Assembly (NCBI RefSeq): GCF_021295345.1
Contig: NZ_JAIMJB010000004.1
Span: forward strand, 184,567-248,566
Direction: 5' to 3'
Length of the DNA stretch: 64,000 nucleotides
Source: Motilimonas eburnea
Lineage (GTDB): Bacteria; Pseudomonadota; Gammaproteobacteria; Enterobacterales; CBDFNC01
Translations under genes and position numbers: made by a program
In this document: piece by piece, positions 1 to 64,000 of the stretch
How positions within the stretch are numbered: the first letter of the stretch is position 1
Layout of the letters: every line of letters starts with the position of its first letter
Notes under the pieces: model-generated
What the model was told of the DNA's origin: nothing
Databases searched by the model: none
What the model saw: the letters and a program-made list of their open reading frames with translations, nothing else

Positions 1-650
1 GGCATCATGACTTACCTCGGCGTGTAGAATAATGCTTGAGGCAATTGCAACGACTTGGTTTAGTCGGCAGATTTAATGATGTCGACCACCGAGGAAGGCC
101 GTAAAGCCGTTGACCCACTAACGGCATTATGACTTACCTTGGCGTTTAGTATAACGGTTAAGGCAAGCGCAACGGCTTGATTTAGTCGTCAGGTTTAGTG
201 GTCAGATTTAATCATGTCGACCACTGACTAAGGCCGTAAAGCCGTTGATCCACTAACGGCATCATGACTTACCTCGGCGTGTAGAATAATGCTTGAGGCA
301 ATTGCAACGACTTGGTTTAGTCGGCAGATTTAATGATGTCGACCACCGAGGAAGGCCGTAAAGCCGTTGACCCACTAACGGCATCATGACTTACCTCGGC
401 GTGTAGATTAATGCTTGAGGCAATTGCAACGACTTGGTTTAGTCGGCAGATTTAATGATGTCGACCACCGAGGAAGGCCGTAAAGCCGTTGACCCACTAA
501 CGGCAATATGACTTACCTCAGCGTGTAGTATAACGCTTGATGAAATCGCAACGACTTGATTTATTTGGCAGATTTTATGATGTTGACCACTGATTAAGGC
601 CGTAAAGCCGTAGATCCGCTAATGGCATTATGACTTAACTTGGCGTTTAA
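1..650. repeat. Tandem array of ~122-bp units (five full copies plus a decayed sixth)
   Basis: Units begin with GGCATCATGACTTACC or close variants at 1, 123, 258, 380, 502 and 624. The spacing is 122 bp except for the second unit (135 bp), which carries a 13-bp internal duplication around 190-220. Units 1, 3 and 4 are nearly identical; 2, 5 and 6 are diverged. Each unit junction can fold: CCGAGGAAG (89-97 in the first) pairs with CTTACCTTGG/CTTACCTCGG of the next unit (133-142), enclosing a hairpin GCCGTT-8 nt-AACGGC (106-111/120-125). The array may continue left of the window. No long ORF spans it and I recognise no family. Confidence 0.9.
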
Positions 651-661
651 CGGATGTGACA

Positions 662-695
662 GTCGCAACGACTTGATTTTATAAGTCGTTGCGAC
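662..695. repeat. Perfect 13-bp inverted repeat closing the tandem array
   Basis: GTCGCAACGACTT (662-674) is followed by an 8-nt loop and its exact reverse complement AAGTCGTTGCGAC (683-695). The left arm is the conserved GCAACGACTT part of the repeat unit; the right arm is not present in the other units. It lies about 40-75 bp upstream of the next gene and could be a hairpin in its leader or a terminator-like end of the array, but no U-tract follows. Confidence 0.7.
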
Positions 696-771
696 GATAG
701 TATGGCAATCACTAACCAGCGTGAGTTAACCGATGCAGTCCAATCAACCGACCTCTTACATTAGCAAAGGC

Positions 772-1182
772 ATGACGACAACCAAAGGTATGGCCACAGC
801 CTTAGCTCTTATTGCCTTGTCTAGTTTGATACCGAGCCAAGCCAACCCCGTTGGCTCTAATCCAATTATTGATTGTCAATTCACTCGCTCTAGTGACCAA
901 TACGGAATAAACCAAGAAGCATTAGACCTTAAATTTGAAATCGACCCACAAGGCCCCGCTGGCTTTTTAATTGAGAGCTCAGGTGCCATTAAGGAGGTCA
1001 AACTTATCTACAAAGGCAATGGCGCAGTCTTTATTGATGAAAGCAGCACGGGCGAAGTGTTTGTTACCTCAATCGATCGCCATTTAAATGCAGTGCACTC
1101 CAGCCACCGAGTCAGCCTGCAAGGTTCACTGTTTGCGAAACAATACTACGGGCGTTGCAGCAGTAATAAACCTTGGTCTTAA
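772..1182 (+). CDS. Small secreted protein, unknown function
   Basis: Not recognised. Starting at the ATG at 772 gives 136 residues with a convincing signal peptide: Lys near the N terminus, a hydrophobic stretch ATALALIALSSLIPS and a likely cleavage after SQA (about residue 24). The mature part has only two cysteines, one near its start (DCQF) and one near its end (GRCSS), so a single disulfide is plausible. An upstream in-frame ATG at 733 would add 13 residues in front of the signal peptide and has no better ribosome site, so 772 is preferred. It sits between the tandem array and the integron-type cassette and has no co-directional partner. Confidence 0.6.
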   Translation: MTTTKGMATALALIALSSLIPSQANPVGSNPIIDCQFTRSSDQYGINQEALDLKFEIDPQGPAGFLIESSGAIKEVKLIYKGNGAVFIDESSTGEVFVTSIDRHLNAVHSSHRVSLQGSLFAKQYYGRCSSNKPWS

Positions 1183-1252
1183 CTTAACAGCTCACTTACG
1201 CACCTTGTGTTCCAGCTAAAGACTGGAGCTTGGCCGCGGCAAGGTGAAAGGA

Positions 1253-1353
1253 GCATAAAACGCCCTATTAAGGCTGATAATGTTTGGCTAAAATGTGTAG
1301 CAAAGCGAAACCGAGCCAAACATTAGCAGTCCCGCTGGAACAGTTTGTTATAC
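1253..1353 (-). repeat. attC-like integron recombination site
   Basis: Read on the minus strand, the site opens with GTATAACAAACTG (R'' core type, 1353 downwards) and closes with CCTTAATAGGGCGTTTTATG. In between, arms of 16 bp (1274-1289 and 1314-1329, 15 of 16 paired, centred on TGTTTGGCT/AGCCAAACA) flank a 24-nt spacer. That is the folded layout of attC sites of Vibrio/Shewanella-type integrons. The right core is slightly off consensus (GTTTTAT instead of GTTRRRY). The TAA stop of the phosphatase gene overlaps the R'' core, as is usual for cassettes. No integrase gene or second attC was seen. Confidence 0.75.
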
Positions 1354-1905
1354 CTTTCTGCTCTTCCAATTTCGTTTTTCTACTTGTCTAACATTTTCAA
1401 CTCTCTTTAATTCTTCAAGATATATGATTAAGTCAAGTAGCTCTTCATCTCGTTGATCTCCCACAAACTCACAAACTCTAACTAAATTACCATAGTTTCT
1501 AATGAGCTTCTTAGGAGTATCATCTACCATGATCATCGATTCTAAGGAATATCCTTTTTTCTTTACCTTTTTAAGGTCTTTTACATAAAACCAATCATAG
1601 ATTTCCGGATCAAATTTTCTTACACAACGTTCTCTTGACCAAACAAATTCTAAGTCATGATCCTCACCAAAAATCTGGTTAACGATCTTCGCAGCATATA
1701 GTTCATTAGATGAAGTCCAAACAGCAACTAAAAATTCATCAAGACAGTACTCCAAAAACTCTTTTAAGTATGGCCTCTTATATACGAAATATTGTCCTGC
1801 TATAAAACTATGCCCCATATTCAGCTTATTTTCAGTAGCGTAGATTAACGTTTCGTCTAGATCTAATATTAGTAATTTCTGCTTCATGCTCGACAAAGGT
1901 ATAAC
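1258..1905 (-). mobile_element. Single integron gene cassette (integrase-less)
   Basis: The minus-strand unit starts at a GTTATAC core (1905-1899), 11 nt upstream of the phosphatase start codon, carries one gene, and ends in the attC-like site at 1353-1253. Both ends therefore look like G^TT crossover points, giving a cassette of roughly 650 bp. The gene is visibly richer in A+T than its neighbours, fitting a transferred cassette. There is no attI or intI in the window, so this is a lone cassette, inserted either at a secondary site or left from a decayed array. The boundaries are inferred from the core motifs. Confidence 0.65.
1348..1887 (-). CDS. FCP1/NIF-type HAD-superfamily phosphatase (cassette gene)
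   Basis: The 179-residue protein has the HAD phosphatase signature DLDET (residues 9-13, nucleophile D9 and acid D11), motif II WTSS (57-60), a Lys-rich segment around 104-111 and the acidic motif VDDTP (121-125). This order is typical of the NLI-interacting-factor / FCP1 family, so Mg-dependent phosphomonoesterase activity is expected; the substrate is unknown and a protein or small molecule are both possible. The ATG at 1887 is chosen because the DLDET motif then lies at the usual distance from the N terminus; the longer frame to 1929 would cross the cassette boundary at 1905. Codon and base use are AT-rich compared with flanking genes. There is no signal peptide, so it is cytoplasmic. Confidence 0.8.
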   Translation of the reverse strand: MKQKLLILDLDETLIYATENKLNMGHSFIAGQYFVYKRPYLKEFLEYCLDEFLVAVWTSSNELYAAKIVNQIFGEDHDLEFVWSRERCVRKFDPEIYDWFYVKDLKKVKKKGYSLESMIMVDDTPKKLIRNYGNLVRVCEFVGDQRDEELLDLIIYLEELKRVENVRQVEKRNWKSRKV

Positions 1906-2016
1906 AGCTCTTTTAACCAACAAACTCAATCAAACTCTGCTGACCATCCAACATGGCTCAAGGATATTCGTTCCATAGTAGGTCAGTTTAGAGACCCTAG
2001 TTCACGCAGCATTTAC

Positions 2017-2376
2017 TTAAACCTCACCGAATGTTGCATGGGGGCAGGCACTCGCGAGCCTTCCTTTAACAGCGTTGACTAAGTGAATAGGCACATAAAA
2101 GTCCACAGCGCCATTGGAGCTATTAAAGAGTGATAAACGCGTACCGTTCATCAGATCCGTTGAAAGCTGTACGCGAACGATAGACGAGGCTTTTATCACC
2201 TTCCCTCGCGCTCTAAACAAGCGCTCGATAAAAAACTGGCGAATGGTTATTTCGTCCCCCTCTATCTCGATAACGGCATCAAGACTTGAGCATCTTTGTT
2301 CGAAAAGCCCATTCAACAAAGGAAAAACAAAGGCGACACACAAGACAAACACGATAATAAAAACAATAATATTCAT
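2017..2376 (-). CDS. Small single-pass membrane protein, unknown function
   Basis: Not recognised. The ATG start at 2376 gives 119 residues: an N-terminal hydrophobic segment (MNIIVFIIVFVLCVAFVFPL, about 1-20) then a soluble part with beta-rich composition (VIEIEGDEITIRQFF, then a VRVQLS/RLSLF stretch) that resembles small PH-like membrane-anchored proteins, but that is only an impression. A TTG codon at 2397 would extend it by seven residues. The overlapping plus-strand frame 2114-2497 lacks any coherent protein feature and is regarded as a shadow. Confidence 0.5.
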   Translation of the reverse strand: MNIIVFIIVFVLCVAFVFPLLNGLFEQRCSSLDAVIEIEGDEITIRQFFIERLFRARGKVIKASSIVRVQLSTDLMNGTRLSLFNSSNGAVDFYVPIHLVNAVKGRLASACPHATFGEV

Positions 2377-2658
2377 AACCTTAACACCAAAAATCAACCC
2401 TGTCAGCCGTGGCTTGAATTATAAAGGCCTATGGCAGCGGCCAGTAACTTGCTTGCACTTATACACAACACAGGGGGCTGTCATTGACTTCACTTAGCCG
2501 TGGGTTGCCATGGCACAACTAAACACTGCTACCTACACCTTGTTAATTCGGTGAGATGAAGAGCGAAAACACGAACAGCAACAAAAAATAACAAATACAT
2601 CATCGACAGCCAAGTGTCCTCAGTGAATAATAGCGGTTTTGCTCAACATGGACTCTTT

Positions 2659-3066
2659 ATGAAATTACTTACCTTGATGATGGCCACGTTTGTATTCTTA
2701 AGTGGCTGTCGTGTCGCCGATGAGGTCGGTACAGCGGCTAAAAATACCAGCACAGAACGCGTATGGGTGTTTGCCCAATTTAATGTTCCCGAAGAAAACG
2801 ATGGTTTAGAAAGCTATTACTACTATGGTAATGTCGCGAAACCCTTATTTGACGCCATCAGTGATAATCAAATTGAAGATGGCTTTATCATTTTAAAAAA
2901 AGTGCGTTATTGGGGTGATGATGATCGGGTGCATGAATATCAAGATAGCCAAGACAGTGGTGATTTGGTTTTTCGTATTGCCGATATTCGACGCATTAAA
3001 CAAATCAAGCAAGATCCCCTACTCGATCCCGCCAATAAACAAGAAGTGATTGAGTTTCAGCAATAA
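2659..3066 (+). CDS. Putative lipoprotein, unknown function
   Basis: From the ATG at 2659 the product is 135 residues with a lipoprotein signal peptide: MKLLTLMMATFVFLSGC, lipobox LSGC with Cys at residue 17. The following residues are V and A rather than Asp, so outer-membrane sorting would be expected. A GTG at 2614 opens the frame earlier but would put 15 residues in front of the lipoprotein signal. The mature part is acidic, with a Tyr-rich patch (ESYYYYGNV) and a C-terminal basic/acidic region; no family is recognised. It is likely a lineage-specific Shewanella-type hypothetical. Confidence 0.65.
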   Translation: MKLLTLMMATFVFLSGCRVADEVGTAAKNTSTERVWVFAQFNVPEENDGLESYYYYGNVAKPLFDAISDNQIEDGFIILKKVRYWGDDDRVHEYQDSQDSGDLVFRIADIRRIKQIKQDPLLDPANKQEVIEFQQ

Positions 3067-3087
3067 ACATACTGAAATACCTTACTT

Positions 3088-3357
3088 TTATTGCAGTAAG
3101 CCATTGCGAACTAGGCCGCGACGTACGTTGCGGCAAAGTTTAATAAAACGCTCAAGATCGGCGAAATTGGGCTTTTGCCCCTGCGCCATGCTTATCCTCC
3201 AACTGATGATTTCCATTTCCACCAAGTCTAATAACTTCTTGGTGCAAACCTCACAATGATCACTGCATATACTCGACTCGGGCGCTTGAAACGGAAACTC
3301 GGCTTCGACCTTTGCCATCATGGTTAGCATCACTTGTTCACAACTGGGTTTAGTCAT
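3088..3357 (-). CDS. Small cytoplasmic protein with CxxC motif, unknown function
   Basis: The 89-residue product is soluble and helical in composition, with C31, C35 and a CEVC pair (residues 35-38) suggestive of metal binding or a redox site, and a basic C terminus (CRNVRRGLVRNG). It lies just downstream of tyrS in the same direction, separated by the tyrS terminator. No family is recognised with confidence. The plus-strand frame at 3050-3259 is a shadow. Confidence 0.55.
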   Translation of the reverse strand: MTKPSCEQVMLTMMAKVEAEFPFQAPESSICSDHCEVCTKKLLDLVEMEIISWRISMAQGQKPNFADLERFIKLCRNVRRGLVRNGLLQ

Positions 3358-3374
3358 CTTCTATCGCGCAAACG

Positions 3375-3401
3375 AAAAAGGGAAGCAGCGCTTCCCTTTT
3401 T
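3375..3401 (-). terminator. Rho-independent terminator of tyrS
   Basis: GGGAAGC (3380-3386), loop AGC, GCTTCCC (3390-3396), with five A on the left and five T on the right, so it can work in both directions; the tyrS transcript (minus) reaches it 23 bp after its stop codon. Confidence 0.85.
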
Positions 3402-3423
3402 GTTATGTCACTCTATCCAGGGC

Positions 3424-4704
3424 TTATTGCCAAACATATAGATTAAATAGCTTTTTACCGCGCTTGATCAGGGTAAATTTACCGTACAGGGCATCGGCCT
3501 TATTAATAACCGCTTCGGTCTCAGCGACTTTTTCACCATTAACCGCTACCGCGCCGTTACCGATAAACTCACGCGCCATCTTGTTTGATTTGGCTAACTC
3601 AGAAGCCGTTAGCAGTTCAACTAAACTTTTCTCATCGCCTTCCACTTGGGTGCTTGGCAAACCATCTAGGGCTAGTTGCGCTAAATCCGATTCGCTTAGG
3701 GAAGTTAAATCGCCTGAGAACAAGGCATTAGTAATGCGCTCAGCCGACGCTAGGCCTTCTTCGCCGCGTACTAAACGTGTTACTTCACGGGCTAACACTT
3801 GCTGACCTTCAGGACGGCCTTGAATGGTTTTGTCTTTTTCTTCAATCGCGGCGATTTCTTCTACCGATAAGAAGGTGAAGTAACGAAGGAACTTGTACAC
3901 GTCGGCATCGGCTGTGCCTAGCCAGAACTGGTAGAAGGCGTAAGATGAGGTTTTGTTTTCATCTAACCAAATGGTGCCCGACTCGGTTTTACCAAACTTG
4001 GTGCCGTCTGCTTTCGTCACTAATGGCAGTGTTAAACCAAACACTTGGTTTTTGTTCATGCGACGAGTTAGCTCGGTACCGCCTGTGATGTTACCCCATT
4101 GGTCAGAGCCACCAATTTGTAGGGTACAGTTTTTGTCACGGTTTAGCGCCGCAAAGTCGTACGACTGTAACAGCATGTAACTAAATTCGGTGTAAGAAAT
4201 ACCAGAGCCTTCACGCTCGATACGTTGTTTCACCGATTCTTTTTGGATCATGGCGTTAACGCTGAAGTATTTACCCACATCACGTAAGAATGAAATCGCG
4301 TCAATTTGGCCAATCCAATCTAAGTTATTAACCACTTCGGCGCCGTTTTCTGCGTCGTTGAAATCAACAAAAGCACTCACTTGCGCCTTGATTTTTTCTA
4401 CCCAGCCTTCAACCACATCTGTGGTGTTTAGCTGGCGTTCAGCCGCTTTAAAGCTAGGGTCGCCAATTAAGCCGGTCGCTCCGCCCACCAGCGCAAGGGG
4501 CTTATGGCCATATTGTTGAAAGCGCTTTAAAACCAAAAGTGGCACTAGGCTACCAATGTGCAGGCTGTCGGCAGTGGGATCGAAGCCACAATACAGGGTG
4601 CGACAACCTGTTGAAAGGTGCTCTGCTAATTCTTCATCAGCGGTACACTGTGCAATCAGCCCGCGGGCTTGTAAGTCTTTCAATAGTTCATTTGTTGCTG
4701 TCAT
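3424..4704 (-). CDS. tyrS: Tyrosine--tRNA ligase
   Basis: Class I aminoacyl-tRNA synthetase that charges tRNA-Tyr in the cytoplasm. The 426-residue length is normal for bacterial TyrS. The HIGH-type motif is HIGS (residues 49-52) within the Rossmann catalytic domain, the Tyr/ATP pocket segment [14 protein letters not shown] and [11 protein letters not shown] are intact, and the KMSKS-type loop is KFGKT (about 235). A C-terminal S4 RNA-binding domain (residues ~355-420, [14 protein letters not shown]) completes it. It is transcribed away from mtnN and followed by a clear terminator. Confidence 0.97.
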
Positions 4705-4940
4705 CGCGAAACCTGTTTCGTTATTAATATAAATCTAAAATGGGGCTCGATTTTACACACTTGCCATGGCAAAAAACAGGCTCAACCTAGTTTGTTTGTG
4801 GATTTTGACCGCTTTTTTCAAGCTTAGTTGACGTTAAAGGCTGTCAATCCGAGTCGATTTAGCCCAGCTTCCAATATGGCTATCAAATTCGATTGTGCTA
4901 ATATCCCATTAATTCTTTTTTACATAGTGAAATCATTAAC

Positions 4941-5639
4941 ATGAAAATTGGCATTATCGGTGCAATGGAGCAAGAAGTTGAGCTACTTCGCGCGCAATTA
5001 GAGCAAGCTGAAACCAAGGTTATTGCAGGTTGTGAGTTTTACCACGGTCAATTAAATGGCGTTGAAGTCATCTTAACTAAATCCGGTATAGGTAAAGTAG
5101 CTGCGGGCGTTGCTACAACCTTACTACTTGAGTTATATCAACCTGATGCTGTGATCAACACAGGCTCAGCCGGTGGTTACGATCTAAGCTTAAAAGTCGG
5201 TGACGTGGTGATTTCTTCAGAAGTGCGTTATCACGACGTGGATGTGACTGCGTTTGGTTATGAAATGGGCCAAGTGCCACAACTGCCTGCGGCCTTTTTG
5301 CCCGATGCTAACCTAGTGCAAGTAGCGAAAGGTTCGGTTGCCGCCGTTGATCAAACGGTGAAAGTGATCGAAGGCCTGATTTGTACCGGCGATACTTTTA
5401 TGGCCGATCCCGCTAAAGTGGAATACGCGCGCAATAACTTCCCGACCATGGCAGCGGTTGAGATGGAAGCAGCCGCCATTGCACAAGTGTGTCATCAATT
5501 TAAGGTGCCCTTTGTGATTATTCGTTCTCTTTCGGATATTGCCGGCAAGGAGTCGAGCCAGTCTTTTGACGAATACCTCGTCGTGGCGGCGAAACATTCA
5601 AGCCTGATGATAGCCGAGATGGTTAAACGCCTTGGCTGA
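4941..5639 (+). CDS. mtnN: 5'-methylthioadenosine/S-adenosylhomocysteine nucleosidase
   Basis: Hydrolyses MTA and SAH to adenine plus the thioribose/ribosyl-homocysteine, in methionine salvage and AI-2 precursor formation. The 232-residue protein has the full MTAN layout: N-terminal [13 protein letters not shown] with catalytic Glu12, the phosphorylase-type TGSAGGYD segment (~75-82), [12 protein letters not shown] with the ribose-binding Glu, and RSLSDIAG with catalytic Asp (~197). It is divergent from tyrS across a 236-bp gap in which I see no clear regulatory motif, and is followed 47 bp later by the CbiB-like gene, likely as one operon. Confidence 0.96.
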
Positions 5640-5686
5640 TCCCATCATCAAGGCTCAAGCCCATACTCCCGGCGATGTGAGCGTCG

Positions 5687-6667
5687 ATGCCTAGTTTGCT
5701 CGAGCTTTATCAAATGATGCCAAACCAACTAATGTTAGTGTTAGCGGCTTTGGTATCATTTTATTTCCCCCTACCACTGCAATATCATCCCTCTACGACC
5801 TTTGGCTTGTTATTGCAATTAATCGGCAATCGGGTCGCCAATCCACAAAATAGTATTTCTCAGCAGCAACTTGCCGGGGTTCTAGGGTTAGTTGTGGTGC
5901 TGGTGCCCAGCCTTGCTTTAGTGATCGCCCTTAAACAAGTGCTGTTTTTTGAAGATGCGTTTGATTTTCTGTTACTGCTGTTTTTATTTGAATGGCGTGC
6001 TTACAGCAGTACTTATCAAGCGTGTCGCCAAGCGCTGCTGGTTACCGATAAGCCAAGTGCCCGCGATGGCTTAAGCCAGATAACCCTGCGTGATGTCGAT
6101 AGTTTATCCTTACTTGGATTACAAAAAGCCGCAGCAGAATGCTTAACCCTGCAAATAACTCATCGCTGGTTTGTGGTGTTTTTCTGGTTTGCTATTGGCG
6201 GTATTTACGGTGCCCTACTTTGCCGTTTGCTCCAGCTTTGTAGTTTTTACTGGAATAGAAAGAAAGCACGTTATCGTCACTTTGGCATCGCCGCTCAGCA
6301 AACGTATCAATTGATCGCGTTTGTGCCCTGTTTATTATTGGCGGCGACCTTAAGCTGCTATGGCAATACCCTTTACGCCCTTAAAAACTGTTTACGCCAA
6401 GGCGCGAGTTGGCCAGCCTTGAGCTCTGGAATGGTATTAAGTGCACTGGCAAGCAGTTTAAAAGTGCAACTGGGCGGACCGAGAATTTATGACACCATCA
6501 AGATGCGTTTTGCCCTGTTAGGCACGGGCGATAACATTAACCAAGGCCATTTGAAGCCGGTTTATTCACGCTTACATCAAGCGGCTTGGTTGTGGTTAGT
6601 CGTTTACATATTAATCAACTTAGTACTGTGGCTAATGCAGCAGCCTAACATGCAGTATGGGAGCTAA
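5687..6667 (+). CDS. CbiB/CobD-related integral membrane protein, probably not a functional cobinamide synthase
   Basis: The 326-residue protein has about five hydrophobic segments and the general plan of adenosylcobinamide-phosphate synthase (CbiB/CobD): SARDG (like the family's GRD), NRKKARYRHFGIAA (like RNERYRYFG) and a C-terminal LKVQLGGPRIYD matching the family's GVQLGG. The family's conserved E(N)-x-x-DG-x-x-AP segment in the middle is replaced by a hydrophobic AAECLTLQITHRWFVVFF. No other cobalamin gene is nearby. It sits between mtnN and a rhodanese gene, which in Shewanella genomes I remember as its usual place. Function is uncertain: a CbiB paralogue retained for something else fits best. 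Confidence 0.65.
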   Translation: MPSLLELYQMMPNQLMLVLAALVSFYFPLPLQYHPSTTFGLLLQLIGNRVANPQNSISQQQLAGVLGLVVVLVPSLALVIALKQVLFFEDAFDFLLLLFLFEWRAYSSTYQACRQALLVTDKPSARDGLSQITLRDVDSLSLLGLQKAAAECLTLQITHRWFVVFFWFAIGGIYGALLCRLLQLCSFYWNRKKARYRHFGIAAQQTYQLIAFVPCLLLAATLSCYGNTLYALKNCLRQGASWPALSSGMVLSALASSLKVQLGGPRIYDTIKMRFALLGTGDNINQGHLKPVYSRLHQAAWLWLVVYILINLVLWLMQQPNMQYGS

Positions 6668-6668
6668 C

Positions 6669-7055
6669 ATGGATCGCATTAAACTTGTTCTAACCTTAAT
6701 TTTGACCCTATTTTCAGCCCTTGTTTTCGCAAATAACCCGGTGCCCTTGGTGAGCCAACAAGACTTTCTCAGTTGGCAGCAAACCGGCAAGGCAATGCAA
6801 ATTGTTGACGTACGCAGCCCAAGTGAATTCGCCCAAGGCCATATTCAAGGCGCCATTAATATCCCGTATGACATGATAGAGCAGCAACTGGCTCAACTCG
6901 ATAAATCAACCGACATCGTAGTTTATTGCCGCTCAGGACGCCGTGCCGCCATTGCCGAGCAAACGTTATTAGATCAGGGGGTTAAACAAGTGTTTCACTT
7001 AGAGGGGGATATACTGGGTTGGCAAGCTAACAAGCTACCTTTGGCAAAGCCCTAG
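6669..7055 (+). CDS. Periplasmic rhodanese-like protein
   Basis: A single rhodanese domain with the active-site loop CRSGRR (Cys about residue 88) after VDVRSPSEFAQGHIQGAINIP, as in GlpE/PspE-type thiosulfate sulfurtransferases. The first ~21 residues (MDRIKLVLTLILTLFSALVFA) form a signal peptide cleaved at VFA-NN, so the mature 107-residue protein is periplasmic like PspE. The start at 6669 is preferred over 6657 because GGGAG lies 6 bp upstream. The start codon almost touches the stop of the CbiB-like gene, suggesting translational coupling. Confidence 0.85.
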   Translation: MDRIKLVLTLILTLFSALVFANNPVPLVSQQDFLSWQQTGKAMQIVDVRSPSEFAQGHIQGAINIPYDMIEQQLAQLDKSTDIVVYCRSGRRAAIAEQTLLDQGVKQVFHLEGDILGWQANKLPLAKP

Positions 7056-7130
7056 CGCCAACATGAATATCAGGATCACTACAGCCCTAACATTAATATA
7101 CCCAATCAACTTGAAGATGCATGTTTCAGA

Positions 7131-7220
7131 GCGCCACCGTATTTTCAATACTAGGCACACTAATGCAAATGTAGGCGCCTTCTAAATTAGCGTAACAACG
7201 TAGTGGAAGCAGGGTGGCGC
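7131..7220. repeat. Inverted-repeat-bounded intergenic segment, possible small MITE remnant
   Basis: GCGCCACC (7131-7138) is repeated in inverted orientation as GGTGGCGC (7213-7220) within the 188-bp gap between the rhodanese gene and ridA. The preceding sequence ATACCCAATCAACTTGAAGATG looks like a dispersed element end, but I cannot verify that it is repeated elsewhere. It could equally contain terminators for the two converging genes. Confidence 0.3.
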
Positions 7221-7243
7221 ACCCATGGCGCGCCCTTTCTTGA

Positions 7244-7597
7244 TTATTGTCCTGCCGCGGCCACAAAAGCCATTTCAACCAAATAATCCGGGTCGGCTAA
7301 TTCAACCTTAACGCAGGCGCGTGCGGGTGCCGTGCCCTCATCAAACCACGCATCCCATACCTCGTTGAGCTCAGCTAGGTTAGCAAAGTCCGTGATGTAG
7401 ATGGTCACCGATAAGATGCGCGTTTTATCACTGCCCACACTGGCTAGCATGGATTCCGCTTGACTAAATACCTGTTTAACTTGATCTGCGATCCCGTTTG
7501 ATAAATCACCTTCTGGCACCTCAACAAAATGTGCAATACCGTTAAAAACAGTCACATCAGACCAGCGTGTAGTTGGGTTAATACGTTGAATATCCAT
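7244..7597 (-). CDS. RidA family enamine/imine deaminase
   Basis: A 117-residue YjgF/YER057c/UK114-type protein. RidA proteins hydrolyse reactive 2-aminoacrylate and related imines in the cytoplasm and form trimers. The substrate-carboxylate Arg is in ARACVKVELAD (about residues 93-103) and VEMAFVAA closes the domain; the family's central KTRILSVTIYITD strand/helix is intact. The N-terminal part is more diverged than canonical RidA (VTVFNGIAHFVEVPEGD), as in the RutC-like/Rid5-7 groups, so I give no symbol. It converges with the rhodanese gene. Confidence 0.88.
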   Translation of the reverse strand: MDIQRINPTTRWSDVTVFNGIAHFVEVPEGDLSNGIADQVKQVFSQAESMLASVGSDKTRILSVTIYITDFANLAELNEVWDAWFDEGTAPARACVKVELADPDYLVEMAFVAAAGQ

Positions 7598-7779
7598 AAA
7601 TTTCCTAGCTAAATAATCATCAAAGCCGATTCACTTTCACAGATGATGAGATTCAATATGAAAGCGAAAAGGCGAGTTTAACATGTTTTTTGCTTTACTC
7701 GCCCTCTGTTACGGATGATGGCTAGGTCCCTGATGATATAACCTTTAGTCTCTCACCTTAAAGCGCAGAGTCACTCTCG

Positions 7780-8541
7780 CTAAAGCTCTTTGTGAAACGC
7801 TTTCTCGAGCCCTTGTTCAAGCTCATGCTCAAGGCTTTGTTGCAGTTCTTCCTCCAGCGCTTGCTGCGACAGTTCATCGAACTCAATGGGCAACACTTGC
7901 TCAGTCATCAACTTACCGCCAGCATTTACCTGAGCCGATGCTTGCTTGAGTAATTGTGCTTGTGCTTCCTTAAGGGCTTGGGCGAGCACTTGCCGCTCTA
8001 AATACGCAGGATCCGTGTACTTGATTAGTTCTTTTGGCCAAGTGGGGATAACTTGTTCCATTTGCTGGTTTAACACTTTTTCAGCAAAAACCGTTGGTGA
8101 GCCAACACTGATCAACATCACCGCCATTTGATTGGTTTCGGCATTCCAAACCAAACCCGCTTTTTCCGCTAATTCAGGCACCGGCGTATAATTGGACACG
8201 AGGTAATACAAGGGGCCTTGTTGTTGGATTTCATTGGCGGTATCGAGTAAAGCCACTGCCGTAGCATAGTGCTCACCCAGTAAAGGCACCATGCGACTTT
8301 CAACAATAGGCTGCTTCAGTAAATTGACTTCTTTAGGGTCTAGGCCCACTAATGGTTTTAGCAGTGCCCACATTAACTGTCCTTGAGGTGATAATAACAA
8401 TAACGGCGCAGCACAGGCATTTAGAAATAATACCCACCACAATAAGTGAAGAGGCCGACGAAGTATGAGTATCCATTTACCCAAGATAGGTTTGCTCCAA
8501 TCAACGCCGGCACGTCGCCGGCGGCGGATTATAGCGAGCAA
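7780..8541 (-). CDS. Membrane-anchored protein, unknown function
   Basis: Not recognised. The frame has a basic N terminus (RRRRR), one or two hydrophobic segments (about residues 26-55), a mixed soluble domain and a C-terminal helical region very rich in Gln, Leu and Glu (residues ~185-253, ending in repeated ELEQ/EELQQ patterns) that probably forms a coiled coil. No ATG opens the frame: the upstream codon is TTG (8541), and a TTG within ILGKW about 23 codons in is an alternative, so the start is uncertain. It is followed upstream by the M23 peptidase gene in the same direction, 96 bp away. Confidence 0.55.
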   Translation of the reverse strand: MLAIIRRRRRAGVDWSKPILGKWILILRRPLHLLWWVLFLNACAAPLLLLSPQGQLMWALLKPLVGLDPKEVNLLKQPIVESRMVPLLGEHYATAVALLDTANEIQQQGPLYYLVSNYTPVPELAEKAGLVWNAETNQMAVMLISVGSPTVFAEKVLNQQMEQVIPTWPKELIKYTDPAYLERQVLAQALKEAQAQLLKQASAQVNAGGKLMTEQVLPIEFDELSQQALEEELQQSLEHELEQGLEKAFHKEL

Positions 8542-8637
8542 ATTTTAAACAATCGAGTATTATTTCAAAGGAAGAATACGTTTTTTTTCATTCACTTAAG
8601 CAAACGTCACCAAGAGTAAAAACCGCCTCTTAATCAG

Positions 8638-9996
8638 TTATTTAAAGGCAAGTGTCAAACGATTTTGCGCATTCAGCGCCGCCATTAAAGGCGATGAAAA
8701 AGTGATGAAACTCGCCTTCGCTTCACCCGTTAAGGACTCGGCTTGAGGCAGCTTCACGGTTTTCGGATTGGTGTGCACACCGTTAACAAGAAATTCGTAA
8801 TGTAGGTGAGGTCCTGTCACGCGTCCCGTTGCGCCTACCGTGCCAATTTTATCACCTTGTTTAACACGCTGGTTTTGCTTAACTAAGCGTTTATTTAAGT
8901 GTAAGTATTTAGTGATGTAGCTAGAGCTATGTTTGATCACAACATAATTACCATTAAACTTGTTGTAACCTGAAGTGATAACCTTACCATCACCGGCTGA
9001 CACCACAGGGGTGCCAGTTCGTGCTGCATAATCAATTCCGCGGTGCGCTCGAACCTTACCTGTTACGGGATGACGACGTTTGGGGTTGAAGTTGGAACTG
9101 ATATATTTAAAGTTAACTGGCGCACGTAAAAAAGCCTTACGCATGGCCTTGCCCTCTGGCGTGTAAAAGCTGCCATCTTCACTTCTCACCGCCTGAAACT
9201 TTTCTCCTTGATTGATGAATTCTGCCGCTAAAATGTTACCTGTTTTCACAAACTCTCCCTGTGAATATAAGGTTTCATAAAGCACAGCAAAGCTATCGCC
9301 TTGGCGTATATCTAAGGCAAAATCCACATCCCAACCAAATATATTAGCGAGTTCCATGATCACACTGGGCTCTAAACCACTGTTCATCCCTGCATTCCAA
9401 AAGTTAGAGACAATATCGGCGCGGGTAAATGCGGTGCGGGTTTCGAGTTCAAGAGTGTCTACTTCAACATTAAACCCGGTTGCTCCCTTAGTGACCACGA
9501 GCGTCTCGGTACTATTGTAGGGATAACGCAATTGCTGCAACTTACCGTTTTCGGTCAAGGTAAAGTGCAAGGTATCGCCCGGGTGGATCCGCCTTAGCTT
9601 ATGAGCATCTCCCCCTAAATTATCTATGCGAAATAAGGTTTTAGCACTAATGCCCGCACGCTCAAAAATCAGCGCTAAGCTGTCGCCTGGCGCGACGGTG
9701 ATTTCTTTATTGGACCACTGCTGAGTTTGGCTTGAAGCGCTCAAGGATGAGACTTCAGGCTGCGTCAATGACAAAGGTAGCGGGTATTTTTTGCCTACCT
9801 GATACTTTTGTTGGCCGGGCTCAAGTATTGCCTCTATGGCTTGTTCGTTTATTGATGATGTTGTCGTACTCGCGGCCAGTGTCACGGTTTCACTGCTAGC
9901 AGCTTGCAAATACCGACTGGATAAGACGCTAAAGCCAATGACAAAACACACTAAGATAAGGCTATATATATTGTTAATACGAAAACTGGAAGACAT
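8638..9996 (-). CDS. MepM-like M23 family murein endopeptidase
   Basis: A 452-residue cell-wall hydrolase, predicted to cut peptide cross-links during envelope growth. It has an N-terminal membrane anchor (about residues 12-32), an OapA/LysM-like region (SLALIFERAGISAKTLFRIDNLGG, with pieces around 100-150), a middle domain (FGWDVDFALDIRQGDSFAVLYE) and a C-terminal LytM domain with zinc ligands H and D in HRGIDYA and the HxH motif LHYEF preceded by GPH. All catalytic ligands are present, unlike EnvC/NlpD-type activators. In Shewanella-type genomes a gene of this kind neighbours tyrS, consistent with this location. Confidence 0.9.
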   Translation of the reverse strand: MSSSFRINNIYSLILVCFVIGFSVLSSRYLQAASSETVTLAASTTTSSINEQAIEAILEPGQQKYQVGKKYPLPLSLTQPEVSSLSASSQTQQWSNKEITVAPGDSLALIFERAGISAKTLFRIDNLGGDAHKLRRIHPGDTLHFTLTENGKLQQLRYPYNSTETLVVTKGATGFNVEVDTLELETRTAFTRADIVSNFWNAGMNSGLEPSVIMELANIFGWDVDFALDIRQGDSFAVLYETLYSQGEFVKTGNILAAEFINQGEKFQAVRSEDGSFYTPEGKAMRKAFLRAPVNFKYISSNFNPKRRHPVTGKVRAHRGIDYAARTGTPVVSAGDGKVITSGYNKFNGNYVVIKHSSSYITKYLHLNKRLVKQNQRVKQGDKIGTVGATGRVTGPHLHYEFLVNGVHTNPKTVKLPQAESLTGEAKASFITFSSPLMAALNAQNRLTLAFK

Positions 9997-10105
9997 CTAA
10001 ACCACACTGAACCCAAACTTTAGACTGATGGATTCTATCTATTGCGGCTCAGTTTAGCCATGCCCGCTCAGCTTGGGGTCACGTTTGAGCTCTCAATTTT
10101 AAAAC

Positions 10106-10594
10106 TTAATCCAGGGTTCTGGGCTTTAATTGCGCGTAATCGAAGAGATCTTGATGAGAAGTGACCAGCTGATCTTTAACATTAATGGTGAGGATGGTAA
10201 CCATAGGCAAGCTAAACTCGATGGTTTGCTCGGGAAAGCCATAAAGGGATCCTTCTCCGCGATAATGGTAGGTACCGATAAAGACAGCCACTTTTTTCGC
10301 CACAAAAAATTGGCTTTGCTCAAACCTTGCTTGTACCATACCTTGGTTGGCCCGATGCAAAAATGCCAGTATCTGACGTTTCCCCTTGTAACTTTTGCCC
10401 GCAGTACTGTCGGTCAAGGTTGACTTTTCACTGAGGTAATTGCCTAACTCAGTATAATTCCCCGCCATTAACAGTTGCATATAGTGCTGTGCTAAAGCCT
10501 CACGAGACAGGGCCGGTAATGGTTGCGCTGACAGCGTCACTGCCCAGCAGATAAGGGCGATGGCGCTAAAAAAACGTAACGAACCGGCAAACAT
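10106..10594 (-). CDS. Secreted NTF2/SnoaL-like protein
   Basis: The 162-residue product has a signal peptide (SLRFFSAIALICWAVTLSA, cleavage near SAQ at about 24) and then an NTF2-like cone fold pattern: LSREALAQHYMQLLMAGNYTELGNYL, central strands, and a C-terminal VTILTINVKDQLVTSHQDLFDY typical of SnoaL/ketosteroid-isomerase-like proteins. No catalytic role can be assigned. The start is supported by AAGGTGA 3-8 bp upstream, which is also the end of the TRIC gene; the two genes are separated by only 3 bp and likely form one operon. Confidence 0.7.
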   Translation of the reverse strand: MFAGSLRFFSAIALICWAVTLSAQPLPALSREALAQHYMQLLMAGNYTELGNYLSEKSTLTDSTAGKSYKGKRQILAFLHRANQGMVQARFEQSQFFVAKKVAVFIGTYHYRGEGSLYGFPEQTIEFSLPMVTILTINVKDQLVTSHQDLFDYAQLKPRTLD

Positions 10595-10597
10595 GGA

Positions 10598-11218
10598 TCA
10601 CCTTCTTAAGTTAAAAACAGGCAATGATAAATGCCAACGAAGGGCAGCTAAACGCAAGCTTAGTGTCCCTGTCATGGCGATTCCTAATGCCCAACCATCA
10701 TCAATGCCAAGGTACAAACTGCTGGTGTATAAAACGCCACCCAATATAGAGGCCGTTGCATATATTTCTTTTTGCAACACAAACGGGATTTGTCCTGCTA
10801 AAACATCGCGGATCATGCCGCCGGCAACGCCCGTGATCACCCCCATGACGACGGCCACTACAGCGGGCAACTCATAAGATAAGGCCTTTTCAGCCCCTAT
10901 CACAGTAAACAAGGCTAAACCGAAGGCGTCAAGAACGGGCAATAAAAAGCTCGGCAGACGATGGGCCTTGCGCGCCGTTAACATACTGATCAAGGCGGTG
11001 GCAAAAATCACATATAAATAAATGGTTTCGTTGATCCAAAAAACAGGCACGGCCCCAATTGCCATGTCTCGAATGGTCCCCCCACCGATGGCTGTCACTG
11101 AAGCTAACACCACCACGCCGATGGGATCCATTTTTAGCCTGCCGGCCACCAGCACCCCAGAAATGGCGAAAACAATACAACCAAGTAAATCAGAGAAAAA
11201 AACAAATTGAGCAAGCAT
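10598..11218 (-). CDS. TRIC (YadS/UPF0126) family cation channel homologue
   Basis: A 206-residue integral membrane protein with seven predicted hydrophobic segments made of two related halves, each carrying the glycine-rich turn GGGTIRD (about residues 45-51) or GGMIRD (about 131-136). This duplicated pattern is diagnostic of the bacterial TRIC family, trimeric monovalent-cation channels of the inner membrane; the physiological role in bacteria is poorly known. It leads the two-gene unit with the NTF2-like gene. Confidence 0.88.
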
Positions 11219-11296
11219 GAGTTGGATGGCAATCAGTCAAATTTGGCGCGATTTTACCCTAACCAAACTTAAAATATTATCTTTATGTTAAAAAAA

Positions 11297-11327
11297 ACGG
11301 TGCTAAGGTTTGTGTCCTTAGCACCGT
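11297..11327 (-). terminator. Rho-independent terminator of the RND efflux operon
   Basis: ACGGTGCTAAGG (11297-11308) and CCTTAGCACCGT (11316-11327) form a perfect 12-bp stem with a 7-nt loop; on the minus strand it is followed by eight T (the A-run 11290-11297). Confidence 0.93.
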
Positions 11328-11345
11328 TTATGAACTGAGCTTAAT

Positions 11346-14300
11346 TTAGGCTCCTTCTAAACTTCCGTCAACATCAACGTTGGCGGCTTTACCCGCTTTA
11401 CGGCGTTTGAAAAAATCGGTCACATTGATTCCAAGTTTCAATAAACAGGGAGTAAGGACCAATGTCAGCACAGTCGCAAATGCCAAGCCACCCGCAATGG
11501 CTGTCGCCAACTGCGACCACATCTGGGTGCTAGGTGCGCCAAACTCAACAAGGCGATTAACAATATCAACATTGGTTTCTAAGACCATAGGCATGAGGCC
11601 TAGTACGGTGGTCACTGTGGTCATTAAGACGGGACGAAGGCGCTGGGCACCTGTGCGCAAAATAGCCTCGACAGCCGTCATCCCTTTGCTACGTAAGTAG
11701 TTAAAGGTGTCGATCAATACAATATTGTTATTGACGACAATCCCCGCTAGCGCAATCACACCAATGCCTGACATGACTATACCAAAGGGCTTTTGCGTTA
11801 AATATAAGGCAAAGAACACCCCCACGGTAGAGAACAATACAGCACTTAAAATTAACCCAGCTTGATAGAAGGAGTTAAATTGGGTGACCAAGATGATCGC
11901 CATCACAAACAAGGCCACCAGAAATGCCTGACTTAAAAAGGCCGACGACTCTGCTTCGTCCTCATTCTGGCCACGAATTTTAATGCTTAGCCTAGGGTCG
12001 ATATCCATGGCCGCCAATTCCGCATCAATGCCAGCCAATATTTCATGCAGCTGATAACCAGGCGCTAAATCAGCACTGATGGTAATGGATTTACGTCCAT
12101 CAACCTTGTGAATAGTGGCTTGCTTATGGGCCGCAGACAACTCAACAAAGTTAGTAATGGGCACTTGACCATGGCTGGTTTTGATACGTAATTCATCCAG
12201 TCGCGCCAAGCTGCGTTTATCTTCAGGAAAGCGCACCCGAATATCTAACTCATCGTCAACATCATCAGGGCGGTATTCACCTAGCTTCACCCCTGAAGTG
12301 ATAAATTGCACTGTGCTACCGACTAAAGCAGCATCAGCACCGTAGCGAGCAGCATCAGCACGATCAACATTGAGTTGCCATTCAATACCAGGTTTGTCGC
12401 CGTTGTCTTCGATGTTAACAAAGTAGCCTGAGTTCACCATTTTCTCACGCATCATCTTAGCCGCAGGCTCTAGTAACTCGGAAAAACGCGAATTAAGCTC
12501 TATCGCCACATCCTTTTCTGAAGGGGGTCCCCCTTCGTCCTTTTTGATCACAATGGTGATACCCGCTAACGCTTGTGTACGTTGATAAATGTCCTCGATG
12601 ACCTCATCGGCTGGACGTCGGACTTGCCAATCAAATAAGTTCACCCGGATGGTGCCGATAAGATCGTCTTCATTGTTACCTGAGCTACCCGTTTTCACCA
12701 CCAAGGTGTCAATGTCATCCATGCCCAGAATCTTGTTTTCAACCTCGGCCATTAAGGCGTCTTTTTCATAAATTGACAGGTCGCCATAAGAGCGAACTTT
12801 TATATTAAAGCCTGCGGGCTCCATATCAGGGAAAAAGGTAACGCCAAGATTAGAACTGCCATACAAGAAGATCACCAACACCGATACCACTAACGCGGAA
12901 AGGAGAGCAAGAAAAGGATACTTGATAGCACGGTTTAAAAAGCGCACATACTTTCCGGTAAAACCCGGTAAAGTCAATATGTTACCTGTTTCAGCCTGTA
13001 GCAATGCTTGTTTGTTTTTTTCAGAAACGGGCCTTGCCTTACCAAATATTCCCCCTAATGCTGGCACAAAGACTAAAGCCATCAACAGGGATGCCAACAA
13101 GGTGCAAATAAGGGTTAGGGGCAGATATTGCATAAATTCGCCCATGATCCCAGGCCAAAACATGAGTGGCGCAAAAGCCGCAAGGGTGGTCGCCGTTGAC
13201 GCTGTGATTGGCCACGCCATGCGCTTAGCAGCAAGGCGATAGGCTTGTTTTTTGGGGATCCCTTCTGACATTTCACGATCGGCATACTCGGTCACCACTA
13301 TCGCCCCATCAACGAGCATTCCTACCGCCATGATCAAGGAGAACATCACCACTATATTAATGGTCATACCAAAGATAGCTAAGATCAAAATGCCGGTTAA
13401 AAATGAGCCCGGAATCGAGATCCCGACTAAGGCTGCACTGCGAACGCCAAGAATGGCGACAATCACTATCACCACTAAGATGATGGCCGAGCTAACATTA
13501 GCTTGCAATTCACCTAGCATGTTTTTGACTTCTTTTGACTGATCGCCAGCGAAATCAACCTTGACATTCGTTGGCCAAGCCTTACTTTCCTCAGCCACCA
13601 GCGCACGCACTTTCTCAACCGTGGAGATCATGTTTTCACCCGGTCGCTTCACCACCTCTAACGCCAGAGTAGGCTTGCCATTGACGCGAGCAAATGACTC
13701 AGGATCCTTAAAGGTTCTTCTTATGGTGGCGACATCAGCAAAATAAACAACCGTATCACCGTCTACCTTAATGGGTAGACTCATGATGTCTTGTAGATTA
13801 CTGAATACGGATGGCACCTTGATGGGAAAACGGCCTTGACCTGTATCCATGTTACCGGCGGCCACTATCTGGTTGTTTCGCGAGATAAGTTGGTAAATAT
13901 CGGCCGTATCTAGGTTATAGCTTTCAAGTAACAGGGGATCGACCAAGATTTCCATCATGTCTTCACGATCGCCTTGTAACTTAACCTCTAAGACCTCACG
14001 CATGCCCTCAATTTCATCTTGCAACTCACGGCTAATCGCCACCAAAGCACGCTCTGGTGCAGATCCAGAAATCAGTACGGTCAACGCCGGGTTCATACTG
14101 GCAAAGGTGATTTCATGTATGGTGGGCTCATCTGTGCCATCAGGAAGCTTAGCCTTAGCTAAGCTGACTTTTTCTCGCACATCGGCCAAGGCATCTTTTA
14201 CATCGATACCCACGTTAAATTCCATGGTCACAGAGCCATGACTTGCCAAAGCCACCGAGGTCATTTCTTTAATGCCCTCTATTCCCTTGAGTTCTTGCTC

Positions 14301-14504
14301 AAGTGGTCGCAATAACAAACGCTCAGCATCTTCGGGTGAAATGCCTTCGTGATGTACCGAAACATAAAGAAACGGAATTTGGATATCTGGATTCGATTCT
14401 TTAGGGATATTGCTATAGGTGACTGAGCCGGCGATGAGTAGCAGCAGTAACATCATGACGACGGTGCGCGCACGTCCCAATGCGGCATCTATCATACTAA
14501 CCAT
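11346..14504 (-). CDS. RND family efflux transporter permease
   Basis: The 1052-residue inner-membrane pump has the RND layout: TM1 at about residues 11-31, a large periplasmic porter/docking loop, TM2-6, a second large loop and TM7-12. It would expel drugs or other amphiphiles by proton exchange together with the adjacent adaptor and a TolC-type channel. TM4 carries VDGAIVVTEY where AcrB has VDDAIVVVEN, and TM10 carries VVNNNIVLID where AcrB has a Lys, so its proton relay is of the variant seen in SwrC-like members. The ATG at 14504 is chosen since GGAGG lies 8 bp upstream; the longer frame to 14528 lacks this. It overlaps the adaptor's stop by 8 bp. Confidence 0.93.
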   Translation of the reverse strand: MVSMIDAALGRARTVVMMLLLLLIAGSVTYSNIPKESNPDIQIPFLYVSVHHEGISPEDAERLLLRPLEQELKGIEGIKEMTSVALASHGSVTMEFNVGIDVKDALADVREKVSLAKAKLPDGTDEPTIHEITFASMNPALTVLISGSAPERALVAISRELQDEIEGMREVLEVKLQGDREDMMEILVDPLLLESYNLDTADIYQLISRNNQIVAAGNMDTGQGRFPIKVPSVFSNLQDIMSLPIKVDGDTVVYFADVATIRRTFKDPESFARVNGKPTLALEVVKRPGENMISTVEKVRALVAEESKAWPTNVKVDFAGDQSKEVKNMLGELQANVSSAIILVVIVIVAILGVRSAALVGISIPGSFLTGILILAIFGMTINIVVMFSLIMAVGMLVDGAIVVTEYADREMSEGIPKKQAYRLAAKRMAWPITASTATTLAAFAPLMFWPGIMGEFMQYLPLTLICTLLASLLMALVFVPALGGIFGKARPVSEKNKQALLQAETGNILTLPGFTGKYVRFLNRAIKYPFLALLSALVVSVLVIFLYGSSNLGVTFFPDMEPAGFNIKVRSYGDLSIYEKDALMAEVENKILGMDDIDTLVVKTGSSGNNEDDLIGTIRVNLFDWQVRRPADEVIEDIYQRTQALAGITIVIKKDEGGPPSEKDVAIELNSRFSELLEPAAKMMREKMVNSGYFVNIEDNGDKPGIEWQLNVDRADAARYGADAALVGSTVQFITSGVKLGEYRPDDVDDELDIRVRFPEDKRSLARLDELRIKTSHGQVPITNFVELSAAHKQATIHKVDGRKSITISADLAPGYQLHEILAGIDAELAAMDIDPRLSIKIRGQNEDEAESSAFLSQAFLVALFVMAIILVTQFNSFYQAGLILSAVLFSTVGVFFALYLTQKPFGIVMSGIGVIALAGIVVNNNIVLIDTFNYLRSKGMTAVEAILRTGAQRLRPVLMTTVTTVLGLMPMVLETNVDIVNRLVEFGAPSTQMWSQLATAIAGGLAFATVLTLVLTPCLLKLGINVTDFFKRRKAGKAANVDVDGSLEGA

Positions 14505-15597
14505 TATTTGCCTCCGCGCTGACAGCAATCACTTTGTCGCCAGGGTTAACAAACCCTTGACCTACAGTAATGACATCAACAGTGCCCGTAAATCCTGCCA
14601 ACCAAACCCCATCATCTTCAGCTTTCACGACCTTAATGGGGGTAAAGACCACATGCTCATCAGAAACGGTTTTGATCCCGAGCTCGCCATCATCATCTAA
14701 GGCCAACACCGCCGGCGTCACTTTTATCGCCATGGTCTCTTGTAAGGGAATACTCAGCTCAGCACTGAGTCCGGCTAAATAGGTTAAGTCGGGGTTATCG
14801 ATCGCCACTTCAATCCGAAAGGTATTGGTGGCCGCATTGGATACTGAGGAGATATATTTTATGGTTCCAGCCACATTATCGTAGTTGATCAATCTTGCAT
14901 GGGCGGTTTGCCCCAGCTTGATTTGGTTAATGTCTTTTTCGGTCACATCACCCACCACAATAATCGGATCGATATCAGCCACTTGCGCAATGGGATCGCC
15001 AATGCCTAAAAAGTCGCCCTGCTCGACCATTCTTTGGTTAAGAATGCCTGAAAAAGGAGCTTTGATGAGGGTTTTTTCGATTTGTAAAGATAAGCTTGCA
15101 ACGGATACCCGTGCGTCAACTAATGCCGCTTCAGCCTCAGCTAACCTTGCTTTACCCTGAAAGCCTTGAGTGCTTAACTTTTTAGCCCCGTTGTATTCAA
15201 TTTCTCTTTGTCTTAGTAATGCCTTCGCTCGGGCTAACTGCTCTTTACGATCATTCATTTCCAATCGCACAATGGGATCGCCCTTGTTCACTAACGCACC
15301 ACGCTTGGCATAAACTTCAACCACTTTTCCGCTCACCTCAGCACTCAAGGTTGCTTGGCGGCTTGGTTCACTGCGGCCGTATAAGGTTAAATCTTTAACC
15401 ACCGACTGCGCTACAAACTGTGCCACCCGCACCTTAGGTAACACTTGCTCGGTCTCAGCTTGCTTAGTTTCATGTAAATCGGTTTGCTCTTGAGCTTGCC
15501 CAGAGAGCATCCATAAAAGTAATAGCACGGTAAGAAAAATGGCAATGATATAAGGTCGCGTTGCGAGCCAATTCGACACAGCAGCTGGGCCAGGCAT
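14497..15597 (-). CDS. RND efflux periplasmic adaptor (membrane fusion protein)
   Basis: A 366-residue HlyD/AcrA-type adaptor linking the RND pump to an outer-membrane channel. It has an N-terminal anchor (TM about 15-33), a lipoyl-like half (KVVEVYAKRGALVNKGDPIVRL), a coiled-coil hairpin (AKALLRQREIEYNGAKKLSTQG), the second lipoyl half (LIKAPFSGILNQRMVEQGDF) and beta-barrel / membrane-proximal domains. The start at 15597 (MPGPAAVSN) is supported by AAGGAG 7 bp upstream; an ATG at 15651 gives an unlikely acidic N-terminal extension. It is the first gene of the operon; no adjacent regulator is present. Confidence 0.92.
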   Translation of the reverse strand: MPGPAAVSNWLATRPYIIAIFLTVLLLLWMLSGQAQEQTDLHETKQAETEQVLPKVRVAQFVAQSVVKDLTLYGRSEPSRQATLSAEVSGKVVEVYAKRGALVNKGDPIVRLEMNDRKEQLARAKALLRQREIEYNGAKKLSTQGFQGKARLAEAEAALVDARVSVASLSLQIEKTLIKAPFSGILNQRMVEQGDFLGIGDPIAQVADIDPIIVVGDVTEKDINQIKLGQTAHARLINYDNVAGTIKYISSVSNAATNTFRIEVAIDNPDLTYLAGLSAELSIPLQETMAIKVTPAVLALDDDGELGIKTVSDEHVVFTPIKVVKAEDDGVWLAGFTGTVDVITVGQGFVNPGDKVIAVSAEANNG

Positions 15598-15791
15598 GAT
15601 TTCTCCTTGAATAAATGACGTTTCGTCATCAACAGCTAATATTGATTCCATTAGATTACATTATCGAACCGCAAAATGATATTTAGATGATAAAAAATGC
15701 AGTTTGATTTTTTTCATCCTAATGGATATTGGGTTAAGTTTCTGACTGAAAGTGCGGTTTAGTAACAAATACGGCCCGCAACTGGTAGGCG

Positions 15792-15810
15792 ATCACTTTT
15801 ATTAAGTGAT
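15792..15810. promoter_or_regulatory. Palindrome upstream of the efflux operon
   Basis: ATCACTT (15792-15798) and AAGTGAT (15804-15810) flank 5 nt in the AT-rich gap between the adaptor start (15597) and erpA (15930). It could be an operator or a weak hairpin; nothing else in the gap apart from the erpA terminator is recognisable. Confidence 0.3.
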
Positions 15811-15864
15811 TGATATTGATTAAATAATATACAAAATAATGGAAGTATGATTACGCTAATAGTT

Positions 15865-15907
15865 AAAAGCCACCCTAGCTGCAAGATCGCAATCATAGGT
15901 GGCTAAA
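15865..15907 (-). terminator. Terminator downstream of erpA
   Basis: AGCCACC/GGTGGCT arms (15868-15874, 15898-15904) with AAAA on both flanks, 26 bp below the erpA stop; on the minus strand the stem is followed by TTTTAA. The 23-nt loop is long for a terminator. Confidence 0.55.
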
Positions 15908-15929
15908 ACACTATATAAATAGTAGGACG

Positions 15930-16280
15930 TTATATGCTGAAGCTAGAGCCGCAACCACAGGTCGAGGTCGCGTTTGGGTTGTTAACTAAAAACCTTGAGC
16001 CTTCGAGTCCTTCAGTATAATCGACGGTACCGCCCACTAAGTATTGTAAACTCATCGAGTCAACGACCATAGCAACGCCGTCATTATTGACTACCGTATC
16101 CCCTTCGTTTACTTTTTCGTCAAAAGTAAAACCATATGAGAAACCAGAGCAGCCCCCCCCTGTCACGTAAACACGCAAATTTAGGTTGGGGTTTTCTTCT
16201 TCAGCGATTAACGCTTTCACTTTATTTGCCGCGGCATCACTAAAGTTGATCGGTAATGCTGTTTCTACACCTGTCGACAT
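15930..16280 (-). CDS. erpA: Iron-sulfur cluster insertion protein ErpA
   Basis: A-type carrier that delivers [4Fe-4S] clusters to essential apoproteins such as IspG/IspH. The 116-residue length and the three cluster-binding cysteines are canonical: [11 protein letters not shown] (Cys about 44) and TCGCGSSF near the C terminus (Cys 108 and 110). The start is supported by GAGGTGACAG directly upstream. It is preceded by DUF6776 and hemL in the region; hemL is divergent. Confidence 0.96.
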
Positions 16281-16366
16281 CTGTCACCTCTAAACGCTAT
16301 ATCTGAGCTGATTATCTAATACCTGAGTAAACAGTTCAAGTATTCATCATTAACAAGACGTTTACC

Positions 16367-17287
16367 CTATGTGCCACCCATCTCTGGGTCTTTGTCAGCT
16401 TCTTGATCCTGCTCAGTGGCATCAGTGGGCGCATCCAGCGCTTCATCGGCCACCTGCTCAGGTTCAGACTCATCAACAGAGGTGGTTTTGAGCGCTTCAC
16501 TGGGTTGGCTTGTTAGCTCATTAAGAGCAGAGGCGCTTTCTAGTGTCGGCTCTGGTGATGACTCTGGAGTCGGCTCTGGTGATGGCTCTGGTGATGGCTC
16601 TGGCGTGGGCGCAGCCACATAGACCTGTGACCAAGGATATTCAGCAGACCAAGATTGTGCTTGCTGATTAGCGCCCGCCAAATCAATCGATAGCTTAACA
16701 TCCGCAGCTTGCATGCCATCAGGCAAGCGAATGTCACCTTCCAAAATTTGGAAATAAGTAAAATCCAAAACCATGTCAGGTTGATTATTTAACGCCAACG
16801 TCGCAAGGTCAGCCGTCACCGTTTGCTGCTGCGGATCTTGCCCGGTGATGGTAAAGGTAGCGGTGCCTTTAATGTGCTCACGCTCCTTGGCCAGTTGTAC
16901 CAACACTAAACGGTATCGAATAAGACCCACTTCAACCTCGCTGAAGGTCAAAGAATCGATGGCAACCCCGCCAACCATTAGCTCAGGAGCCAGAATTTTT
17001 TGAAAAAACGCTAACTCTTTTCGTAATTCAAAGGCTTCATTCTGTGCCAAGGTTAAGGTTTGGTTGATAGAGACTAACGTCGCTTGTTGGGTCTCAAGTT
17101 CGGTATTTTTTAGGGCTAATGCTTGTTCAAGCTCGCCATTTTTCTCTCTAAGCTGCTGAATGTTATTTTGTAGTGGCACGATCATGGCAGCCGTGTCTTG
17201 GTAGCCCTTCTGCCCGGTTAGATAACCAACACTGAGCCCTGCGCCAATCAATATGGCCCACCAAGTGATCCGGATTAACTTTTTCAA
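16367..17287 (-). CDS. DUF6776-type membrane-anchored coiled-coil protein with PEPSPEP tail
   Basis: A 306-residue protein: an N-terminal hydrophobic anchor (about 8-25), a coiled coil (about 40-95, IQQLREKNGELEQALALKNT), a beta-rich domain (about 105-220) and a Pro/Glu/Ser-rich tail with PEPSPEPSPEPTPESSPEPT-like repeats (about 230-250) and an acidic end. The domain plan matches the DUF6776 family found beside erpA/hemL in gammaproteobacteria; its function is not known to me. Translation appears to begin at TTG (17287), with AGAGG about 8 bp upstream; there is no ATG alternative before the anchor. The tail is encoded by 12/18-bp DNA repeats (about 16546-16612) prone to length change. Confidence 0.75.
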   Translation of the reverse strand: MKKLIRITWWAILIGAGLSVGYLTGQKGYQDTAAMIVPLQNNIQQLREKNGELEQALALKNTELETQQATLVSINQTLTLAQNEAFELRKELAFFQKILAPELMVGGVAIDSLTFSEVEVGLIRYRLVLVQLAKEREHIKGTATFTITGQDPQQQTVTADLATLALNNQPDMVLDFTYFQILEGDIRLPDGMQAADVKLSIDLAGANQQAQSWSAEYPWSQVYVAAPTPEPSPEPSPEPTPESSPEPTLESASALNELTSQPSEALKTTSVDESEPEQVADEALDAPTDATEQDQEADKDPEMGGT

Positions 17288-17544
17288 CCTTTTAACCTCT
17301 TGTATATGGAGAGTGAGAGTGTGCTTTTGGTGCTCTGGGTTTAATGTATTCGTTTATTTTTTCACCCATTTAGCCGCATATTATCAAAACTGCAAAATGT
17401 GCGCTGTAAAAAAAATATCTGCGCGGCACAGCCCCCCACCTTTTGTTTGACAACCAAAAAAGGTTAATCAAAGGTGTGAACGCTGCACTTAACGCGGGAT
17501 TTTGCTATATTGCGTAAAAATTTTTTTCAAAGAATAGGACAACC

Positions 17545-18825
17545 ATGAGCCAATCTTCACAACTCTTCGAGCAAGCTAAACATGTCATACCTGGCGGGGT
17601 TAACTCTCCTGTTCGCGCATTTAATGGCGTTGGCGGTTCACCCTTGTTCATTGAACGAGCCGATGGTGCTTACATATACGATGTCGACAATAAAGCGTAC
17701 ATAGATTACGTCGGCTCTTGGGGGCCTATGGTGCTGGGCCATAATGATCCTCGAATCAAATCTGCAGTATTAGCGGCGGTAGAAAAAGGACTCAGCTTTG
17801 GCGCCCCAACCGCGATTGAAGTAGAGATGGCAAAAAAAGTCCGTGAATTGGTCCCTTCAATGGAGCAAGTGCGCATGGTCAGCTCAGGTACTGAAGCCAC
17901 CATGAGCGCCATTCGCTTAGCCCGTGGGTACACTAACCGAGATAAAATCGTTAAGTTTGAAGGGTGCTATCACGGCCATGCTGACTCACTACTCGTTAAA
18001 GCTGGCTCTGGCGCGCTCACTTTAGGTCAACCTAGCTCACCCGGTATTCCCGCGGATTTTGCCCAACATACCTTAACCGCTGACTTTAATGATCTGGCCT
18101 CAGTTGAAGCCTTATTTGATCAATACGGTGACGACATTGCTTGTATCATTGTTGAGCCTGTTGCAGGCAACATGAACTGCATTCCCCCTCATGCTGACTT
18201 TTTATCAGGTCTGCGCACCATATGTGATAACACAGGTGCCCTATTGATCATTGACGAAGTCATGACAGGGTTTCGCGTCGCACTTGGTGGAGCCCAAGCA
18301 CATTATGATGTTGTTCCCGATCTCACGACCCTAGGCAAGGTGATCGGAGGTGGTATGCCTGTTGGTGCGTTTGGCGGTAAAAAGGAAGTCATGGAGTATA
18401 TCGCTCCTACCGGGCCTGTTTATCAAGCCGGTACCCTATCGGGTAACCCGGTTGCGATGAGTGCCGGATTAGCGGCCCTGAATGCCCTTTGTGAGCCGGG
18501 CGTTTATCAAACATTAGCCGAAAAAACCGAATACCTCGCGAAGGGGTTAAAACAGGCCGCCGATGAGGCTGGCATTGCTCTTGCGATTAATTATGTTGGC
18601 GGCATGTTCGGTTTCTTCTTCACGGATGAGCCCAACATCACGCGTTATCAGCAAGTCACACAATGTGATATCGAACGTTTTAAACGCTTCTACCATTTAA
18701 TGTTAGAGCAAGGCGTTTACTTGGCGCCTTCTGCATTCGAAGCCGGTTTCCTTTCTTTAGCACACAGCAAAGAAGACCTAGATAAAACGATCGCCGCCGC
18801 TGCGTTATGTTTTAAAGCGCTGTAA
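17545..18825 (+). CDS. hemL: Glutamate-1-semialdehyde 2,1-aminomutase
   Basis: PLP enzyme that converts glutamate-1-semialdehyde to 5-aminolevulinate in the C5 pathway of haem biosynthesis. The 426-residue protein has the fold-type I aminotransferase features: [15 protein letters not shown] at the N terminus, [24 protein letters not shown] with the PLP-pyridine Asp, and the Schiff-base Lys in [14 protein letters not shown] (about residue 265). The start at 17545 has AGGACA upstream. It is divergent from DUF6776/erpA. Confidence 0.97.
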
Positions 18826-18835
18826 CGACAAATTT

Positions 18836-18861
18836 GCGCAATGGTGAGCTCACCATTGCGC
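18836..18861. repeat. Perfect 26-bp palindrome after hemL
   Basis: GCGCAATGGTGAG is followed at once by CTCACCATTGCGC with no loop, 11 bp after the hemL stop. No T-run follows, so it is not a standard terminator; it may still stop or stabilise the hemL transcript. The rest of the 348-bp gap to the beta-mannosidase (18862-19173) shows no feature I can support. Confidence 0.75.
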
Positions 18862-19173
18862 GCTATCCCGTCATTAGGCCAATCGCCTCTCATCGACCGG
18901 ATATCATCGATTTACGCAGCGCCTTTCTCGCTACGATGCGATGCTCCATATCTATGAAAACCCCTATAGCTCCCTGTGCAGATATTCATTGATAATCTTC
19001 TCTGACAGCCACACATTGGTCCCGGCCAGATGACTTGTTTGTGCTTGGTTTTACTTAGTCGTGCTAGTTTTATAATTAACAATAGAAACTTATGCTCCGA
19101 CTAAACCACAGCCACGCATACTATGTCGGTATGATCGAACCACTCAATTAACGTGCACTAGCAGGGTAACGTA

Positions 19174-21612
19174 ATGAATCAAACTCTCGACCTTTCAGGC
19201 AATTGGCAACTTCGTAGTGACGCTGAACATAATATTAGCTGTGACATGCCCATTCCAGGAGACATACATAGCGCATTACTTGCCGCACAACATATCCCAG
19301 ACCCCTATGTAGGAATGAATGAAGCTAAGGTACAGTGGGTTGGCCAGACACAATGGACAGTTAGTCACCATTTTAACCTTGATGCCAATCAGCTGAATGT
19401 TGAAGCAATCGAGCTCTGGCTAGAACAACTCGACACCATGGCTAGCATTAGCATTAACCAGCAACAGGTTTATCGGGCGAGCAATCAATTTAAACGCCAT
19501 ATCGTCGACATTAAGTCCGCGGTCAAACAGGGCAAAAATGAAATATCGATCACCTTTGAGCCTATTGCCCCTATCGCAGCAGAGCGAGCTGCTAAATTGC
19601 CCTTCCCTGTGCCTTGGGCGGTAGGGAATAACCAAGTCCCCCACATGAACACCATTCGTAAAGCCCAATGCCATGCAGGTTGGGACTGGGGCCTTTGCTT
19701 GTTAGTGGCTGGGTTATATCAAGCTCCGCAAATTAAGCTGATCCAAGATGTCAGCTTACGTTACCTAGAGCATAAACAGGAATTTAAAGGCAATAACTGC
19801 GAAGTGTCCGTTACCCTAGAGTTGTTTTCCTATTTGAATAAAAAACAAAACGTCAAAGCACAGCTGGGTGAGTTAGTCACAGAGCGAACGGTTAACATCG
19901 CGCCAGGCGTAAACCATGTCCAGTTTAGCTTTTTAGTCGAACAGCCCCAACTGTGGTGGCCAGCAGGGTATGGAGAGCAACCCCTCTACCCATTGAGCGT
20001 CAAAGTGCAGCAGCAAAGTATTGAACAACACATAGGTCTGCGTCATTTAACCTTGATCACCGAGGAAGATGAAGTCGGTGCAAGTATGATGTTTCGCGTT
20101 AATGGCCGCGATATCGTTTGTAAAGGTGCAAACTGGATCCCTGCAGATGCAATGCCAAGCCGTGCAACCAATGAAAAAGTTGAACAACTGCTGTCTGACG
20201 CCGTCGCCGCTAACATGAATATGATCCGAGTCTGGGGAGGCGGGGTTTACGAATCCGATGGGTTTTATCAAATGTGTGACGAAAAAGGCATCTTGATATG
20301 GCAAGACCTGATGTTTGCCTGTGCCCAGTACCCATCTACCCCCGAATTTATCAGCGACGTAGAAGGCGAGCTCGCACACCAACTAAAACGCTTACAACAT
20401 CATGCCTGTATTGCCCTTTGGTGTGGTGATAATGAAGTGATCGGCTCTATTGGCTGGTATCCCGAATCTCGTGAAAACAAACGAAAGTATACGGTGAATT
20501 ATGATCGACTTAATCGAGCTTTAGATTTCAATGTGTCGCAATTAGATCCAAGCCGGCGCTTCTGGCCCAGTTCTCCTTGTAATGGCGAATTAGACTTTGG
20601 TGATGCCTGGCATGATGATAACAAAGGTGACATGCATTTTTGGGATGTATGGCATAGCGGAAAATCATTTAGTGCTTATCGCGAGGTCAACCCGCGCTTT
20701 TGCTCTGAATTTGGTTATCAATCCTTTCCCTCATTTAATAGCGTAAAAGCCTATGCTGATGAGCAAGACTGGAACATCACATCTCCTGTCATGGAGTGGC
20801 ATCAGCGCAATAACGGTGGTAATTCAAAAATCGTTGAAATGTTTACTCGATTGTTTCGATTTCCTGTGGGGTTCGAAAACTTCTTGTACTTAAGCCAAGT
20901 ACAGCAGGCCATCGCCATCAAGACAGCCACCGAATACTGGCGTTCAACCAAACCTATTTGTATGGGTATTTTATATTGGCAGCTAAATGATGTTTGGCCG
21001 GTTGCTTCGTGGTCAAGTATTGAATACAACGGCCAATGGAAACAGTTGCATTACCATGCCAAGCGTTTTTTTGCGCCTTCCTTGGTCACCTTTGTTCCTG
21101 CTGAAGATGGCATCGACGTCAAGCTCATCAGTGATCATGATACAGATATCACCTTTGCTGGACAGTTAACCCAATATGCTTTTAATGGCGACATCGTCTC
21201 TACCACGCCAATCACAGCCATCAGCCCAGCCGATCAAAGCATCACTATCCATCGCTTAAAGATAAGCCATGATAGCCCTACCTTCTGGCACATTGAGCTT
21301 ACCAGTGAAGACGGTCAAACTTATGTGGAAAATGACTACAACCCCCAAGCATGGAAAAGTTGTGAGCTAGCTGCTGCCAAGTTAGATTATGAAATGATTC
21401 AAGCAGAGGATGGGTTCTCTATCACTCTCAGCAGTGATGCCCCCGCCTTTTATGTCACCCTGAGTTGTGATGACTTGGGTCGCTTTAGTGATAATAGCTT
21501 CACTCTACTACCCAACCAGCCGCGTGTTATTCGCTACCAGCCTAGTCAACCCATTAGCATTGACGAACTTAATAAGAAAATTAAGCTACAACATTTAAAA
21601 TCAAGCTATTAG
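19174..21612 (+). CDS. Glycoside hydrolase family 2 beta-mannosidase
   Basis: The 812-residue enzyme should release mannose from beta-mannosides. The order is that of GH2 beta-mannosidases: an N-terminal sugar-binding domain (about 5-190, GNWQLRSDAEH and HAGWDWGLCLL), an immunoglobulin-like domain (about 200-300), then the TIM barrel with the acid/base Glu in WCGDNEVIG and the nucleophile Glu in FCSEFGYQS, and LYWQLNDVWPVASWSSIEY. No signal peptide is visible, so it is probably cytoplasmic and acts on imported mannobiose or similar. No transporter, regulator or other mannan gene is adjacent. The start has AGGG about 8 bp upstream. Confidence 0.92.
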   Translation: MNQTLDLSGNWQLRSDAEHNISCDMPIPGDIHSALLAAQHIPDPYVGMNEAKVQWVGQTQWTVSHHFNLDANQLNVEAIELWLEQLDTMASISINQQQVYRASNQFKRHIVDIKSAVKQGKNEISITFEPIAPIAAERAAKLPFPVPWAVGNNQVPHMNTIRKAQCHAGWDWGLCLLVAGLYQAPQIKLIQDVSLRYLEHKQEFKGNNCEVSVTLELFSYLNKKQNVKAQLGELVTERTVNIAPGVNHVQFSFLVEQPQLWWPAGYGEQPLYPLSVKVQQQSIEQHIGLRHLTLITEEDEVGASMMFRVNGRDIVCKGANWIPADAMPSRATNEKVEQLLSDAVAANMNMIRVWGGGVYESDGFYQMCDEKGILIWQDLMFACAQYPSTPEFISDVEGELAHQLKRLQHHACIALWCGDNEVIGSIGWYPESRENKRKYTVNYDRLNRALDFNVSQLDPSRRFWPSSPCNGELDFGDAWHDDNKGDMHFWDVWHSGKSFSAYREVNPRFCSEFGYQSFPSFNSVKAYADEQDWNITSPVMEWHQRNNGGNSKIVEMFTRLFRFPVGFENFLYLSQVQQAIAIKTATEYWRSTKPICMGILYWQLNDVWPVASWSSIEYNGQWKQLHYHAKRFFAPSLVTFVPAEDGIDVKLISDHDTDITFAGQLTQYAFNGDIVSTTPITAISPADQSITIHRLKISHDSPTFWHIELTSEDGQTYVENDYNPQAWKSCELAAAKLDYEMIQAEDGFSITLSSDAPAFYVTLSCDDLGRFSDNSFTLLPNQPRVIRYQPSQPISIDELNKKIKLQHLKSSY

Positions 21613-21629
21613 GGATAAAGTAAGAGGCG

Positions 21630-21656
21630 AAAAAAAAGGGAGCATTCGGTGCTCCC
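21630..21656 (-). terminator. Strong terminator facing leftwards, below the beta-mannosidase
   Basis: GGGAGCA (21638-21644), loop TTCGG, TGCTCCC (21650-21656). Eight A precede it (21630-21637), so on the minus strand it has a perfect stem and T8 tail; on the plus strand the tail is TACTCAAAA and poor. It would stop transcripts coming from the right before they run antisense into the beta-mannosidase gene. Confidence 0.75.
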
Positions 21657-21731
21657 TACTCAAAAAACCATTACAAAGGAAAGGAAATGGCTCTTTGTAA
21701 AATATCCACGTTTTCACTCCCTTGATAGGGC

Positions 21732-21787
21732 TACCACTGCGTTCCTTGCTGTGGGGTTTTTAGTAAAGTGAGGTGCAGTCACTTTAC
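21732..21787 (+). other. Two hairpins in a 1-kb intergenic stretch
   Basis: CCACTGC/GCTGTGG (21733-21739 and 21748-21754, 6 of 7 pairs) is followed by GGTTTTTAG, terminator-like on the plus strand. Just after it, GTAAAGTGA (21763-21771) and TCACTTTAC (21779-21787) are a perfect 9-bp inverted repeat with a 7-nt loop. These may terminate the beta-mannosidase mRNA or a small RNA. The rest of the gap up to the MITE at 22262 is AT-rich and I see no gene in it. Confidence 0.35.
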
Positions 21788-22261
21788 ATCCACTCAATAC
21801 ACAATAGTTAAATAAATAACGCTTCAAAAGACTGCAAACGAGAAAATAGCAAACAATCGCCTAAAAACCCTAATCTTGTTTGCGTAAATTTCGTTAACTG
21901 GCTTGTGTTTTTCTTAAAAAACGTTAAAAACCCACGTTAAAACCGTAAAAAACATACTCTAAAATATTGTTTTAAAAGGACATAGCAAACCACATAGATA
22001 GCGCTATCATTCAGTACTTATTTATTATCCCTCCTCAATTTAGCCCCGCATAATGCATGTCATCTTATCTCCTTAGAAACTTGAGCAATATTTCCCCCGC
22101 CCCATCGATCAGGCTGACTGCCCCATCCAGATAATAAAACGGCGACAAACATAGGCAAAAGAAGCTTTAGCTTAAGTCTTTATCCATAAGGGTATTACGA
22201 AAGGAGGAGGTAAAGCCAAAGCATAAAAAAGCCGTGGCAAGGTGATAGCAAGAAAGAGTAG

Positions 22262-22571
22262 CTAGGGCCTGTTGACCTTTCGTGGTTAGTTTTTGTTCGA
22301 GTGGGAGACACCCTGTCTAAGAGCGTTTTGAGCAAGGCGAGCGGTGTGCAGCTTAGCATTCTAAGTAAATACCGCTCAACGACGCGCAGAATGCTTACGC
22401 CCGAAGGGCTTTAGCCGAATCCAAAGGACAGCGTTTGTTGGTCATTTCTACTGCGTTAGCACCTCTTCGCATTGATAGCTATGCCACAAAGATGCTGCCC
22501 ACAACGATTGTTTTGTATAAATACCCAACAAATCACTGAAAAAACAATCTCCAAAGGTCAACAGGCCCTAG
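22262..22571. mobile_element. 310-bp MITE with perfect 19-bp terminal inverted repeats
   Basis: CTAGGGCCTGTTGACCTTT (22262-22280) and AAAGGTCAACAGGCCCTAG (22553-22571) are exact reverse complements and bound a 310-bp element without a transposase frame. The outermost CTAG occurs at both ends and is itself a palindrome, so it could be part of the repeat or a target duplication. Internal sequence includes further partly palindromic segments (GAGCGTTTTGAGCAAGGCG onwards). The element lies between the beta-mannosidase and the OmpA gene, 18 bp from the latter's terminator. Confidence 0.88.
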
Positions 22572-22588
22572 GATTTAGCAAAAAAAAA

Positions 22589-22611
22589 GCGCTGTTAAAC
22601 AGCGCTTTTTT
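22589..22611 (-). terminator. Terminator of the OmpA-family gene
   Basis: GCGCTG (22589-22594), 5-nt loop, CAGCGC (22600-22605), with nine A to the left (22580-22588) and six T to the right: bidirectional, about 20 bp after the stop of the OmpA-family gene. Confidence 0.9.
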
Positions 22612-22630
22612 GCAAAATGGAGTTCATTTA

Positions 22631-23365
22631 TTACTTCATTACGAAGTCAACGCGACGGTTGTCGGCCATGCCTTCTGGCGTGCTGTTGCTTGAAGCTGGG
22701 TTGCTCTTACCTAGGCTAATGGTTGACAGTGCGGCTGAATCAACACCAATTGATGTCATGTAGTTGTATGCAGACTCTGCGCGCTTGCCACCTAGCCACA
22801 TGTTGTAACGCTCAGTACCTGAACTGTCAGTGTTACCTTGCAGCTCTACAGTAAGACCATTTAGGTTGATTGCGTCAGCAACACAACTCATGTGGTGTTT
22901 CATGCCGCGACTCAGCTCGTAGTTATCAAAGGCAAATTTCAATGGCGTAAATCCAACTACACGACCATCAACGGCTTGAACGTAGTTTTTACACTGTGAA
23001 GGCACGAAGAAAGCAACTTCTTCAACCACTTCCACTTCTTCTTTGATGGTACAACCAAACTCATCAACCACGTCACCCGCAGGCGTATCTGGGCACTGAT
23101 CTTTGCTATTTGCAACACCATCGTTATCATCGTCACCGTCATGACAGATACCCGCAGCTAGCGCTGCAGTCATCACTGCTGTTGCGACACCACCCGCGCC
23201 AGACACGTCTAGCGCATAAGCAATACCATAACCAGCACCACCACCAATAACAGCACAAACGACAGGTGGGAAGCCATCATTCTGAGCTACACCTTCTGTC
23301 GAAGAACAACCTGAGACTAGCAAGGCTGAACTCACAGCGGTCGCCAAAATTAAATTTTTGTTCAT
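22631..23365 (-). CDS. OmpA-family outer-membrane lipoprotein with thrombospondin type 3 motif
   Basis: The 244-residue protein has a lipoprotein signal (ILATAVSSALLVSGC, Cys at 20), a glycine/alanine-rich stretch (about 36-72), a Ca-binding TSP3-like segment DGDDDNDGVANSKDQCPDTP (about 76-96) and a C-terminal OmpA peptidoglycan-binding domain (about 130-244, VELQGNTDSSGTERYNMWLGGKRAESA and ADNRRVDFV). It likely tethers the outer membrane to peptidoglycan. It is transcribed in the same direction as mrcB, 56 bp away, and has its own terminator. Confidence 0.9.
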   Translation of the reverse strand: MNKNLILATAVSSALLVSGCSSTEGVAQNDGFPPVVCAVIGGGAGYGIAYALDVSGAGGVATAVMTAALAAGICHDGDDDNDGVANSKDQCPDTPAGDVVDEFGCTIKEEVEVVEEVAFFVPSQCKNYVQAVDGRVVGFTPLKFAFDNYELSRGMKHHMSCVADAINLNGLTVELQGNTDSSGTERYNMWLGGKRAESAYNYMTSIGVDSAALSTISLGKSNPASSNSTPEGMADNRRVDFVMK

Positions 23366-23421
23366 TGTATATCCTTTATTTTTTTATTATGTCCAGTAGC
23401 CAACATCAAATTATAAATAGA

Positions 23422-25773
23422 TTAACCAAAAATTCTACTAAGCCAGCTTTTATTCTGCTTGTTATTATTTTTAGTACAGCTTTTTTGTGAACCTAATTGG
23501 GATTTTTTAACGGGTAAGTATATAACCTCAGAACAGGTTTTATCAACTAATGCGCCCGTACTAGGAATAAACCTTCCCATCACCACCCCATCAGGCATGG
23601 TCAGCTGGTGACTTTTCGCCTGACGCCGTTTCATATATTGAGCAAAAACAGGCACTGCACCACCAGAGCCGGTCAAACCCGCAGGCTGATTATCGTCTCT
23701 TCCCACCCAAACGGAAACCAAATCGCGCTGATCCCAGCCCACAAACCAACTATCACGTAACTCGTCTGTGGTACCGGTTTTCCCGCCGAGTGCAACATTG
23801 GGTAACCGCCACGAGAGGCTTTTCGCGGTCCCTGTTTTAGTGACTTCCTCTAAGTTATATAAGGTCAAATAACTGGCAGCTTGATCAAGCACCCTTGTCG
23901 CGCGTTCGGCTTTTTTGTATATCACTTGGCCTTTTGCATCGGTAACGGCTCGAACCGTCGCCAAAGGTTGGTATAAACCTTGACTGACTAAAGTCTGATA
24001 AATTTGATTAACCGCCATCGGCGACATCGAAAGGCTGCCTAATACCAATGATGGATAGGGTTTAATGGGTTTATCTACTCCCATATCATTAAGTGTACTG
24101 ACCACCTTATCTAAGCCGACATCAATGCCTAAGTTCACCGTTGGAATATTTAGGGAGTCGCTTAAGGAGGTATGCAAAGGAACACTGCCACGATACTTTT
24201 TATCGTAGTTTTTCGGCGTCCAAGTCTTACCTGATTTATTCTTGAGTTTAATGGGCTTGTCTTTTAGTAGCGAGGCTAACTGATAATCGCCCTCTAATGC
24301 GGCAACATAAACAGCAGGTTTAACTAAAGAGCCAATCGGCCTGACCGCATCTAGAGCGCGATTAAAGCCAGCGTATTTTACATCGCGACCACCGACGACC
24401 GCGATTAGCTCGGCTTTACGCTTATCGGAAACCACAATGGCGCCTTCTAACCCTTTTAATTTACGATCTTTTTCAATTCGAGCTAGCCCCTCAACCAAAG
24501 CGGTTTCAGCACTTTGCTGAGCAACCGGATCCAACGAGGTAAACACGCGTACACCCGCTTGGATCACATCCAAACCGCCCACTTTCTCTTCTAGTTCACG
24601 GCGCACCAATGCTAAAAAGGCGGGTGCCGTTTGTTTACCTAAAGCCCCTCTTTTGATCACACCGGTATCAAGTGCGGAAGCGACGTCATAGGTATGACGT
24701 TCAATTAATCCATGCTCCATCATCATATTCAAGACAAGGTTTCGCCTTTTTAATGAACGCGCTGGTGAGCGCCAAGGGTCGTAAAAGGAGGGCCCTTTAA
24801 CTAAAGCAACAAGATGGGCGATTTGACTGACAGATAACTCCGCCACCGGGCGACCGAAATAAAAGTGGCTAGCTAAACCAAAGCCATAAATACCATCCGC
24901 GCCGTTTTGACCTAAGTAAACTTCATTAAGGTAGGCCTCTAAAACTTGTTCTTTGGAATAGCGAAAGTCAATGATGATGGCCATGTAAGCCTCTTGAGCC
25001 TTACGCAGCAAGGTTCGATTGCGATTTAAAAAAATATTTTTCGCCAACTGTTGTGTCAAGGTACTGCCACCTTGAACGGTTTGACCGGCTTTTAAATTGG
25101 TGACCATCGCCCTGACAATCGCAGTCGGTGAGACCCCGTTATGCTGATAAAAATCACGATCTTCCACCAGCAATAAAGTATCAATTAATAACTGGGGCAT
25201 TTTGTCGAGGGTCACCATCATACGGTCTTCCGCATTCGTGGTCCCAATACGATCGATAAGTAAAGGCTCGAGACGGACATACCCCAGCTTTTGTCCTGTC
25301 TCAACTAAGGTAATGCTGCTGACTACCTTATCGCCAAACTCAATCAAAATGCGCTTTTCAGGCTCTGCGCCATCGAAAAAAGCAAACGCCCTTCTCACTA
25401 CCTCAATACGCGTCTTCGATTGCGCATACTCTCCAGCCCGTCTTGGAGCAGGATCATAACGATAATTGAGCATACTCAGCTCACTAATGACCTCGCTTTT
25501 TTCAATCGGCATGCCTGGGTATAAAGTCAAGGGCCTAGCAAACACTTGTGCCGGCAACTGCCAGATGGGGCCATCCAATTTGCTACGAATTTTGCTATCC
25601 AGGTAGATACCATAAAGCAGCACCGCGGCAACCAGTGCTAAGCTCAGTTTTAATGAAGTGGCAAACAGCCATGCACCTGCTTTTTTTGCGGTGAAACGGC
25701 GCGCCTTTTTACTGGGTTTACGCCTTGGTTTTGCACGAGTGGTACGTGAGGGAGTCTTCTTGCTAGTCGCCAT
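23422..25773 (-). CDS. mrcB: Penicillin-binding protein 1B (bifunctional transglycosylase/transpeptidase)
   Basis: Polymerises and cross-links peptidoglycan at the inner membrane. The 783-residue protein has a Lys/Arg-rich cytoplasmic tail, one TM segment (about 36-58), a UB2H domain (about 70-150), the GT51 glycosyltransferase with EDRDFYQHNGVSP (catalytic Glu) and GGSTLTQQLAKN, and a transpeptidase with SxxK SLVK, SxN within SDSLN and KTGT in GGKTGTTDELRDSW. All catalytic residues are present. The UB2H domain separates it from PBP1A. Confidence 0.95.
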   Translation of the reverse strand: MATSKKTPSRTTRAKPRRKPSKKARRFTAKKAGAWLFATSLKLSLALVAAVLLYGIYLDSKIRSKLDGPIWQLPAQVFARPLTLYPGMPIEKSEVISELSMLNYRYDPAPRRAGEYAQSKTRIEVVRRAFAFFDGAEPEKRILIEFGDKVVSSITLVETGQKLGYVRLEPLLIDRIGTTNAEDRMMVTLDKMPQLLIDTLLLVEDRDFYQHNGVSPTAIVRAMVTNLKAGQTVQGGSTLTQQLAKNIFLNRNRTLLRKAQEAYMAIIIDFRYSKEQVLEAYLNEVYLGQNGADGIYGFGLASHFYFGRPVAELSVSQIAHLVALVKGPSFYDPWRSPARSLKRRNLVLNMMMEHGLIERHTYDVASALDTGVIKRGALGKQTAPAFLALVRRELEEKVGGLDVIQAGVRVFTSLDPVAQQSAETALVEGLARIEKDRKLKGLEGAIVVSDKRKAELIAVVGGRDVKYAGFNRALDAVRPIGSLVKPAVYVAALEGDYQLASLLKDKPIKLKNKSGKTWTPKNYDKKYRGSVPLHTSLSDSLNIPTVNLGIDVGLDKVVSTLNDMGVDKPIKPYPSLVLGSLSMSPMAVNQIYQTLVSQGLYQPLATVRAVTDAKGQVIYKKAERATRVLDQAASYLTLYNLEEVTKTGTAKSLSWRLPNVALGGKTGTTDELRDSWFVGWDQRDLVSVWVGRDDNQPAGLTGSGGAVPVFAQYMKRRQAKSHQLTMPDGVVMGRFIPSTGALVDKTCSEVIYLPVKKSQLGSQKSCTKNNNKQNKSWLSRIFG

Positions 25774-25938
25774 AATTACTAAAATTGCTTAATGTCGAGT
25801 AAGGCCAATAAAAAAGGCAACATAGCATTAGGCCAGCATGAAAGAAACAACGTTTGCAAAACGGTTTAGCAATTTTGTCACTGATAGTTTACTTAAAGCA
25901 TGATGGCGGCCAGTGTTTTGCCGCTCATCCACCTGGCA

Positions 25939-28401
25939 CTAAGTCGGCAACTCCCAATGATGTTTAGGGTAGCGCCCCTTCATTTCTTTTTTGATATCTT
26001 GATAACTGCCTTGCCAAAATCCAGCAAGATCGCGCGTCATTTGCAAGGGCCGAGCAGCCGGCGATAACAAAACAATCATGATAGGTACGCGTCCGTTCGC
26101 TATGGTTGGCGTCTGTGTGACACCGAACATATGTTGTAGCTTCACTTCAATGTACGGCGCGTGGTCACCGTGATAGTGGATCTTTACCTTGCGACCCACG
26201 GGGGGGTGATAATATTTTGGAAAGTGTTCGGCCAAGGCCTGCTGCTGTTCCCAACTGAGAATTTGCTTCACGAGCATTAACGTATCTAATTTTGCAACGT
26301 CATCGATGCGCGTACACGCCAACAAATACGGCGCTAACCATTGCGAGACCGAGGTTCGTAACCCCTGTAATGACAGATCTGGCAGCGCCAGCTCAGGCAT
26401 TAAACCGCGTGCATATTCCGCCAAGGCGATATAATCCTTGGCTGCATTAGATAGAGGCAGTGAAGGTAAAGATAAAATACCTTCAATTAATGCTTGGCTC
26501 CTTAAGCTAGGATCCATGTTCGACATAGGCTGACTAGAGAGAACAATGCTACCTAAACAAACTTGTTCAACTCCCTTAACTTTTTGACTGGCAGCATCCC
26601 AAAAAACCTTTTCTCGATGCTGGATCAGATGAGGCAAATAACGTTCGACATGTTCAAGTGTTAACGGCGCGCCATTAAAGGCGGTGACATCTTCGTGTTG
26701 ACTTTGCCCGCCGATATCAGCCACTGCCAGCATATGGTGCCGATTCAACACATGTTCAGCATAAAGCTGCATTCCTACCCCGCAAGCCAGTAACCAACGC
26801 TCACCTTGTTGGCGCTTAATCGCAATACGATCGGGATAAGCAAGGGCGATAATCAACCCAGTATATTCAACGGGGAGCACCTTAGGCGCTTGAACGCCAA
26901 GCTTATGTATCGCTTGTCGATATAGCTGATTACCTTCTTTATTGAGGGGATGTTCTAGTTGATAAGATAAATCCCCTTGCTGTGCTGCTCCACTCTCCGA
27001 CACCGTTGCAGGCGAAGAAAGTACCACCATTAATTTGGCAGCAAGCGCCGCCACGCCGGTTAAGCCATGCTTGTGCTCAAGCCACTTGGCTTTAAGTAAC
27101 ATATGAGCGCTACGTGCATCGGTTGCAAAAGCAAGCATGGCTTGCCCGTGAGGTGTCAACTTACCCTTTGTGTCCAATGCATCAAAGCCTTGTAACAAGG
27201 AGAGTGCCATCCGCCAGTTAACCACAGGGGGGGATGTCACCCAAGTTAACTGGGCCGGGTCTTGGATCCCCCAGCCAGCTAGCTCTAACACTAAATCGGT
27301 TAAATCCACTTCATTAATTTGCGGTTGGCTATGTGACTCTAAGCCACTGTACCCTTCTTGATTAATCAAGCGGTAACAACGCCCCGCTTGCACACGACCG
27401 GCTCGCCCCATGCGCTGCATCGCAGATGCTTGACTGATTAATCGAGTCACTAAGCGGGTTGCCCCTGTGCGGCCATCTAACTTCACCCGCCGCTCACGCA
27501 TGGAATCGATGACGATGCGGATCCCGGCAATGGTTAAGCTGGTTTCAGCAATATTAGTGGCAAGCACCACTTTACGTTCATTGTCAGCGGGGGCGGCAAT
27601 CGCCTTACGTTGCGCCGCTAAGGATAACCCGCCGTATAAGGGGCAAATCTGAACATCTCGCCAGCCCTGCTGCCCGAGACGTTGGCTCAATTGCAAGATT
27701 TCTTTTTTACCGGGCAAGAAAACCAAGATATTACCCGTGTCGTTCGTGACGGCCTGTTTCACTTGTTCAGCTAATGCATCTATCAAATAGCGGGTTTGAA
27801 TGGCACCACAATAGTCTACCTCTACGGCAAACATGCGCCCTTCACAACTGAGCACGTCAGCCTCAGGCATTACCTTTTGCAGGGCGAGATTGTCTAAGGT
27901 CGCCGACATGACCATCAGTTTGAGGTCATCACGTAGCGCCCCTTGCACATCAAGGCACAGGGCCAGACCGAGGTCGGCATGTAAGTTGCGTTCGTGAAAT
28001 TCATCAAAGATGATCAATCCAACGCCATTAAGCTCAGGATCCGCTTGTAACATGCGCGTCAACACACCTTCTGTCACGATTTCTAAGTGCGTTTGATTTG
28101 ATACTTGCGTATCCCCGCGCATGCGATACCCCACCGACTCACCGACCGCCTCTCCAAGTTGCTCAGCAAGATAGTAAGCAATGTTTTTCGCCGCTAAACG
28201 CCGAGGCTCAAGTAAGATGATTTTACCCGAGATCTGCGCCTTTTTTTGTAATAGGTACAAGGGTAATGCGGTTGATTTACCGGCCCCAGTTGGCGCTTGC
28301 AAAATTATTTGATTGGTTTGACTAAGGGAAGCCGATATAGCAGAAAATAACGATTCGATGGGCAGCACAGGGGTCACCTTTTCAACAAAATGCGCCGACA
28401 T
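25939..28401 (-). CDS. hrpB: ATP-dependent RNA helicase HrpB
   Basis: A DEAH/DExH-box helicase of 820 residues, the usual HrpB length. Motifs in order: Walker A GAGKSTALPLYL (about 40-51), DEFH in IIFDEFHERN (the HrpB-type variant of DEAH), SAT in VMSATLD, TNIAETSLTI, and QRMGRAGRVQAGRCY (motif VI), followed by the ratchet/HA2 region and the HrpB C-terminal domain ending in KGRYPKHHWELP. The biological role is not well defined. It is divergent from sfsA. Confidence 0.95.
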   Translation of the reverse strand: MSAHFVEKVTPVLPIESLFSAISASLSQTNQIILQAPTGAGKSTALPLYLLQKKAQISGKIILLEPRRLAAKNIAYYLAEQLGEAVGESVGYRMRGDTQVSNQTHLEIVTEGVLTRMLQADPELNGVGLIIFDEFHERNLHADLGLALCLDVQGALRDDLKLMVMSATLDNLALQKVMPEADVLSCEGRMFAVEVDYCGAIQTRYLIDALAEQVKQAVTNDTGNILVFLPGKKEILQLSQRLGQQGWRDVQICPLYGGLSLAAQRKAIAAPADNERKVVLATNIAETSLTIAGIRIVIDSMRERRVKLDGRTGATRLVTRLISQASAMQRMGRAGRVQAGRCYRLINQEGYSGLESHSQPQINEVDLTDLVLELAGWGIQDPAQLTWVTSPPVVNWRMALSLLQGFDALDTKGKLTPHGQAMLAFATDARSAHMLLKAKWLEHKHGLTGVAALAAKLMVVLSSPATVSESGAAQQGDLSYQLEHPLNKEGNQLYRQAIHKLGVQAPKVLPVEYTGLIIALAYPDRIAIKRQQGERWLLACGVGMQLYAEHVLNRHHMLAVADIGGQSQHEDVTAFNGAPLTLEHVERYLPHLIQHREKVFWDAASQKVKGVEQVCLGSIVLSSQPMSNMDPSLRSQALIEGILSLPSLPLSNAAKDYIALAEYARGLMPELALPDLSLQGLRTSVSQWLAPYLLACTRIDDVAKLDTLMLVKQILSWEQQQALAEHFPKYYHPPVGRKVKIHYHGDHAPYIEVKLQHMFGVTQTPTIANGRVPIMIVLLSPAARPLQMTRDLAGFWQGSYQDIKKEMKGRYPKHHWELPT

Positions 28402-28511
28402 CTTACCCCAAGGTAAGATGCTTAACCAACAGCGGTGCCAAACTCAATCCATTGACTGCAAGTCGATAGCCAAATAAGGTAACTAACCCCTTTTCATACC
28501 AAGAGACTCAA

Positions 28512-29222
28512 GTGCAATTTGAATCCCAGCTCCAAGCGGCCACCTTGGTGCGCCGCTACAAACGTTTTTTAGCCGATGTCATCTTAACCGACGGCACCCA
28601 AATCACCGTCCATGTCGCGAATACGGGGGCCATGACTCATTGCGGCGCGCCCGGCGATACCATCTGGCTCAGTGACTCCAATAACAGCAAGCGTAAGTAT
28701 CGCTATAGCTGGGAGTACAGCCAAAATGCTGCCGGTGACTTAATCTGCGTGAATACGCAGCGTGCTAACCAAATTGTTAAAGAAGCCTTGTTAACGAAAC
28801 AGATCGCACCGCTTTCGGATTACGACAAGATTGCCAGTGAAGTAAAATATGGCAGTGAAAATAGCCGCATCGACTTTTTATTAAGCCACCCCGAGCAAGT
28901 GGATTGCTATGTCGAAGTGAAAAGTGTCACCTTGCTCGAAGGAGGCCAAGGATGGTTCCCCGACACGCAAACAGTGCGAGGTCAAAAGCATTTACGAGAG
29001 TTAATGGAGATAAAAAAAGCAGGAGCAAGGGCGGTGTTGTTATTTGCCGTTATGCACAGTGGAATAAAGCAAGTGAGTGCGGCAAAACACCTTGATCCCA
29101 TCTATACTGAATTGATAGACCAAGCCACGGCCTGCGGGGTAGAAATTTATACCTACGGTGCGCAGCTGGATATTGAACAAATGAGCTTGGCACACAAATT
29201 ATGTTGGCTTAATAAACCCTGA
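28512..29222 (+). CDS. sfsA: DNA-binding protein / sugar fermentation stimulation protein SfsA
   Basis: The 236-residue protein aligns well with E. coli SfsA throughout (LVRRYKRFLADV, NTGAMTHCGAPGDTIW, SEVKYGSENSRIDFLL, CYVEVKSVTLLE, RGQKHLRELMEI). The domain has a PD-(D/E)XK-nuclease-like core (ID...EVK), although no nuclease role is established. Translation starts at GTG (28512), which places the N terminus exactly as in E. coli (MEFSPPLQ...). As in E. coli it precedes dksA and gluQ. Confidence 0.95.
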   Translation: MQFESQLQAATLVRRYKRFLADVILTDGTQITVHVANTGAMTHCGAPGDTIWLSDSNNSKRKYRYSWEYSQNAAGDLICVNTQRANQIVKEALLTKQIAPLSDYDKIASEVKYGSENSRIDFLLSHPEQVDCYVEVKSVTLLEGGQGWFPDTQTVRGQKHLRELMEIKKAGARAVLLFAVMHSGIKQVSAAKHLDPIYTELIDQATACGVEIYTYGAQLDIEQMSLAHKLCWLNKP

Positions 29223-29387
29223 CTCAGTTTATTGCGTATTGGTTAAGATAAAAGCAAATCTATCGGATTAATTGTAGCTTGAGCAAAAAAATATAAATTG
29301 CAATTGATCCACGTCAGCTATTTTGCTATAGATAGCCGCCTTATTTTTGCTTCCATCACTAGTTAAGTGTGTAAAAGGAGAAACGTC

Positions 29388-29837
29388 ATGCCAGAAGGCA
29401 AGGCTAAAAAGACACTGGGCGTATTGTCAATTGCTGGACTTGACCCATACCAAGAAAAGCCTGGTGAAGAGTTCATGAATGACGCTCAACTTGAGCACTT
29501 TAAAACCATTCTAGAAGCTTGGCGCAACCAGTTACGACAAGAAGTTGACCGCACTGTAGGACACATGAAAGACGAAGCGGCTAACTTTCCTGATCCTGTT
29601 GACCGCGCGGCACAAGAAGAAGAGTTCAGTCTTGAACTAAGAGCCCGCGACCGTGAACGTAAACTGATTAAAAAGATTGAGAAAACGCTACAAAAAATCG
29701 AAGATGGTGATTTTGGCTACTGCGACAGTTGTGGCATTGAAATCGGCATCAGACGTTTAGAAGCAAGACCAACAGCCGATTTATGTATTGACTGTAAAAC
29801 CCTTGCCGAAATTAAAGAGCGTCAACTAGCCGGTTAA
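29388..29837 (+). CDS. dksA: RNA polymerase-binding transcription factor DksA
   Basis: Binds the RNA polymerase secondary channel and, with ppGpp, controls rRNA and amino-acid promoters. The 149-residue protein has the N-terminal region, the long coiled coil with [11 protein letters not shown] (tip Asp residues) and the C4 zinc finger CDSC...CIDC (about 112-136). The ATG at 29388 is chosen because AAGGAG lies 8 bp upstream and it matches the normal DksA length; an upstream ATG at 29367 adds seven residues. It is followed by a terminator. Confidence 0.97.
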
Positions 29838-29866
29838 TTACCGCTTAATCTCGACACTAGATTGAA

Positions 29867-29885
29867 GGGGCATCAGCCCCTTTTT
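29867..29885 (+). terminator. Rho-independent terminator of dksA
   Basis: GGGGC (29867-29871), loop ATCA, GCCCC (29876-29880), then five T; 30 bp after the dksA stop and just before gluQ, so gluQ probably has its own promoter or depends on read-through. Confidence 0.9.
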
Positions 29886-29908
29886 GCTTTAATAGAATCA
29901 ACACCACC

Positions 29909-30832
29909 ATGACCTTAGTCCCCGCAAGCCGTATTGTTAACCCAGAAACCGACAGACAATCCAAGCCATATATTGGCCGATTTGCACCCAGTCCTTCTGG
30001 TCCATTGCATTTTGGCTCACTGGTTGCCGCGTTAGGCAGTTACTTACAGGCCAAAGCCAATCAGGGGCAATGGCTAGTGCGCATTGAAGACATCGATCCC
30101 CCCAGAGAAGTCGCTGGCGCAGATAAGGCTATTTTAACAACCTTAGAGCAATATGGACTGACTTGGGATGGGCCGGTGCGTTACCAAAGCCAACAAACCG
30201 AGCTCTATGAGCAGGTATTAACCCAGCTTAGAGAGCAAGGCTTAACCTATGCGTGTCAATGCACCCGCGCCATGATTAAGCAGCAAGGCGGCTTATACTC
30301 AGGCTCTTGCCGTCAGTTAGCGCTCACAGACAAAAATAATGCCATTCGCTTACACGTTGAACAGGGCGTGACCGCATTTATCGATAAACTCCAAGGTCAG
30401 GTCTTCATCAATCCGGACATGGCCCACGAGGACTTTATCATTAAACGAAAAGACGGCCTTTACGCTTATAATCTGGCCGTCACCCTGGACGATATCGATC
30501 AAGGCATCACTGAAGTGGTTAGGGGAGCGGATTTACTTGAACCAACAGCGCGCCAAATTGGTTTAATGCAATTACTCAATGCCCCGGTGCCGGACTATGT
30601 GCATTTACCCTTAGCGGTAACTAAACCTGGTTTTAAACTATCCAAACAAAATCATGCCCCATCAATTGCAGACCAAGATATTCGCCAAACCACTTGGCGC
30701 GCTTTGGCTTTTTTAGGTCAACAGCCACCGCCAGCATTAGTTCATGAGCCTCAAACCAACATCATCCATTGGGCCATTGCCCATTGGCAACTCAAAAAAG
30801 TGGCCCATCAAACCGAGCAAATACTGAGTTAA
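29909..30832 (+). CDS. gluQ: Glutamyl-Q tRNA(Asp) synthetase
   Basis: Attaches glutamate to queuosine in the anticodon wobble position of tRNA-Asp. The 307-residue protein is a truncated GluRS-like catalytic core without anticodon-binding domains: HxGH-type PLHFGSL (about 33-40), zinc-site cysteines ACQCTRAM and GSCR, and the KMSKS-type KLSKQN (about 247). Position directly after dksA is the conserved gammaproteobacterial arrangement. The exact start is uncertain by a few codons; ATG 29909 keeps the N-terminal extension short. Confidence 0.93.
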   Translation: MTLVPASRIVNPETDRQSKPYIGRFAPSPSGPLHFGSLVAALGSYLQAKANQGQWLVRIEDIDPPREVAGADKAILTTLEQYGLTWDGPVRYQSQQTELYEQVLTQLREQGLTYACQCTRAMIKQQGGLYSGSCRQLALTDKNNAIRLHVEQGVTAFIDKLQGQVFINPDMAHEDFIIKRKDGLYAYNLAVTLDDIDQGITEVVRGADLLEPTARQIGLMQLLNAPVPDYVHLPLAVTKPGFKLSKQNHAPSIADQDIRQTTWRALAFLGQQPPPALVHEPQTNIIHWAIAHWQLKKVAHQTEQILS

Positions 30833-30864
30833 GTTGTGTTTAGTGCCACCCTTGCATATTATAT

Positions 30865-30905
30865 GCGCCTAAAATATCGGCGCGTCTCAGAGGATACAGA
30901 CCATT
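30865..30905 (+). promoter_or_regulatory. pcnB leader with hairpin, SD sequence and AUU initiation codon
   Basis: A GCGCC/GGCGC hairpin (30865-30869, 30879-30883) is followed by the SD-like AGAGGA (30889-30894) and, 8 nt later, ATT at 30903. No ATG, GTG or TTG occurs in frame between the stop at 30870 and GTG 30933. ATG-less initiation at this ATT reproduces the N terminus of E. coli PcnB, whose gene is known to use AUU. Confidence 0.75.
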
Positions 30906-32357
30906 AAGCGTATAAAAGAATTTTGCAAAAAAGTGTTGGGTAAAAAGTCCCAGCCGCGAACGGCCACCAGCGCCTCGCCTGCAACCGTAGCAACGGCAAA
31001 GCCAGCACGAAGAAAAAAGGCAAAGCCAAACGCGGCACGTAAAACCCAAAAGCCGTCAACAGACAGTAGCACCACCATCAGCCGTAGCGAACACAGCATT
31101 TCTCGCAACGACATCAGTGAAAATGCGCTTAAGGTACTTTATCGACTGCATAAATCCGGACATAAAGCCTACTTAGTCGGCGGTGGTGTGCGTGATTTGT
31201 TACTTGGGCTCAAACCCAAAGACTTTGATATCGCGACCGATGCGACGCCTGAGCAAGTCAAAAAACTGTTTCGTAACTGTCGTTTGGTTGGCCGCCGCTT
31301 CCGTCTGGCTCATATATTATTTGGTCGAGATATTATTGAAGTCGCCACCCTTCGCGGTCATCACAGCGATGGCGAAAATGAAAAGCATGTTTCCGCGCAA
31401 TCACAACAAGGCATGCTACTGCGCGACAACGTCTACGGCTCTATCGAAGAAGATGCCGAGCGCCGCGATTTCACCGTCAATGCCCTGTATTACGATATTG
31501 CTGATTTTTCCTTGCGTGATTTTTGTAACGGCTTATCGGATTTAGAGCGCCGTAAAATCGAATTGATTGGCAATCCCGAAACACGTTATCGTGAGGATCC
31601 AGTCAGAATGTTACGGGCGGTCCGTTTTGCCGTTAAGCTCAACATGGACATCAGCGAGCGAACCAAGGCCCCGATCCGTGAATTGGCGCCCCTACTCAAA
31701 GACATTCCCCCCGCTCGTTTGTTTGAAGAAAGCCTCAAGCTGCTGCTTTCTGGTCAAGGCTTAGAAACCTATAAACTGCTCCAACAATACAATTTATTGC
31801 AACAGCTCTACCCTGTTTCTTTTGTTAACGGTGAAGACCCTAAATCGGAAGCACTGATCCACGCCGCACTGGCCAGCACGGATAAACGCATTAAGGCCGA
31901 TCTACGTGTCACACCAGCCTTTCTTTATGCTGCTATTTTATGGTATCCGGTAGAGCAGAAAACCCAAGAGATCATCGCTGAAAGTGGGCTACCTTTTAAC
32001 GATGCCTTCTTAATGGCGATGAACGAAGTATTAGACTTCCAAGTTAAAAGCATTGCTATCCCCAAACGCTTTAGTACCACCATGCGTGACATTTGGGTAT
32101 TACAAACCCGGATGCCAAAACGTTATGGCAAACATGCCTACCGTATTTTTCATCATCCCAAGTTTCGCGCAGCTTATGACTTTTTGCAGCTACGTGCCGA
32201 TATCGAGGGTGGCGAGTTGGTTGAACTGTGTGAATGGTGGACCGAATTTCAAGAGCAGGACGAAGATGGCAAACGTAGCATGGTAGCCAAACTCAATAAG
32301 CCTGCCAGTAAAAAGCGTCGCTATTCTAAAAAGAAGCCGAGATCGAACGCGTCATGA
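30903..32357 (+). CDS. pcnB: Poly(A) polymerase I
   Basis: Adds 3' poly(A) tails that promote RNA decay. With the AUU start it has 484 residues. The residues before the first GTG (KRIKEFCKK, then VLGKKS) match the E. coli N terminus VANFCRKVLSREE, which is the main reason for taking ATT at 30903. Downstream are a basic low-complexity linker (about 20-55), the nucleotidyltransferase core [20 protein letters not shown] with catalytic Asp pair, [28 protein letters not shown], and a very basic C terminus ([14 protein letters not shown]). It overlaps folK by 4 bp (ATGA). Confidence 0.93.
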
Positions 32358-32845
32358 TGACAACCTTATGTTACATCGCCTTAGGCAGTAACCAAGGCGA
32401 TCCAGTGGCAAAAGCCAATTCTGCCATTGCGGTGTTATCAGCGCATCCTGACCTCACTGTCACTACCGTGTCGAGTTTATATCGCAGTGCGCCTATGGGG
32501 CCTCAAGATCAGCCCGATTACATCAATGCGGTGTTAGGGATTGAGACCCAACTTGATGCGATTGAGCTCCTTGATTGTCTGCAAAAAATTGAGCTAGACC
32601 ACGGCCGCGAGCGTAAGGATGAACGATGGGGGCCACGAACCCTAGACCTAGACATTCTGTTGTTTGGTCAAGAAACCATTAACAATCCGCGTTTAACCGT
32701 GCCTCACTATGGCATGAAACAGCGAGAGTTTGTAATATACCCCCTTTTAGAGATAGCACCGCAGCTTGTTCTGCCTTGTGGTACAAGTCTAATCAGCCTT
32801 GCTGATAATTGCGACAGAAATGGCTTAGAAATCTACTCTCAGTAA
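32354..32845 (+). CDS. folK: 2-amino-4-hydroxy-6-hydroxymethyldihydropteridine pyrophosphokinase
   Basis: HPPK transfers pyrophosphate from ATP in folate synthesis. The 163-residue protein has GSNQGDP at the N terminus (about 10-16), [10 protein letters not shown], and the signature [15 protein letters not shown] with the two Mg-binding Asp residues (about 95-100). The ATG overlaps the pcnB stop, so translation is probably coupled. Confidence 0.96.
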
Positions 32846-32874
32846 AATATTTCTGACGCCAAATTGGAGAACAC

Positions 32875-33669
32875 ATGAGTAAAATATCCGCATCCCGCTT
32901 ATTGAAGATGAAGCAAGAGCAGCAGAAGATTACGTGTATTACTGCTTACGATGCTAGTTTTGCTAGCTTATTCGACCAAGCTGGTATTCAAGTCCTATTA
33001 GTTGGTGATTCACTCGGCATGGTGCTCCAAGGCCACGACTCAACCTTGCCTGTCACCCTAGATGATATCAGTTACCACACCCGAGCCGTTAAAGCGGGCA
33101 GCGAAAAAGCCTTAGTCATCGCCGATCTCCCCTTTATGACTTATTCGAGCCCAGAGCAAACCTACACCAGTGCTGCGCAGCTGATGCGTGCTGGTGCACA
33201 CATGGTGAAATTAGAAGGTGGCTTATGGCTAGCCGATACCATTAAAGGATTAGCTCAGCGTGGTGTGCCGGTCTGTGGTCACCTAGGGTTAACGCCACAA
33301 TCCGTTAATGTATTCGGAGGCTATAAGGTACAAGGGCGTGGCGACGAACAAGCCAAACAGCTCAAGCAAGACGCTCTGGCTTTAGAAGCCGCAGGCGTAC
33401 AACTGCTGGTATTGGAATGTGTGCCCGTTCCTGTGGCAGAAGAAATCACCAAAGCCCTAACCATTCCGGTTATTGGAATCGGCGCGGGTAATGTCACCGA
33501 TGGCCAAATTTTGGTGATGCACGACGCCTTTGGTATTTCTGCCGGATTTTGCCCTAAGTTTTCCAAAAACTTTCTTATCGAAACAGGTGATATCAGAAAA
33601 GCCGTTTCCCTTTACAAAAGCCAAGTTGAAAGCGGCGAGTTCCCCGCTCCTGAGCACAGTTTTTACTAG
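32875..33669 (+). CDS. panB: 3-methyl-2-oxobutanoate hydroxymethyltransferase
   Basis: First committed step of pantothenate synthesis: transfers hydroxymethyl from 5,10-methylene-THF to ketoisovalerate. Length 264 is typical. Metal-site residues lie in [15 protein letters not shown] (Asp about 45) and IADLPFMTY (Asp about 84), with KLEGG (about 112-116), [10 protein letters not shown] and the C-terminal [18 protein letters not shown]. It is 29 bp after folK and 7 bp before panC. Confidence 0.97.
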
Positions 33670-33676
33670 GTAAATC

Positions 33677-34531
33677 ATGGATATTACCCAAAACATAGAA
33701 GAAATTCGCACTACCGTAAAAGGGTGGCGCCAGCAAGGGCTTCGCGTTGCCTTTGTCCCCACCATGGGCAATTTACATCAAGGCCACCTGACTTTGGTGG
33801 AAACTGCCAAACAGCATGCCGATAAGGTGGTGGTCAGTATCTTTGTCAATCCGATGCAATTTGATCGCGCCGAAGATTTACAAGCTTATCCACGCACCTT
33901 AGATCAAGACGCGCAATTGTTGATTGCTCAAGGAGCAGACCTGTTATTTACCCCAACGCCAGAGATCATTTATCCGCAAGGTGTTGCGATTCATACCTAT
34001 GTGGATGTGCCGGGTATTTCAGAAGTGCTTGAAGGCGCCCTGCGTCCTGGCCATTTCAAAGGCGTAAGCACGGTGGTGACCAAGCTGTTTAATATTGTTG
34101 CACCTGATGTTGCCTGCTTTGGTGAAAAAGATTATCAACAACTGGCCTTGATCCGCAAAATGACCACAGATCTTGCCTTGCCAATCGAGATCATCGGCGT
34201 GCCAACGGTCAGAGCTGAGTCCGGTTTAGCCTTAAGTTCACGCAATGGCTACCTGACTCCAGCCGAGCTTGAACTGGCACCTAAGCTAAGCCAAGTGATG
34301 AAAGAGATAGCAACGCAAATGGCGGCTGGCCAGCGTGATATCCGAGCATTAGTGCAAGCCGCGACAACTGACCTCAACAGCAACGGATTTAAGACTGATC
34401 AAATCGATATTGTCGACGCAGCGACACTGTTGCCATTAACCGAACAAAGCCAAGATGCAGTGATCTTGATGGCCGCTTACTTAGGTAAAGCCAGACTGAT
34501 TGATAACTGCACAGTAAATTTGCACCCTTAA
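33677..34531 (+). CDS. panC: Pantothenate synthetase
   Basis: Condenses pantoate and beta-alanine with ATP. The 284-residue protein carries the HIGH-type [14 protein letters not shown] (about 27-40), [14 protein letters not shown], and the KMSKS-like ALSSRNGYL (about 183-191). The start ATG follows the panB stop by 7 bp with AGGT in the gap. Confidence 0.97.
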
Positions 34532-34601
34532 TCAATTTAATTTATATTGCACCGCTCAAATAGCCCTAACTAATTGAGTGACACTCGGAGAAAACATTGC
34601 C

Positions 34602-34982
34602 ATGCAAAAGGTACTTTTAACAGGCAAACTGCACCAAGCGCGTGTAACCCACGCTGAGCTTAACTATGAGGGCTCATGTGCGATCGATCAAGACTTCATG
34701 GACGCCGCTGGTATTTTAGAATACGAGCAAATCGAGATTTATAACATCGACAATGGTGAGCGTTTCTCAACTTACGCCATCGTGGGCGAGCGTGGTTCAA
34801 AAATCATTTCTGTAAACGGTGCTGCTGCACGCAAAGCGGCGGTAGGTGATCGCGTGATCATATGCACCTATGGCTCAATGAATGAAGCTGAAATCCAAAA
34901 CCACAAGCCTAGCTTGGTTTATCTGGATGCTGATAACAACATCGTGCGCACCAGTAAAGACGTGCCGGTACAAGTCGCTTAA
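34602..34982 (+). CDS. panD: Aspartate 1-decarboxylase proenzyme
   Basis: Makes beta-alanine from aspartate, the third pantothenate enzyme. The 126-residue proenzyme has the self-cleavage site YEGSCAID with Gly24-Ser25, where Ser25 becomes the pyruvoyl cofactor, and Lys9/Tyr58-type residues in place. The ATG at 34602 is chosen because it puts Ser at position 25 and has CGGAGA about 11 bp upstream; a GTG at 34578 would add eight residues. It lies 70 bp after panC and ends at a strong terminator. Confidence 0.97.
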
Positions 34983-34998
34983 TCACGCCTTGTCGCAT

Positions 34999-35027
34999 AA
35001 AAAAGGACGATAATTCGTCCTTTTTTT
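34999..35027. terminator. Bidirectional terminator between panD and the methyltransferase gene
   Basis: GGACGA (35005-35010), loop TAAT, TCGTCC (35015-35020), six A before and seven T after; serves panD (+) and the converging minus-strand operon. Confidence 0.93.
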
Positions 35028-35053
35028 ATGCCTTTTAATCATGAAATTGGGAT

Positions 35054-35710
35054 TTATAGGGCCACTGCTAAGCGCCAGGAATCTTGGCCACTCGCCCAAT
35101 ATTTTCGTTCAAAGGGCGTGATGGCAACCTCACTTTGATACTGCTCTACTTGAGCCTCAATGCCGGCAATGGCAAGAGAAGCGGCAAATTCATCAATGTA
35201 AGTTTTCCAATTACTACGAACTTCTAATTTGCCTCCTAGTTTTAAAATAAAAGGAAACACGGCACTGCCATGCCAACGGCGCTGAAAATGTTTTGCTTTT
35301 GGCCAAGGGTTGGGATAAAGCAAATAGTGATGGCTTAACTGCCAACCGGCATCCACGGCTAAACGCCAAAAATCATTTAGATCAACCTGCAACAAGACTG
35401 CATTATCAGGTAGGCTTAATGGGGTTTTAGCCAAACGGTGAGCCGATTTGTCTAACCCTATCACCATGGCATCAGGATGCATTTGGGCAATTTTAACAGT
35501 GCTTTCACCGACCCCGCAACAAGAGTCAAAAATGAGAGGACGGGAATCCCCTTTTAGTTGCTCAGCTAATTGGTTAAAAGCAGCCAGCGTATGGGCTTGG
35601 TACGGCTTTTTAAACTCCGTATTCAGGTGTTTACGCACAACCTCGTCTAATTGCTCATTTAACCCTAGTTGGTTTGACACAACTTGGCGAGAGTTTCCTA
35701 ATTCGTTCAA
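35054..35710 (-). CDS. SAM-dependent methyltransferase of the TrmB-like type
   Basis: The product (~218 residues from the TTG at 35710) has a class I methyltransferase fold: IFDSCCGVGESTVKIA (SAM motif I; usual GCG is DSCCGVGES), VIGLDKSAHRL (motif II) and LYPNPWPKAKHFQRRWHG, which is the motif of tRNA (guanine-N7) methyltransferases (TrmB family PDPWPKKRHHKRR). It is more diverged than true TrmB, so a related tRNA or other methyltransferase is possible. Only TTG and upstream codons inside the permease gene are available as starts; TTG 35710 overlaps the permease stop as TTGA. Confidence 0.75.
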   Translation of the reverse strand: MNELGNSRQVVSNQLGLNEQLDEVVRKHLNTEFKKPYQAHTLAAFNQLAEQLKGDSRPLIFDSCCGVGESTVKIAQMHPDAMVIGLDKSAHRLAKTPLSLPDNAVLLQVDLNDFWRLAVDAGWQLSHHYLLYPNPWPKAKHFQRRWHGSAVFPFILKLGGKLEVRSNWKTYIDEFAASLAIAGIEAQVEQYQSEVAITPFERKYWASGQDSWRLAVAL

Positions 35711-36480
35711 CTTCTTAACCCTATTCCTTTGTTCACTAAATAGTACGCTACGCTGTAAAACACAGCGATAAAACTGATGATCACCAAGAGTGACATCCAA
35801 ACTGAGACATCCGACACGCCTAAAAAGCCGTAGCGAAATGCATTGATCATGTACACCACAGGGTTAAGCTGGGATACCCCTTGCCAAAAACCAGGCAACA
35901 GGCTAATGGAGTAAAACACCCCACCAAGGTAGGTTAACGGGGTCAACACAAAGGTAGGAATAATACTAATATCATCGAAACTCTTGGCAAAAATGGCGTT
36001 GATAAACCCCGCGAGTGCAAACGTAATAGAGGTAAGCAATACGGTGAGCGCCAAAATAAATAAGTGATGAATGGCCAAAGGCACAAACAACAGCGAAATA
36101 CAGGTAACAATGAGCCCCACTAATAAACCACGGGCAACACCGCCACCCACATAGCCTAAGATCATAATGTGATTAGGGACAGGGGCCACTAGCAACTCTT
36201 CAACATTACGTTGAAACTTAGCACTATAAAAAGAGGAAGCGACATTCGAATAAGAGTTAGTGATCACCGACATCATGATCAGGCCAGGTACAATAAACTC
36301 CATGTAACTGACCCCACCCATTTCACCAATGCGCGAGCCAATTAAATTACCAAAAATAACGAAATATAGACTCATGGTAATGGCTGGCGGCACTAAGGTT
36401 TGTACCCAAATCCGGGTAAAACGATGTATCTCTTTGATTAGTATGCTTTTAAAGGCAATAAAGTAAAGCTTTGAGTGCAT
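35707..36480 (-). CDS. yadH: ABC-2 type transporter permease YadH
   Basis: Inner-membrane exporter subunit, 257 residues, with six hydrophobic segments and the ABC-2 pattern VPPAITMSLYFVIFGNLIG ... GFINAIFAKSFDDISIIPTFVLTPLTYLGGVFY. It partners with the ATPase encoded immediately upstream (stop and start overlap as TAATG). The substrate is unknown. In E. coli yadGH lies in the same hpt/pan neighbourhood, supporting the names. Confidence 0.92.
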   Translation of the reverse strand: MHSKLYFIAFKSILIKEIHRFTRIWVQTLVPPAITMSLYFVIFGNLIGSRIGEMGGVSYMEFIVPGLIMMSVITNSYSNVASSFYSAKFQRNVEELLVAPVPNHIMILGYVGGGVARGLLVGLIVTCISLLFVPLAIHHLFILALTVLLTSITFALAGFINAIFAKSFDDISIIPTFVLTPLTYLGGVFYSISLLPGFWQGVSQLNPVVYMINAFRYGFLGVSDVSVWMSLLVIISFIAVFYSVAYYLVNKGIGLRS

Positions 36481-37400
36481 TATTCCGCTCCTTCTTGCAC
36501 TAACTGAACGAAAAGCTCTTCAAGTCGGTTACTTTTATTACGCATACTGAGCACTTGAACGCCCTGCTCGCTTAAGTACCCGAAAGCAGCATTGAGCCCC
36601 TCTCCTTTGGACACATCTAATTCTAAAGTATGATCATCAAGCAAGGTAAAAGGAGCTGAAAACTTGAGCTCGGGTGACACAGGCGCAATATCTAGGATGA
36701 AGGTCTCACGGGCAATACGAGCCAAAAGCGATTTCATACTGGTATTTTCAATCAGCTCTCCCTTGTTAATGATACCTATGTTGCGACATAACGTTTCCGC
36801 CTCTTCAAGGTAGTGGGTAGTCAATACAATAGTGATACCCTGCTGATTTAACTCGCGTAGAAAGGTCCACATTGAACGGCGTAATTCAATATCCACACCC
36901 GCAGTAGGTTCATCTAAAATCAGCAACTTAGGTTCATGCATTAGCGCTCTAGCTATCATCAAGCGTCGTTTCATGCCGCCCGACAAAGTGCGGCTTTGCT
37001 GCTTGCGCTTATCCCATAAATCTAACTGCTTTAAACAAACCTCGGCGCGTTGCCAAGCCTGCTTACGTGGCATACCATAATAGCCGGCTTGGTTAACCAA
37101 GATTTGTTCAACGGGCTCGAACTGATTGAAATTAAATTCTTGTGGCACTAAACCAATATAGCGTTTTGCCGCCTCTAGGTCGGTATCGATATCCTCACCA
37201 AATATCTTCACTTGTCCTGAAGTTTTATTCACCAGTGAACTTAAGATCCCGATGGTTGTTGATTTACCAGCACCGTTGGGCCCTAATAAAGCATAAAAAT
37301 CACCGTGCTCAACTGATAAGCTAATTCCCTTTAAAGCCGCATTACCGCCTTTATATACTTTTGTTAAATCATTAATTTCAATCGCGTTCAAACAAGCCAC
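36480..37400 (-). CDS. yadG: ABC transporter ATP-binding protein YadG
   Basis: The 306-residue ATPase of the YadGH exporter: Walker A GPNGAGKST (about 41-49), Q-loop VPQEFNF, signature LSGGMKRRLMIARAL, Walker B LLILDEPTAGVD and switch His TTHYLEEAE. A C-terminal ~70-residue regulatory part follows. It starts at GTG (37400), preceded by TTAAGG. It is transcribed away from nothing else; hpt upstream runs the same way 59 bp apart. Confidence 0.93.
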   Translation of the reverse strand: MACLNAIEINDLTKVYKGGNAALKGISLSVEHGDFYALLGPNGAGKSTTIGILSSLVNKTSGQVKIFGEDIDTDLEAAKRYIGLVPQEFNFNQFEPVEQILVNQAGYYGMPRKQAWQRAEVCLKQLDLWDKRKQQSRTLSGGMKRRLMIARALMHEPKLLILDEPTAGVDIELRRSMWTFLRELNQQGITIVLTTHYLEEAETLCRNIGIINKGELIENTSMKSLLARIARETFILDIAPVSPELKFSAPFTLLDDHTLELDVSKGEGLNAAFGYLSEQGVQVLSMRNKSNRLEELFVQLVQEGAE

Positions 37401-37459
37401 CTTAAAATATCGATCAGCAAAAACAAATCTCGATTTAATCGGTTTTGTTTTACTTGATT

Positions 37460-37987
37460 TTATTCTGGAACGACTTTACCTATGTAAGGTAAGTTTCTGT
37501 ATTTTTGTGCATAGTCAATGCCGTAGCCTACCACAAACTCATCGGGGATGGAGAACCCAACCCAATCAACAGGCACATTTACTTCTCGACGTGAAGGCTT
37601 ATCCAGTAAGGTACAGATAGTTAAAGAAGCGGGATCACGCATCAATAGCATTTCGCGAATTTTGTTTAGCGTAAAGCCGGTATCGATGATGTCTTCGACG
37701 ATCAACACATCTTTACCACGAATCTCATCATCTAAATCTTTCTTGATTTTAACTTCACGAGAACTTTCCATTTTATCGCCATAGCTAGAGGCGGTCATAA
37801 AATCGAGTTGAACAGGAAGGTCTACTTTTCGGCTTAAGTCAGCCAACAAAATGCATGAACCGCGTAATAAACCAATCATGACTAGGCATTCAGTATTTTT
37901 ATATTTTAATTCAATTTCTTTGGCGATCTCACTAATTCGTTGTTGTACTTTTTGTTCAGAGATTAATACCTCTACTGAATGTTTCAT
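37460..37987 (-). CDS. hpt: Hypoxanthine phosphoribosyltransferase
   Basis: Purine salvage enzyme making IMP (and GMP) from PRPP. The 175-residue type I PRTase has the PRPP loop [14 protein letters not shown] (about 96-109), the flexible loop with MTASSYGDK (about 64-72) and [19 protein letters not shown] (base-binding). It is divergent from the LuxR/HapR-type gene, as in vibrios. Confidence 0.95.
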
Positions 37988-38236
37988 AATTTATTCCTAA
38001 CGTTTGTAAATTTTGGCAATTTAATAATGTCACTAATAATAAAGCACTAGCTAACAAAATTCGATAAATTCGGACTCATAAAGCGAATAATTCTGAGTTA
38101 TGCGTTTTTAATATACATAAAATGTAATTTGACAGTCTATTGATTGTACTAATTTGACCGTAAATGATAATCTGCTGCGGTATAATATAAAATTATATTT
38201 TCATAATTATAACAGCAGTAGACAGTAGACAATATC
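37988..38236 (+). promoter_or_regulatory. hpt / luxR-type gene divergent promoter region
   Basis: A 249-bp AT-rich gap. TATAAT at 38181-38186 is a likely -10 for the regulator gene; no -35 box stands at exact spacing. At 38135-38156 the sequence TCTATTGATTGTACTAATTTGA shares TATTGAT and an AT-rich symmetric frame with operators of the LuxR/HapR family (TTATTGATAAATTTATCAATAA), so autoregulation is possible but the right half matches poorly. Confidence 0.4.
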
Positions 38237-38857
38237 ATGGAACCACGCGCAGAATTTAGACGCCGAACAAGATTGGCACCGGAAGCCCGCCGCAAACAAC
38301 TGATGGAATGTGCACTGGAAGTTTTCTCAAAGCGAGGAATCGGCCGTGCCGGACATGCAGAAATTGCTGAGTTAGCTCAAGTGTCTGTCGCCACGGTTTT
38401 TAATTACTTTAACACCCGAGAAGACTTGGTTAACGCCGTGCTTACTGAAGTAGAACTTTACTTCCGCGGTATCGCCTCAGCCGCTTTTGTCCAAAGCAAA
38501 GATCCTATGGAAACTATCCATGATTACATTGCTTTTGTGGTAGAAGCCGCTTACACCAAACCCGATTACACGCATATTTGGTTAGAGTGGAGCTCCTCGG
38601 TTCGTGAAGAAATTTGGCCTCGTTACCTGAAATTACTCGCCCATAACACAGACTTGATGAAGAAAGTGATCAAACCTGGGTTTGATGACAAAACCTTCGA
38701 GTGTACTTTAACTGTGGATGAGTTTTGTCGCGCGCTAACCGGTTGCGGCTATATGATTATTCAAATGATCAATCAGCCGAGCAACCCTTCGCAAGATAAG
38801 GTAATTGAGTTCGTTTATAACTACATCACAGCTATCTTAAGACCCGCTGGTAAGTAG
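38237..38857 (+). CDS. LuxR/HapR/SmcR-type TetR-family quorum-sensing master regulator
   Basis: The 206-residue protein has the TetR-type helix-turn-helix at about 22-68 (MECALEVFSKRGIGRAGHAEIAELA, VSVATVFNYFNTREDLVNAVL) and a C-terminal ligand/dimer domain that matches the HapR/LuxR/LitR group through IWLEWSSSVREEIWPRYL and GCGYMIIQMINQ. In vibrios these proteins set the high-cell-density programme; Shewanella homologues exist next to hpt. No LuxO or Qrr sRNA gene is in the window. Confidence 0.9.
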   Translation: MEPRAEFRRRTRLAPEARRKQLMECALEVFSKRGIGRAGHAEIAELAQVSVATVFNYFNTREDLVNAVLTEVELYFRGIASAAFVQSKDPMETIHDYIAFVVEAAYTKPDYTHIWLEWSSSVREEIWPRYLKLLAHNTDLMKKVIKPGFDDKTFECTLTVDEFCRALTGCGYMIIQMINQPSNPSQDKVIEFVYNYITAILRPAGK

Positions 38858-38910
38858 TTATAACATAAGCAATACCTACCTACTCCAGTAGGTGGTTTAG
38901 GGCCCAAAAT

Positions 38911-38945
38911 AAAAAGCTGCTTCGCATTCGCTTAGCAGCTTTTTT
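38911..38945. terminator. Bidirectional terminator between the luxR-type gene and ubiX
   Basis: AAAAAGCTGCT (38911-38921) and AGCAGCTTTTT (38934-38944), 12-nt loop, T-run continuing to 38945; lies between two converging genes and can serve both. Confidence 0.88.
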
Positions 38946-38971
38946 ATGCTTGGAATCGATAGCTTCAACAC

Positions 38972-39598
38972 TCAAGCTTTATCATCAACACCCCAGCGTT
39001 GGCTTGCCTGATTCTCGATCCCTAAATGATCTAAAATACGTGCTACCATAAAATCCAATAACTCTTCGATCTGAGTCGGCTGGTGATAAAAGCCAGGGGC
39101 CGCAGGCATGATGGTGACCCCCATTTGCGATAAACTCAGCATGTTTTGCAAGTGCAACGTCGATAATGGGGTCTCTCTTGGTACTAAGATCAGGCGCCCC
39201 TTTTCTTTTAGAATCACGTCTGCCGCTCGTTCAACTAGATTATCCGACAATCCATGGGCAATGGCGGCTAACGTTCCCCCGCTACAGGGACATATCACCA
39301 TGGTTTTGGGTGCGCCTGAGCCCGATGCCACAGGCGAAAACCAATCTTTGGCTGCCCAGACCTTAATCTGCTCAGGCATCCCTTGATATTGCTCGGTTAA
39401 ATGCACGGCTAATTGCTCTGGATCCGCTGGCCAATCAAGGCCCAGCTCTGTTTTAACCACAATTTTTGCCGCATCTGACATTAGGAAATGGACCTGATAC
39501 CGGGCTTGAATCAAAGCCGTTAGCAAGCGCAGGCCGTAGGCCGCACCAGAAGCCCCAGTGAGGGCCAGGGTCATGCTGCCTTTAAAGGGTTGTTTCAC
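38972..39598 (-). CDS. ubiX: Flavin prenyltransferase UbiX
   Basis: Makes prenylated FMN, cofactor of the UbiD decarboxylase in ubiquinone synthesis. The 208-residue flavoprotein has [15 protein letters not shown] at the N terminus, the FMN-site [19 protein letters not shown] and the C-terminal [34 protein letters not shown] with Ser/Thr and Tyr residues of the active site. A GTG start at 39598 has GAGGT 6 bp upstream; an ATG at 39574 is an alternative eight codons in. It overlaps the mpl stop by 17 bp. Confidence 0.95.
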
Positions 39599-40955
39599 AA
39601 GCTACCTCATTACTAGCAAGGCGAGTTAATAGTTTTTGGTGTATACCACCAAATCCTCCGTTACTCATGACCAAGATACTGTCTCCTGGCTTAGCACGAG
39701 TCATAATATGCGCTATCAAGCTATTTAGATCAGATTCAACAACCGCTGGCGTGTCGCTGTTACTAAAACAAGCAGGTAATGACCAAGTTAATCCCTCTGG
39801 CTCAAGGCAATATATAAAGTCTGCAGCCTGAAGAGAGGTGACCAATTGGTCTTGATGGGTCCCCATCTTCATGGTGTTAGAGCGTGGCTCAAGGACCGCA
39901 AGAATACGCCCATTACCGACTTTAGCGCGCAGTCCAGCCAAGGTGGTTTTAATGGCGGTCGGATGATGGGCAAAGTCATCATACAGAGCAATGTCATTCA
40001 CCTTACCTTTTAACTCCATCCGGCGTTTGGCATTTTTAAAATGAGATAAGGCGGCAATGCTATGCTCGGGTAATACACCTACGTGTTTAGCAGCAGCAAT
40101 CGTAGCGAGTGCATTGGCGATATTGTGCTCACCGAGTAGGGACCAGTTCACTCTACCTTGGCATTCTTGTTGAAAATAAACATCAAACACAGTGCCATCG
40201 GCTTCAATCGTTTGGGCCGACCAATCGCCATTCAAGGTTTGTTGCTCACTCCAACAGCCCATGGCTAGCACCTGCTCAATGCTGCTTGTTGCCGCGGGGT
40301 AAATAATTTGCCCTTGGGCAGGCACCAAGCGAACGAGATGATGAAATTGCTTTTGTATGGCAGCCAAATCAGCAAAGATATCGGCGTGGTCAAACTCCAA
40401 GTTGTTAATGATCAACGTGCGGGGTTTGTAATGGACAAACTTAGAGCGTTTATCGAAAAACGCACTGTCATATTCGTCCGCTTCAATCACAAAAAAAGGC
40501 GTATCGCCTAAACGGGCCGAGATACCAAAGTTTTCTGGCACGCCGCCAATTAAAAAGCCCGGTGACATCCCCGCCTGCTCCAGCACCCATGCAAGCATAC
40601 TCGAAGTGGACGTTTTACCATGAGTCCCAGACGCGGCGAGGACCCATTTATCTTGCAGTACAAAATCGTGCAACCATTGTGGGCCAGACATATAGGGTAA
40701 ATTACGGTTTAGCATGGCTTCCACACATGGGTTCCCACGGCTCATCGCATTGCCCACCACTATCATATCAGGAGCGGGCTCCAATTGAGTCGGATCGTAA
40801 CCTTGGATCAATTCAATGCCTTGCTCTTCGAGTTGTGTACTCATGGGCGGATAGACATTGGCATCAGACCCTGTTACACGGTGTCCCAACTGCTTGGCTA
40901 AAATCGCTAAGCCTCCCATAAAGGTGCCGCAAATACCTAAAATATGAATATGCAT
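39582..40955 (-). CDS. mpl: UDP-N-acetylmuramate--L-alanyl-gamma-D-glutamyl-meso-diaminopimelate ligase
   Basis: Reattaches recycled murein tripeptide to UDP-MurNAc. The 457-residue Mur-ligase-family protein has the N-terminal Rossmann [24 protein letters not shown] loop [14 protein letters not shown] (about 110-123), the [16 protein letters not shown] segment, and [10 protein letters not shown] with the C-terminal domain. The start is taken at ATG 40955 (MHIHILG), as in other Mpl proteins, with AGAGAAAG upstream; the longer frame to 41009 is unlikely. Confidence 0.96.
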
Positions 40956-41031
40956 TACTTTCTCTGCTCTGAACTTAAGTGGCAAAGCCATGTTAACTGA
41001 TGCCATCAACTAAGGCTAGATTAGTCAGTAG

Positions 41032-41457
41032 CTAGGGCTTATTACTGCCTTTTTCCTTATTGGGTAAATCCGCTTGGTTAGGTGCACTCTGAGGCAGTAA
41101 AGCGGGGATGGCCAGCTCAGGCGGTGATACTTCGACAAAAACATCTTGGTTTTGCCAAGTGTAAGAGCGATAGAAATGGCCTAAGCAATGATACAGAGGG
41201 GCGTGTGAAGGCATTGGCCGAGTGACGACCACACACCCAACCGGTAATTGGTAGAGTAAACGAATGCCTTGCTCGGTTTTTAGCCATTCACGCCATTGGT
41301 TATCCGCTAAAATTTGCTGTTTAATTTGCCAAGGATCTGGGCTTGCTTCAGATATCTCACTGCGCTTTTGAATCGTAACCGAGCCCGCGACGGCAGTAAA
41401 AACCCACCCGCAAAAACAGCACGCTATGATATTAGTTATACACTTTTGCATCATCAT
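41032..41457 (-). CDS. Secreted hypothetical protein
   Basis: Not recognised. The 141-residue product begins with a signal peptide (IIACCFCGWVFTAVAG, cleavage near AGS, about residue 25) and has two further cysteines (GCVVV and HCLGH), a Trp-rich YRSYTWQNQDVFVEV segment and a Pro/Asn-rich C terminus. GGAG lies 8 bp before the first of three consecutive ATG codons. It precedes mpl in the same direction but with a 77-bp gap. Confidence 0.6.
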   Translation of the reverse strand: MMMQKCITNIIACCFCGWVFTAVAGSVTIQKRSEISEASPDPWQIKQQILADNQWREWLKTEQGIRLLYQLPVGCVVVTRPMPSHAPLYHCLGHFYRSYTWQNQDVFVEVSPPELAIPALLPQSAPNQADLPNKEKGSNKP

Positions 41458-41660
41458 GTTCAGTACTCCAAACCATCATCGCAAGGGAGTCGACCAAGCT
41501 GCGAATAGCGGATGTTAATATACCTATACCCTAACATGCATACAACGGCGACGGTGACACATCAAAAGTACAAACGGTGAAAATAAAAACAAAAATAATT
41601 TGATCTAGATCCAGTTTTTAGCCTATTTGTTAAGTAAGGCAAAAAAATGGGGCGGCTACT

Positions 41661-42563
41661 ATGAAACTGTTTATCTCGCTTTTTACGCTCTTAGCATCCA
41701 TGCACGTTAACGCAGTATTACCTCAAGAAGAGGCTGCGCCGAGTATCAAGCTAGATTGGTTTTGGCATAATGAATATGGCCAAGAACAATTGGTGAATGC
41801 TCAATTTACCCGCGAACAACTTAAACAAGGCCTGCAACAACAACACCGAATTAACTTTACCCTTACTTCACCGGTGCGTGCATTACACGGTTACATAGGA
41901 CCACGCTTAATGCATGTGCTTGACAGTATCAATGCCGTTTCACCCAGTGATGCCACCAAATTTGTCAGTATTGAACACGCCTTTTCGGTTCGTGATGCCA
42001 GCCCAGAATCCACCTTATTCTGGCAGGCTTACTACCAATACCAAGATGACGCCTTCAACTTCTTGGCCGTTAATCCTTGTTATAGCCAAGAACTAGAGCA
42101 AGGCCCATGTATTCGGCCCAACTATTCACAAGTCTTTTATCACTCAAGGGGAACATTTAATGCCCTCGCACAGCAGCTAAAATCACGAGAAAGTGAGGCG
42201 ACTTCTATCCAAAATGTTCAAAACTGGGTGTTAAGTATTCCTGACAGCAACGAACGACTTGATTCTTTCTCGCCACCGATGGCCGTGTTACTTGAAAATG
42301 CGGCAGACAGTGACGAAAGGGCCATCTTACTCGCCACTTTAATTAGTCAAATTGCGCCTAAATACCATATGTTTCTGGTCTATCCAGCGACTAGTCAAGG
42401 CAGTGTTTCGCCTGCATGGCTAACCATTGAAGCACGCAGTGGGGCAACAGGGACGCCGGTGATCATTGATAACCATCAGCACACACTATTGAGCGGCTCA
42501 TCGGCTCAATTAAAAGAAATGATGCAGTCGAATACGCCCATGATCAGTGAGCCTCTTTACTAA
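41661..42563 (+). CDS. Secreted protein, unknown function
   Basis: Not recognised. The 300-residue product has a signal peptide (MKLFISLFTLLASMHVNA, cleavage at VNA-VL). The mature protein is globular with a pair of cysteines (NPCYSQ ... GPCIRP) and an AILLATLISQIAPKYHMFLVYP segment reminiscent of transglutaminase-like proteins, but no catalytic Cys-His-Asp set can be placed. The neighbouring zinc cluster is separated by 223 bp with its own putative Zur site, so a link to it is unproven. Confidence 0.6.
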   Translation: MKLFISLFTLLASMHVNAVLPQEEAAPSIKLDWFWHNEYGQEQLVNAQFTREQLKQGLQQQHRINFTLTSPVRALHGYIGPRLMHVLDSINAVSPSDATKFVSIEHAFSVRDASPESTLFWQAYYQYQDDAFNFLAVNPCYSQELEQGPCIRPNYSQVFYHSRGTFNALAQQLKSRESEATSIQNVQNWVLSIPDSNERLDSFSPPMAVLLENAADSDERAILLATLISQIAPKYHMFLVYPATSQGSVSPAWLTIEARSGATGTPVIIDNHQHTLLSGSSAQLKEMMQSNTPMISEPLY

Positions 42564-42736
42564 AGATGCATTGATTCTCAATTTGGCAGTGTTTTAGCCA
42601 AGCCATCCCATTGATGCAAAGCACTGCCCTCAACCAACATAACGTGATGCTCGCTCCTCTGCGCAATTAGAGAGCAACAACCCCAAATGAACTAACTTTA
42701 ATCGGGTCTCATAAAAAAACACTCAACAGAGAAAAC

Positions 42737-42759
42737 AAGTTGATATAACATAACACTTG
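42737..42759 (+). promoter_or_regulatory. Putative Zur box of the zrg cluster
   Basis: AAGTTGATATAACATAACACTTG is an imperfect palindrome matching by eye about 15 of 23 positions of the known E. coli znuA/C Zur site (core ATAT-AC-TAACACTT and its reverse). It lies 28 bp upstream of the first gene of the cluster, a position where a bound Zur would repress it when zinc is plentiful. Confidence 0.5.
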
Positions 42760-42786
42760 TTATTCATTCATTGCGATTTGGCTTAA

Positions 42787-43092
42787 GTGCAGTATCAACG
42801 ACACCGATTAACTATCCTTGTCTTAATCTGTTGGCTTTTTAGCCAAGGTGCACTGCTGTTTCATTGGTATCACACAGCACATGAGCCGTCACATCATACT
42901 GATAATCAATGCCTATACTGTGCTCATTTCAAACAACCTTTTGATCTAGGGATCGCGGCCGCCCCCCTCATCGTAAGCCATATCAAGGGTTATCCAGCAC
43001 CTACTTCGAACAAGGCGCTAACTCAAGTACCTGCTTACTATGTTTACCAAACTCGGGCACCGCCTATACTCAACCAAAACTCACTTTTTTGA
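42787..43092 (+). CDS. Small membrane protein heading the zinc cluster (DUF2946-like)
   Basis: The 101-residue frame has one hydrophobic segment (about 8-28, LTILVLICWLFSQGALLFHW), followed by a His-rich stretch (HWYHTAHEPSHHTDNQ) and a CLYCAHF motif, i.e. several potential zinc ligands. This resembles the DUF2946 proteins commonly placed beside metal-transport genes. The start is GTG (42787) with only a weak SD; no ATG fits before the hydrophobic segment. It is 50 bp ahead of zrgA, in the same direction and behind the Zur-like site. Confidence 0.55.
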   Translation: MQYQRHRLTILVLICWLFSQGALLFHWYHTAHEPSHHTDNQCLYCAHFKQPFDLGIAAAPLIVSHIKGYPAPTSNKALTQVPAYYVYQTRAPPILNQNSLF

Positions 43093-43141
43093 ACAGACCT
43101 TTACCCTATTTTAAATTCAGAATGAAAGATTAAGGATTAAC

Positions 43142-43930
43142 ATGAAATTTCAACCTCATCTTCTCAGCGCCAGCCTCATCGCCTTAAGCACATTTTCAAC
43201 CAGCGCACTGAGTAATGAAACTGAGCACCGTGCTCATGGCAGCCATGAGCATGGCTCAGCTAAGCTCAACGTCATTTTAGCCGGCGAGGAACTGGCTTTT
43301 GAGTGGGTTTCACCGGCAGCAAATTTACTCGGTTTTGAGCACCAGGCAAAAACAGATGAACAAAGGCAAAAAGTGAATGAAGTTGTCGCTTTACTCAAAA
43401 ACGCTGACAATATGATTAACTTGCCAGCAAGTGCTAACTGTACTCTTGCTTCTAGCAATATTGATAGCGATATATTGGTGGCAGAGAATAAGCATCAAGA
43501 TAAGCATGCTAATGAACATGAACACGATCATGAACATGAACATGAACATGAAAATGAAAATGAAGACGATCATAAGCATAAACACGAAGACAAGCATGCT
43601 GATGAACATGAACACGATCATGAACATGAACATGAACACGAAAACGATCATGAACATGAACATGAACATGAAGACAAGCATGAACATGAAGGTGAACATA
43701 AGCACGAAGGCGATCATGAACATGAGCACGATCATGACCATGACAGCGCACATGCCGATATAACAGTGAGTTACCTCTTTACCTGTCGCAACCCTGGCGC
43801 AATTACTCAGTTACCTGTTACCCTGTTTAAACATTTTCCTTTAACGGAAAAAATTCAGGTTCAAGGGATCATGAATGAAACACAAATGGCAACCAATCTA
43901 TCCCCTGATAATGACAAGATCACTTGGTGA
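43142..43930 (+). CDS. zrgA: ZrgA-family periplasmic zinc-binding protein
   Basis: The DUF2796/ZrgA family supplies zinc to an ABC-type importer in vibrios (zrgABCDE). The 262-residue protein has a signal peptide (about 1-25, cleavage STSA-LSN), an N-terminal HRAHGSHEHGSAKLNVILAGEELAFEW typical of the family, and a very long His/Glu/Asp region (about 117-204) of HEHDHEHE repeats for zinc capture, followed by a C-terminal domain (SYLFTCRNPGAITQLPVTLF). The family usually has a shorter His-rich loop, so this one is expanded. The SD AGGATT lies 3-8 bp upstream. Confidence 0.85.
   Translation: MKFQPHLLSASLIALSTFSTSALSNETEHRAHGSHEHGSAKLNVILAGEELAFEWVSPAANLLGFEHQAKTDEQRQKVNEVVALLKNADNMINLPASANCTLASSNIDSDILVAENKHQDKHANEHEHDHEHEHEHENENEDDHKHKHEDKHADEHEHDHEHEHEHENDHEHEHEHEDKHEHEGEHKHEGDHEHEHDHDHDSAHADITVSYLFTCRNPGAITQLPVTLFKHFPLTEKIQVQGIMNETQMATNLSPDNDKITW
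43491..43753 (+). repeat. Hexanucleotide microsatellite-like tract coding the His-rich region
   Basis: Imperfect repeats of CATGAA/CATGAT/CACGAT (6 bp, His-Glu/His-Asp) run for about 260 bp in frame inside zrgA. The period of 6 keeps the frame when repeats are gained or lost. Both strands therefore show long shadow ORFs that are not genes. Confidence 0.9.
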
Positions 43931-43947
43931 GGTAACCTACACGGATC

Positions 43948-44661
43948 ATGAACAATACATCATCCATCTTAAGTATTAAGGATCTCAAATTTGGTTGGCT
44001 GAAAAGCCAACCTCTGACCATTGAGATAGAACAGCTCGACTTGAATCAAGGCGAGCGTGTCTTTTTAAAGGGACCCAGTGGCAGTGGAAAGTCTACTCTA
44101 CTGGGCTTGATCACCGGCATCAATCAACCCAACAGCGGCTCAATTAACATCTTAGGTAAAGAGCTCACTCAACTTAAAGGCAGCGCTCGCGATCACTTTC
44201 GAGCAGACCATTTAGGCTATATTTTTCAACAGTTTAACTTACTACCTTACCTAAGTGTGACAGAGAACGTCACCTTACCCTGTTTTTTTTCTGCACGACG
44301 TAAAGACAAAGCCCTCAGCTCAAGCGCCTCACTTGAGCAAGAAGCCAAGCGCCTGTTGGATCATCTAGAAATCCCCAGTCGTTTGATTAACCGTCCCGTC
44401 ACCGAGTTAAGTATTGGGCAACAACAACGAGTCGCAGCAGCAAGAGCATTAATCGGCAAGCCTGAATTTATTATCGCCGATGAGCCAACATCATCCTTAG
44501 ACAGTGATGCACGCGAATCATTTATCCAACTCTTGTTTAATGAATGTATCGAGACCAATATTAGTTTACTGTTTGTTAGCCATGATGCAGGCCTGCAGAG
44601 TCTGTTTGACCACCATATTGATTTACCCAGCATTAACCTAGCGTGTCAGGGAGGTAAATAA
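43948..44661 (+). CDS. zrgB: ABC transporter ATP-binding protein of the Zrg system
   Basis: The 237-residue ATPase of the MacB/LolD type: Walker A GPSGSGKST (about 43-51), Q-loop YIFQQFNLLPYLS, signature LSIGQQQRVAAARAL, Walker B FIIADEPTSSLD and switch His SHDAG. It lies 17 bp after zrgA and runs directly into the permease gene (stop and start adjacent, with GGGAGG before the start). The symbol follows the vibrio cluster and is by context. Confidence 0.8.
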   Translation: MNNTSSILSIKDLKFGWLKSQPLTIEIEQLDLNQGERVFLKGPSGSGKSTLLGLITGINQPNSGSINILGKELTQLKGSARDHFRADHLGYIFQQFNLLPYLSVTENVTLPCFFSARRKDKALSSSASLEQEAKRLLDHLEIPSRLINRPVTELSIGQQQRVAAARALIGKPEFIIADEPTSSLDSDARESFIQLLFNECIETNISLLFVSHDAGLQSLFDHHIDLPSINLACQGGK

Positions 44662-45918
44662 ATGGCTATCGCCAAACTCGCGTTAAAAAGCCTTTATAAT
44701 CGTCGTGCAACGGCAATTTTAACGGTGCTTGCCATTGCACTTAGCGTAACCCTATTACTGGGTGTTGAGAGGGTTAGAACCCAAACCAAAGAGAACTTTG
44801 CCAATACCCTCTCAGGTACTGACTTAATTGTTGGCGCTCGAACTGGGCAAGTTCAATTATTGCTCTACTCGGTTTTTCGAATTGGTAATGCGACCAATAA
44901 TATCTCTTGGCAAACCTACCAAGAGATAGCCAATGACAAAGCCGTAAAATGGACAGTTCCCTTTTCTCTTGGTGATTCCCACCGTGGCTTTCGGGTCTTA
45001 GGCACCAACCAAGACTACTTTAAACATTATCAATTTGGTCAAAGACAATCCCTAAGCTTGGCTCAAGGCGAACTATTCAATACTCCAATTGAGGCCGTGA
45101 TCGGTGCCGAGGTGGCGAAAAAACTCAACTACCGCCTGGGTCAAGAAATCGTTATCGCCCATGGCAGTAGCGACGTTTCGTTTACTCAACACGATAACTT
45201 GCCCTTTACCGTCGTGGGGATTTTGGCCCCAACCGGCACCCCTGTTGACAGAACGGTACATGTCTCCCTTGCCGGCATAGAAGCCATTCATTATGGCTGG
45301 CAAAATGGCGCGCCCCGGGCTGGTAAGCTACAACAAGAACAACTGGATCAAGTGTCTCTGGAGCCCGAAGTCATCACGGCTTTTCTCGTGGGCCTGAACT
45401 CGAAAATGCATACCTTTGCTTTACAGCGAAAAATTAATGAGTATCAGTCAGAAGCCATAATGGCTGTATTGCCTGGCGTCGCTTTACAAGAGCTATGGAG
45501 CACAATGAACATGGCAGAGCAAGCGCTATTGGTTGTTTCAGGCTTTGTTGTGGTCTCAGGCTTACTGGGCATGTTAACCACACTGTTAACCAGTCTAAAT
45601 GAACGACGCAGAGAAATGGCCATTCTACGCTCAGTAGGGGCTCGCCCCGCTCACATCTTTACATTACTGATATCAGAAGCGGGATTACTCGCTTTATCGG
45701 GTGCTGTCGCAGGGGTCGCACTACTCTATGGTTTGATTTTGATGATTAAACCATGGGCAATGGATCTGTACGGCATTTATATTCGTTTCTCTGCTTTAAC
45801 ATCTTATGAGCTTACTTTATTAGCAATCGTGGTATTATCTGGTTTTATTATAGGACTGATACCTGCGTGGCGAGCATATAGGCTGTCTCTTGCAGATGGC
45901 ATGACAATTAGGATTTAA
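44662..45918 (+). CDS. zrgC: FtsX-like permease of the Zrg system
   Basis: The 418-residue membrane protein has the MacB/FtsX layout: TM1 near the N terminus (about 13-31), a large periplasmic domain (about 40-270), and three TM segments in the last 140 residues (LLVVSGFVVVSGLLGML, LLALSGAVAGVALLYGL, LLAIVVLSGFIIGLIPAW). It is the only permease in the cluster and should partner with the ATPase just upstream. The symbol is by context. Confidence 0.82.
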   Translation: MAIAKLALKSLYNRRATAILTVLAIALSVTLLLGVERVRTQTKENFANTLSGTDLIVGARTGQVQLLLYSVFRIGNATNNISWQTYQEIANDKAVKWTVPFSLGDSHRGFRVLGTNQDYFKHYQFGQRQSLSLAQGELFNTPIEAVIGAEVAKKLNYRLGQEIVIAHGSSDVSFTQHDNLPFTVVGILAPTGTPVDRTVHVSLAGIEAIHYGWQNGAPRAGKLQQEQLDQVSLEPEVITAFLVGLNSKMHTFALQRKINEYQSEAIMAVLPGVALQELWSTMNMAEQALLVVSGFVVVSGLLGMLTTLLTSLNERRREMAILRSVGARPAHIFTLLISEAGLLALSGAVAGVALLYGLILMIKPWAMDLYGIYIRFSALTSYELTLLAIVVLSGFIIGLIPAWRAYRLSLADGMTIRI

Positions 45919-45920
45919 CG

Positions 45921-46403
45921 ATGAAAATGATAAAGTACCTACTGCTGGCATTATTAGCACTTCCCTATTTGGCAAGTGCGAATGTCATCACCATGGAATG
46001 GGACGAGTTGCTGCCAGAAGCCGAGCGCCTTGCGCAAGCACAAGCCCCTGATCTAAGTCATGATGCGAGCATGGCGAATCAGCAACAGAGTACTGATGTG
46101 AATGTACGCGATGATCTCAATGGTAAAACCGTTCGTCTTCCTGGATTTGTGGTGCCGTTAGAAGGTGATGAACACACCATTACTGAGTTTTTCTTAGTGC
46201 CCTATTTTGGGGCCTGTATTCATGTGCCACCACCGCCACCAAACCAAATTATCTATGTCAACTACCCGAAGGGCGCACCTATCGACGATGTTTGGGGAGC
46301 AGTTTGGATAGAAGGTAAGATCAAGGCTGAGACGAAAAGTAATGATTTAGCCACCGTTGGTTACACCATGGAGGGCATTAAAGTCGAGGTTTACCAGGAA
46401 TAA
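45921..46403 (+). CDS. zrgD: DUF3299-family periplasmic protein of the Zrg cluster
   Basis: The 160-residue protein has a signal peptide (MKMIKYLLLALLALPYLASA, cleavage ASA-NV) and a DUF3299 domain: VRLPGFVVPLEGDEHTITEFFLVPYFGACIHVPPPPPNQ with a single Cys and His (CIHVPPPPPNQ) as a possible metal site. It follows zrgC by 2 bp and ends the cluster. Function within the zinc system is unknown; the symbol is by context. Confidence 0.72.
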   Translation: MKMIKYLLLALLALPYLASANVITMEWDELLPEAERLAQAQAPDLSHDASMANQQQSTDVNVRDDLNGKTVRLPGFVVPLEGDEHTITEFFLVPYFGACIHVPPPPPNQIIYVNYPKGAPIDDVWGAVWIEGKIKAETKSNDLATVGYTMEGIKVEVYQE

Positions 46404-46410
46404 AATGTAT

Positions 46411-46444
46411 TTGGCTGGCTGTGAGACCCATACAAGCCAGCCAA
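46411..46444. terminator. Inverted repeat after the zinc cluster
   Basis: TTGGCTGGCT (46411-46420) and AGCCAGCCAA (46435-46444) form a perfect 10-bp stem with a 14-nt loop between the DUF3299 gene (+) and the 29-residue ORF (-). The flanks are A/T-rich but have no clean T-run, so it is a moderate terminator candidate for both converging genes. Confidence 0.55.
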
Positions 46445-46456
46445 AATCGCACAACT

Positions 46457-46546
46457 TCAGTATATGTATACTGCTAAGGCAACTAACCCCACGAAGTAAC
46501 CAATGCCAAGCAGAATATTCCAGACTTTATTTTTCAAAATAATCAT
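46457..46546 (-). CDS. 29-residue single-pass membrane protein ORF
   Basis: This small ORF begins ATG ATT ATT TTG AAA and ends AC TGA; its product starts MIILKNKVWNILLGIGYF and ends VALAVYIY. Lys5 and Lys7 precede a hydrophobic stretch of about 20 residues (8-29), the pattern of a membrane-inserted peptide with its N terminus in the cytoplasm. GGAGA sits about 6 bp before the start codon (upstream sequence ATGGAGAATGGC), which is a good ribosome site. It lies in a 254-bp gap after the zinc cluster, in the opposite direction. No family is recognised. Confidence 0.55.
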   Translation of the reverse strand: MIILKNKVWNILLGIGYFVGLVALAVYIY

Positions 46547-46657
46547 GCCATTCTCCATTTAGCTGCCGCTGCTAACAATATTAACATTTTAGCAACATGA
46601 CGCAACCGATATCCATCGCCTAACATTAACATTAGATTAACAAACCTAGGAGCGGTT

Positions 46658-47518
46658 ATGGCCGAGTCGAAGCCACTGGTTGAAGTAGATCAGGTTAAAA
46701 AAGACAGTCACTTATTTAACAGCAAACAGAAAACCCTTCAACTGGCTCGCCACTACGCTATCGATCACGAGATCCAAGCCAACCCAGATAGCAACGTACT
46801 CAGTCGTGCCAAAAAAAGAATGGCCATTGAGCTTGGCCAGAAACAGCACAATCTAGAGAAGATATTAGCCCAGGCCTATGCCAATTGTGGTGAAGATGAT
46901 ACGGCCAGTGATGTTGACCCTGACTGGATGCACGCATTTCTCAGCCTCGCCGAAACCATTAGCAGTAAAAACATGCAAACACTGTGGGGTAAAATACTCG
47001 CACAAGAAATCTCAACCCCTGCCAGCTACTCAGTGAAAGCCCTTGAAACCTTAAAGAAAATGACCCAACGTGAAGCCATTATCTTTCAAAAACTGTGTCA
47101 ATTGAGCTCTACGTTTAGCGGCGATTCATCCCATAAAATCATCACTGGTTTTTCACGGGTGGCCAATTCGTTTCAAATTTTTAGCCAAAGTCAAAGCCAA
47201 AAGCTATCCTTAGGTCAATTTCGCTTTCCCTACTCGAATATTCTATTAATGGCTGATTTGGGATTACTTTATCAAGGTGAGCTGGAATCAGGAGAAATGG
47301 TAGCAGGGCAGCCGTTAGCGATTGATTATCATGGCTATACCCTAAGCCTAGTTCCTAATGGCAAACGCATTAAGCTTTATTATTACAAATTCACTCAAGC
47401 GGGCGATGAACTAAGCAAGTTAATCAGTTGCGATGCCTTGCCCGAATACGTACAGGCCTTATCTCAACGACTAGAAAGCGATTTTCAAATCCACCAAAAT
47501 GTGAACACCAAAGCCTAG
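46658..47518 (+). CDS. TIGR03899 family protein
   Basis: A 286-residue soluble protein that I recognise as the TIGR03899/DUF2806-like family of Vibrio and Shewanella by MHAFLSLAETISSKNMQTLWGKILAQEISTPASYSVKALETLKKM and KITGFSRVANSFQI-like stretches. Function is unknown. It has a helical N terminus and a beta-rich C-terminal part (YHGYTLSLVPNGKRIKLYYYKFT). A good SD (GGAG) is 4 bp before the ATG. It stands alone. Confidence 0.8.
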   Translation: MAESKPLVEVDQVKKDSHLFNSKQKTLQLARHYAIDHEIQANPDSNVLSRAKKRMAIELGQKQHNLEKILAQAYANCGEDDTASDVDPDWMHAFLSLAETISSKNMQTLWGKILAQEISTPASYSVKALETLKKMTQREAIIFQKLCQLSSTFSGDSSHKIITGFSRVANSFQIFSQSQSQKLSLGQFRFPYSNILLMADLGLLYQGELESGEMVAGQPLAIDYHGYTLSLVPNGKRIKLYYYKFTQAGDELSKLISCDALPEYVQALSQRLESDFQIHQNVNTKA

Positions 47519-47589
47519 CTTCTACAGAAGCTAAGCTTTGTCAGTGTGGCTCTGCCGATGGCACAATGGCCTAAGCTAACGCGCCTAAC

Positions 47590-48900
47590 TTAGGCGGGTG
47601 GCTCGTATTGAAAGCGAAAAGTGACCACGCGATTACGCCCCTTAGACTTAGCCTTATACAGCGCTTCGTCAGCTCTTGCGATAAACTCACCAGTGCTTTC
47701 TTGCCCCATCTGCGTGACACCAAAGCTGGATGTGACCTTCATACCACTTGGCCATTGGTGCTGCTCCATCGACACTCGGATATTTTCCGCCAATTTAGTG
47801 GCACTGTCGATTTCTGTATTAGGGCAGACTAATAAAAACTCTTCTCCGCCCCAGCGCACTAAACTGTCACCTTGTCGCGTTTTACTGGTGACTAAACCAG
47901 CAAATTCTTTTAATACTTCATCACCTACGTCGTGACCAAAATTATCATTGATCATTTTAAAGTGATCGATATCCATAAAGATGATCGACAAAGGCGTTTT
48001 TTGCAGATAAACCAACTGCACTTGTTCAAACAACGAGTCTCGGATCCCCGCCCGATTTCTGGCCCCCGTTAGTGGGTCTCGCTTGGCCATGGTTTCAAAC
48101 TTCTTGCTTTCTAGTTTAAGCGCTTCCGTTAACGACTCGAGCTCAAGGGCCTTTTGCTTACTTTGAAACAGAGCGCCTCTTAAACGCTTAAGGTCAAACA
48201 GTAGATACAACACAGCAAACGCAACCCAAGTGACGATTATAATGGTCAGAAACAGGGTTTCAGGGATCAGCTTGCCATCAAATCGAATTTGCTCAACAAT
48301 TATTTTGATTGGGCCTTCACTGACAAGGCTACCGGTTGCAATTTCAATGACAGAGACATTGCTAAAATCCGGGGCAAAATGCTCTAGTGGGATACTGTTT
48401 TCTGAAATCCACCAAGATGCCACGCTGAAGTTTTGTAAGGGGATGACCACTTCTGAGCGATAGTTATTGGGCTCATACTCAACCTCATTTACCTTCATGG
48501 TCGCGTCATTATGAATATCGGTATAGGAAGGGTGGTAGTTGCGAATGTAGAAACGGATACGCTTTGAGCCCTCTCCCTCAAATCGAGCATTGACCGCCAC
48601 CGTGTCGTACTCTGAAATGTCAATGCCTTCACCGATATCGGCTAACTTAATGGCTAATTCACAAAACGGCCATTGGTAAGCTTTAACCACATTACATTCT
48701 AGTACTAAGGCTTGTGGAGTACGGGAAAGCTTTGCTGTGGTTTGCCCGCCTTGAGACTGATCGGTAATGGCCTTAACTTGAAAATCTGTCGATGAATCTA
48801 TCACCAAGCTTTTATTAAAGCTGTGCTCATAAGCAAAGAGTGCACTTATGGTCAGCAACACTAAGCATAGTAATCCTGTACTGATGGACTTTGACTGCAT
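47590..48900 (-). CDS. Membrane-bound diguanylate cyclase with extracytoplasmic sensor domain
   Basis: The 436-residue protein has an N-terminal TM (about 8-24), a periplasmic beta-sandwich resembling a carbohydrate-binding domain (about 40-215, YDTVAVNARFEGEGSKRIRFYIRNY), a second TM (about 223-243), a short coiled coil and a C-terminal GGDEF domain with intact GGEEF (RWGGEEFLLV) and DPLTGARNR. The catalytic loop suggests active c-di-GMP synthesis. The start at 48900 has GAGGAG upstream; the ORF upstream to 48927 adds nine unlikely residues. Confidence 0.92.
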   Translation of the reverse strand: MQSKSISTGLLCLVLLTISALFAYEHSFNKSLVIDSSTDFQVKAITDQSQGGQTTAKLSRTPQALVLECNVVKAYQWPFCELAIKLADIGEGIDISEYDTVAVNARFEGEGSKRIRFYIRNYHPSYTDIHNDATMKVNEVEYEPNNYRSEVVIPLQNFSVASWWISENSIPLEHFAPDFSNVSVIEIATGSLVSEGPIKIIVEQIRFDGKLIPETLFLTIIIVTWVAFAVLYLLFDLKRLRGALFQSKQKALELESLTEALKLESKKFETMAKRDPLTGARNRAGIRDSLFEQVQLVYLQKTPLSIIFMDIDHFKMINDNFGHDVGDEVLKEFAGLVTSKTRQGDSLVRWGGEEFLLVCPNTEIDSATKLAENIRVSMEQHQWPSGMKVTSSFGVTQMGQESTGEFIARADEALYKAKSKGRNRVVTFRFQYEPPA

Positions 48901-49082
48901 TACACTCTCCTCAGGGGGCACAAACAAATAATAGTATTAAGTTAATCATAATCTCCCTTTCGTTACGCTCGAGTCAAATAAATAAAAAAACATCTTGCTA
49001 ACAAAAATATCTATAGAATACAAAATCAACGGATATAGATCGACACATGAAGAAGCAGTTGCGCAATCGTGTGCTTTGCCTC

Positions 49083-49114
49083 GTTAAACTGCCGCGAGAA
49101 TGCGGCAATTTAAC
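49083..49114. terminator. 13-bp inverted repeat below the GcvH-like gene
   Basis: GTTAAACTGCCGC (49083-49095), 6-nt loop GAGAAT, GCGGCAATTTAAC (49102-49114); 12 of 13 pairs. No T-run, so it is a hairpin of uncertain role in the 297-bp gap between the GGDEF gene and the GcvH-like gene. The rest of that gap has nothing I can name. Confidence 0.4.
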
Positions 49115-49197
49115 TGTTTAAGAAAATCCGTAGGGATGAGAAGGGGCAGGCCTGTCACCCTGCGGGGGAAATGACGTACCAAGAATGGTACCTAGGG

Positions 49198-49593
49198 TTA
49201 CTCTTGCTCCTCTTCAATCAGTTCTTGGTAATCATGCACATCCATTAGATCATCTAACTCACTGATATCATCAGGTCGAACTTGAATGATCCAGCCATCA
49301 TCATAGGGATCAGCGTTAATCAAGGTAGGTGAATCCGCCAGGTCTTCGTTACATTCAATGATGTCACCCGAAATAGGCGAAAAAATATCGATATTGGTTT
49401 GTTCTGCTTCAACTGCAATGCATTCGTCACCTACATCAAGATGCTCACCCACTGAGGGTGCATCGAGGCTGTATATCGTTCCTAATGCCTGTTGAACGTG
49501 GTCAGTTAGCCCTAACGTAACCGTGCCATCCTCTTCAGGGCGCACCCACAGGTGAGCATCGGTGTATTTCAAATCCGTTGGCAAGTGGCTCAT
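49198..49593 (-). CDS. GcvH-like protein lacking the lipoyl lysine
   Basis: A 131-residue protein that aligns without gaps to E. coli GcvH (129 residues) over its first ~125 residues: MSHLPTDLKYTDAHLWVR, EEDGTVTLGLTDHVQQALGTI, PISGDIIECNEDLADSPTLIN, DPYDDGWIIQV. The lipoylated Lys65 of E. coli (ESVKAASD) is Gln65 here (EAEQTNID), and the codon is CAA. So it cannot carry lipoate in the known way. A clear SD GGAGAGA precedes the ATG and the frame is intact. The gcvT and gcvP genes that flank gcvH next to ubiI in relatives are absent from the window. A moonlighting paralogue or a relic protein are both possible. Confidence 0.85.
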   Translation of the reverse strand: MSHLPTDLKYTDAHLWVRPEEDGTVTLGLTDHVQQALGTIYSLDAPSVGEHLDVGDECIAVEAEQTNIDIFSPISGDIIECNEDLADSPTLINADPYDDGWIIQVRPDDISELDDLMDVHDYQELIEEEQE

Positions 49594-49744
49594 TTATCTC
49601 TCCAGATAAGCAAAAATAAACACAAGATTATTTCTACTGAGCGTAGCTAAAGCAGCGTTATCTGCAAGGAAAAATTGTTAGCCTAGATCGCAATCCAATG
49701 AGTTTCCGTTAGTTTAACCATGATGGCTACCAAGCCAAGTCAGG

Positions 49745-50950
49745 TTAACGTGCTAACTTGGGAAGCTCTCCCACCAAGCCAGTTGCGTGGGCGAGTAGAC
49801 GCTGTTTAAGCAAAGGCGTGTTATCAACCAGCTTTAGGCCAATGTCTCGGACAAACTTTTGCAATGGATGCTTACCACTAAAGCCTTGTTTCAGCGCTTC
49901 CATCGCCGCAATCATTTCTACCGCTTGCGTCTTGCGCCAGCGCTCATAGCTTCTTAAATGTGGATACAAGCCAATATCAAATCCCGAATCAAGGTTCTCA
50001 CTAATGGTTTGAGCCAGTGCTGCTGCATCCATTAAGCCAAGGTTAACCCCCTGACCTGCCAATGGGTGTATGGTATGGGCAGCGTCCCCTACCAGCGCCA
50101 CACGGTGTTTTGCGAAATCACGTGCGAAACGCATCGTTAAAGGCACACAAGCACGTTTGCCTAACACTTGGGTTAAGCCCAATTTATTGTCAAAAGCCAT
50201 GGTGAGCTGACGATTAAACGACTCATCATCCAGTGCCATCAAGTCCTTGGCTTGTTCTGGGCTGGCCGACCACACAATTGAACTATGGTGGGCATTAAAT
50301 AAGGGTAAAAATGCAAGTGGCCCGTCGGGTCTAAAAATTTGCCAAGCCGTTTGTTGATGAGAAGCTTGGGTTTCAACGGTAGCAACAATGGCATGATGCT
50401 GATAATCCCTTGACGTTAACGGGATCCCTGCATGTGATCGCAACCAGGATTGCGCGCCATCCGCGCCAACAACTAACTTGGCCGTGAGTGCTTGACCATT
50501 ATCTAAGGTGAGCCAAGCTTCGCCTTCACCCATGGCGAGCTGTGCAACACGCCTAGGGCAAAACAGGGTAAGATTGGCTTGTTGCGCAATAGACTGAGAT
50601 AAGGCCAGTTGAATATTACGATTTTCAATGATGTGGCCTAACTCGGACAACTTACCTTGCTGGGCGTTAAAATGTAACTCGCCAAAACTGTCTTGCTCCC
50701 AAACCTGCATTTGGTGATAAGGCTGCACGCGAGAGAGTGCTAATTGCGACCAAGCTCCTATGTTGGTCAAAAAGTTTTGGCTGGCTCGGTTGATAGCACT
50801 GACGCGATTATCGGCCAACGCATATAATTGAGGATCTAATTCGCGACTTTCAATCACGGCGATACTGATGGGGGAATTATGTAAAGCGCGCGCTAGCGCG
50901 AGCCCCACCATGCCGCCACCTAAAATAACTAAATCAAAAGAACGCATCAT
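49745..50950 (-). CDS. ubiI: Ubiquinone biosynthesis FAD-dependent hydroxylase (UbiI/VisC)
   Basis: The 401-residue flavoprotein monooxygenase is expected to hydroxylate C5 of the ubiquinone ring. FAD-binding GGGMVGLALARAL (about 11-23), the middle VVGADGAQSWLR and the GD motif VALVGDAAHTIHPLAGQGVNLGL are all present. Identification as UbiI rather than UbiH rests on order (downstream of ubiH as in E. coli) and SAINRASQNFLTNIGAW plus IIENRNIQLAL. The start overlaps the ubiH stop by 4 bp (ATGA). Confidence 0.9.
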   Translation of the reverse strand: MMRSFDLVILGGGMVGLALARALHNSPISIAVIESRELDPQLYALADNRVSAINRASQNFLTNIGAWSQLALSRVQPYHQMQVWEQDSFGELHFNAQQGKLSELGHIIENRNIQLALSQSIAQQANLTLFCPRRVAQLAMGEGEAWLTLDNGQALTAKLVVGADGAQSWLRSHAGIPLTSRDYQHHAIVATVETQASHQQTAWQIFRPDGPLAFLPLFNAHHSSIVWSASPEQAKDLMALDDESFNRQLTMAFDNKLGLTQVLGKRACVPLTMRFARDFAKHRVALVGDAAHTIHPLAGQGVNLGLMDAAALAQTISENLDSGFDIGLYPHLRSYERWRKTQAVEMIAAMEALKQGFSGKHPLQKFVRDIGLKLVDNTPLLKQRLLAHATGLVGELPKLAR

Positions 50951-52152
50951 TTTGTTTTCACCGAAAAAAGTTCAAAATTACCTAAGGCTTGCTCAGATAA
51001 AGGCTGCTTAAATACGCGACATGTATCCATTAAGTGCAGAACACCATTACGCGCCCAGACTAACGGCTCATATTGGTTAGCAAAGGTGCGAGCTAATAAA
51101 TCCGTCATTGTAATTGTGCGTTGATGGTCTTGCTCTCGGTATTGCCAATACTCATCTAAACAAGCAAAACCACCAATATCCTTGTGGCCAGCTATCACTT
51201 TCGCAAGAACAAACAAATCCCTTAAGCCCAAATTATATCCTTGGCCTGCAACCGGGTGTAAGGTGTGGGCAGCATTGCCAATCAATACCGAACGATGGCT
51301 AACGGGCTCAGGAGATTGAGTTAAAGTAAGGGGATAAGACACGCGCTCGCCAACACGCTCTATCGCGCCTAAACGAAAACCAAAAGCCTGTTGTAAGGCT
51401 TGTTTAAACGCATCATCGTCCAACCCCATGTATTGCGCTAAATCCTCATTGGCAACCGACCAGACCAGGGCGCTACGATTTTCCGACATGGGCAATAATG
51501 CCAGAGGACCGGTTTGCGTGAAGCGCTCAAACGCCCGCCCGTCATGGGCTTCGCTGGTCACCACGTTGGCGATGATGGCACTGGTACCGTAGTCATCAGT
51601 TTGTTGCTGCAATTTTAAGAGTTGTCGACAAGGACTAAATCCCCCATCCGCCGCCACCAAAAGACGAGCTGAAATCGACTGTTCAGAAGTTAGCTCAACA
51701 TTAATCTGGTTTGACTGCTGGACAATACTTTTCACGCTATCGGGTTGATAAACCTTAAGGCGTGCTAAGCCTTGCAACTGTTGTTGCAACTCCCTGCCGG
51801 CATGCGCTAACTCAATGACATAACCCAATGCATCAAGCTTTTCTTCAGCGGCACTTAAGTGCGCGATACCGCTATGGCCACGATCAGACACGTGAATATG
51901 CTCAATAGCCGTCGTGTAAGGAGAGAGATGAGACCACAACCCTATCTGTTTTAACAGTTGCGTAGAGCCATAAGAGAGCGCAATAGCACGGCTGTCAAAA
52001 CTAGGATGAGCAACTTGAGGGCTGGCGGCATCAATTAATGCCATGTTGAGGTGCGGTGCAAACTTTGCCACCGCACAAGCAAAAGTGGCGCCCACCATAC
52101 CGCCCCCAACTATAATTAAGTCTACCTCTTCGGTTGCGGTTGTGTTCGCCAT
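50947..52152 (-). CDS. ubiH: 2-octaprenyl-6-methoxyphenyl hydroxylase UbiH
   Basis: The 401-residue paralogue of UbiI, needed for C1 hydroxylation of the ubiquinone ring. It has GGGMVGATFACAV, the central VAADGGFSPCRQLL and the GD motif VLIGNAAHTLHPVAGQGYNLGL (an Asn in place of Asp). The ATG at 52152 is preferred; a GTG at 52164 immediately after the pepP stop is an alternative start. The three genes pepP-ubiH-ubiI are closely packed. Confidence 0.9.
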   Translation of the reverse strand: MANTTATEEVDLIIVGGGMVGATFACAVAKFAPHLNMALIDAASPQVAHPSFDSRAIALSYGSTQLLKQIGLWSHLSPYTTAIEHIHVSDRGHSGIAHLSAAEEKLDALGYVIELAHAGRELQQQLQGLARLKVYQPDSVKSIVQQSNQINVELTSEQSISARLLVAADGGFSPCRQLLKLQQQTDDYGTSAIIANVVTSEAHDGRAFERFTQTGPLALLPMSENRSALVWSVANEDLAQYMGLDDDAFKQALQQAFGFRLGAIERVGERVSYPLTLTQSPEPVSHRSVLIGNAAHTLHPVAGQGYNLGLRDLFVLAKVIAGHKDIGGFACLDEYWQYREQDHQRTITMTDLLARTFANQYEPLVWARNGVLHLMDTCRVFKQPLSEQALGNFELFSVKTK

Positions 52153-52164
52153 GCTGTTCTTCAC

Positions 52165-53475
52165 TTAGTTGTTAGTTTTAGCCATCAATGCTTCGATATC
52201 GGCGATCGTTTTGGGCACTTGCGCAGTCAGGTTATCAATACCCTGCGCGGTGATGACAACATCATCTTCGATACGTATGCCTATACCTTGCCATTTAGCG
52301 TCGACCTCGGCCATCTTGCTGATGTATAAGCCAGGCTCAACCGTTATCACCATGCCAGGTTCAAGTAACCTAGAACGATCACTTGATTGGTAATCGCCCA
52401 CGTCATGCACATCTAAGCCAATCCAATGAGATAAGCCGTGCATGTAAAAAGCTTTATAGGCCTGTTGCTCGATTAGTTCGTCGACATCACCTTGCATTAT
52501 ACCTAACTTAACTAAACCCGAAACCATGATTTGTAAAACAATATCATTAGCTTGCTTAATAGACTTACCCGGTCCGAGTGTGGCTAATGCCGCTTCATGA
52601 GCCTCTAGCACAAGTTGATAAATGGCCGCTTGCTCTGGGCTAAATCGACCATTAACAGGAAAGGTGCGCGTAATATCACCAGCATAGCCTGCAAATTCAG
52701 CACCCGCATCAATCAGCACCAAGTCACCATCTCGCAACTGACTCTCATTTTCGGTGTAGTGTAAAATACAAGCATTATCACCGCCGCCGACGATAGTGCT
52801 ATAGGCCGCGTCCCGCGCTCCCTGCATGGCAAATTCGTGTAGAATCTCGGCTTCGAGTTGATATTCCCACATGCCAGGGCGACATTGCTGCATAGCACGA
52901 ATATGGCCATCAACCGAAATTTGAGCCGCTTTGCGCATTAACTCAACTTCATGACTGGATTTGAACAAACGCATTTCATGTAACATAGGGCGCCAATCGA
53001 TGATTTGGTTGGGCGCTTGGCAACCTTGTCTACTATTTTGACGTAACTGTGCCAACACTTGATGAAATTGTTGTTCGGCCTGTTGATCTTGCTGTAATAC
53101 AAAATAGACCGCCGAGCTGTGGTCAAGAAGCTTAGCCAATTCTTCGTTTAATTCAGCCAATTCAAATGCCTGATCGGTCGCTAATTGCTCCACCGCAGCA
53201 CGCGCCCCTAAACGACGCCCGTGCCATATTTCTGCTAGTTCATCTTTCGGTCGGCAAAACAAGGTCGTGCTCACTTGCCCTTGTTGTTTTTTTATTACAA
53301 ACCAAGCATCAGGCTCGGTAAAACCCGTCAGATAATAAAAATCACTGTCTTGACGAAAACGGTATTCAGTATCACGACTTCGCGTTTGTTCATGAGCAGC
53401 GGTAAAGATGGCAACGCTATTATCTAGCATCAATTCACCGAAAGCTAACTGGCGTTGATGAAATTCAGATTGCAT
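52165..53475 (-). CDS. pepP: Xaa-Pro aminopeptidase
   Basis: Removes N-terminal residues linked to proline. The 436-residue M24 metallopeptidase has an N-terminal creatinase-type domain and a C-terminal pita-bread domain with Mn ligands in LIDAGAEFAGYAGDITRTF (two Asp), HGLSHWIGLDVHD (His), TVEPGLYI (Glu) and RIEDDVV (Glu). Gene order ygfB-pepP-ubiH-ubiI matches E. coli. Confidence 0.96.
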   Translation of the reverse strand: MQSEFHQRQLAFGELMLDNSVAIFTAAHEQTRSRDTEYRFRQDSDFYYLTGFTEPDAWFVIKKQQGQVSTTLFCRPKDELAEIWHGRRLGARAAVEQLATDQAFELAELNEELAKLLDHSSAVYFVLQQDQQAEQQFHQVLAQLRQNSRQGCQAPNQIIDWRPMLHEMRLFKSSHEVELMRKAAQISVDGHIRAMQQCRPGMWEYQLEAEILHEFAMQGARDAAYSTIVGGGDNACILHYTENESQLRDGDLVLIDAGAEFAGYAGDITRTFPVNGRFSPEQAAIYQLVLEAHEAALATLGPGKSIKQANDIVLQIMVSGLVKLGIMQGDVDELIEQQAYKAFYMHGLSHWIGLDVHDVGDYQSSDRSRLLEPGMVITVEPGLYISKMAEVDAKWQGIGIRIEDDVVITAQGIDNLTAQVPKTIADIEALMAKTNN

Positions 53476-53524
53476 TTAAAAAAACCTATAAAAATGAATT
53501 GAAGACGTCACTTCACACTCATTA

Positions 53525-54097
53525 TCAGTGTAAGGTGGGCTTATCTTTAATAGGAGTGAGAGGCTGGCCAAACTCGTTGAAGCACAGCAGTGCGCCAATG
53601 CGTAGATATTCACTGACCTCGCTAAATGCAATTTCACTCTCTTCATCTTCCTGTTCAAAGTCTAAAGATACTTGTGAAATATCACGGATGTCGGTGATCA
53701 ACTCTTGAATGTTTTCAGGGGCTTGATTGAGCTTTGATTGCATCATACCAAATCCGACCAAAAAGCTTTGTGCCCATTGCGCCATGGCTTCGGCTCTTTC
53801 ATCAAGAGGTTGCTCATCATCCGGTAACAATAACGAAAACGCCATATTGCCATCTGTTAACTGAACGCAAATGGTTGAGTACATTTCTACCGCCAATTTT
53901 TTTACGGGGGCAGGCAGTCCAAAACCTTCATTCACAAGATCATTAAACGGCGCTTCCCAACTGGTCGCATCCAGCTTAACACCTGCGCAAATCAGCCCAG
54001 CTAATGCGCCGTGAAACTCCGCTGCCCCCACCATTAATGAAGCAGATTCAAGAACACGGGTAACTTCATTAAAATCTGGCATTGATTTATTCGTCAT
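53525..54097 (-). CDS. ygfB: UPF0149 family protein YgfB
   Basis: The 190-residue helical protein has the YgfB/YecA-type fold: MPDFNEVTRVLESASLMVGAAEFHGALAGLICAG, PDDEQPLDERAEAMAQWAQSFLVGFGM and the C-terminal FNEFGQPLTP. No SEC-C zinc motif follows, unlike YecA. In Pseudomonas YgfB affects envelope stress and antibiotic tolerance; the mechanism here is unknown. It leads the pepP operon and is divergent from zapA. Confidence 0.92.
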   Translation of the reverse strand: MTNKSMPDFNEVTRVLESASLMVGAAEFHGALAGLICAGVKLDATSWEAPFNDLVNEGFGLPAPVKKLAVEMYSTICVQLTDGNMAFSLLLPDDEQPLDERAEAMAQWAQSFLVGFGMMQSKLNQAPENIQELITDIRDISQVSLDFEQEDEESEIAFSEVSEYLRIGALLCFNEFGQPLTPIKDKPTLH

Positions 54098-54261
54098 GGC
54101 TTATCTAAACTCACTATTAACTGGTCTATGTTACCCTAAATCCTAACATTGCCTTAGTGTTGGCGCTAGCTAGTACTTGAAAGTTCACCCATTGGCCTTT
54201 ATAGTCGCAGCAAAAGGCACCTATATTGGTGTTGGGCACTTCTCATGTTTGGAGTTCAGTA

Positions 54262-54576
54262 ATGAGCCAATCGGCTGTCGAAATCAATATTCTAGGGAAA
54301 GCTTATAAAATGGCCTGTCCGCAAGGCCAAGAGAGTGCGTTACTTGAGGCTGCAGAAATATTGAATGAGAAAATTGCAGAGCTGAAACAACGCACAAAAA
54401 TCGCCAAAAGTGAGCAGCTTGCGGTGATGGCAGCGCTCAATTTTTGCCATGAGTTAAAACTTGAGCAAGCCAAAAATAACGAATACGCAGACACCATGGC
54501 ACAACGTATTCAGTTACTACAAAGTACCATTGAAAATGCACTTATTGAAAAAGGCATTGAAAAAAACGATTTATAG
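54262..54576 (+). CDS. zapA: Cell division protein ZapA
   Basis: Binds and bundles FtsZ at midcell. The 104-residue protein has the globular part VEINILGKAYKMACPQGQESALLEAAEILNEK and a long C-terminal coiled coil. The ATG at 54262 with GGAG 7 bp upstream gives the normal length; the frame to 54226 adds 12 unrelated residues. Order zapA-ssrS-fau matches E. coli. Confidence 0.94.
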   Translation: MSQSAVEINILGKAYKMACPQGQESALLEAAEILNEKIAELKQRTKIAKSEQLAVMAALNFCHELKLEQAKNNEYADTMAQRIQLLQSTIENALIEKGIEKNDL

Positions 54577-54593
54577 ATCGACAATCAGTTTGA

Positions 54594-54774
54594 ATTTCCT
54601 GGGGTGTTTGTCAATATGGTGACGTCCCTGAGCCGATAATTACAACATCGGGGATTTTGCTTACTGCTATTGCGCAGGCTCAGCATGTACTGAGAAGCCT
54701 ACGGTAGTGACAAAATCACCACCTTGAGCCGTCGGGTTCAAGGGCTAAAACCATGTAACGGCATCCTGGGTTCC
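54594..54774 (+). ncRNA. ssrS: 6S RNA
   Basis: A ~181-nt RNA that binds sigma70-RNA polymerase. Segments match E. coli 6S RNA: 5' ATTTCCTGGGGTG (E. coli ATTTCTCTGAGATG), CCCTGAGCCGATA, GAGAAGCCTACGG, CACCTTGAGCC, GGGTTCAAGGG and 3' GGCATCCTGGGTTCC that pairs with the 5' end. The position between zapA and fau is the conserved one. The ends are set by pairing and are accurate to a few bases. Confidence 0.95.
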
Positions 54775-54804
54775 TTACTTCTAACACGTGCTAACGGCAA
54801 AGGC

Positions 54805-55419
54805 ATGCATACCAATCGTCATAAAATACGCCAACAAGTTCGTGCCAAAAGACAGCAGTTGCCGCCAAAGCAACAGCTGCACTTCAGCCGTCAACTCCCT
54901 AAGTTAGTAGAGCAACACCCGCGAATTAGCCAAGCTAAAAAAGTGGCTTTGTACTTGGCTAATGACGGTGAACTGTGTCCTCAGCCCTTAATAGAATGGT
55001 GCTGGCAACAAGGCATAAAAACCTACTTACCTGTGCTTGATCCGATGAATGAAGGACACTTGCTGTTTTTGCACTATCACGCTCAAAGCCCAATGCAAAC
55101 AAATAAATTTGGCATCGCGGAGCCTTGCATTCAACATAACCAGGTTGAACCGGCCGAGCAACTCGACATCATATTTACACCTTTAGTCGCCTTTGATCAG
55201 CTTGGAAACCGCTTAGGTATGGGGGGCGGTTTCTATGATCGCACCCTAGCTCTCCTGGATGGCCAGAAAAAAAAACCTTATACCATAGGCTTAGCACACG
55301 ATATCCAATGTGTACCTAAACTTCCCATCGAAGCATGGGATGTGCCACTTCCTGAAGTCATCACCCCGACTAAAATCTGGTCATGGGGTAGTGCTTTTAA
55401 GCCCAAGGATACGCTATAA
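54805..55419 (+). CDS. fau: 5-formyltetrahydrofolate cyclo-ligase
   Basis: Converts 5-formyl-THF to 5,10-methenyl-THF with ATP. The 204-residue protein has RAKRQQLPPKQQLHF near the N terminus and the ligase signature PLVAFDQLGNRLGMGGGFYDRTLA (about 135-158). The ATG at 54805 lies just after the 6S RNA gene; the open frame upstream would cover the RNA gene and is not credible. It is usually cotranscribed with ssrS. Also called ygfA. Confidence 0.95.
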   Translation: MHTNRHKIRQQVRAKRQQLPPKQQLHFSRQLPKLVEQHPRISQAKKVALYLANDGELCPQPLIEWCWQQGIKTYLPVLDPMNEGHLLFLHYHAQSPMQTNKFGIAEPCIQHNQVEPAEQLDIIFTPLVAFDQLGNRLGMGGGFYDRTLALLDGQKKKPYTIGLAHDIQCVPKLPIEAWDVPLPEVITPTKIWSWGSAFKPKDTL

Positions 55420-55455
55420 TCCGCGCTTCTTTTATCGTACTCTCGGAGCATAAGC

Positions 55456-56109
55456 ATGACACAGGATGAAATGAAAAAAGCCGCTGGATGGGCAGCGCTT
55501 AAATACGTCGAAGAAGGCAGTATCGTAGGCGTGGGTACCGGCTCTACAGTTAATCATTTTATTGATGCCTTAGGCACCATGAAGTACGACATTAAAGGCG
55601 CAGTCTCTAGCTCAGAAGCCTCAACAGAGCGCTTAAAGGCGCTTGGCATTGAAGTGTTTGACTTAAACAACGTCAGCGAACTCAGTGTTTACGTCGATGG
55701 CGCTGATGAGATCAACGGCCACAACCATATGATTAAAGGCGGTGGCGCTGCATTAACACGTGAAAAAATCGTTGCAGCAGTGGCGGACAAGTTTATTTGT
55801 ATCGTTGATGACACGAAACATGTTGACATTTTAGGGGAATTTCCACTGCCAATAGAAGTGATCCCAATGGCTCGTAGTTATGTGGCAAGAGAACTAGTGA
55901 AGCTAGGCGGCGATCCGGTCTATCGCGAAGGTGTGATTACCGATAATGGCAACGTCATTTTAGACGTACATAACCTAAAAATAATGGATCCCGTCAAGTT
56001 CGAAAAACAACTCAACAACATCGTCGGTGTCGTGACTAACGGTCTATTTGCTGATCGTGGTGCGGATGTGGTGCTTGTTGGCACGGCGGATGGCGTAAAA
56101 ACGTTATAA
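55456..56109 (+). CDS. rpiA: Ribose-5-phosphate isomerase A
   Basis: Interconverts ribose-5-P and ribulose-5-P in the pentose phosphate pathway. The 217-residue protein has [13 protein letters not shown] (about 25-37), [23 protein letters not shown] (catalytic Asp/Glu, about 80-87) and [14 protein letters not shown] with the catalytic Glu (about 95-108). GGAG is about 9 bp before the ATG. It is adjacent to serA as in E. coli. Confidence 0.97.
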
Positions 56110-56182
56110 TTTGATCAAAAAATAACGCTATTCAGCGCCGAAAACCGGTTTTTTGTAGTAAATTTTCTAAATTAATTGTATC

Positions 56183-56196
56183 TTGTCAATTGACAA
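56183..56196. promoter_or_regulatory. 14-bp palindrome upstream of serA
   Basis: TTGTCAATTGACAA is a perfect palindrome 42 bp before the serA start, with another half (CAATTGACA) at about 56205-56213. It could be an operator of an unidentified regulator; I see no match to known Lrp, ArgR or TyrR sites that I would defend. Confidence 0.4.
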
Positions 56197-56237
56197 TATT
56201 TGAGCAATTGACACATTTTGGGTTCGAGGGAAGTAGC

Positions 56238-57467
56238 ATGACCACCTTTTCACTAGGTAAGGAAAAAATCAAGATCCTTCTTTTAGAAGGCCTTCATAGC
56301 AGCGCTGAAGAAACATTCCGTGCCGCTGGTTACACCAACATTGAGTCGTTAAAAACCTCATTAAGCGAAGAAGAGCTTAAAGAGAAGATCAAAGACGTTC
56401 ACTTTGTGGGTATTCGTTCTCGTTCTAACTTAACAGCAGAAGTCATTGAAGCTGCTGAAAAGTTAGTGGCCATCGGTTGTTTCTGTATCGGTACCAACCA
56501 AGTTGACCTTAAAGCAGCGCAACTTAAAGGTATTCCAGTATTCAACGCGCCTTTCTCTAACACCCGCAGTGTGGCTGAAATGGTATTGGGCCAAATCCTG
56601 ATGCTACTACGTGGCATCCCAGAGAAAAACGCAAAAGCACACCGTGGCGTATGGCTCAAATCGGCTGATAATTCTTACGAAGCGCGTGGTAAGAAGCTAG
56701 GTATCATAGGTTATGGTCACATCGGTACCCAGCTAAGTATTCTGGCTGAAAACTTAGGCTTTAACGTTTACTACTACGACATCGAAAACAAGCTTTCTTT
56801 AGGTAATGCAACCCAAGTGGCTAGCTTACCTGAGCTACTCGCCATGTCTGATATCGTCAGCTTACACGTACCAGAAACCCCATCAACTAAGATGATGTTT
56901 GGTGCTAATGAACTGGCTCAAATGAAACAAGGCTCTATCTTAATCAACGCGTCACGCGGTACTGTGGTTGATATCGATGCCCTAGTTGAAACCTTGAAAA
57001 CTGACAAGCTATACGGCGCAGCCATTGACGTTTTCCCAGTTGAACCAAAATCAAACAACGACGAATTCGTTTCACCACTTCGCGGTATCGACAACGTGAT
57101 CCTAACACCGCACATCGGTGGTAGCACGCAAGAAGCACAAGAAAACATCGGCTACGAAGTAGCAGGTAAACTGGTGAAATACTCAGACAACGGCTCAACC
57201 CTATCTGCCGTTAACTTCCCTGAAGTTTCTTTACCTGAACATGTGAAAACCAGCCGTCTACTGCACATTCATGAAAACATCCCAGGTATCATGATCCAAA
57301 TTAACCAAGCTTTCTCAGATGAAGGCATCAATATCGTTGGTCAGTACTTACAAACTAACGAGAACATTGGTTACGTGGTCATTGATGTAGCAAGTGATGA
57401 TCGTGAAGGCGCGCTCGCTAAACTTAAAAATATCAAAGGTACCTTACGCGCACGTGTTCTACACTAA
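56238..57467 (+). CDS. serA: D-3-phosphoglycerate dehydrogenase
   Basis: First step of serine synthesis. The 409-residue protein has the E. coli-type three-domain plan: substrate domain, Rossmann NAD domain GYGHIGTQLSILAENLGF (about 155-172) with Arg, Glu and His catalytic residues in NASRGTVVD, DVFPVEP and LTPHIGGST, and a C-terminal ACT domain (about 340-409, RLLHIHENIPGIMIQINQAF) that binds serine for feedback inhibition. The ATG at 56238 has GAGGGAAG upstream; the frame to 56190 is an over-extension. Confidence 0.97.
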   Translation: MTTFSLGKEKIKILLLEGLHSSAEETFRAAGYTNIESLKTSLSEEELKEKIKDVHFVGIRSRSNLTAEVIEAAEKLVAIGCFCIGTNQVDLKAAQLKGIPVFNAPFSNTRSVAEMVLGQILMLLRGIPEKNAKAHRGVWLKSADNSYEARGKKLGIIGYGHIGTQLSILAENLGFNVYYYDIENKLSLGNATQVASLPELLAMSDIVSLHVPETPSTKMMFGANELAQMKQGSILINASRGTVVDIDALVETLKTDKLYGAAIDVFPVEPKSNNDEFVSPLRGIDNVILTPHIGGSTQEAQENIGYEVAGKLVKYSDNGSTLSAVNFPEVSLPEHVKTSRLLHIHENIPGIMIQINQAFSDEGINIVGQYLQTNENIGYVVIDVASDDREGALAKLKNIKGTLRARVLH

Positions 57468-57481
57468 GCATTGTACCTGAT

Positions 57482-57509
57482 AAAAAAAGCGGCTATTGCC
57501 GCTTTTTTT
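57482..57509. terminator. Bidirectional terminator between serA and the SIMPL gene
   Basis: GCGGC (57489-57493), loop TATT, GCCGC (57498-57502), with seven A before and seven T after; serves the two converging genes. Confidence 0.93.
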
Positions 57510-57529
57510 ATGTCTGATATAACCAGAGT

Positions 57530-58228
57530 TTACTCTTTCACTTTCAAGGTAAATACCACCTGGATTTCATCTCGTACCGTGAGCTCATCTCTTAAATATC
57601 CACCATTAGGTGCACTTTCCATCATCATGGCCGATTTCGCTCTCACAATAGGCACCGCATTACGCTGAAGATAACTGATTTGGTAGATAGCACCCAGTTC
57701 AGCATCGAAAGATTTAGCCAGCATCTGGGCTTTTGACTTCGCATCTTCTATCGCTAATTTCCTTGCTTTAAGCTGTAAGTCCGCACTGTCTTGTATTTCA
57801 AAGCGGATATTATTAACCTGTTGTAGATGATTGGCCAAAATCAAATCCAATAATTGGCTCAGCTTATCTAAATCCATCAACGAGATGGTTAACTGCCGAG
57901 AGGCCTTATACCCCACCAACAAAGGCTTATCATCTTTACGGTATTCGTATTCTGGGTGAGTGTAGAGGGTCTGCGCGACGATGTTTGGCTGCGCGATATT
58001 CAGCTCTTTAGTGGCTGATACAATAAAGTCATTAACGCGCTTATCAAGCTGTTGCTTTGCATTTAACGCATCTTTATCAACCACCTCGGCACTGACCTCT
58101 ATAACCGCCATATCTGGGCTCACTTTCACTTGTGCAAACCCTGAGGTGATGACATGAGGCTGTTCTGGAGTAGCGGCAGCAATCACAGAGCAACTAAATA
58201 ATAAACAAGAAAAAATAGCTAAACGCAT
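57530..58228 (-). CDS. SIMPL-domain (DUF541) periplasmic protein, YggE-like
   Basis: The 232-residue protein has a signal peptide (MRLAIFSCLLFSCSVIAAA) and a SIMPL domain (about 25-232) with VSPDMAVIEVSAEVVDKDA, QTLYTHPEYEYRKDDKPLLVGYKASRQLTI and the C-terminal VQVVFTL/LKVKE type end. Relatives such as E. coli YggE are linked to oxidative stress resistance, mechanism unknown. The ATG at 58228 has AGGATT upstream; the longer frame to 58345 overlaps the next gene. Confidence 0.88.
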   Translation of the reverse strand: MRLAIFSCLLFSCSVIAAATPEQPHVITSGFAQVKVSPDMAVIEVSAEVVDKDALNAKQQLDKRVNDFIVSATKELNIAQPNIVAQTLYTHPEYEYRKDDKPLLVGYKASRQLTISLMDLDKLSQLLDLILANHLQQVNNIRFEIQDSADLQLKARKLAIEDAKSKAQMLAKSFDAELGAIYQISYLQRNAVPIVRAKSAMMMESAPNGGYLRDELTVRDEIQVVFTLKVKE

Positions 58229-58289
58229 AGTGTTAATCCTAGAAAACGAAACAAGTAAGCGATTAAACCCCGATTGCTCACAAACGGGG

Positions 58290-60221
58290 TTACTTTTCTT
58301 GTCGAGAAATTTTTTGTGGCGGTGAAATAAAACCTTGGTAAGCATCGATATGTAGCCGGGATAGACGCTCTAGCTGAGCTTGACTTTCAACGCGTGTTGC
58401 TACCGTGACGATGCCCAACTTAAGCGCAGCCTGACACACCGCATCCAGAAACTCACTGTCACCAGTGACCTCTTCAACCTGATTGGTATAACTATAATCA
58501 ACCTTAACATAGGCAGGGCATAGCTGCTCCAAGTAAGTTAAAGATTGAAAATGTCGGCCAAATTGGTCAATACCAAAACTTAAGCCCGCTTGCTTAATAA
58601 TGTCCAGCAGCGGCATGATTTCTTGCTGGTGAGCAAAACACGCTGTTTCCGGTAATTCTACGACTAACTTTGTCTTTAGTTCGGGATGTTGACGTAAAAA
58701 GCGCGCTAACCAAAGGTGAAAATCCTCGTCGAGACAGGAGGTCATGGTTAAATTGACCGCCACACAGGGGAACGCTTCCAAAGCAAGCTGTTGAGGGACC
58801 TTCTTTAACACGTATTGGTCAAACAGACAGCCAAGCTTAAAGTGCTCAATGGCTGCCATAAACTGGCTCGCAAAAAAATGCTGCCCATCTTTATCAATAT
58901 AGCTAAATAACTCCCCGTGTAACATTTGCTCCGTTTCGCGCATCACAACGGGCTGTGCCTTAAATGCAAAGAGATCTTGATGTATGGCGTCCTGCACTAA
59001 ATGCTTCCATCCTGCCCTGCCGAGGTTAAAGCGTTCACTGCACTTAATTAAGTGGATAGGGTTTAAACGCTGCGTTCTTGAAATTTGCAACGCATTGTCT
59101 GCTCGACAAAGTAGCTCGGTAATGCTCTCTTCTTGCTGGCGTAATACTAAGCCGATATAAGAGATAGAGGAAGCTTCTTCAAGGGGGCTCACCACTAAAT
59201 CTGACAAGGCATCTTGGATAACCTCAGCAACATGCAACAGCTGATCAGCCTCAAGACCGGGTAATATGACTGCAAACTCATTGATTGAAAGTCTGGCTAA
59301 GACCACTTGGTCATTATGCATTACCGCCGCTTGAATAGTTGAGGCTGATGCTTTCGCTAGATGATCTCTGGCTGCCTCACCTTGCTCAAGGTAAACATCC
59401 TCTAAGATATCTAACGATATCAGGGCGACACCACCAGAGCCGGATTCAGCAATCCACGTTTTAGCCTGCCCCATAAAGTAGGCGCGATTTCCCAGCCCCG
59501 TTACCTCATCTCGGTATATTTTGTCCCGTATGGTTTCTGCTACTTCGGCTTGCTGTTTGAATTGCTGATTGATCGTAGAGTGCATTTCATTAAGGGTTTT
59601 AACGACTTCTTGCAACTCTTGAGTTTGAGGTAAATCAAGTTGCTTGTTGGCGTTAGCGCCACGCATGGCTTGTGCTTGATCACTGACTTTCATTAAGGGC
59701 ATCAAAAGCCGTTTGATCAGCACCAATGCCAATACCACAGCAACAATATATATGAGTAATAACCAGCCAAAAAGCTGTTTTGCCTGCTGCCACAATGCCG
59801 CCAATTGTGACTGTATATTCGCCTGAAAGATCACCTGATAAGTGGCTTGGGCTTGCGTAGGTAACGACTGCGTGATTTGCAACGGCGCAATAGCCACATA
59901 ATGACTAAACCAAGTAGGCACGATGAGCTCGGATGGCGCGCCTGCTAATGATAACACCATTTCCCCTTGGTCATTCTTGACCGATACCCGACTAAATTGT
60001 TCTTGTTGCTCCACTAACAGTGTGGTTGCCCGATCCCAGTCCGACGCTAAGGCAAGGGGGCTGATCTGGCGACTGAGCTTTTCAGTCAGCTGGGAAAAAT
60101 GTTCTGAATGAGCGCTAAGGTATTGTTCCTTTGTGGCCAAAAAGACCGTATAAAACGCGATACAAAATACCAGTGTAAATATCACAAAAACGGTTGTGCC
60201 TAACTGTCTATAAAGCGTCAT
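58290..60221 (-). CDS. lapD: LapD-like c-di-GMP receptor with degenerate GGDEF and EAL domains
   Basis: The 643-residue inner-membrane protein has a LapD/MoxY-type periplasmic domain between two TM segments (about 7-28 and 150-170), a HAMP region (about 170-225), a degenerate GGDEF domain (SINEF instead of GGDEF) and a degenerate EAL domain (GELFS in place of the EAL site). By homology to Pseudomonas LapD it should not make or cut c-di-GMP but bind it with the EAL domain and hold LapG in the periplasm. The ATG at 60221 is chosen for GAGGG 6 bp upstream; a TTG at 60233 is an alternative. It follows the lapG stop closely. Confidence 0.88.
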   Translation of the reverse strand: MTLYRQLGTTVFVIFTLVFCIAFYTVFLATKEQYLSAHSEHFSQLTEKLSRQISPLALASDWDRATTLLVEQQEQFSRVSVKNDQGEMVLSLAGAPSELIVPTWFSHYVAIAPLQITQSLPTQAQATYQVIFQANIQSQLAALWQQAKQLFGWLLLIYIVAVVLALVLIKRLLMPLMKVSDQAQAMRGANANKQLDLPQTQELQEVVKTLNEMHSTINQQFKQQAEVAETIRDKIYRDEVTGLGNRAYFMGQAKTWIAESGSGGVALISLDILEDVYLEQGEAARDHLAKASASTIQAAVMHNDQVVLARLSINEFAVILPGLEADQLLHVAEVIQDALSDLVVSPLEEASSISYIGLVLRQQEESITELLCRADNALQISRTQRLNPIHLIKCSERFNLGRAGWKHLVQDAIHQDLFAFKAQPVVMRETEQMLHGELFSYIDKDGQHFFASQFMAAIEHFKLGCLFDQYVLKKVPQQLALEAFPCVAVNLTMTSCLDEDFHLWLARFLRQHPELKTKLVVELPETACFAHQQEIMPLLDIIKQAGLSFGIDQFGRHFQSLTYLEQLCPAYVKVDYSYTNQVEEVTGDSEFLDAVCQAALKLGIVTVATRVESQAQLERLSRLHIDAYQGFISPPQKISRQEK

Positions 60222-60229
60222 AGTGGCCC

Positions 60230-60946
60230 TCAATCAACACTTCTTTTCGGCTTGTTCATGCGGTTGTTTTTAAAACCACCACGTAACTCATTCCAGCTTT
60301 GTAAGCGCGACGCCTTTCCTGCAATTTGACCCCGACCCTTCGCTTTCATTAACCAAAGGTTAGTACCATTAAAACTGTAGACGGGCGCTAAATCTTTGCG
60401 TTGGCTCGCCGGTTTAATATCCGTATCCAAGTTATCTAAAATCATCGGCATCGCATCGGGTGTTGGATAATATGCCACCACCATATGAAATTGATCTAAG
60501 GTTAACGCTTTAACATAAACCAAACGTAGCTTTTCTTCCGCTACACCCAGTTCAATTAACGAAAAGTACTTCGCAATACTAAAATCTTCACAATCACCAG
60601 CCGCTACCGCTAAAAACTCAACAGGGGTTGCCCAATAGTCCTTTTGTCCCCAAAGTTTGCTGTCGTTCACGAATGCCATCTGATTAAAAAAAGCATTCAC
60701 TTCTGTTAACTTGCGCTGCTCGCTGCTGCCTTGCTCTTGAGCAATAAGTTTACGCCAAGCCGTCACCCTTTTTACGGCACGCTCGCTGTTATAAACCCGC
60801 ATTACTTTTTTATACAGGGCTTGCTCGTCAATACCTTGGCCTGCCAACACCACCAAGCCAGAGCTGAGTAGTAGCCAGCCAACCAACAAAAAAGGCGTAT
60901 TTACCCTAATGAATTTAGGTGTAAAAACGCCTTTAAGCCAACTCAT
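60230..60946 (-). CDS. lapG: LapG-like periplasmic cysteine protease (BTLCP)
   Basis: The 238-residue transglutaminase-like protease releases large adhesins by cutting their N-terminal region. The expected triad is C119 (AAGDCEDFS), H154 (DQFHMVV) and D171 (ILDNLD), in the same spacing as Pseudomonas LapG (C135, H172, D189). An N-terminal hydrophobic segment (about 17-36) exports it. Calcium dependence in the family is associated with the acidic residues D118 and E120, present here. It overlaps the start region of lapD. Confidence 0.92.
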   Translation of the reverse strand: MSWLKGVFTPKFIRVNTPFLLVGWLLLSSGLVVLAGQGIDEQALYKKVMRVYNSERAVKRVTAWRKLIAQEQGSSEQRKLTEVNAFFNQMAFVNDSKLWGQKDYWATPVEFLAVAAGDCEDFSIAKYFSLIELGVAEEKLRLVYVKALTLDQFHMVVAYYPTPDAMPMILDNLDTDIKPASQRKDLAPVYSFNGTNLWLMKAKGRGQIAGKASRLQSWNELRGGFKNNRMNKPKRSVD

Positions 60947-60954
60947 CTATCGTT

Positions 60955-62268
60955 TTACTGAATGTCGCGTAATTGCTGACGCCAATCTTCTGGTGGCGCA
61001 ACACGAAGGGAGCCAAGTAAGCTGCCCATGGAATTAAGAATACGGAAGTTGGCTTCCATCACTTCGTAGCGTGTTGAAACCAAGTCTTTCTTCGCTTCAA
61101 ACAATTCCGTTTCGGTGTTAAGAACATCTAATAAGGTGCGCTTGCCAAGATTAAACTGCTTACCATAGGCATTTCGGGTCTGCTCACTGGCCTCAACATG
61201 ACGCTCTAGAAAAGCTTGTTGTTGCTCTAAATAACGTTTGGCATCCCAAGACAGTCTTGCTCCTTGGTGAATATCCCTTAAGGTACCTTCACTGATAAAT
61301 TTAGCTTCGTTAACCTGAAAAGCCGTTTCTTCAACATAAGCTTGATCACGGCCACCATTAAATAAGTTGTAGCGCATTCTAACCATGCCTAGCAGTTCAT
61401 CATTGCTCCCTTTTGTGCCATCGGCATCATCAAGAAAGTTGTTTTCTACTTCGATTGCAACCTCAGGGTAATAACGCGATTTTGCTACTTCGTGTTGTGC
61501 ATTCGCAGCGTAGATGTCCTGACGTGACGATTTTAGTCGTGGATGATTGTCCATGGCTCTTTGTACGACATCTGCAAACGTGCTGGGAACACCTGAGAAG
61601 TCCGGCTGAGGGACTTCTAAGTTTTCAGGGTATTCATTAACCAAACGTAAATATTGCGTCTCGGCATCGGAAAGATTGTTTTCAGCATTAACCACGTTTG
61701 CACTTGAGCGCGCTAAACGCGCTTCAATTTGTGATAAATCAGAGGTTGAGCCAATACCCGAGTCAGTGCGCTTTTTGATATCGCGGTAAATCTTTTCATG
61801 GATTTCAAGGTTTTGCTCAGCTAAGGCTAAGGTCTCACTGCTTTTTAGTACATTTAAGTAAGCTGAGATAGTTTTAAGAGACACATCCTCGGCATCAGCA
61901 AGCAAGGCGTATTGCTCCGCATTGGCCTCAAACGCTGTCCGGTCATATTCCGCACCGGTCGCAAAGCCATTAAACAGGATCTGACGCAAACTAAAACCCA
62001 ACTCTTTGCGCGTATAGGTGGTGGTTTCAAAGTTATCTCTGTCGGTTCTTTCTCTACCGATACCGGCATTGATATCTATGGTGGGTAAGTAGCCTGCAAA
62101 TGCCCCATCATTGGCTTTTTGAAATGCACCAACACGACTCAGAACGCGGTTAATTTCTGGGTTGGAAACCAATGTTTTTGCCACACTACTCTCTAGGGTT
62201 TCTGCATAGCTAGAGCTTGAGAAGATGAACCCAGCAGCCAATAAAGAGCTGATAATCTTTTTTTTCAT
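60955..62268 (-). CDS. TolC-family outer-membrane channel of type I secretion (LapE/AggC-like)
   Basis: The 437-residue precursor has a signal peptide (ISSLLAAGFIFSSSSYA, cleavage SYA-ETL) and two TolC repeats with ALAEQNLEIHEKIYRDIKKRTDSGIGSTSDLSQIEARLARSSANVV and TEQTRNAYGKQFNLGKRTLLDVLNTETELFEAK. This should be the outer-membrane exit of the adhesin exporter. It is 8 bp from lapG and 33 bp from the adaptor gene. Confidence 0.92.
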   Translation of the reverse strand: MKKKIISSLLAAGFIFSSSSYAETLESSVAKTLVSNPEINRVLSRVGAFQKANDGAFAGYLPTIDINAGIGRERTDRDNFETTTYTRKELGFSLRQILFNGFATGAEYDRTAFEANAEQYALLADAEDVSLKTISAYLNVLKSSETLALAEQNLEIHEKIYRDIKKRTDSGIGSTSDLSQIEARLARSSANVVNAENNLSDAETQYLRLVNEYPENLEVPQPDFSGVPSTFADVVQRAMDNHPRLKSSRQDIYAANAQHEVAKSRYYPEVAIEVENNFLDDADGTKGSNDELLGMVRMRYNLFNGGRDQAYVEETAFQVNEAKFISEGTLRDIHQGARLSWDAKRYLEQQQAFLERHVEASEQTRNAYGKQFNLGKRTLLDVLNTETELFEAKKDLVSTRYEVMEANFRILNSMGSLLGSLRVAPPEDWRQQLRDIQ

Positions 62269-62300
62269 CGTAAAATTTATCCCTTAACTTATGATTATTG

Positions 62301-63701
62301 TTATCTTTCTCTTAGTGCGGTTTGCTGTGCTCTAAGAATTGGTTTAAGTAAATAATCCAGTACACTTTTTTTTCCTGTCATCACATCGACACTGGCTAAC
62401 ATACCGGGAATGATGGGCAACTGAGACTCACCACTGCCGATCGAGCTTTGCTCGGTTCTTACACGGATAAGATAGAAGCTATTCCCTTCTTCATCCATGA
62501 TGGTATCGGCACTGATGTGCTCTAGTGTGCCTGACAACCCACCATAGATAGCAAAATCATAGGCGGTTAATTTAACCACCGCATTCAATCCAGGCCTTAA
62601 AAAGGCGATATCTTTAGGTAAAATTTTTGCTTCTACTAATAGGGTATCTTCTAATGGCACAATTTCAACCAGATCCATCCCCGGCTTAATCACTCCCCCT
62701 AAGGTATTAATGTTAATAGTTTTAACTTTACCTTTAACGGGGGAAACCACATTGGTTCGTGACACTCTGTCTTTGAGCCCAACTTGTACTTCATTTAGCG
62801 ACGCCATTTTACCTTCGGCTTCATCTAATTGCTCTAAGACTTTACGCCGAAACTCAAGGGCTGTTTCACGGCGCTTGCTGATGGTTTCTTTAATCGATGC
62901 CTTTATTTTAGGTATGCTTAAACGCGCACTCTCTAGTTCAGATGCCGTGCCATTTAAATCCCGCTCTAACTTAATCAGCTCAACTTCAGAAACTACGCCT
63001 TCTTTCGCCAGTGGCCTTGTTAAACTTAACTCTTTACGCACTAACCCGTAAGCTCTTTGCAGATGCTTAACCTTAGAATTGACTTCAACCAGCTCTTGCT
63101 CTTTCTGCTGTATTTGCTGAGCCATGATCAATAGTTGATTATTGATACCTGCAATGGCTTGTCGATAGCGCGCTTTCTCAGCGGAAATTTGTAACGTATG
63201 TTGCTGTTCAAATTCTTCGCTGTACGTTAATTCCACCTGATTAATGACAATTTGTTCTTGCCAAGGCACCGAGTTATCCGCGTTCACTTGAACACTTTCC
63301 TTCTCAGCATTTAAACGAATAATGTCACTGGTTAAGGTAAACGCATTTTGCTCTTTTTCTCTAAAATCACTGCGAAATTTAGTGTCGTCAATCCGCATCA
63401 AGGTTTGACCTTTTTCAACGACATCACCTTCTTCAATATATATTTCGCGTAAAATGCCACCCTCTAAATTTTGGACAATTTGCACCTGTGAAGAAGGAAT
63501 GATTTTACCTGTCCCTACGGTGACTTCATCGAGCTCAGCAAAGTACGCCCAAATCACCGCACAGACAAAAAATAAAAACATAAACCAAAGTAATAAACGT
63601 GCCCGCAATGCGGTATTGAGTAAGCTGGCAGCGCTGGTCTCATTGATATAATCCAGTTCATGCTTACTGGGTAACTGATTGGTGTTGTGTAAATTATCCA
63701 T
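62301..63701 (-). CDS. HlyD-family type I secretion adaptor (LapC-like)
   Basis: The 466-residue membrane fusion protein has one N-terminal TM (about 33-53, LLLWFMFLFFVCAVIWAYFA), the lipoyl-type GGILREIYIEEGDVVEKGQTLMRID, a long coiled coil (about 120-290) and the C-terminal beta-barrel ending in the RTX-adaptor type DYLLKPI tail. The ATG at 63701 with GAGG upstream is preferred to the longer frame at 63740. It overlaps the ABC transporter stop by 8 bp. Confidence 0.92.
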   Translation of the reverse strand: MDNLHNTNQLPSKHELDYINETSAASLLNTALRARLLLWFMFLFFVCAVIWAYFAELDEVTVGTGKIIPSSQVQIVQNLEGGILREIYIEEGDVVEKGQTLMRIDDTKFRSDFREKEQNAFTLTSDIIRLNAEKESVQVNADNSVPWQEQIVINQVELTYSEEFEQQHTLQISAEKARYRQAIAGINNQLLIMAQQIQQKEQELVEVNSKVKHLQRAYGLVRKELSLTRPLAKEGVVSEVELIKLERDLNGTASELESARLSIPKIKASIKETISKRRETALEFRRKVLEQLDEAEGKMASLNEVQVGLKDRVSRTNVVSPVKGKVKTININTLGGVIKPGMDLVEIVPLEDTLLVEAKILPKDIAFLRPGLNAVVKLTAYDFAIYGGLSGTLEHISADTIMDEEGNSFYLIRVRTEQSSIGSGESQLPIIPGMLASVDVMTGKKSVLDYLLKPILRAQQTALRER

Positions 63702-64000
63702 TGCTCGCCTCACGAACCGCTCGCCCAGCAATGGTGACACGCCCTTCTTTCAATGCGGTCAATACCGCCTCTTTTGGCCCATCGGCCACAATTTTGCCAG
63801 TATCCATCACAATAAGGCGATCAACGATATCAAGCATGCTGGTTTTATGGGTAATGAGTATCAAGGTTTGATGCTTATCTAAACTTGCCAGCTGCTTCTT
63901 GATATGCAACTCTGAGCGATTATCCATGGCACTGGTTGGTTCATCCATAATAAACACATTAGGATCAAGCAGCAAAGAGCGAGCAATTACGACAGACTGA
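63694..64000 (-). CDS. Type I secretion ABC transporter, LapB-like, C-terminal part only
   Basis: Only the last ~102 codons are in the window; the gene continues beyond 64000. Visible are the end of the signature helix (QSVVIARSLLLDP), Walker B with D-loop VFIMDEPTSAMD and the switch-His segment ILITHKTSMLDIVDRLIVMD, as in the ATPase domain of RTX/adhesin exporters. With the adaptor and channel genes it makes a complete type I secretion set for a LapA-like adhesin. Confidence 0.9.
   Translation of the reverse strand, partial: QSVVIARSLLLDPNVFIMDEPTSAMDNRSELHIKKQLASLDKHQTLILITHKTSMLDIVDRLIVMDTGKIVADGPKEAVLTALKEGRVTIAGRAVREASNG

Follow-up and report, generated by a model that had tools for sequence, protein, structure and literature searches.

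The window analysed here, a 64,000 nt stretch of contig NZ_JAIMJB010000004.1 from Motilimonas eburnea, carries an orphan homologue of gcvH between a ubiI-type FAD hydroxylase gene and a GGDEF-domain gene (Table 1). An earlier sequence-only reading had given the interval of this gene correctly; its strand is corrected to minus, as the plus strand holds seven stops over 49198-49593, and the open frame runs from an ATG at 49593 to 49198. The 131 aa product matches the Pfam GCV_H profile (PF01597) at 6.7e-37 and passes TIGR00527, the NCBI equivalog model for GcvH, with 130.2 bits against a cut-off of 115.85; the gap-free alignment with E. coli GcvH described earlier holds. AlphaFold2 predicts an H-protein fold with a pLDDT of 91.7; the best match of this model in the PDB is 3ab9 (TM 0.93), and it superimposes on the lipoylated and apo E. 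coli H-protein with TM scores of 0.93-0.94. The replacement of the lipoylated Lys65 by Gln65, the central claim of the sequence-only reading, is borne out by the codon itself, which differs by one base (C for A) from the AAA of both sister species, M. cestriensis and Motilimonas sp. E26, the nearest relatives in the contig scan. The sole lysine left in the M. eburnea protein is Lys9; it is Arg in strain E26, which rules out lipoylation through another lysine as a conserved site.

Table 1. Features at the gcvH locus of M. eburnea, in positions of the window.
Feature	Position	Strand	Basis or remark
GGDEF-domain gene	47590..48927	-	downstream neighbour in 4/4 Motilimonas
Orphan gcvH homologue, 131 aa, lysine-less lipoyl site	49198..49593	-	profile matches, ORF, predicted fold
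Remodelled lipoyl hairpin, residues 60-71, AVEAEQTNIDIF	49381..49416	-	alignment; order consensus V.ESVKAASD.Y
Codon 65, CAA (Gln), replacing the lipoyl-Lys codon	49399..49401	-	AAA in both sister species
Remodelled face, residues 33-45	49459..49497	-	order-invariant A33, L36, D39, M40, V41, F42 replaced in 3/3 gcvH-bearing Motilimonas
GGAGAG, Shine-Dalgarno-like sequence	49598..49603	-	GGAGAG in sisters too
TACGCT, putative -10 element, 16-nt spacer	49640..49645	-	upstream alignment; common to three species
TTGCAG, putative -35 element	49662..49667	-	upstream alignment; common to three species
ubiI-type FAD hydroxylase gene	49745..50950	-	gene upstream; indicates the ancestral ubiI-gcvTHP locus

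The gene is intact and preceded by a Shine-Dalgarno-like sequence, as had been noted. The arrangement TTGCAG-16 nt-TACGCT followed by GGAGAG is common to all three gcvH-bearing Motilimonas species, with the rest of the spacer diverged; a consensus scan did not report the TTGCAG element, and a glycine riboswitch was looked for upstream and not found. Elsewhere in the window, a 6S RNA (Rfam RF00013, 112.8 bits) lies at 54593-54776 on the plus strand, in its usual place between zapA-like and 5-formyltetrahydrofolate cyclo-ligase-like genes.

In relatives (L036, L037, L039) gcvT adjoins ubiI downstream, and the Motilimonas gene therefore sits at the ancestral ubiI-gcvTHP place, as the sequence-only reading had proposed. 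The same position behind ubiI is seen in three of the four Motilimonas species (M. eburnea, M. cestriensis and E26); in M. pumila gcvH is gone and the GGDEF gene directly follows ubiI, and a search of this ubiI-GGDEF gap for a gcvH remnant gave no convincing match. Searches of the M. eburnea genome (71 contigs, 4,591,594 bases; completeness 99.95%) found no gcvP, no gcvT and no second GcvH, so hidden copies of any of these are rejected. The other three Motilimonas genomes likewise yielded no gcvP, and no gcvT above threshold; the gcvT matches in these congeners are partial (E ~1e-4), far below the cut-off, and are probably YgfZ-like. The absence of gcvT and gcvP first remarked at this locus thus extends across all four genomes. 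Two options had been offered for it: a second, Lys-bearing GcvH falls away, as there is none in the genome, and the loss of glycine cleavage stands, genus-wide. Among 79 genomes searched in the same order, 26 are without gcvP, and 22 of these are without gcvH too; the four that keep gcvH are the three Motilimonas and G024. The latter genome (1.66 Mb) encodes a GcvH with an intact ESVKAASD motif at L054:7806-8234, without gcvP or gcvT and with an apparent glyA ~3 kb off.

The lipoyl face of the protein is altered well beyond residue 65. The motif ESVKAASD occurs in 30/30 GcvH of the order; E26 and M. cestriensis keep Lys65 within DAEKTTVE, and all three gcvH-bearing species have lost the same conserved residues on the face that holds lipoate (E15, A33, D39 and S63–S68). 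All three depart from the rest of the order at 14 of its 51 invariant GcvH columns, and 12 of the 14 fall within residues 15, 29-45 and 60-71, which form the lipoyl face (Fisher p 0.0005, a descriptive value, as the face was delimited after the alignment had been seen). Residue E15, which we take to be Glu-14 in mature E. coli numbering (the shift by one is our own), is Glu in 30/30 GcvH of the order, Leu in M. eburnea, and Leu or Val in the sisters. In crystal-structure-based simulations, Glu-14 of the mature E. coli H-protein holds the aminomethyl nitrogen (PMC7733448). The three Motilimonas proteins group together in the tree (100/99) on a long stem (0.68) inside the gammaproteobacterial part (98/96). 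As Lys65 is still present in the sisters and the face losses are shared by all three species, release from the glycine cleavage system came first and loss of the lysine later; judged from these alignments, the catalytic signature was erased before the three species diverged, and the lysine was lost afterwards, in M. eburnea only. Given the sisters' altered, lysine-keeping motif, the lysine is the last feature of the lipoyl face to have been lost, rather than the first.

The dN/dS of gcvH, a check that had been suggested, can be measured between the sisters; for E26 vs M. cestriensis it is 0.071 (Nei-Gojobori), close to the values of ubiI (0.061), ubiH (0.054) and pepP (0.054), and most neighbouring genes lie at 0.03-0.06. 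Synonymous sites between M. eburnea and the sisters are saturated and give no dN/dS, so a late relaxation on the M. eburnea branch would be invisible. The dN of gcvH between M. eburnea and the sisters is 0.29-0.31, higher than that of ubiI (0.22) or ubiH (0.27-0.28), and the M. eburnea GcvH branch is ~1.8x the sister branch (0.60 vs ~0.33 in the tree); the same ratio for neighbouring genes runs from ~0.7 to 1.8, and one neighbour equals that of gcvH. The three proteins have no gaps or indels between them. Of the 34 order-invariant columns that both sisters retain, M. eburnea retains 28 as well, vs 45/81 for other columns (Fisher p 0.006); among the six constrained columns that did change, K65Q is non-conservative, and I29L, V60A, Y71F, E77D and A119V are conservative. 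The open frame, the kept columns and the shared promoter-like motif therefore speak against long neutral decay; the M. eburnea gene displays no visible decay, and a very recent release of selection is possible. The sequence-only reading had also considered a kept shell, and by these values the copy is not visibly a decaying one; neutral decay in close relatives, which it had named as evidence against its view, is not seen between E26 and M. cestriensis, and in M. pumila the gene is gone.

Compared to canonical GcvH (E. coli 3AB9/3A7L), the M. eburnea protein is alike in fold, length, gap-free alignment (42% identity) and ancestral locus behind ubiI; however, it is without the lipoyl-lysine and the aminomethyl-holding Glu, and its genome is without GcvT and GcvP. 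Against the canonical lipoyl motif Ex2Kx10G, M. eburnea has Gln65, while in the sisters the lysine is there and the Glu of the motif is Asp. The protein is therefore GcvH by descent and fold and should not be annotated as a working H-protein of glycine cleavage, because the lysine, the glutamate and the GcvP/GcvT partners were all tested and are all absent. Single GcvH-like domains are reused outside glycine cleavage in LbpA of sHdr sulfur oxidation (PMC6067878); however, LbpA has a strictly conserved lysine and a characteristic cysteine pair, whereas M. eburnea lacks the lysine, and of its Cys58 and Cys81 only Cys58 is kept in the sisters. Among the neighbours of Motilimonas gcvH, no sHdr genes or dedicated LplA were recognised by eye. 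GcvH-L of the SirTM/LplA2 operon in Firmicutes is likewise a GcvH-like protein from organisms possibly without glycine cleavage (PMC4518038); it is, however, lipoylated at the lysine of Ex2Kx10G and encoded with LplA2 and SirTM, whereas the neighbours in M. eburnea are ubiI and the GGDEF gene. The NCBI families TIGR03077 (not_gcvH) and NF045810 (GcvH_rel_desulf) are also related to GcvH without being called GcvH; the M. eburnea protein scores 84 and 48 bits for these models, far below their cut-offs of 144 and 150.

Retention under selection with both the pathway and the lysine gone suggests that the leftover H-protein of M. eburnea took another job. The preferred explanation, to which a probability of roughly 0.55 is given, is that a former glycine-cleavage H-protein persisted after the loss of its pathway and became domesticated, with a role in protein binding that does not depend on lipoyl. 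By genome comparison, an ancestor of Motilimonas lost gcvT and gcvP from ubiI-gcvTHP, leaving a single gcvH behind ubiI; in an ancestor of the three gcvH-bearing species Glu15, Ala33, Asp39 and the ESVKAAS hairpin were then rewritten with the fold-determining residues kept. Purifying selection continued in the M. cestriensis/E26 lineage, as the sisters' dN/dS shows, and, from the retained columns, probably in M. eburnea likewise. Lys65 subsequently became Gln in M. eburnea, leaving a protein predicted not to carry lipoate in the known way, and M. pumila lost the gene. As the lysine is gone in M. eburnea, the present role there would be lipoyl-independent: the protein probably works as a small, rigid adaptor, with the remodelled hairpin face as its binding surface for a partner. 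Candidate partners are enzymes and other proteins able to recognise lipoyl-type domains, among them dihydrolipoamide dehydrogenase, LipB or a 2-oxoacid dehydrogenase, for which GcvH may serve as a docking or regulatory subunit. The fact that M. pumila lives without gcvH counts against domestication, as the gene is dispensable at the genus level.

The gene might instead be a relic in slow decay, having outlasted its pathway by chance or through a former side role; K65Q would then be an early decay mutation that followed the end of selection in M. eburnea, one step behind M. pumila. Such a course would agree with the loss in M. pumila, the lack of a glycine cleavage partner in any congener, the somewhat longer M. 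eburnea branch and the single base needed for K65Q. It is nevertheless unlikely: the 131-codon frame is intact and without indels at a saturated synonymous distance, whereas simulated neutral frames stay open in 2.7% of cases at a distance of 0.3 and in 0.3% at 1.0; the constrained columns and the promoter-like motif are kept, and the five constrained changes other than K65Q are conservative. A sequencing or assembly error, with AAA as the true codon 65, is highly improbable. A single assembly is at hand and C for A makes the whole difference, but the published assembly of the species is from Illumina data (PMC13182010), the frame is open, the surrounding residues have diverged too in a motif altered genus-wide, and an isolated error would be unlikely, a priori, to hit precisely the codon on which function depends; an orphan, remodelled GcvH would in any case stand regardless of codon 65.

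It is also conceivable, if rather improbable, that GcvH persists in the genus as a lipoylated carrier outside glycine cleavage, as a lipoyl relay or store or as an acyl or redox shuttle; the sisters would use Lys65 for this and M. eburnea would have lost or replaced the function. LipB is present in 4/4 Motilimonas genomes, which favours such a role; it also rules out a need for lipoyl relay through a missing LipB, and the LipB pathway does not require a GcvH relay, which counts against such a carrier. Lys65 is kept in both sisters, and lipoylated carriers of this type do exist, as LbpA (PMC6067878) and GcvH-L (PMC4518038) show; however, a lysine shared by sister proteins at 88% identity carries little weight, it lies within DAEKTTVE, 3/3 species have lost residues holding the lipoyl arm, and conservation in M. 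eburnea would be left unexplained.

GcvH is usually treated as a lipoate carrier. A genus that keeps GcvH without the pathway, and within it a species without the lysine, suggests that the H fold has a second property, independent of lipoyl; this can be tested, as the genus is marine and cultivable and includes species with and without the lysine. There is also a caveat for annotation, as proteins of this kind pass TIGR00527 and are named 'glycine cleavage H', implying a pathway that is absent.

The same contig scan turned up lysine-less GcvH homologues from Deltaproteobacteria and Thermodesulfobacteriota, here termed gcvH*. The sequence-only reading knew of no function for lysine-less GcvH; a precedent in sequence thus exists, and a search of the open-access literature found no function for this family and no description of lysine-less GcvH from either Motilimonas or Deltaproteobacteria. 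The gene run secDF-murA-moaA-gcvH*-fabD is conserved at about a dozen loci (moaA, gcvH* and fabD at L069:4969-7385, likewise L070-L076, L078-L080 and L083, after secDF and murA); the products (L069 etc.) are 150 aa long, end in an acidic C-terminal tail and have Ser or a hydrophobic residue where the lipoyl lysine would be. gcvH* is the only GcvH in 8/8 such genomes searched for others; gcvP was found in 0/13 genomes of the group, most of them metagenome bins of unreported completeness. In the sole GcvH, the undetected gcvP and the replaced lysine this family resembles M. eburnea, and the same columns are changed (E15 to Ile, Met or Leu, A33 to Gly or Ile, D39 lost, F42 to Ser); it is under strong purifying selection, with dN/dS 0.014-0.037 for the three closest pairs. 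It differs in forming a separate clade, in the one-residue hairpin insertion of its main group, in the acidic tail and in its moaA-gcvH*-fabD context, as opposed to ubiI-gcvH-GGDEF in Motilimonas. A horizontal origin of the Motilimonas gene from this family was rejected, as the tree places it among lysine-bearing gammaproteobacterial GcvH.

Lysine-less H-proteins may, tentatively, be a recurrent functional class: GcvH would at least twice, in Motilimonas and in Deltaproteobacteria, have been made into a lipoyl-free binder by similar face replacements after loss of glycine cleavage, under strong selection and with a shared, undescribed role. A Desulfobacterales homologue behind moaA (L066:2590-4185, in a bin without gcvP) keeps the lysine (EGRKNFMEL) and has Leu at E15; from these residues it looks like an intermediate, akin to the Motilimonas sisters. 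At L062:6001-6372, in a moaA-gcvH-fabD context, the lysine is displaced by one position (ETLDKEMEF) and Asp occupies the lipoyl column. A Planctomycetota contig (L086:5027-6315) carries two divergent GcvH-like stretches in tandem, whose lipoyl-column residues are Ser and Glu; the genome concerned also has gcvP and a GcvH that matches better.
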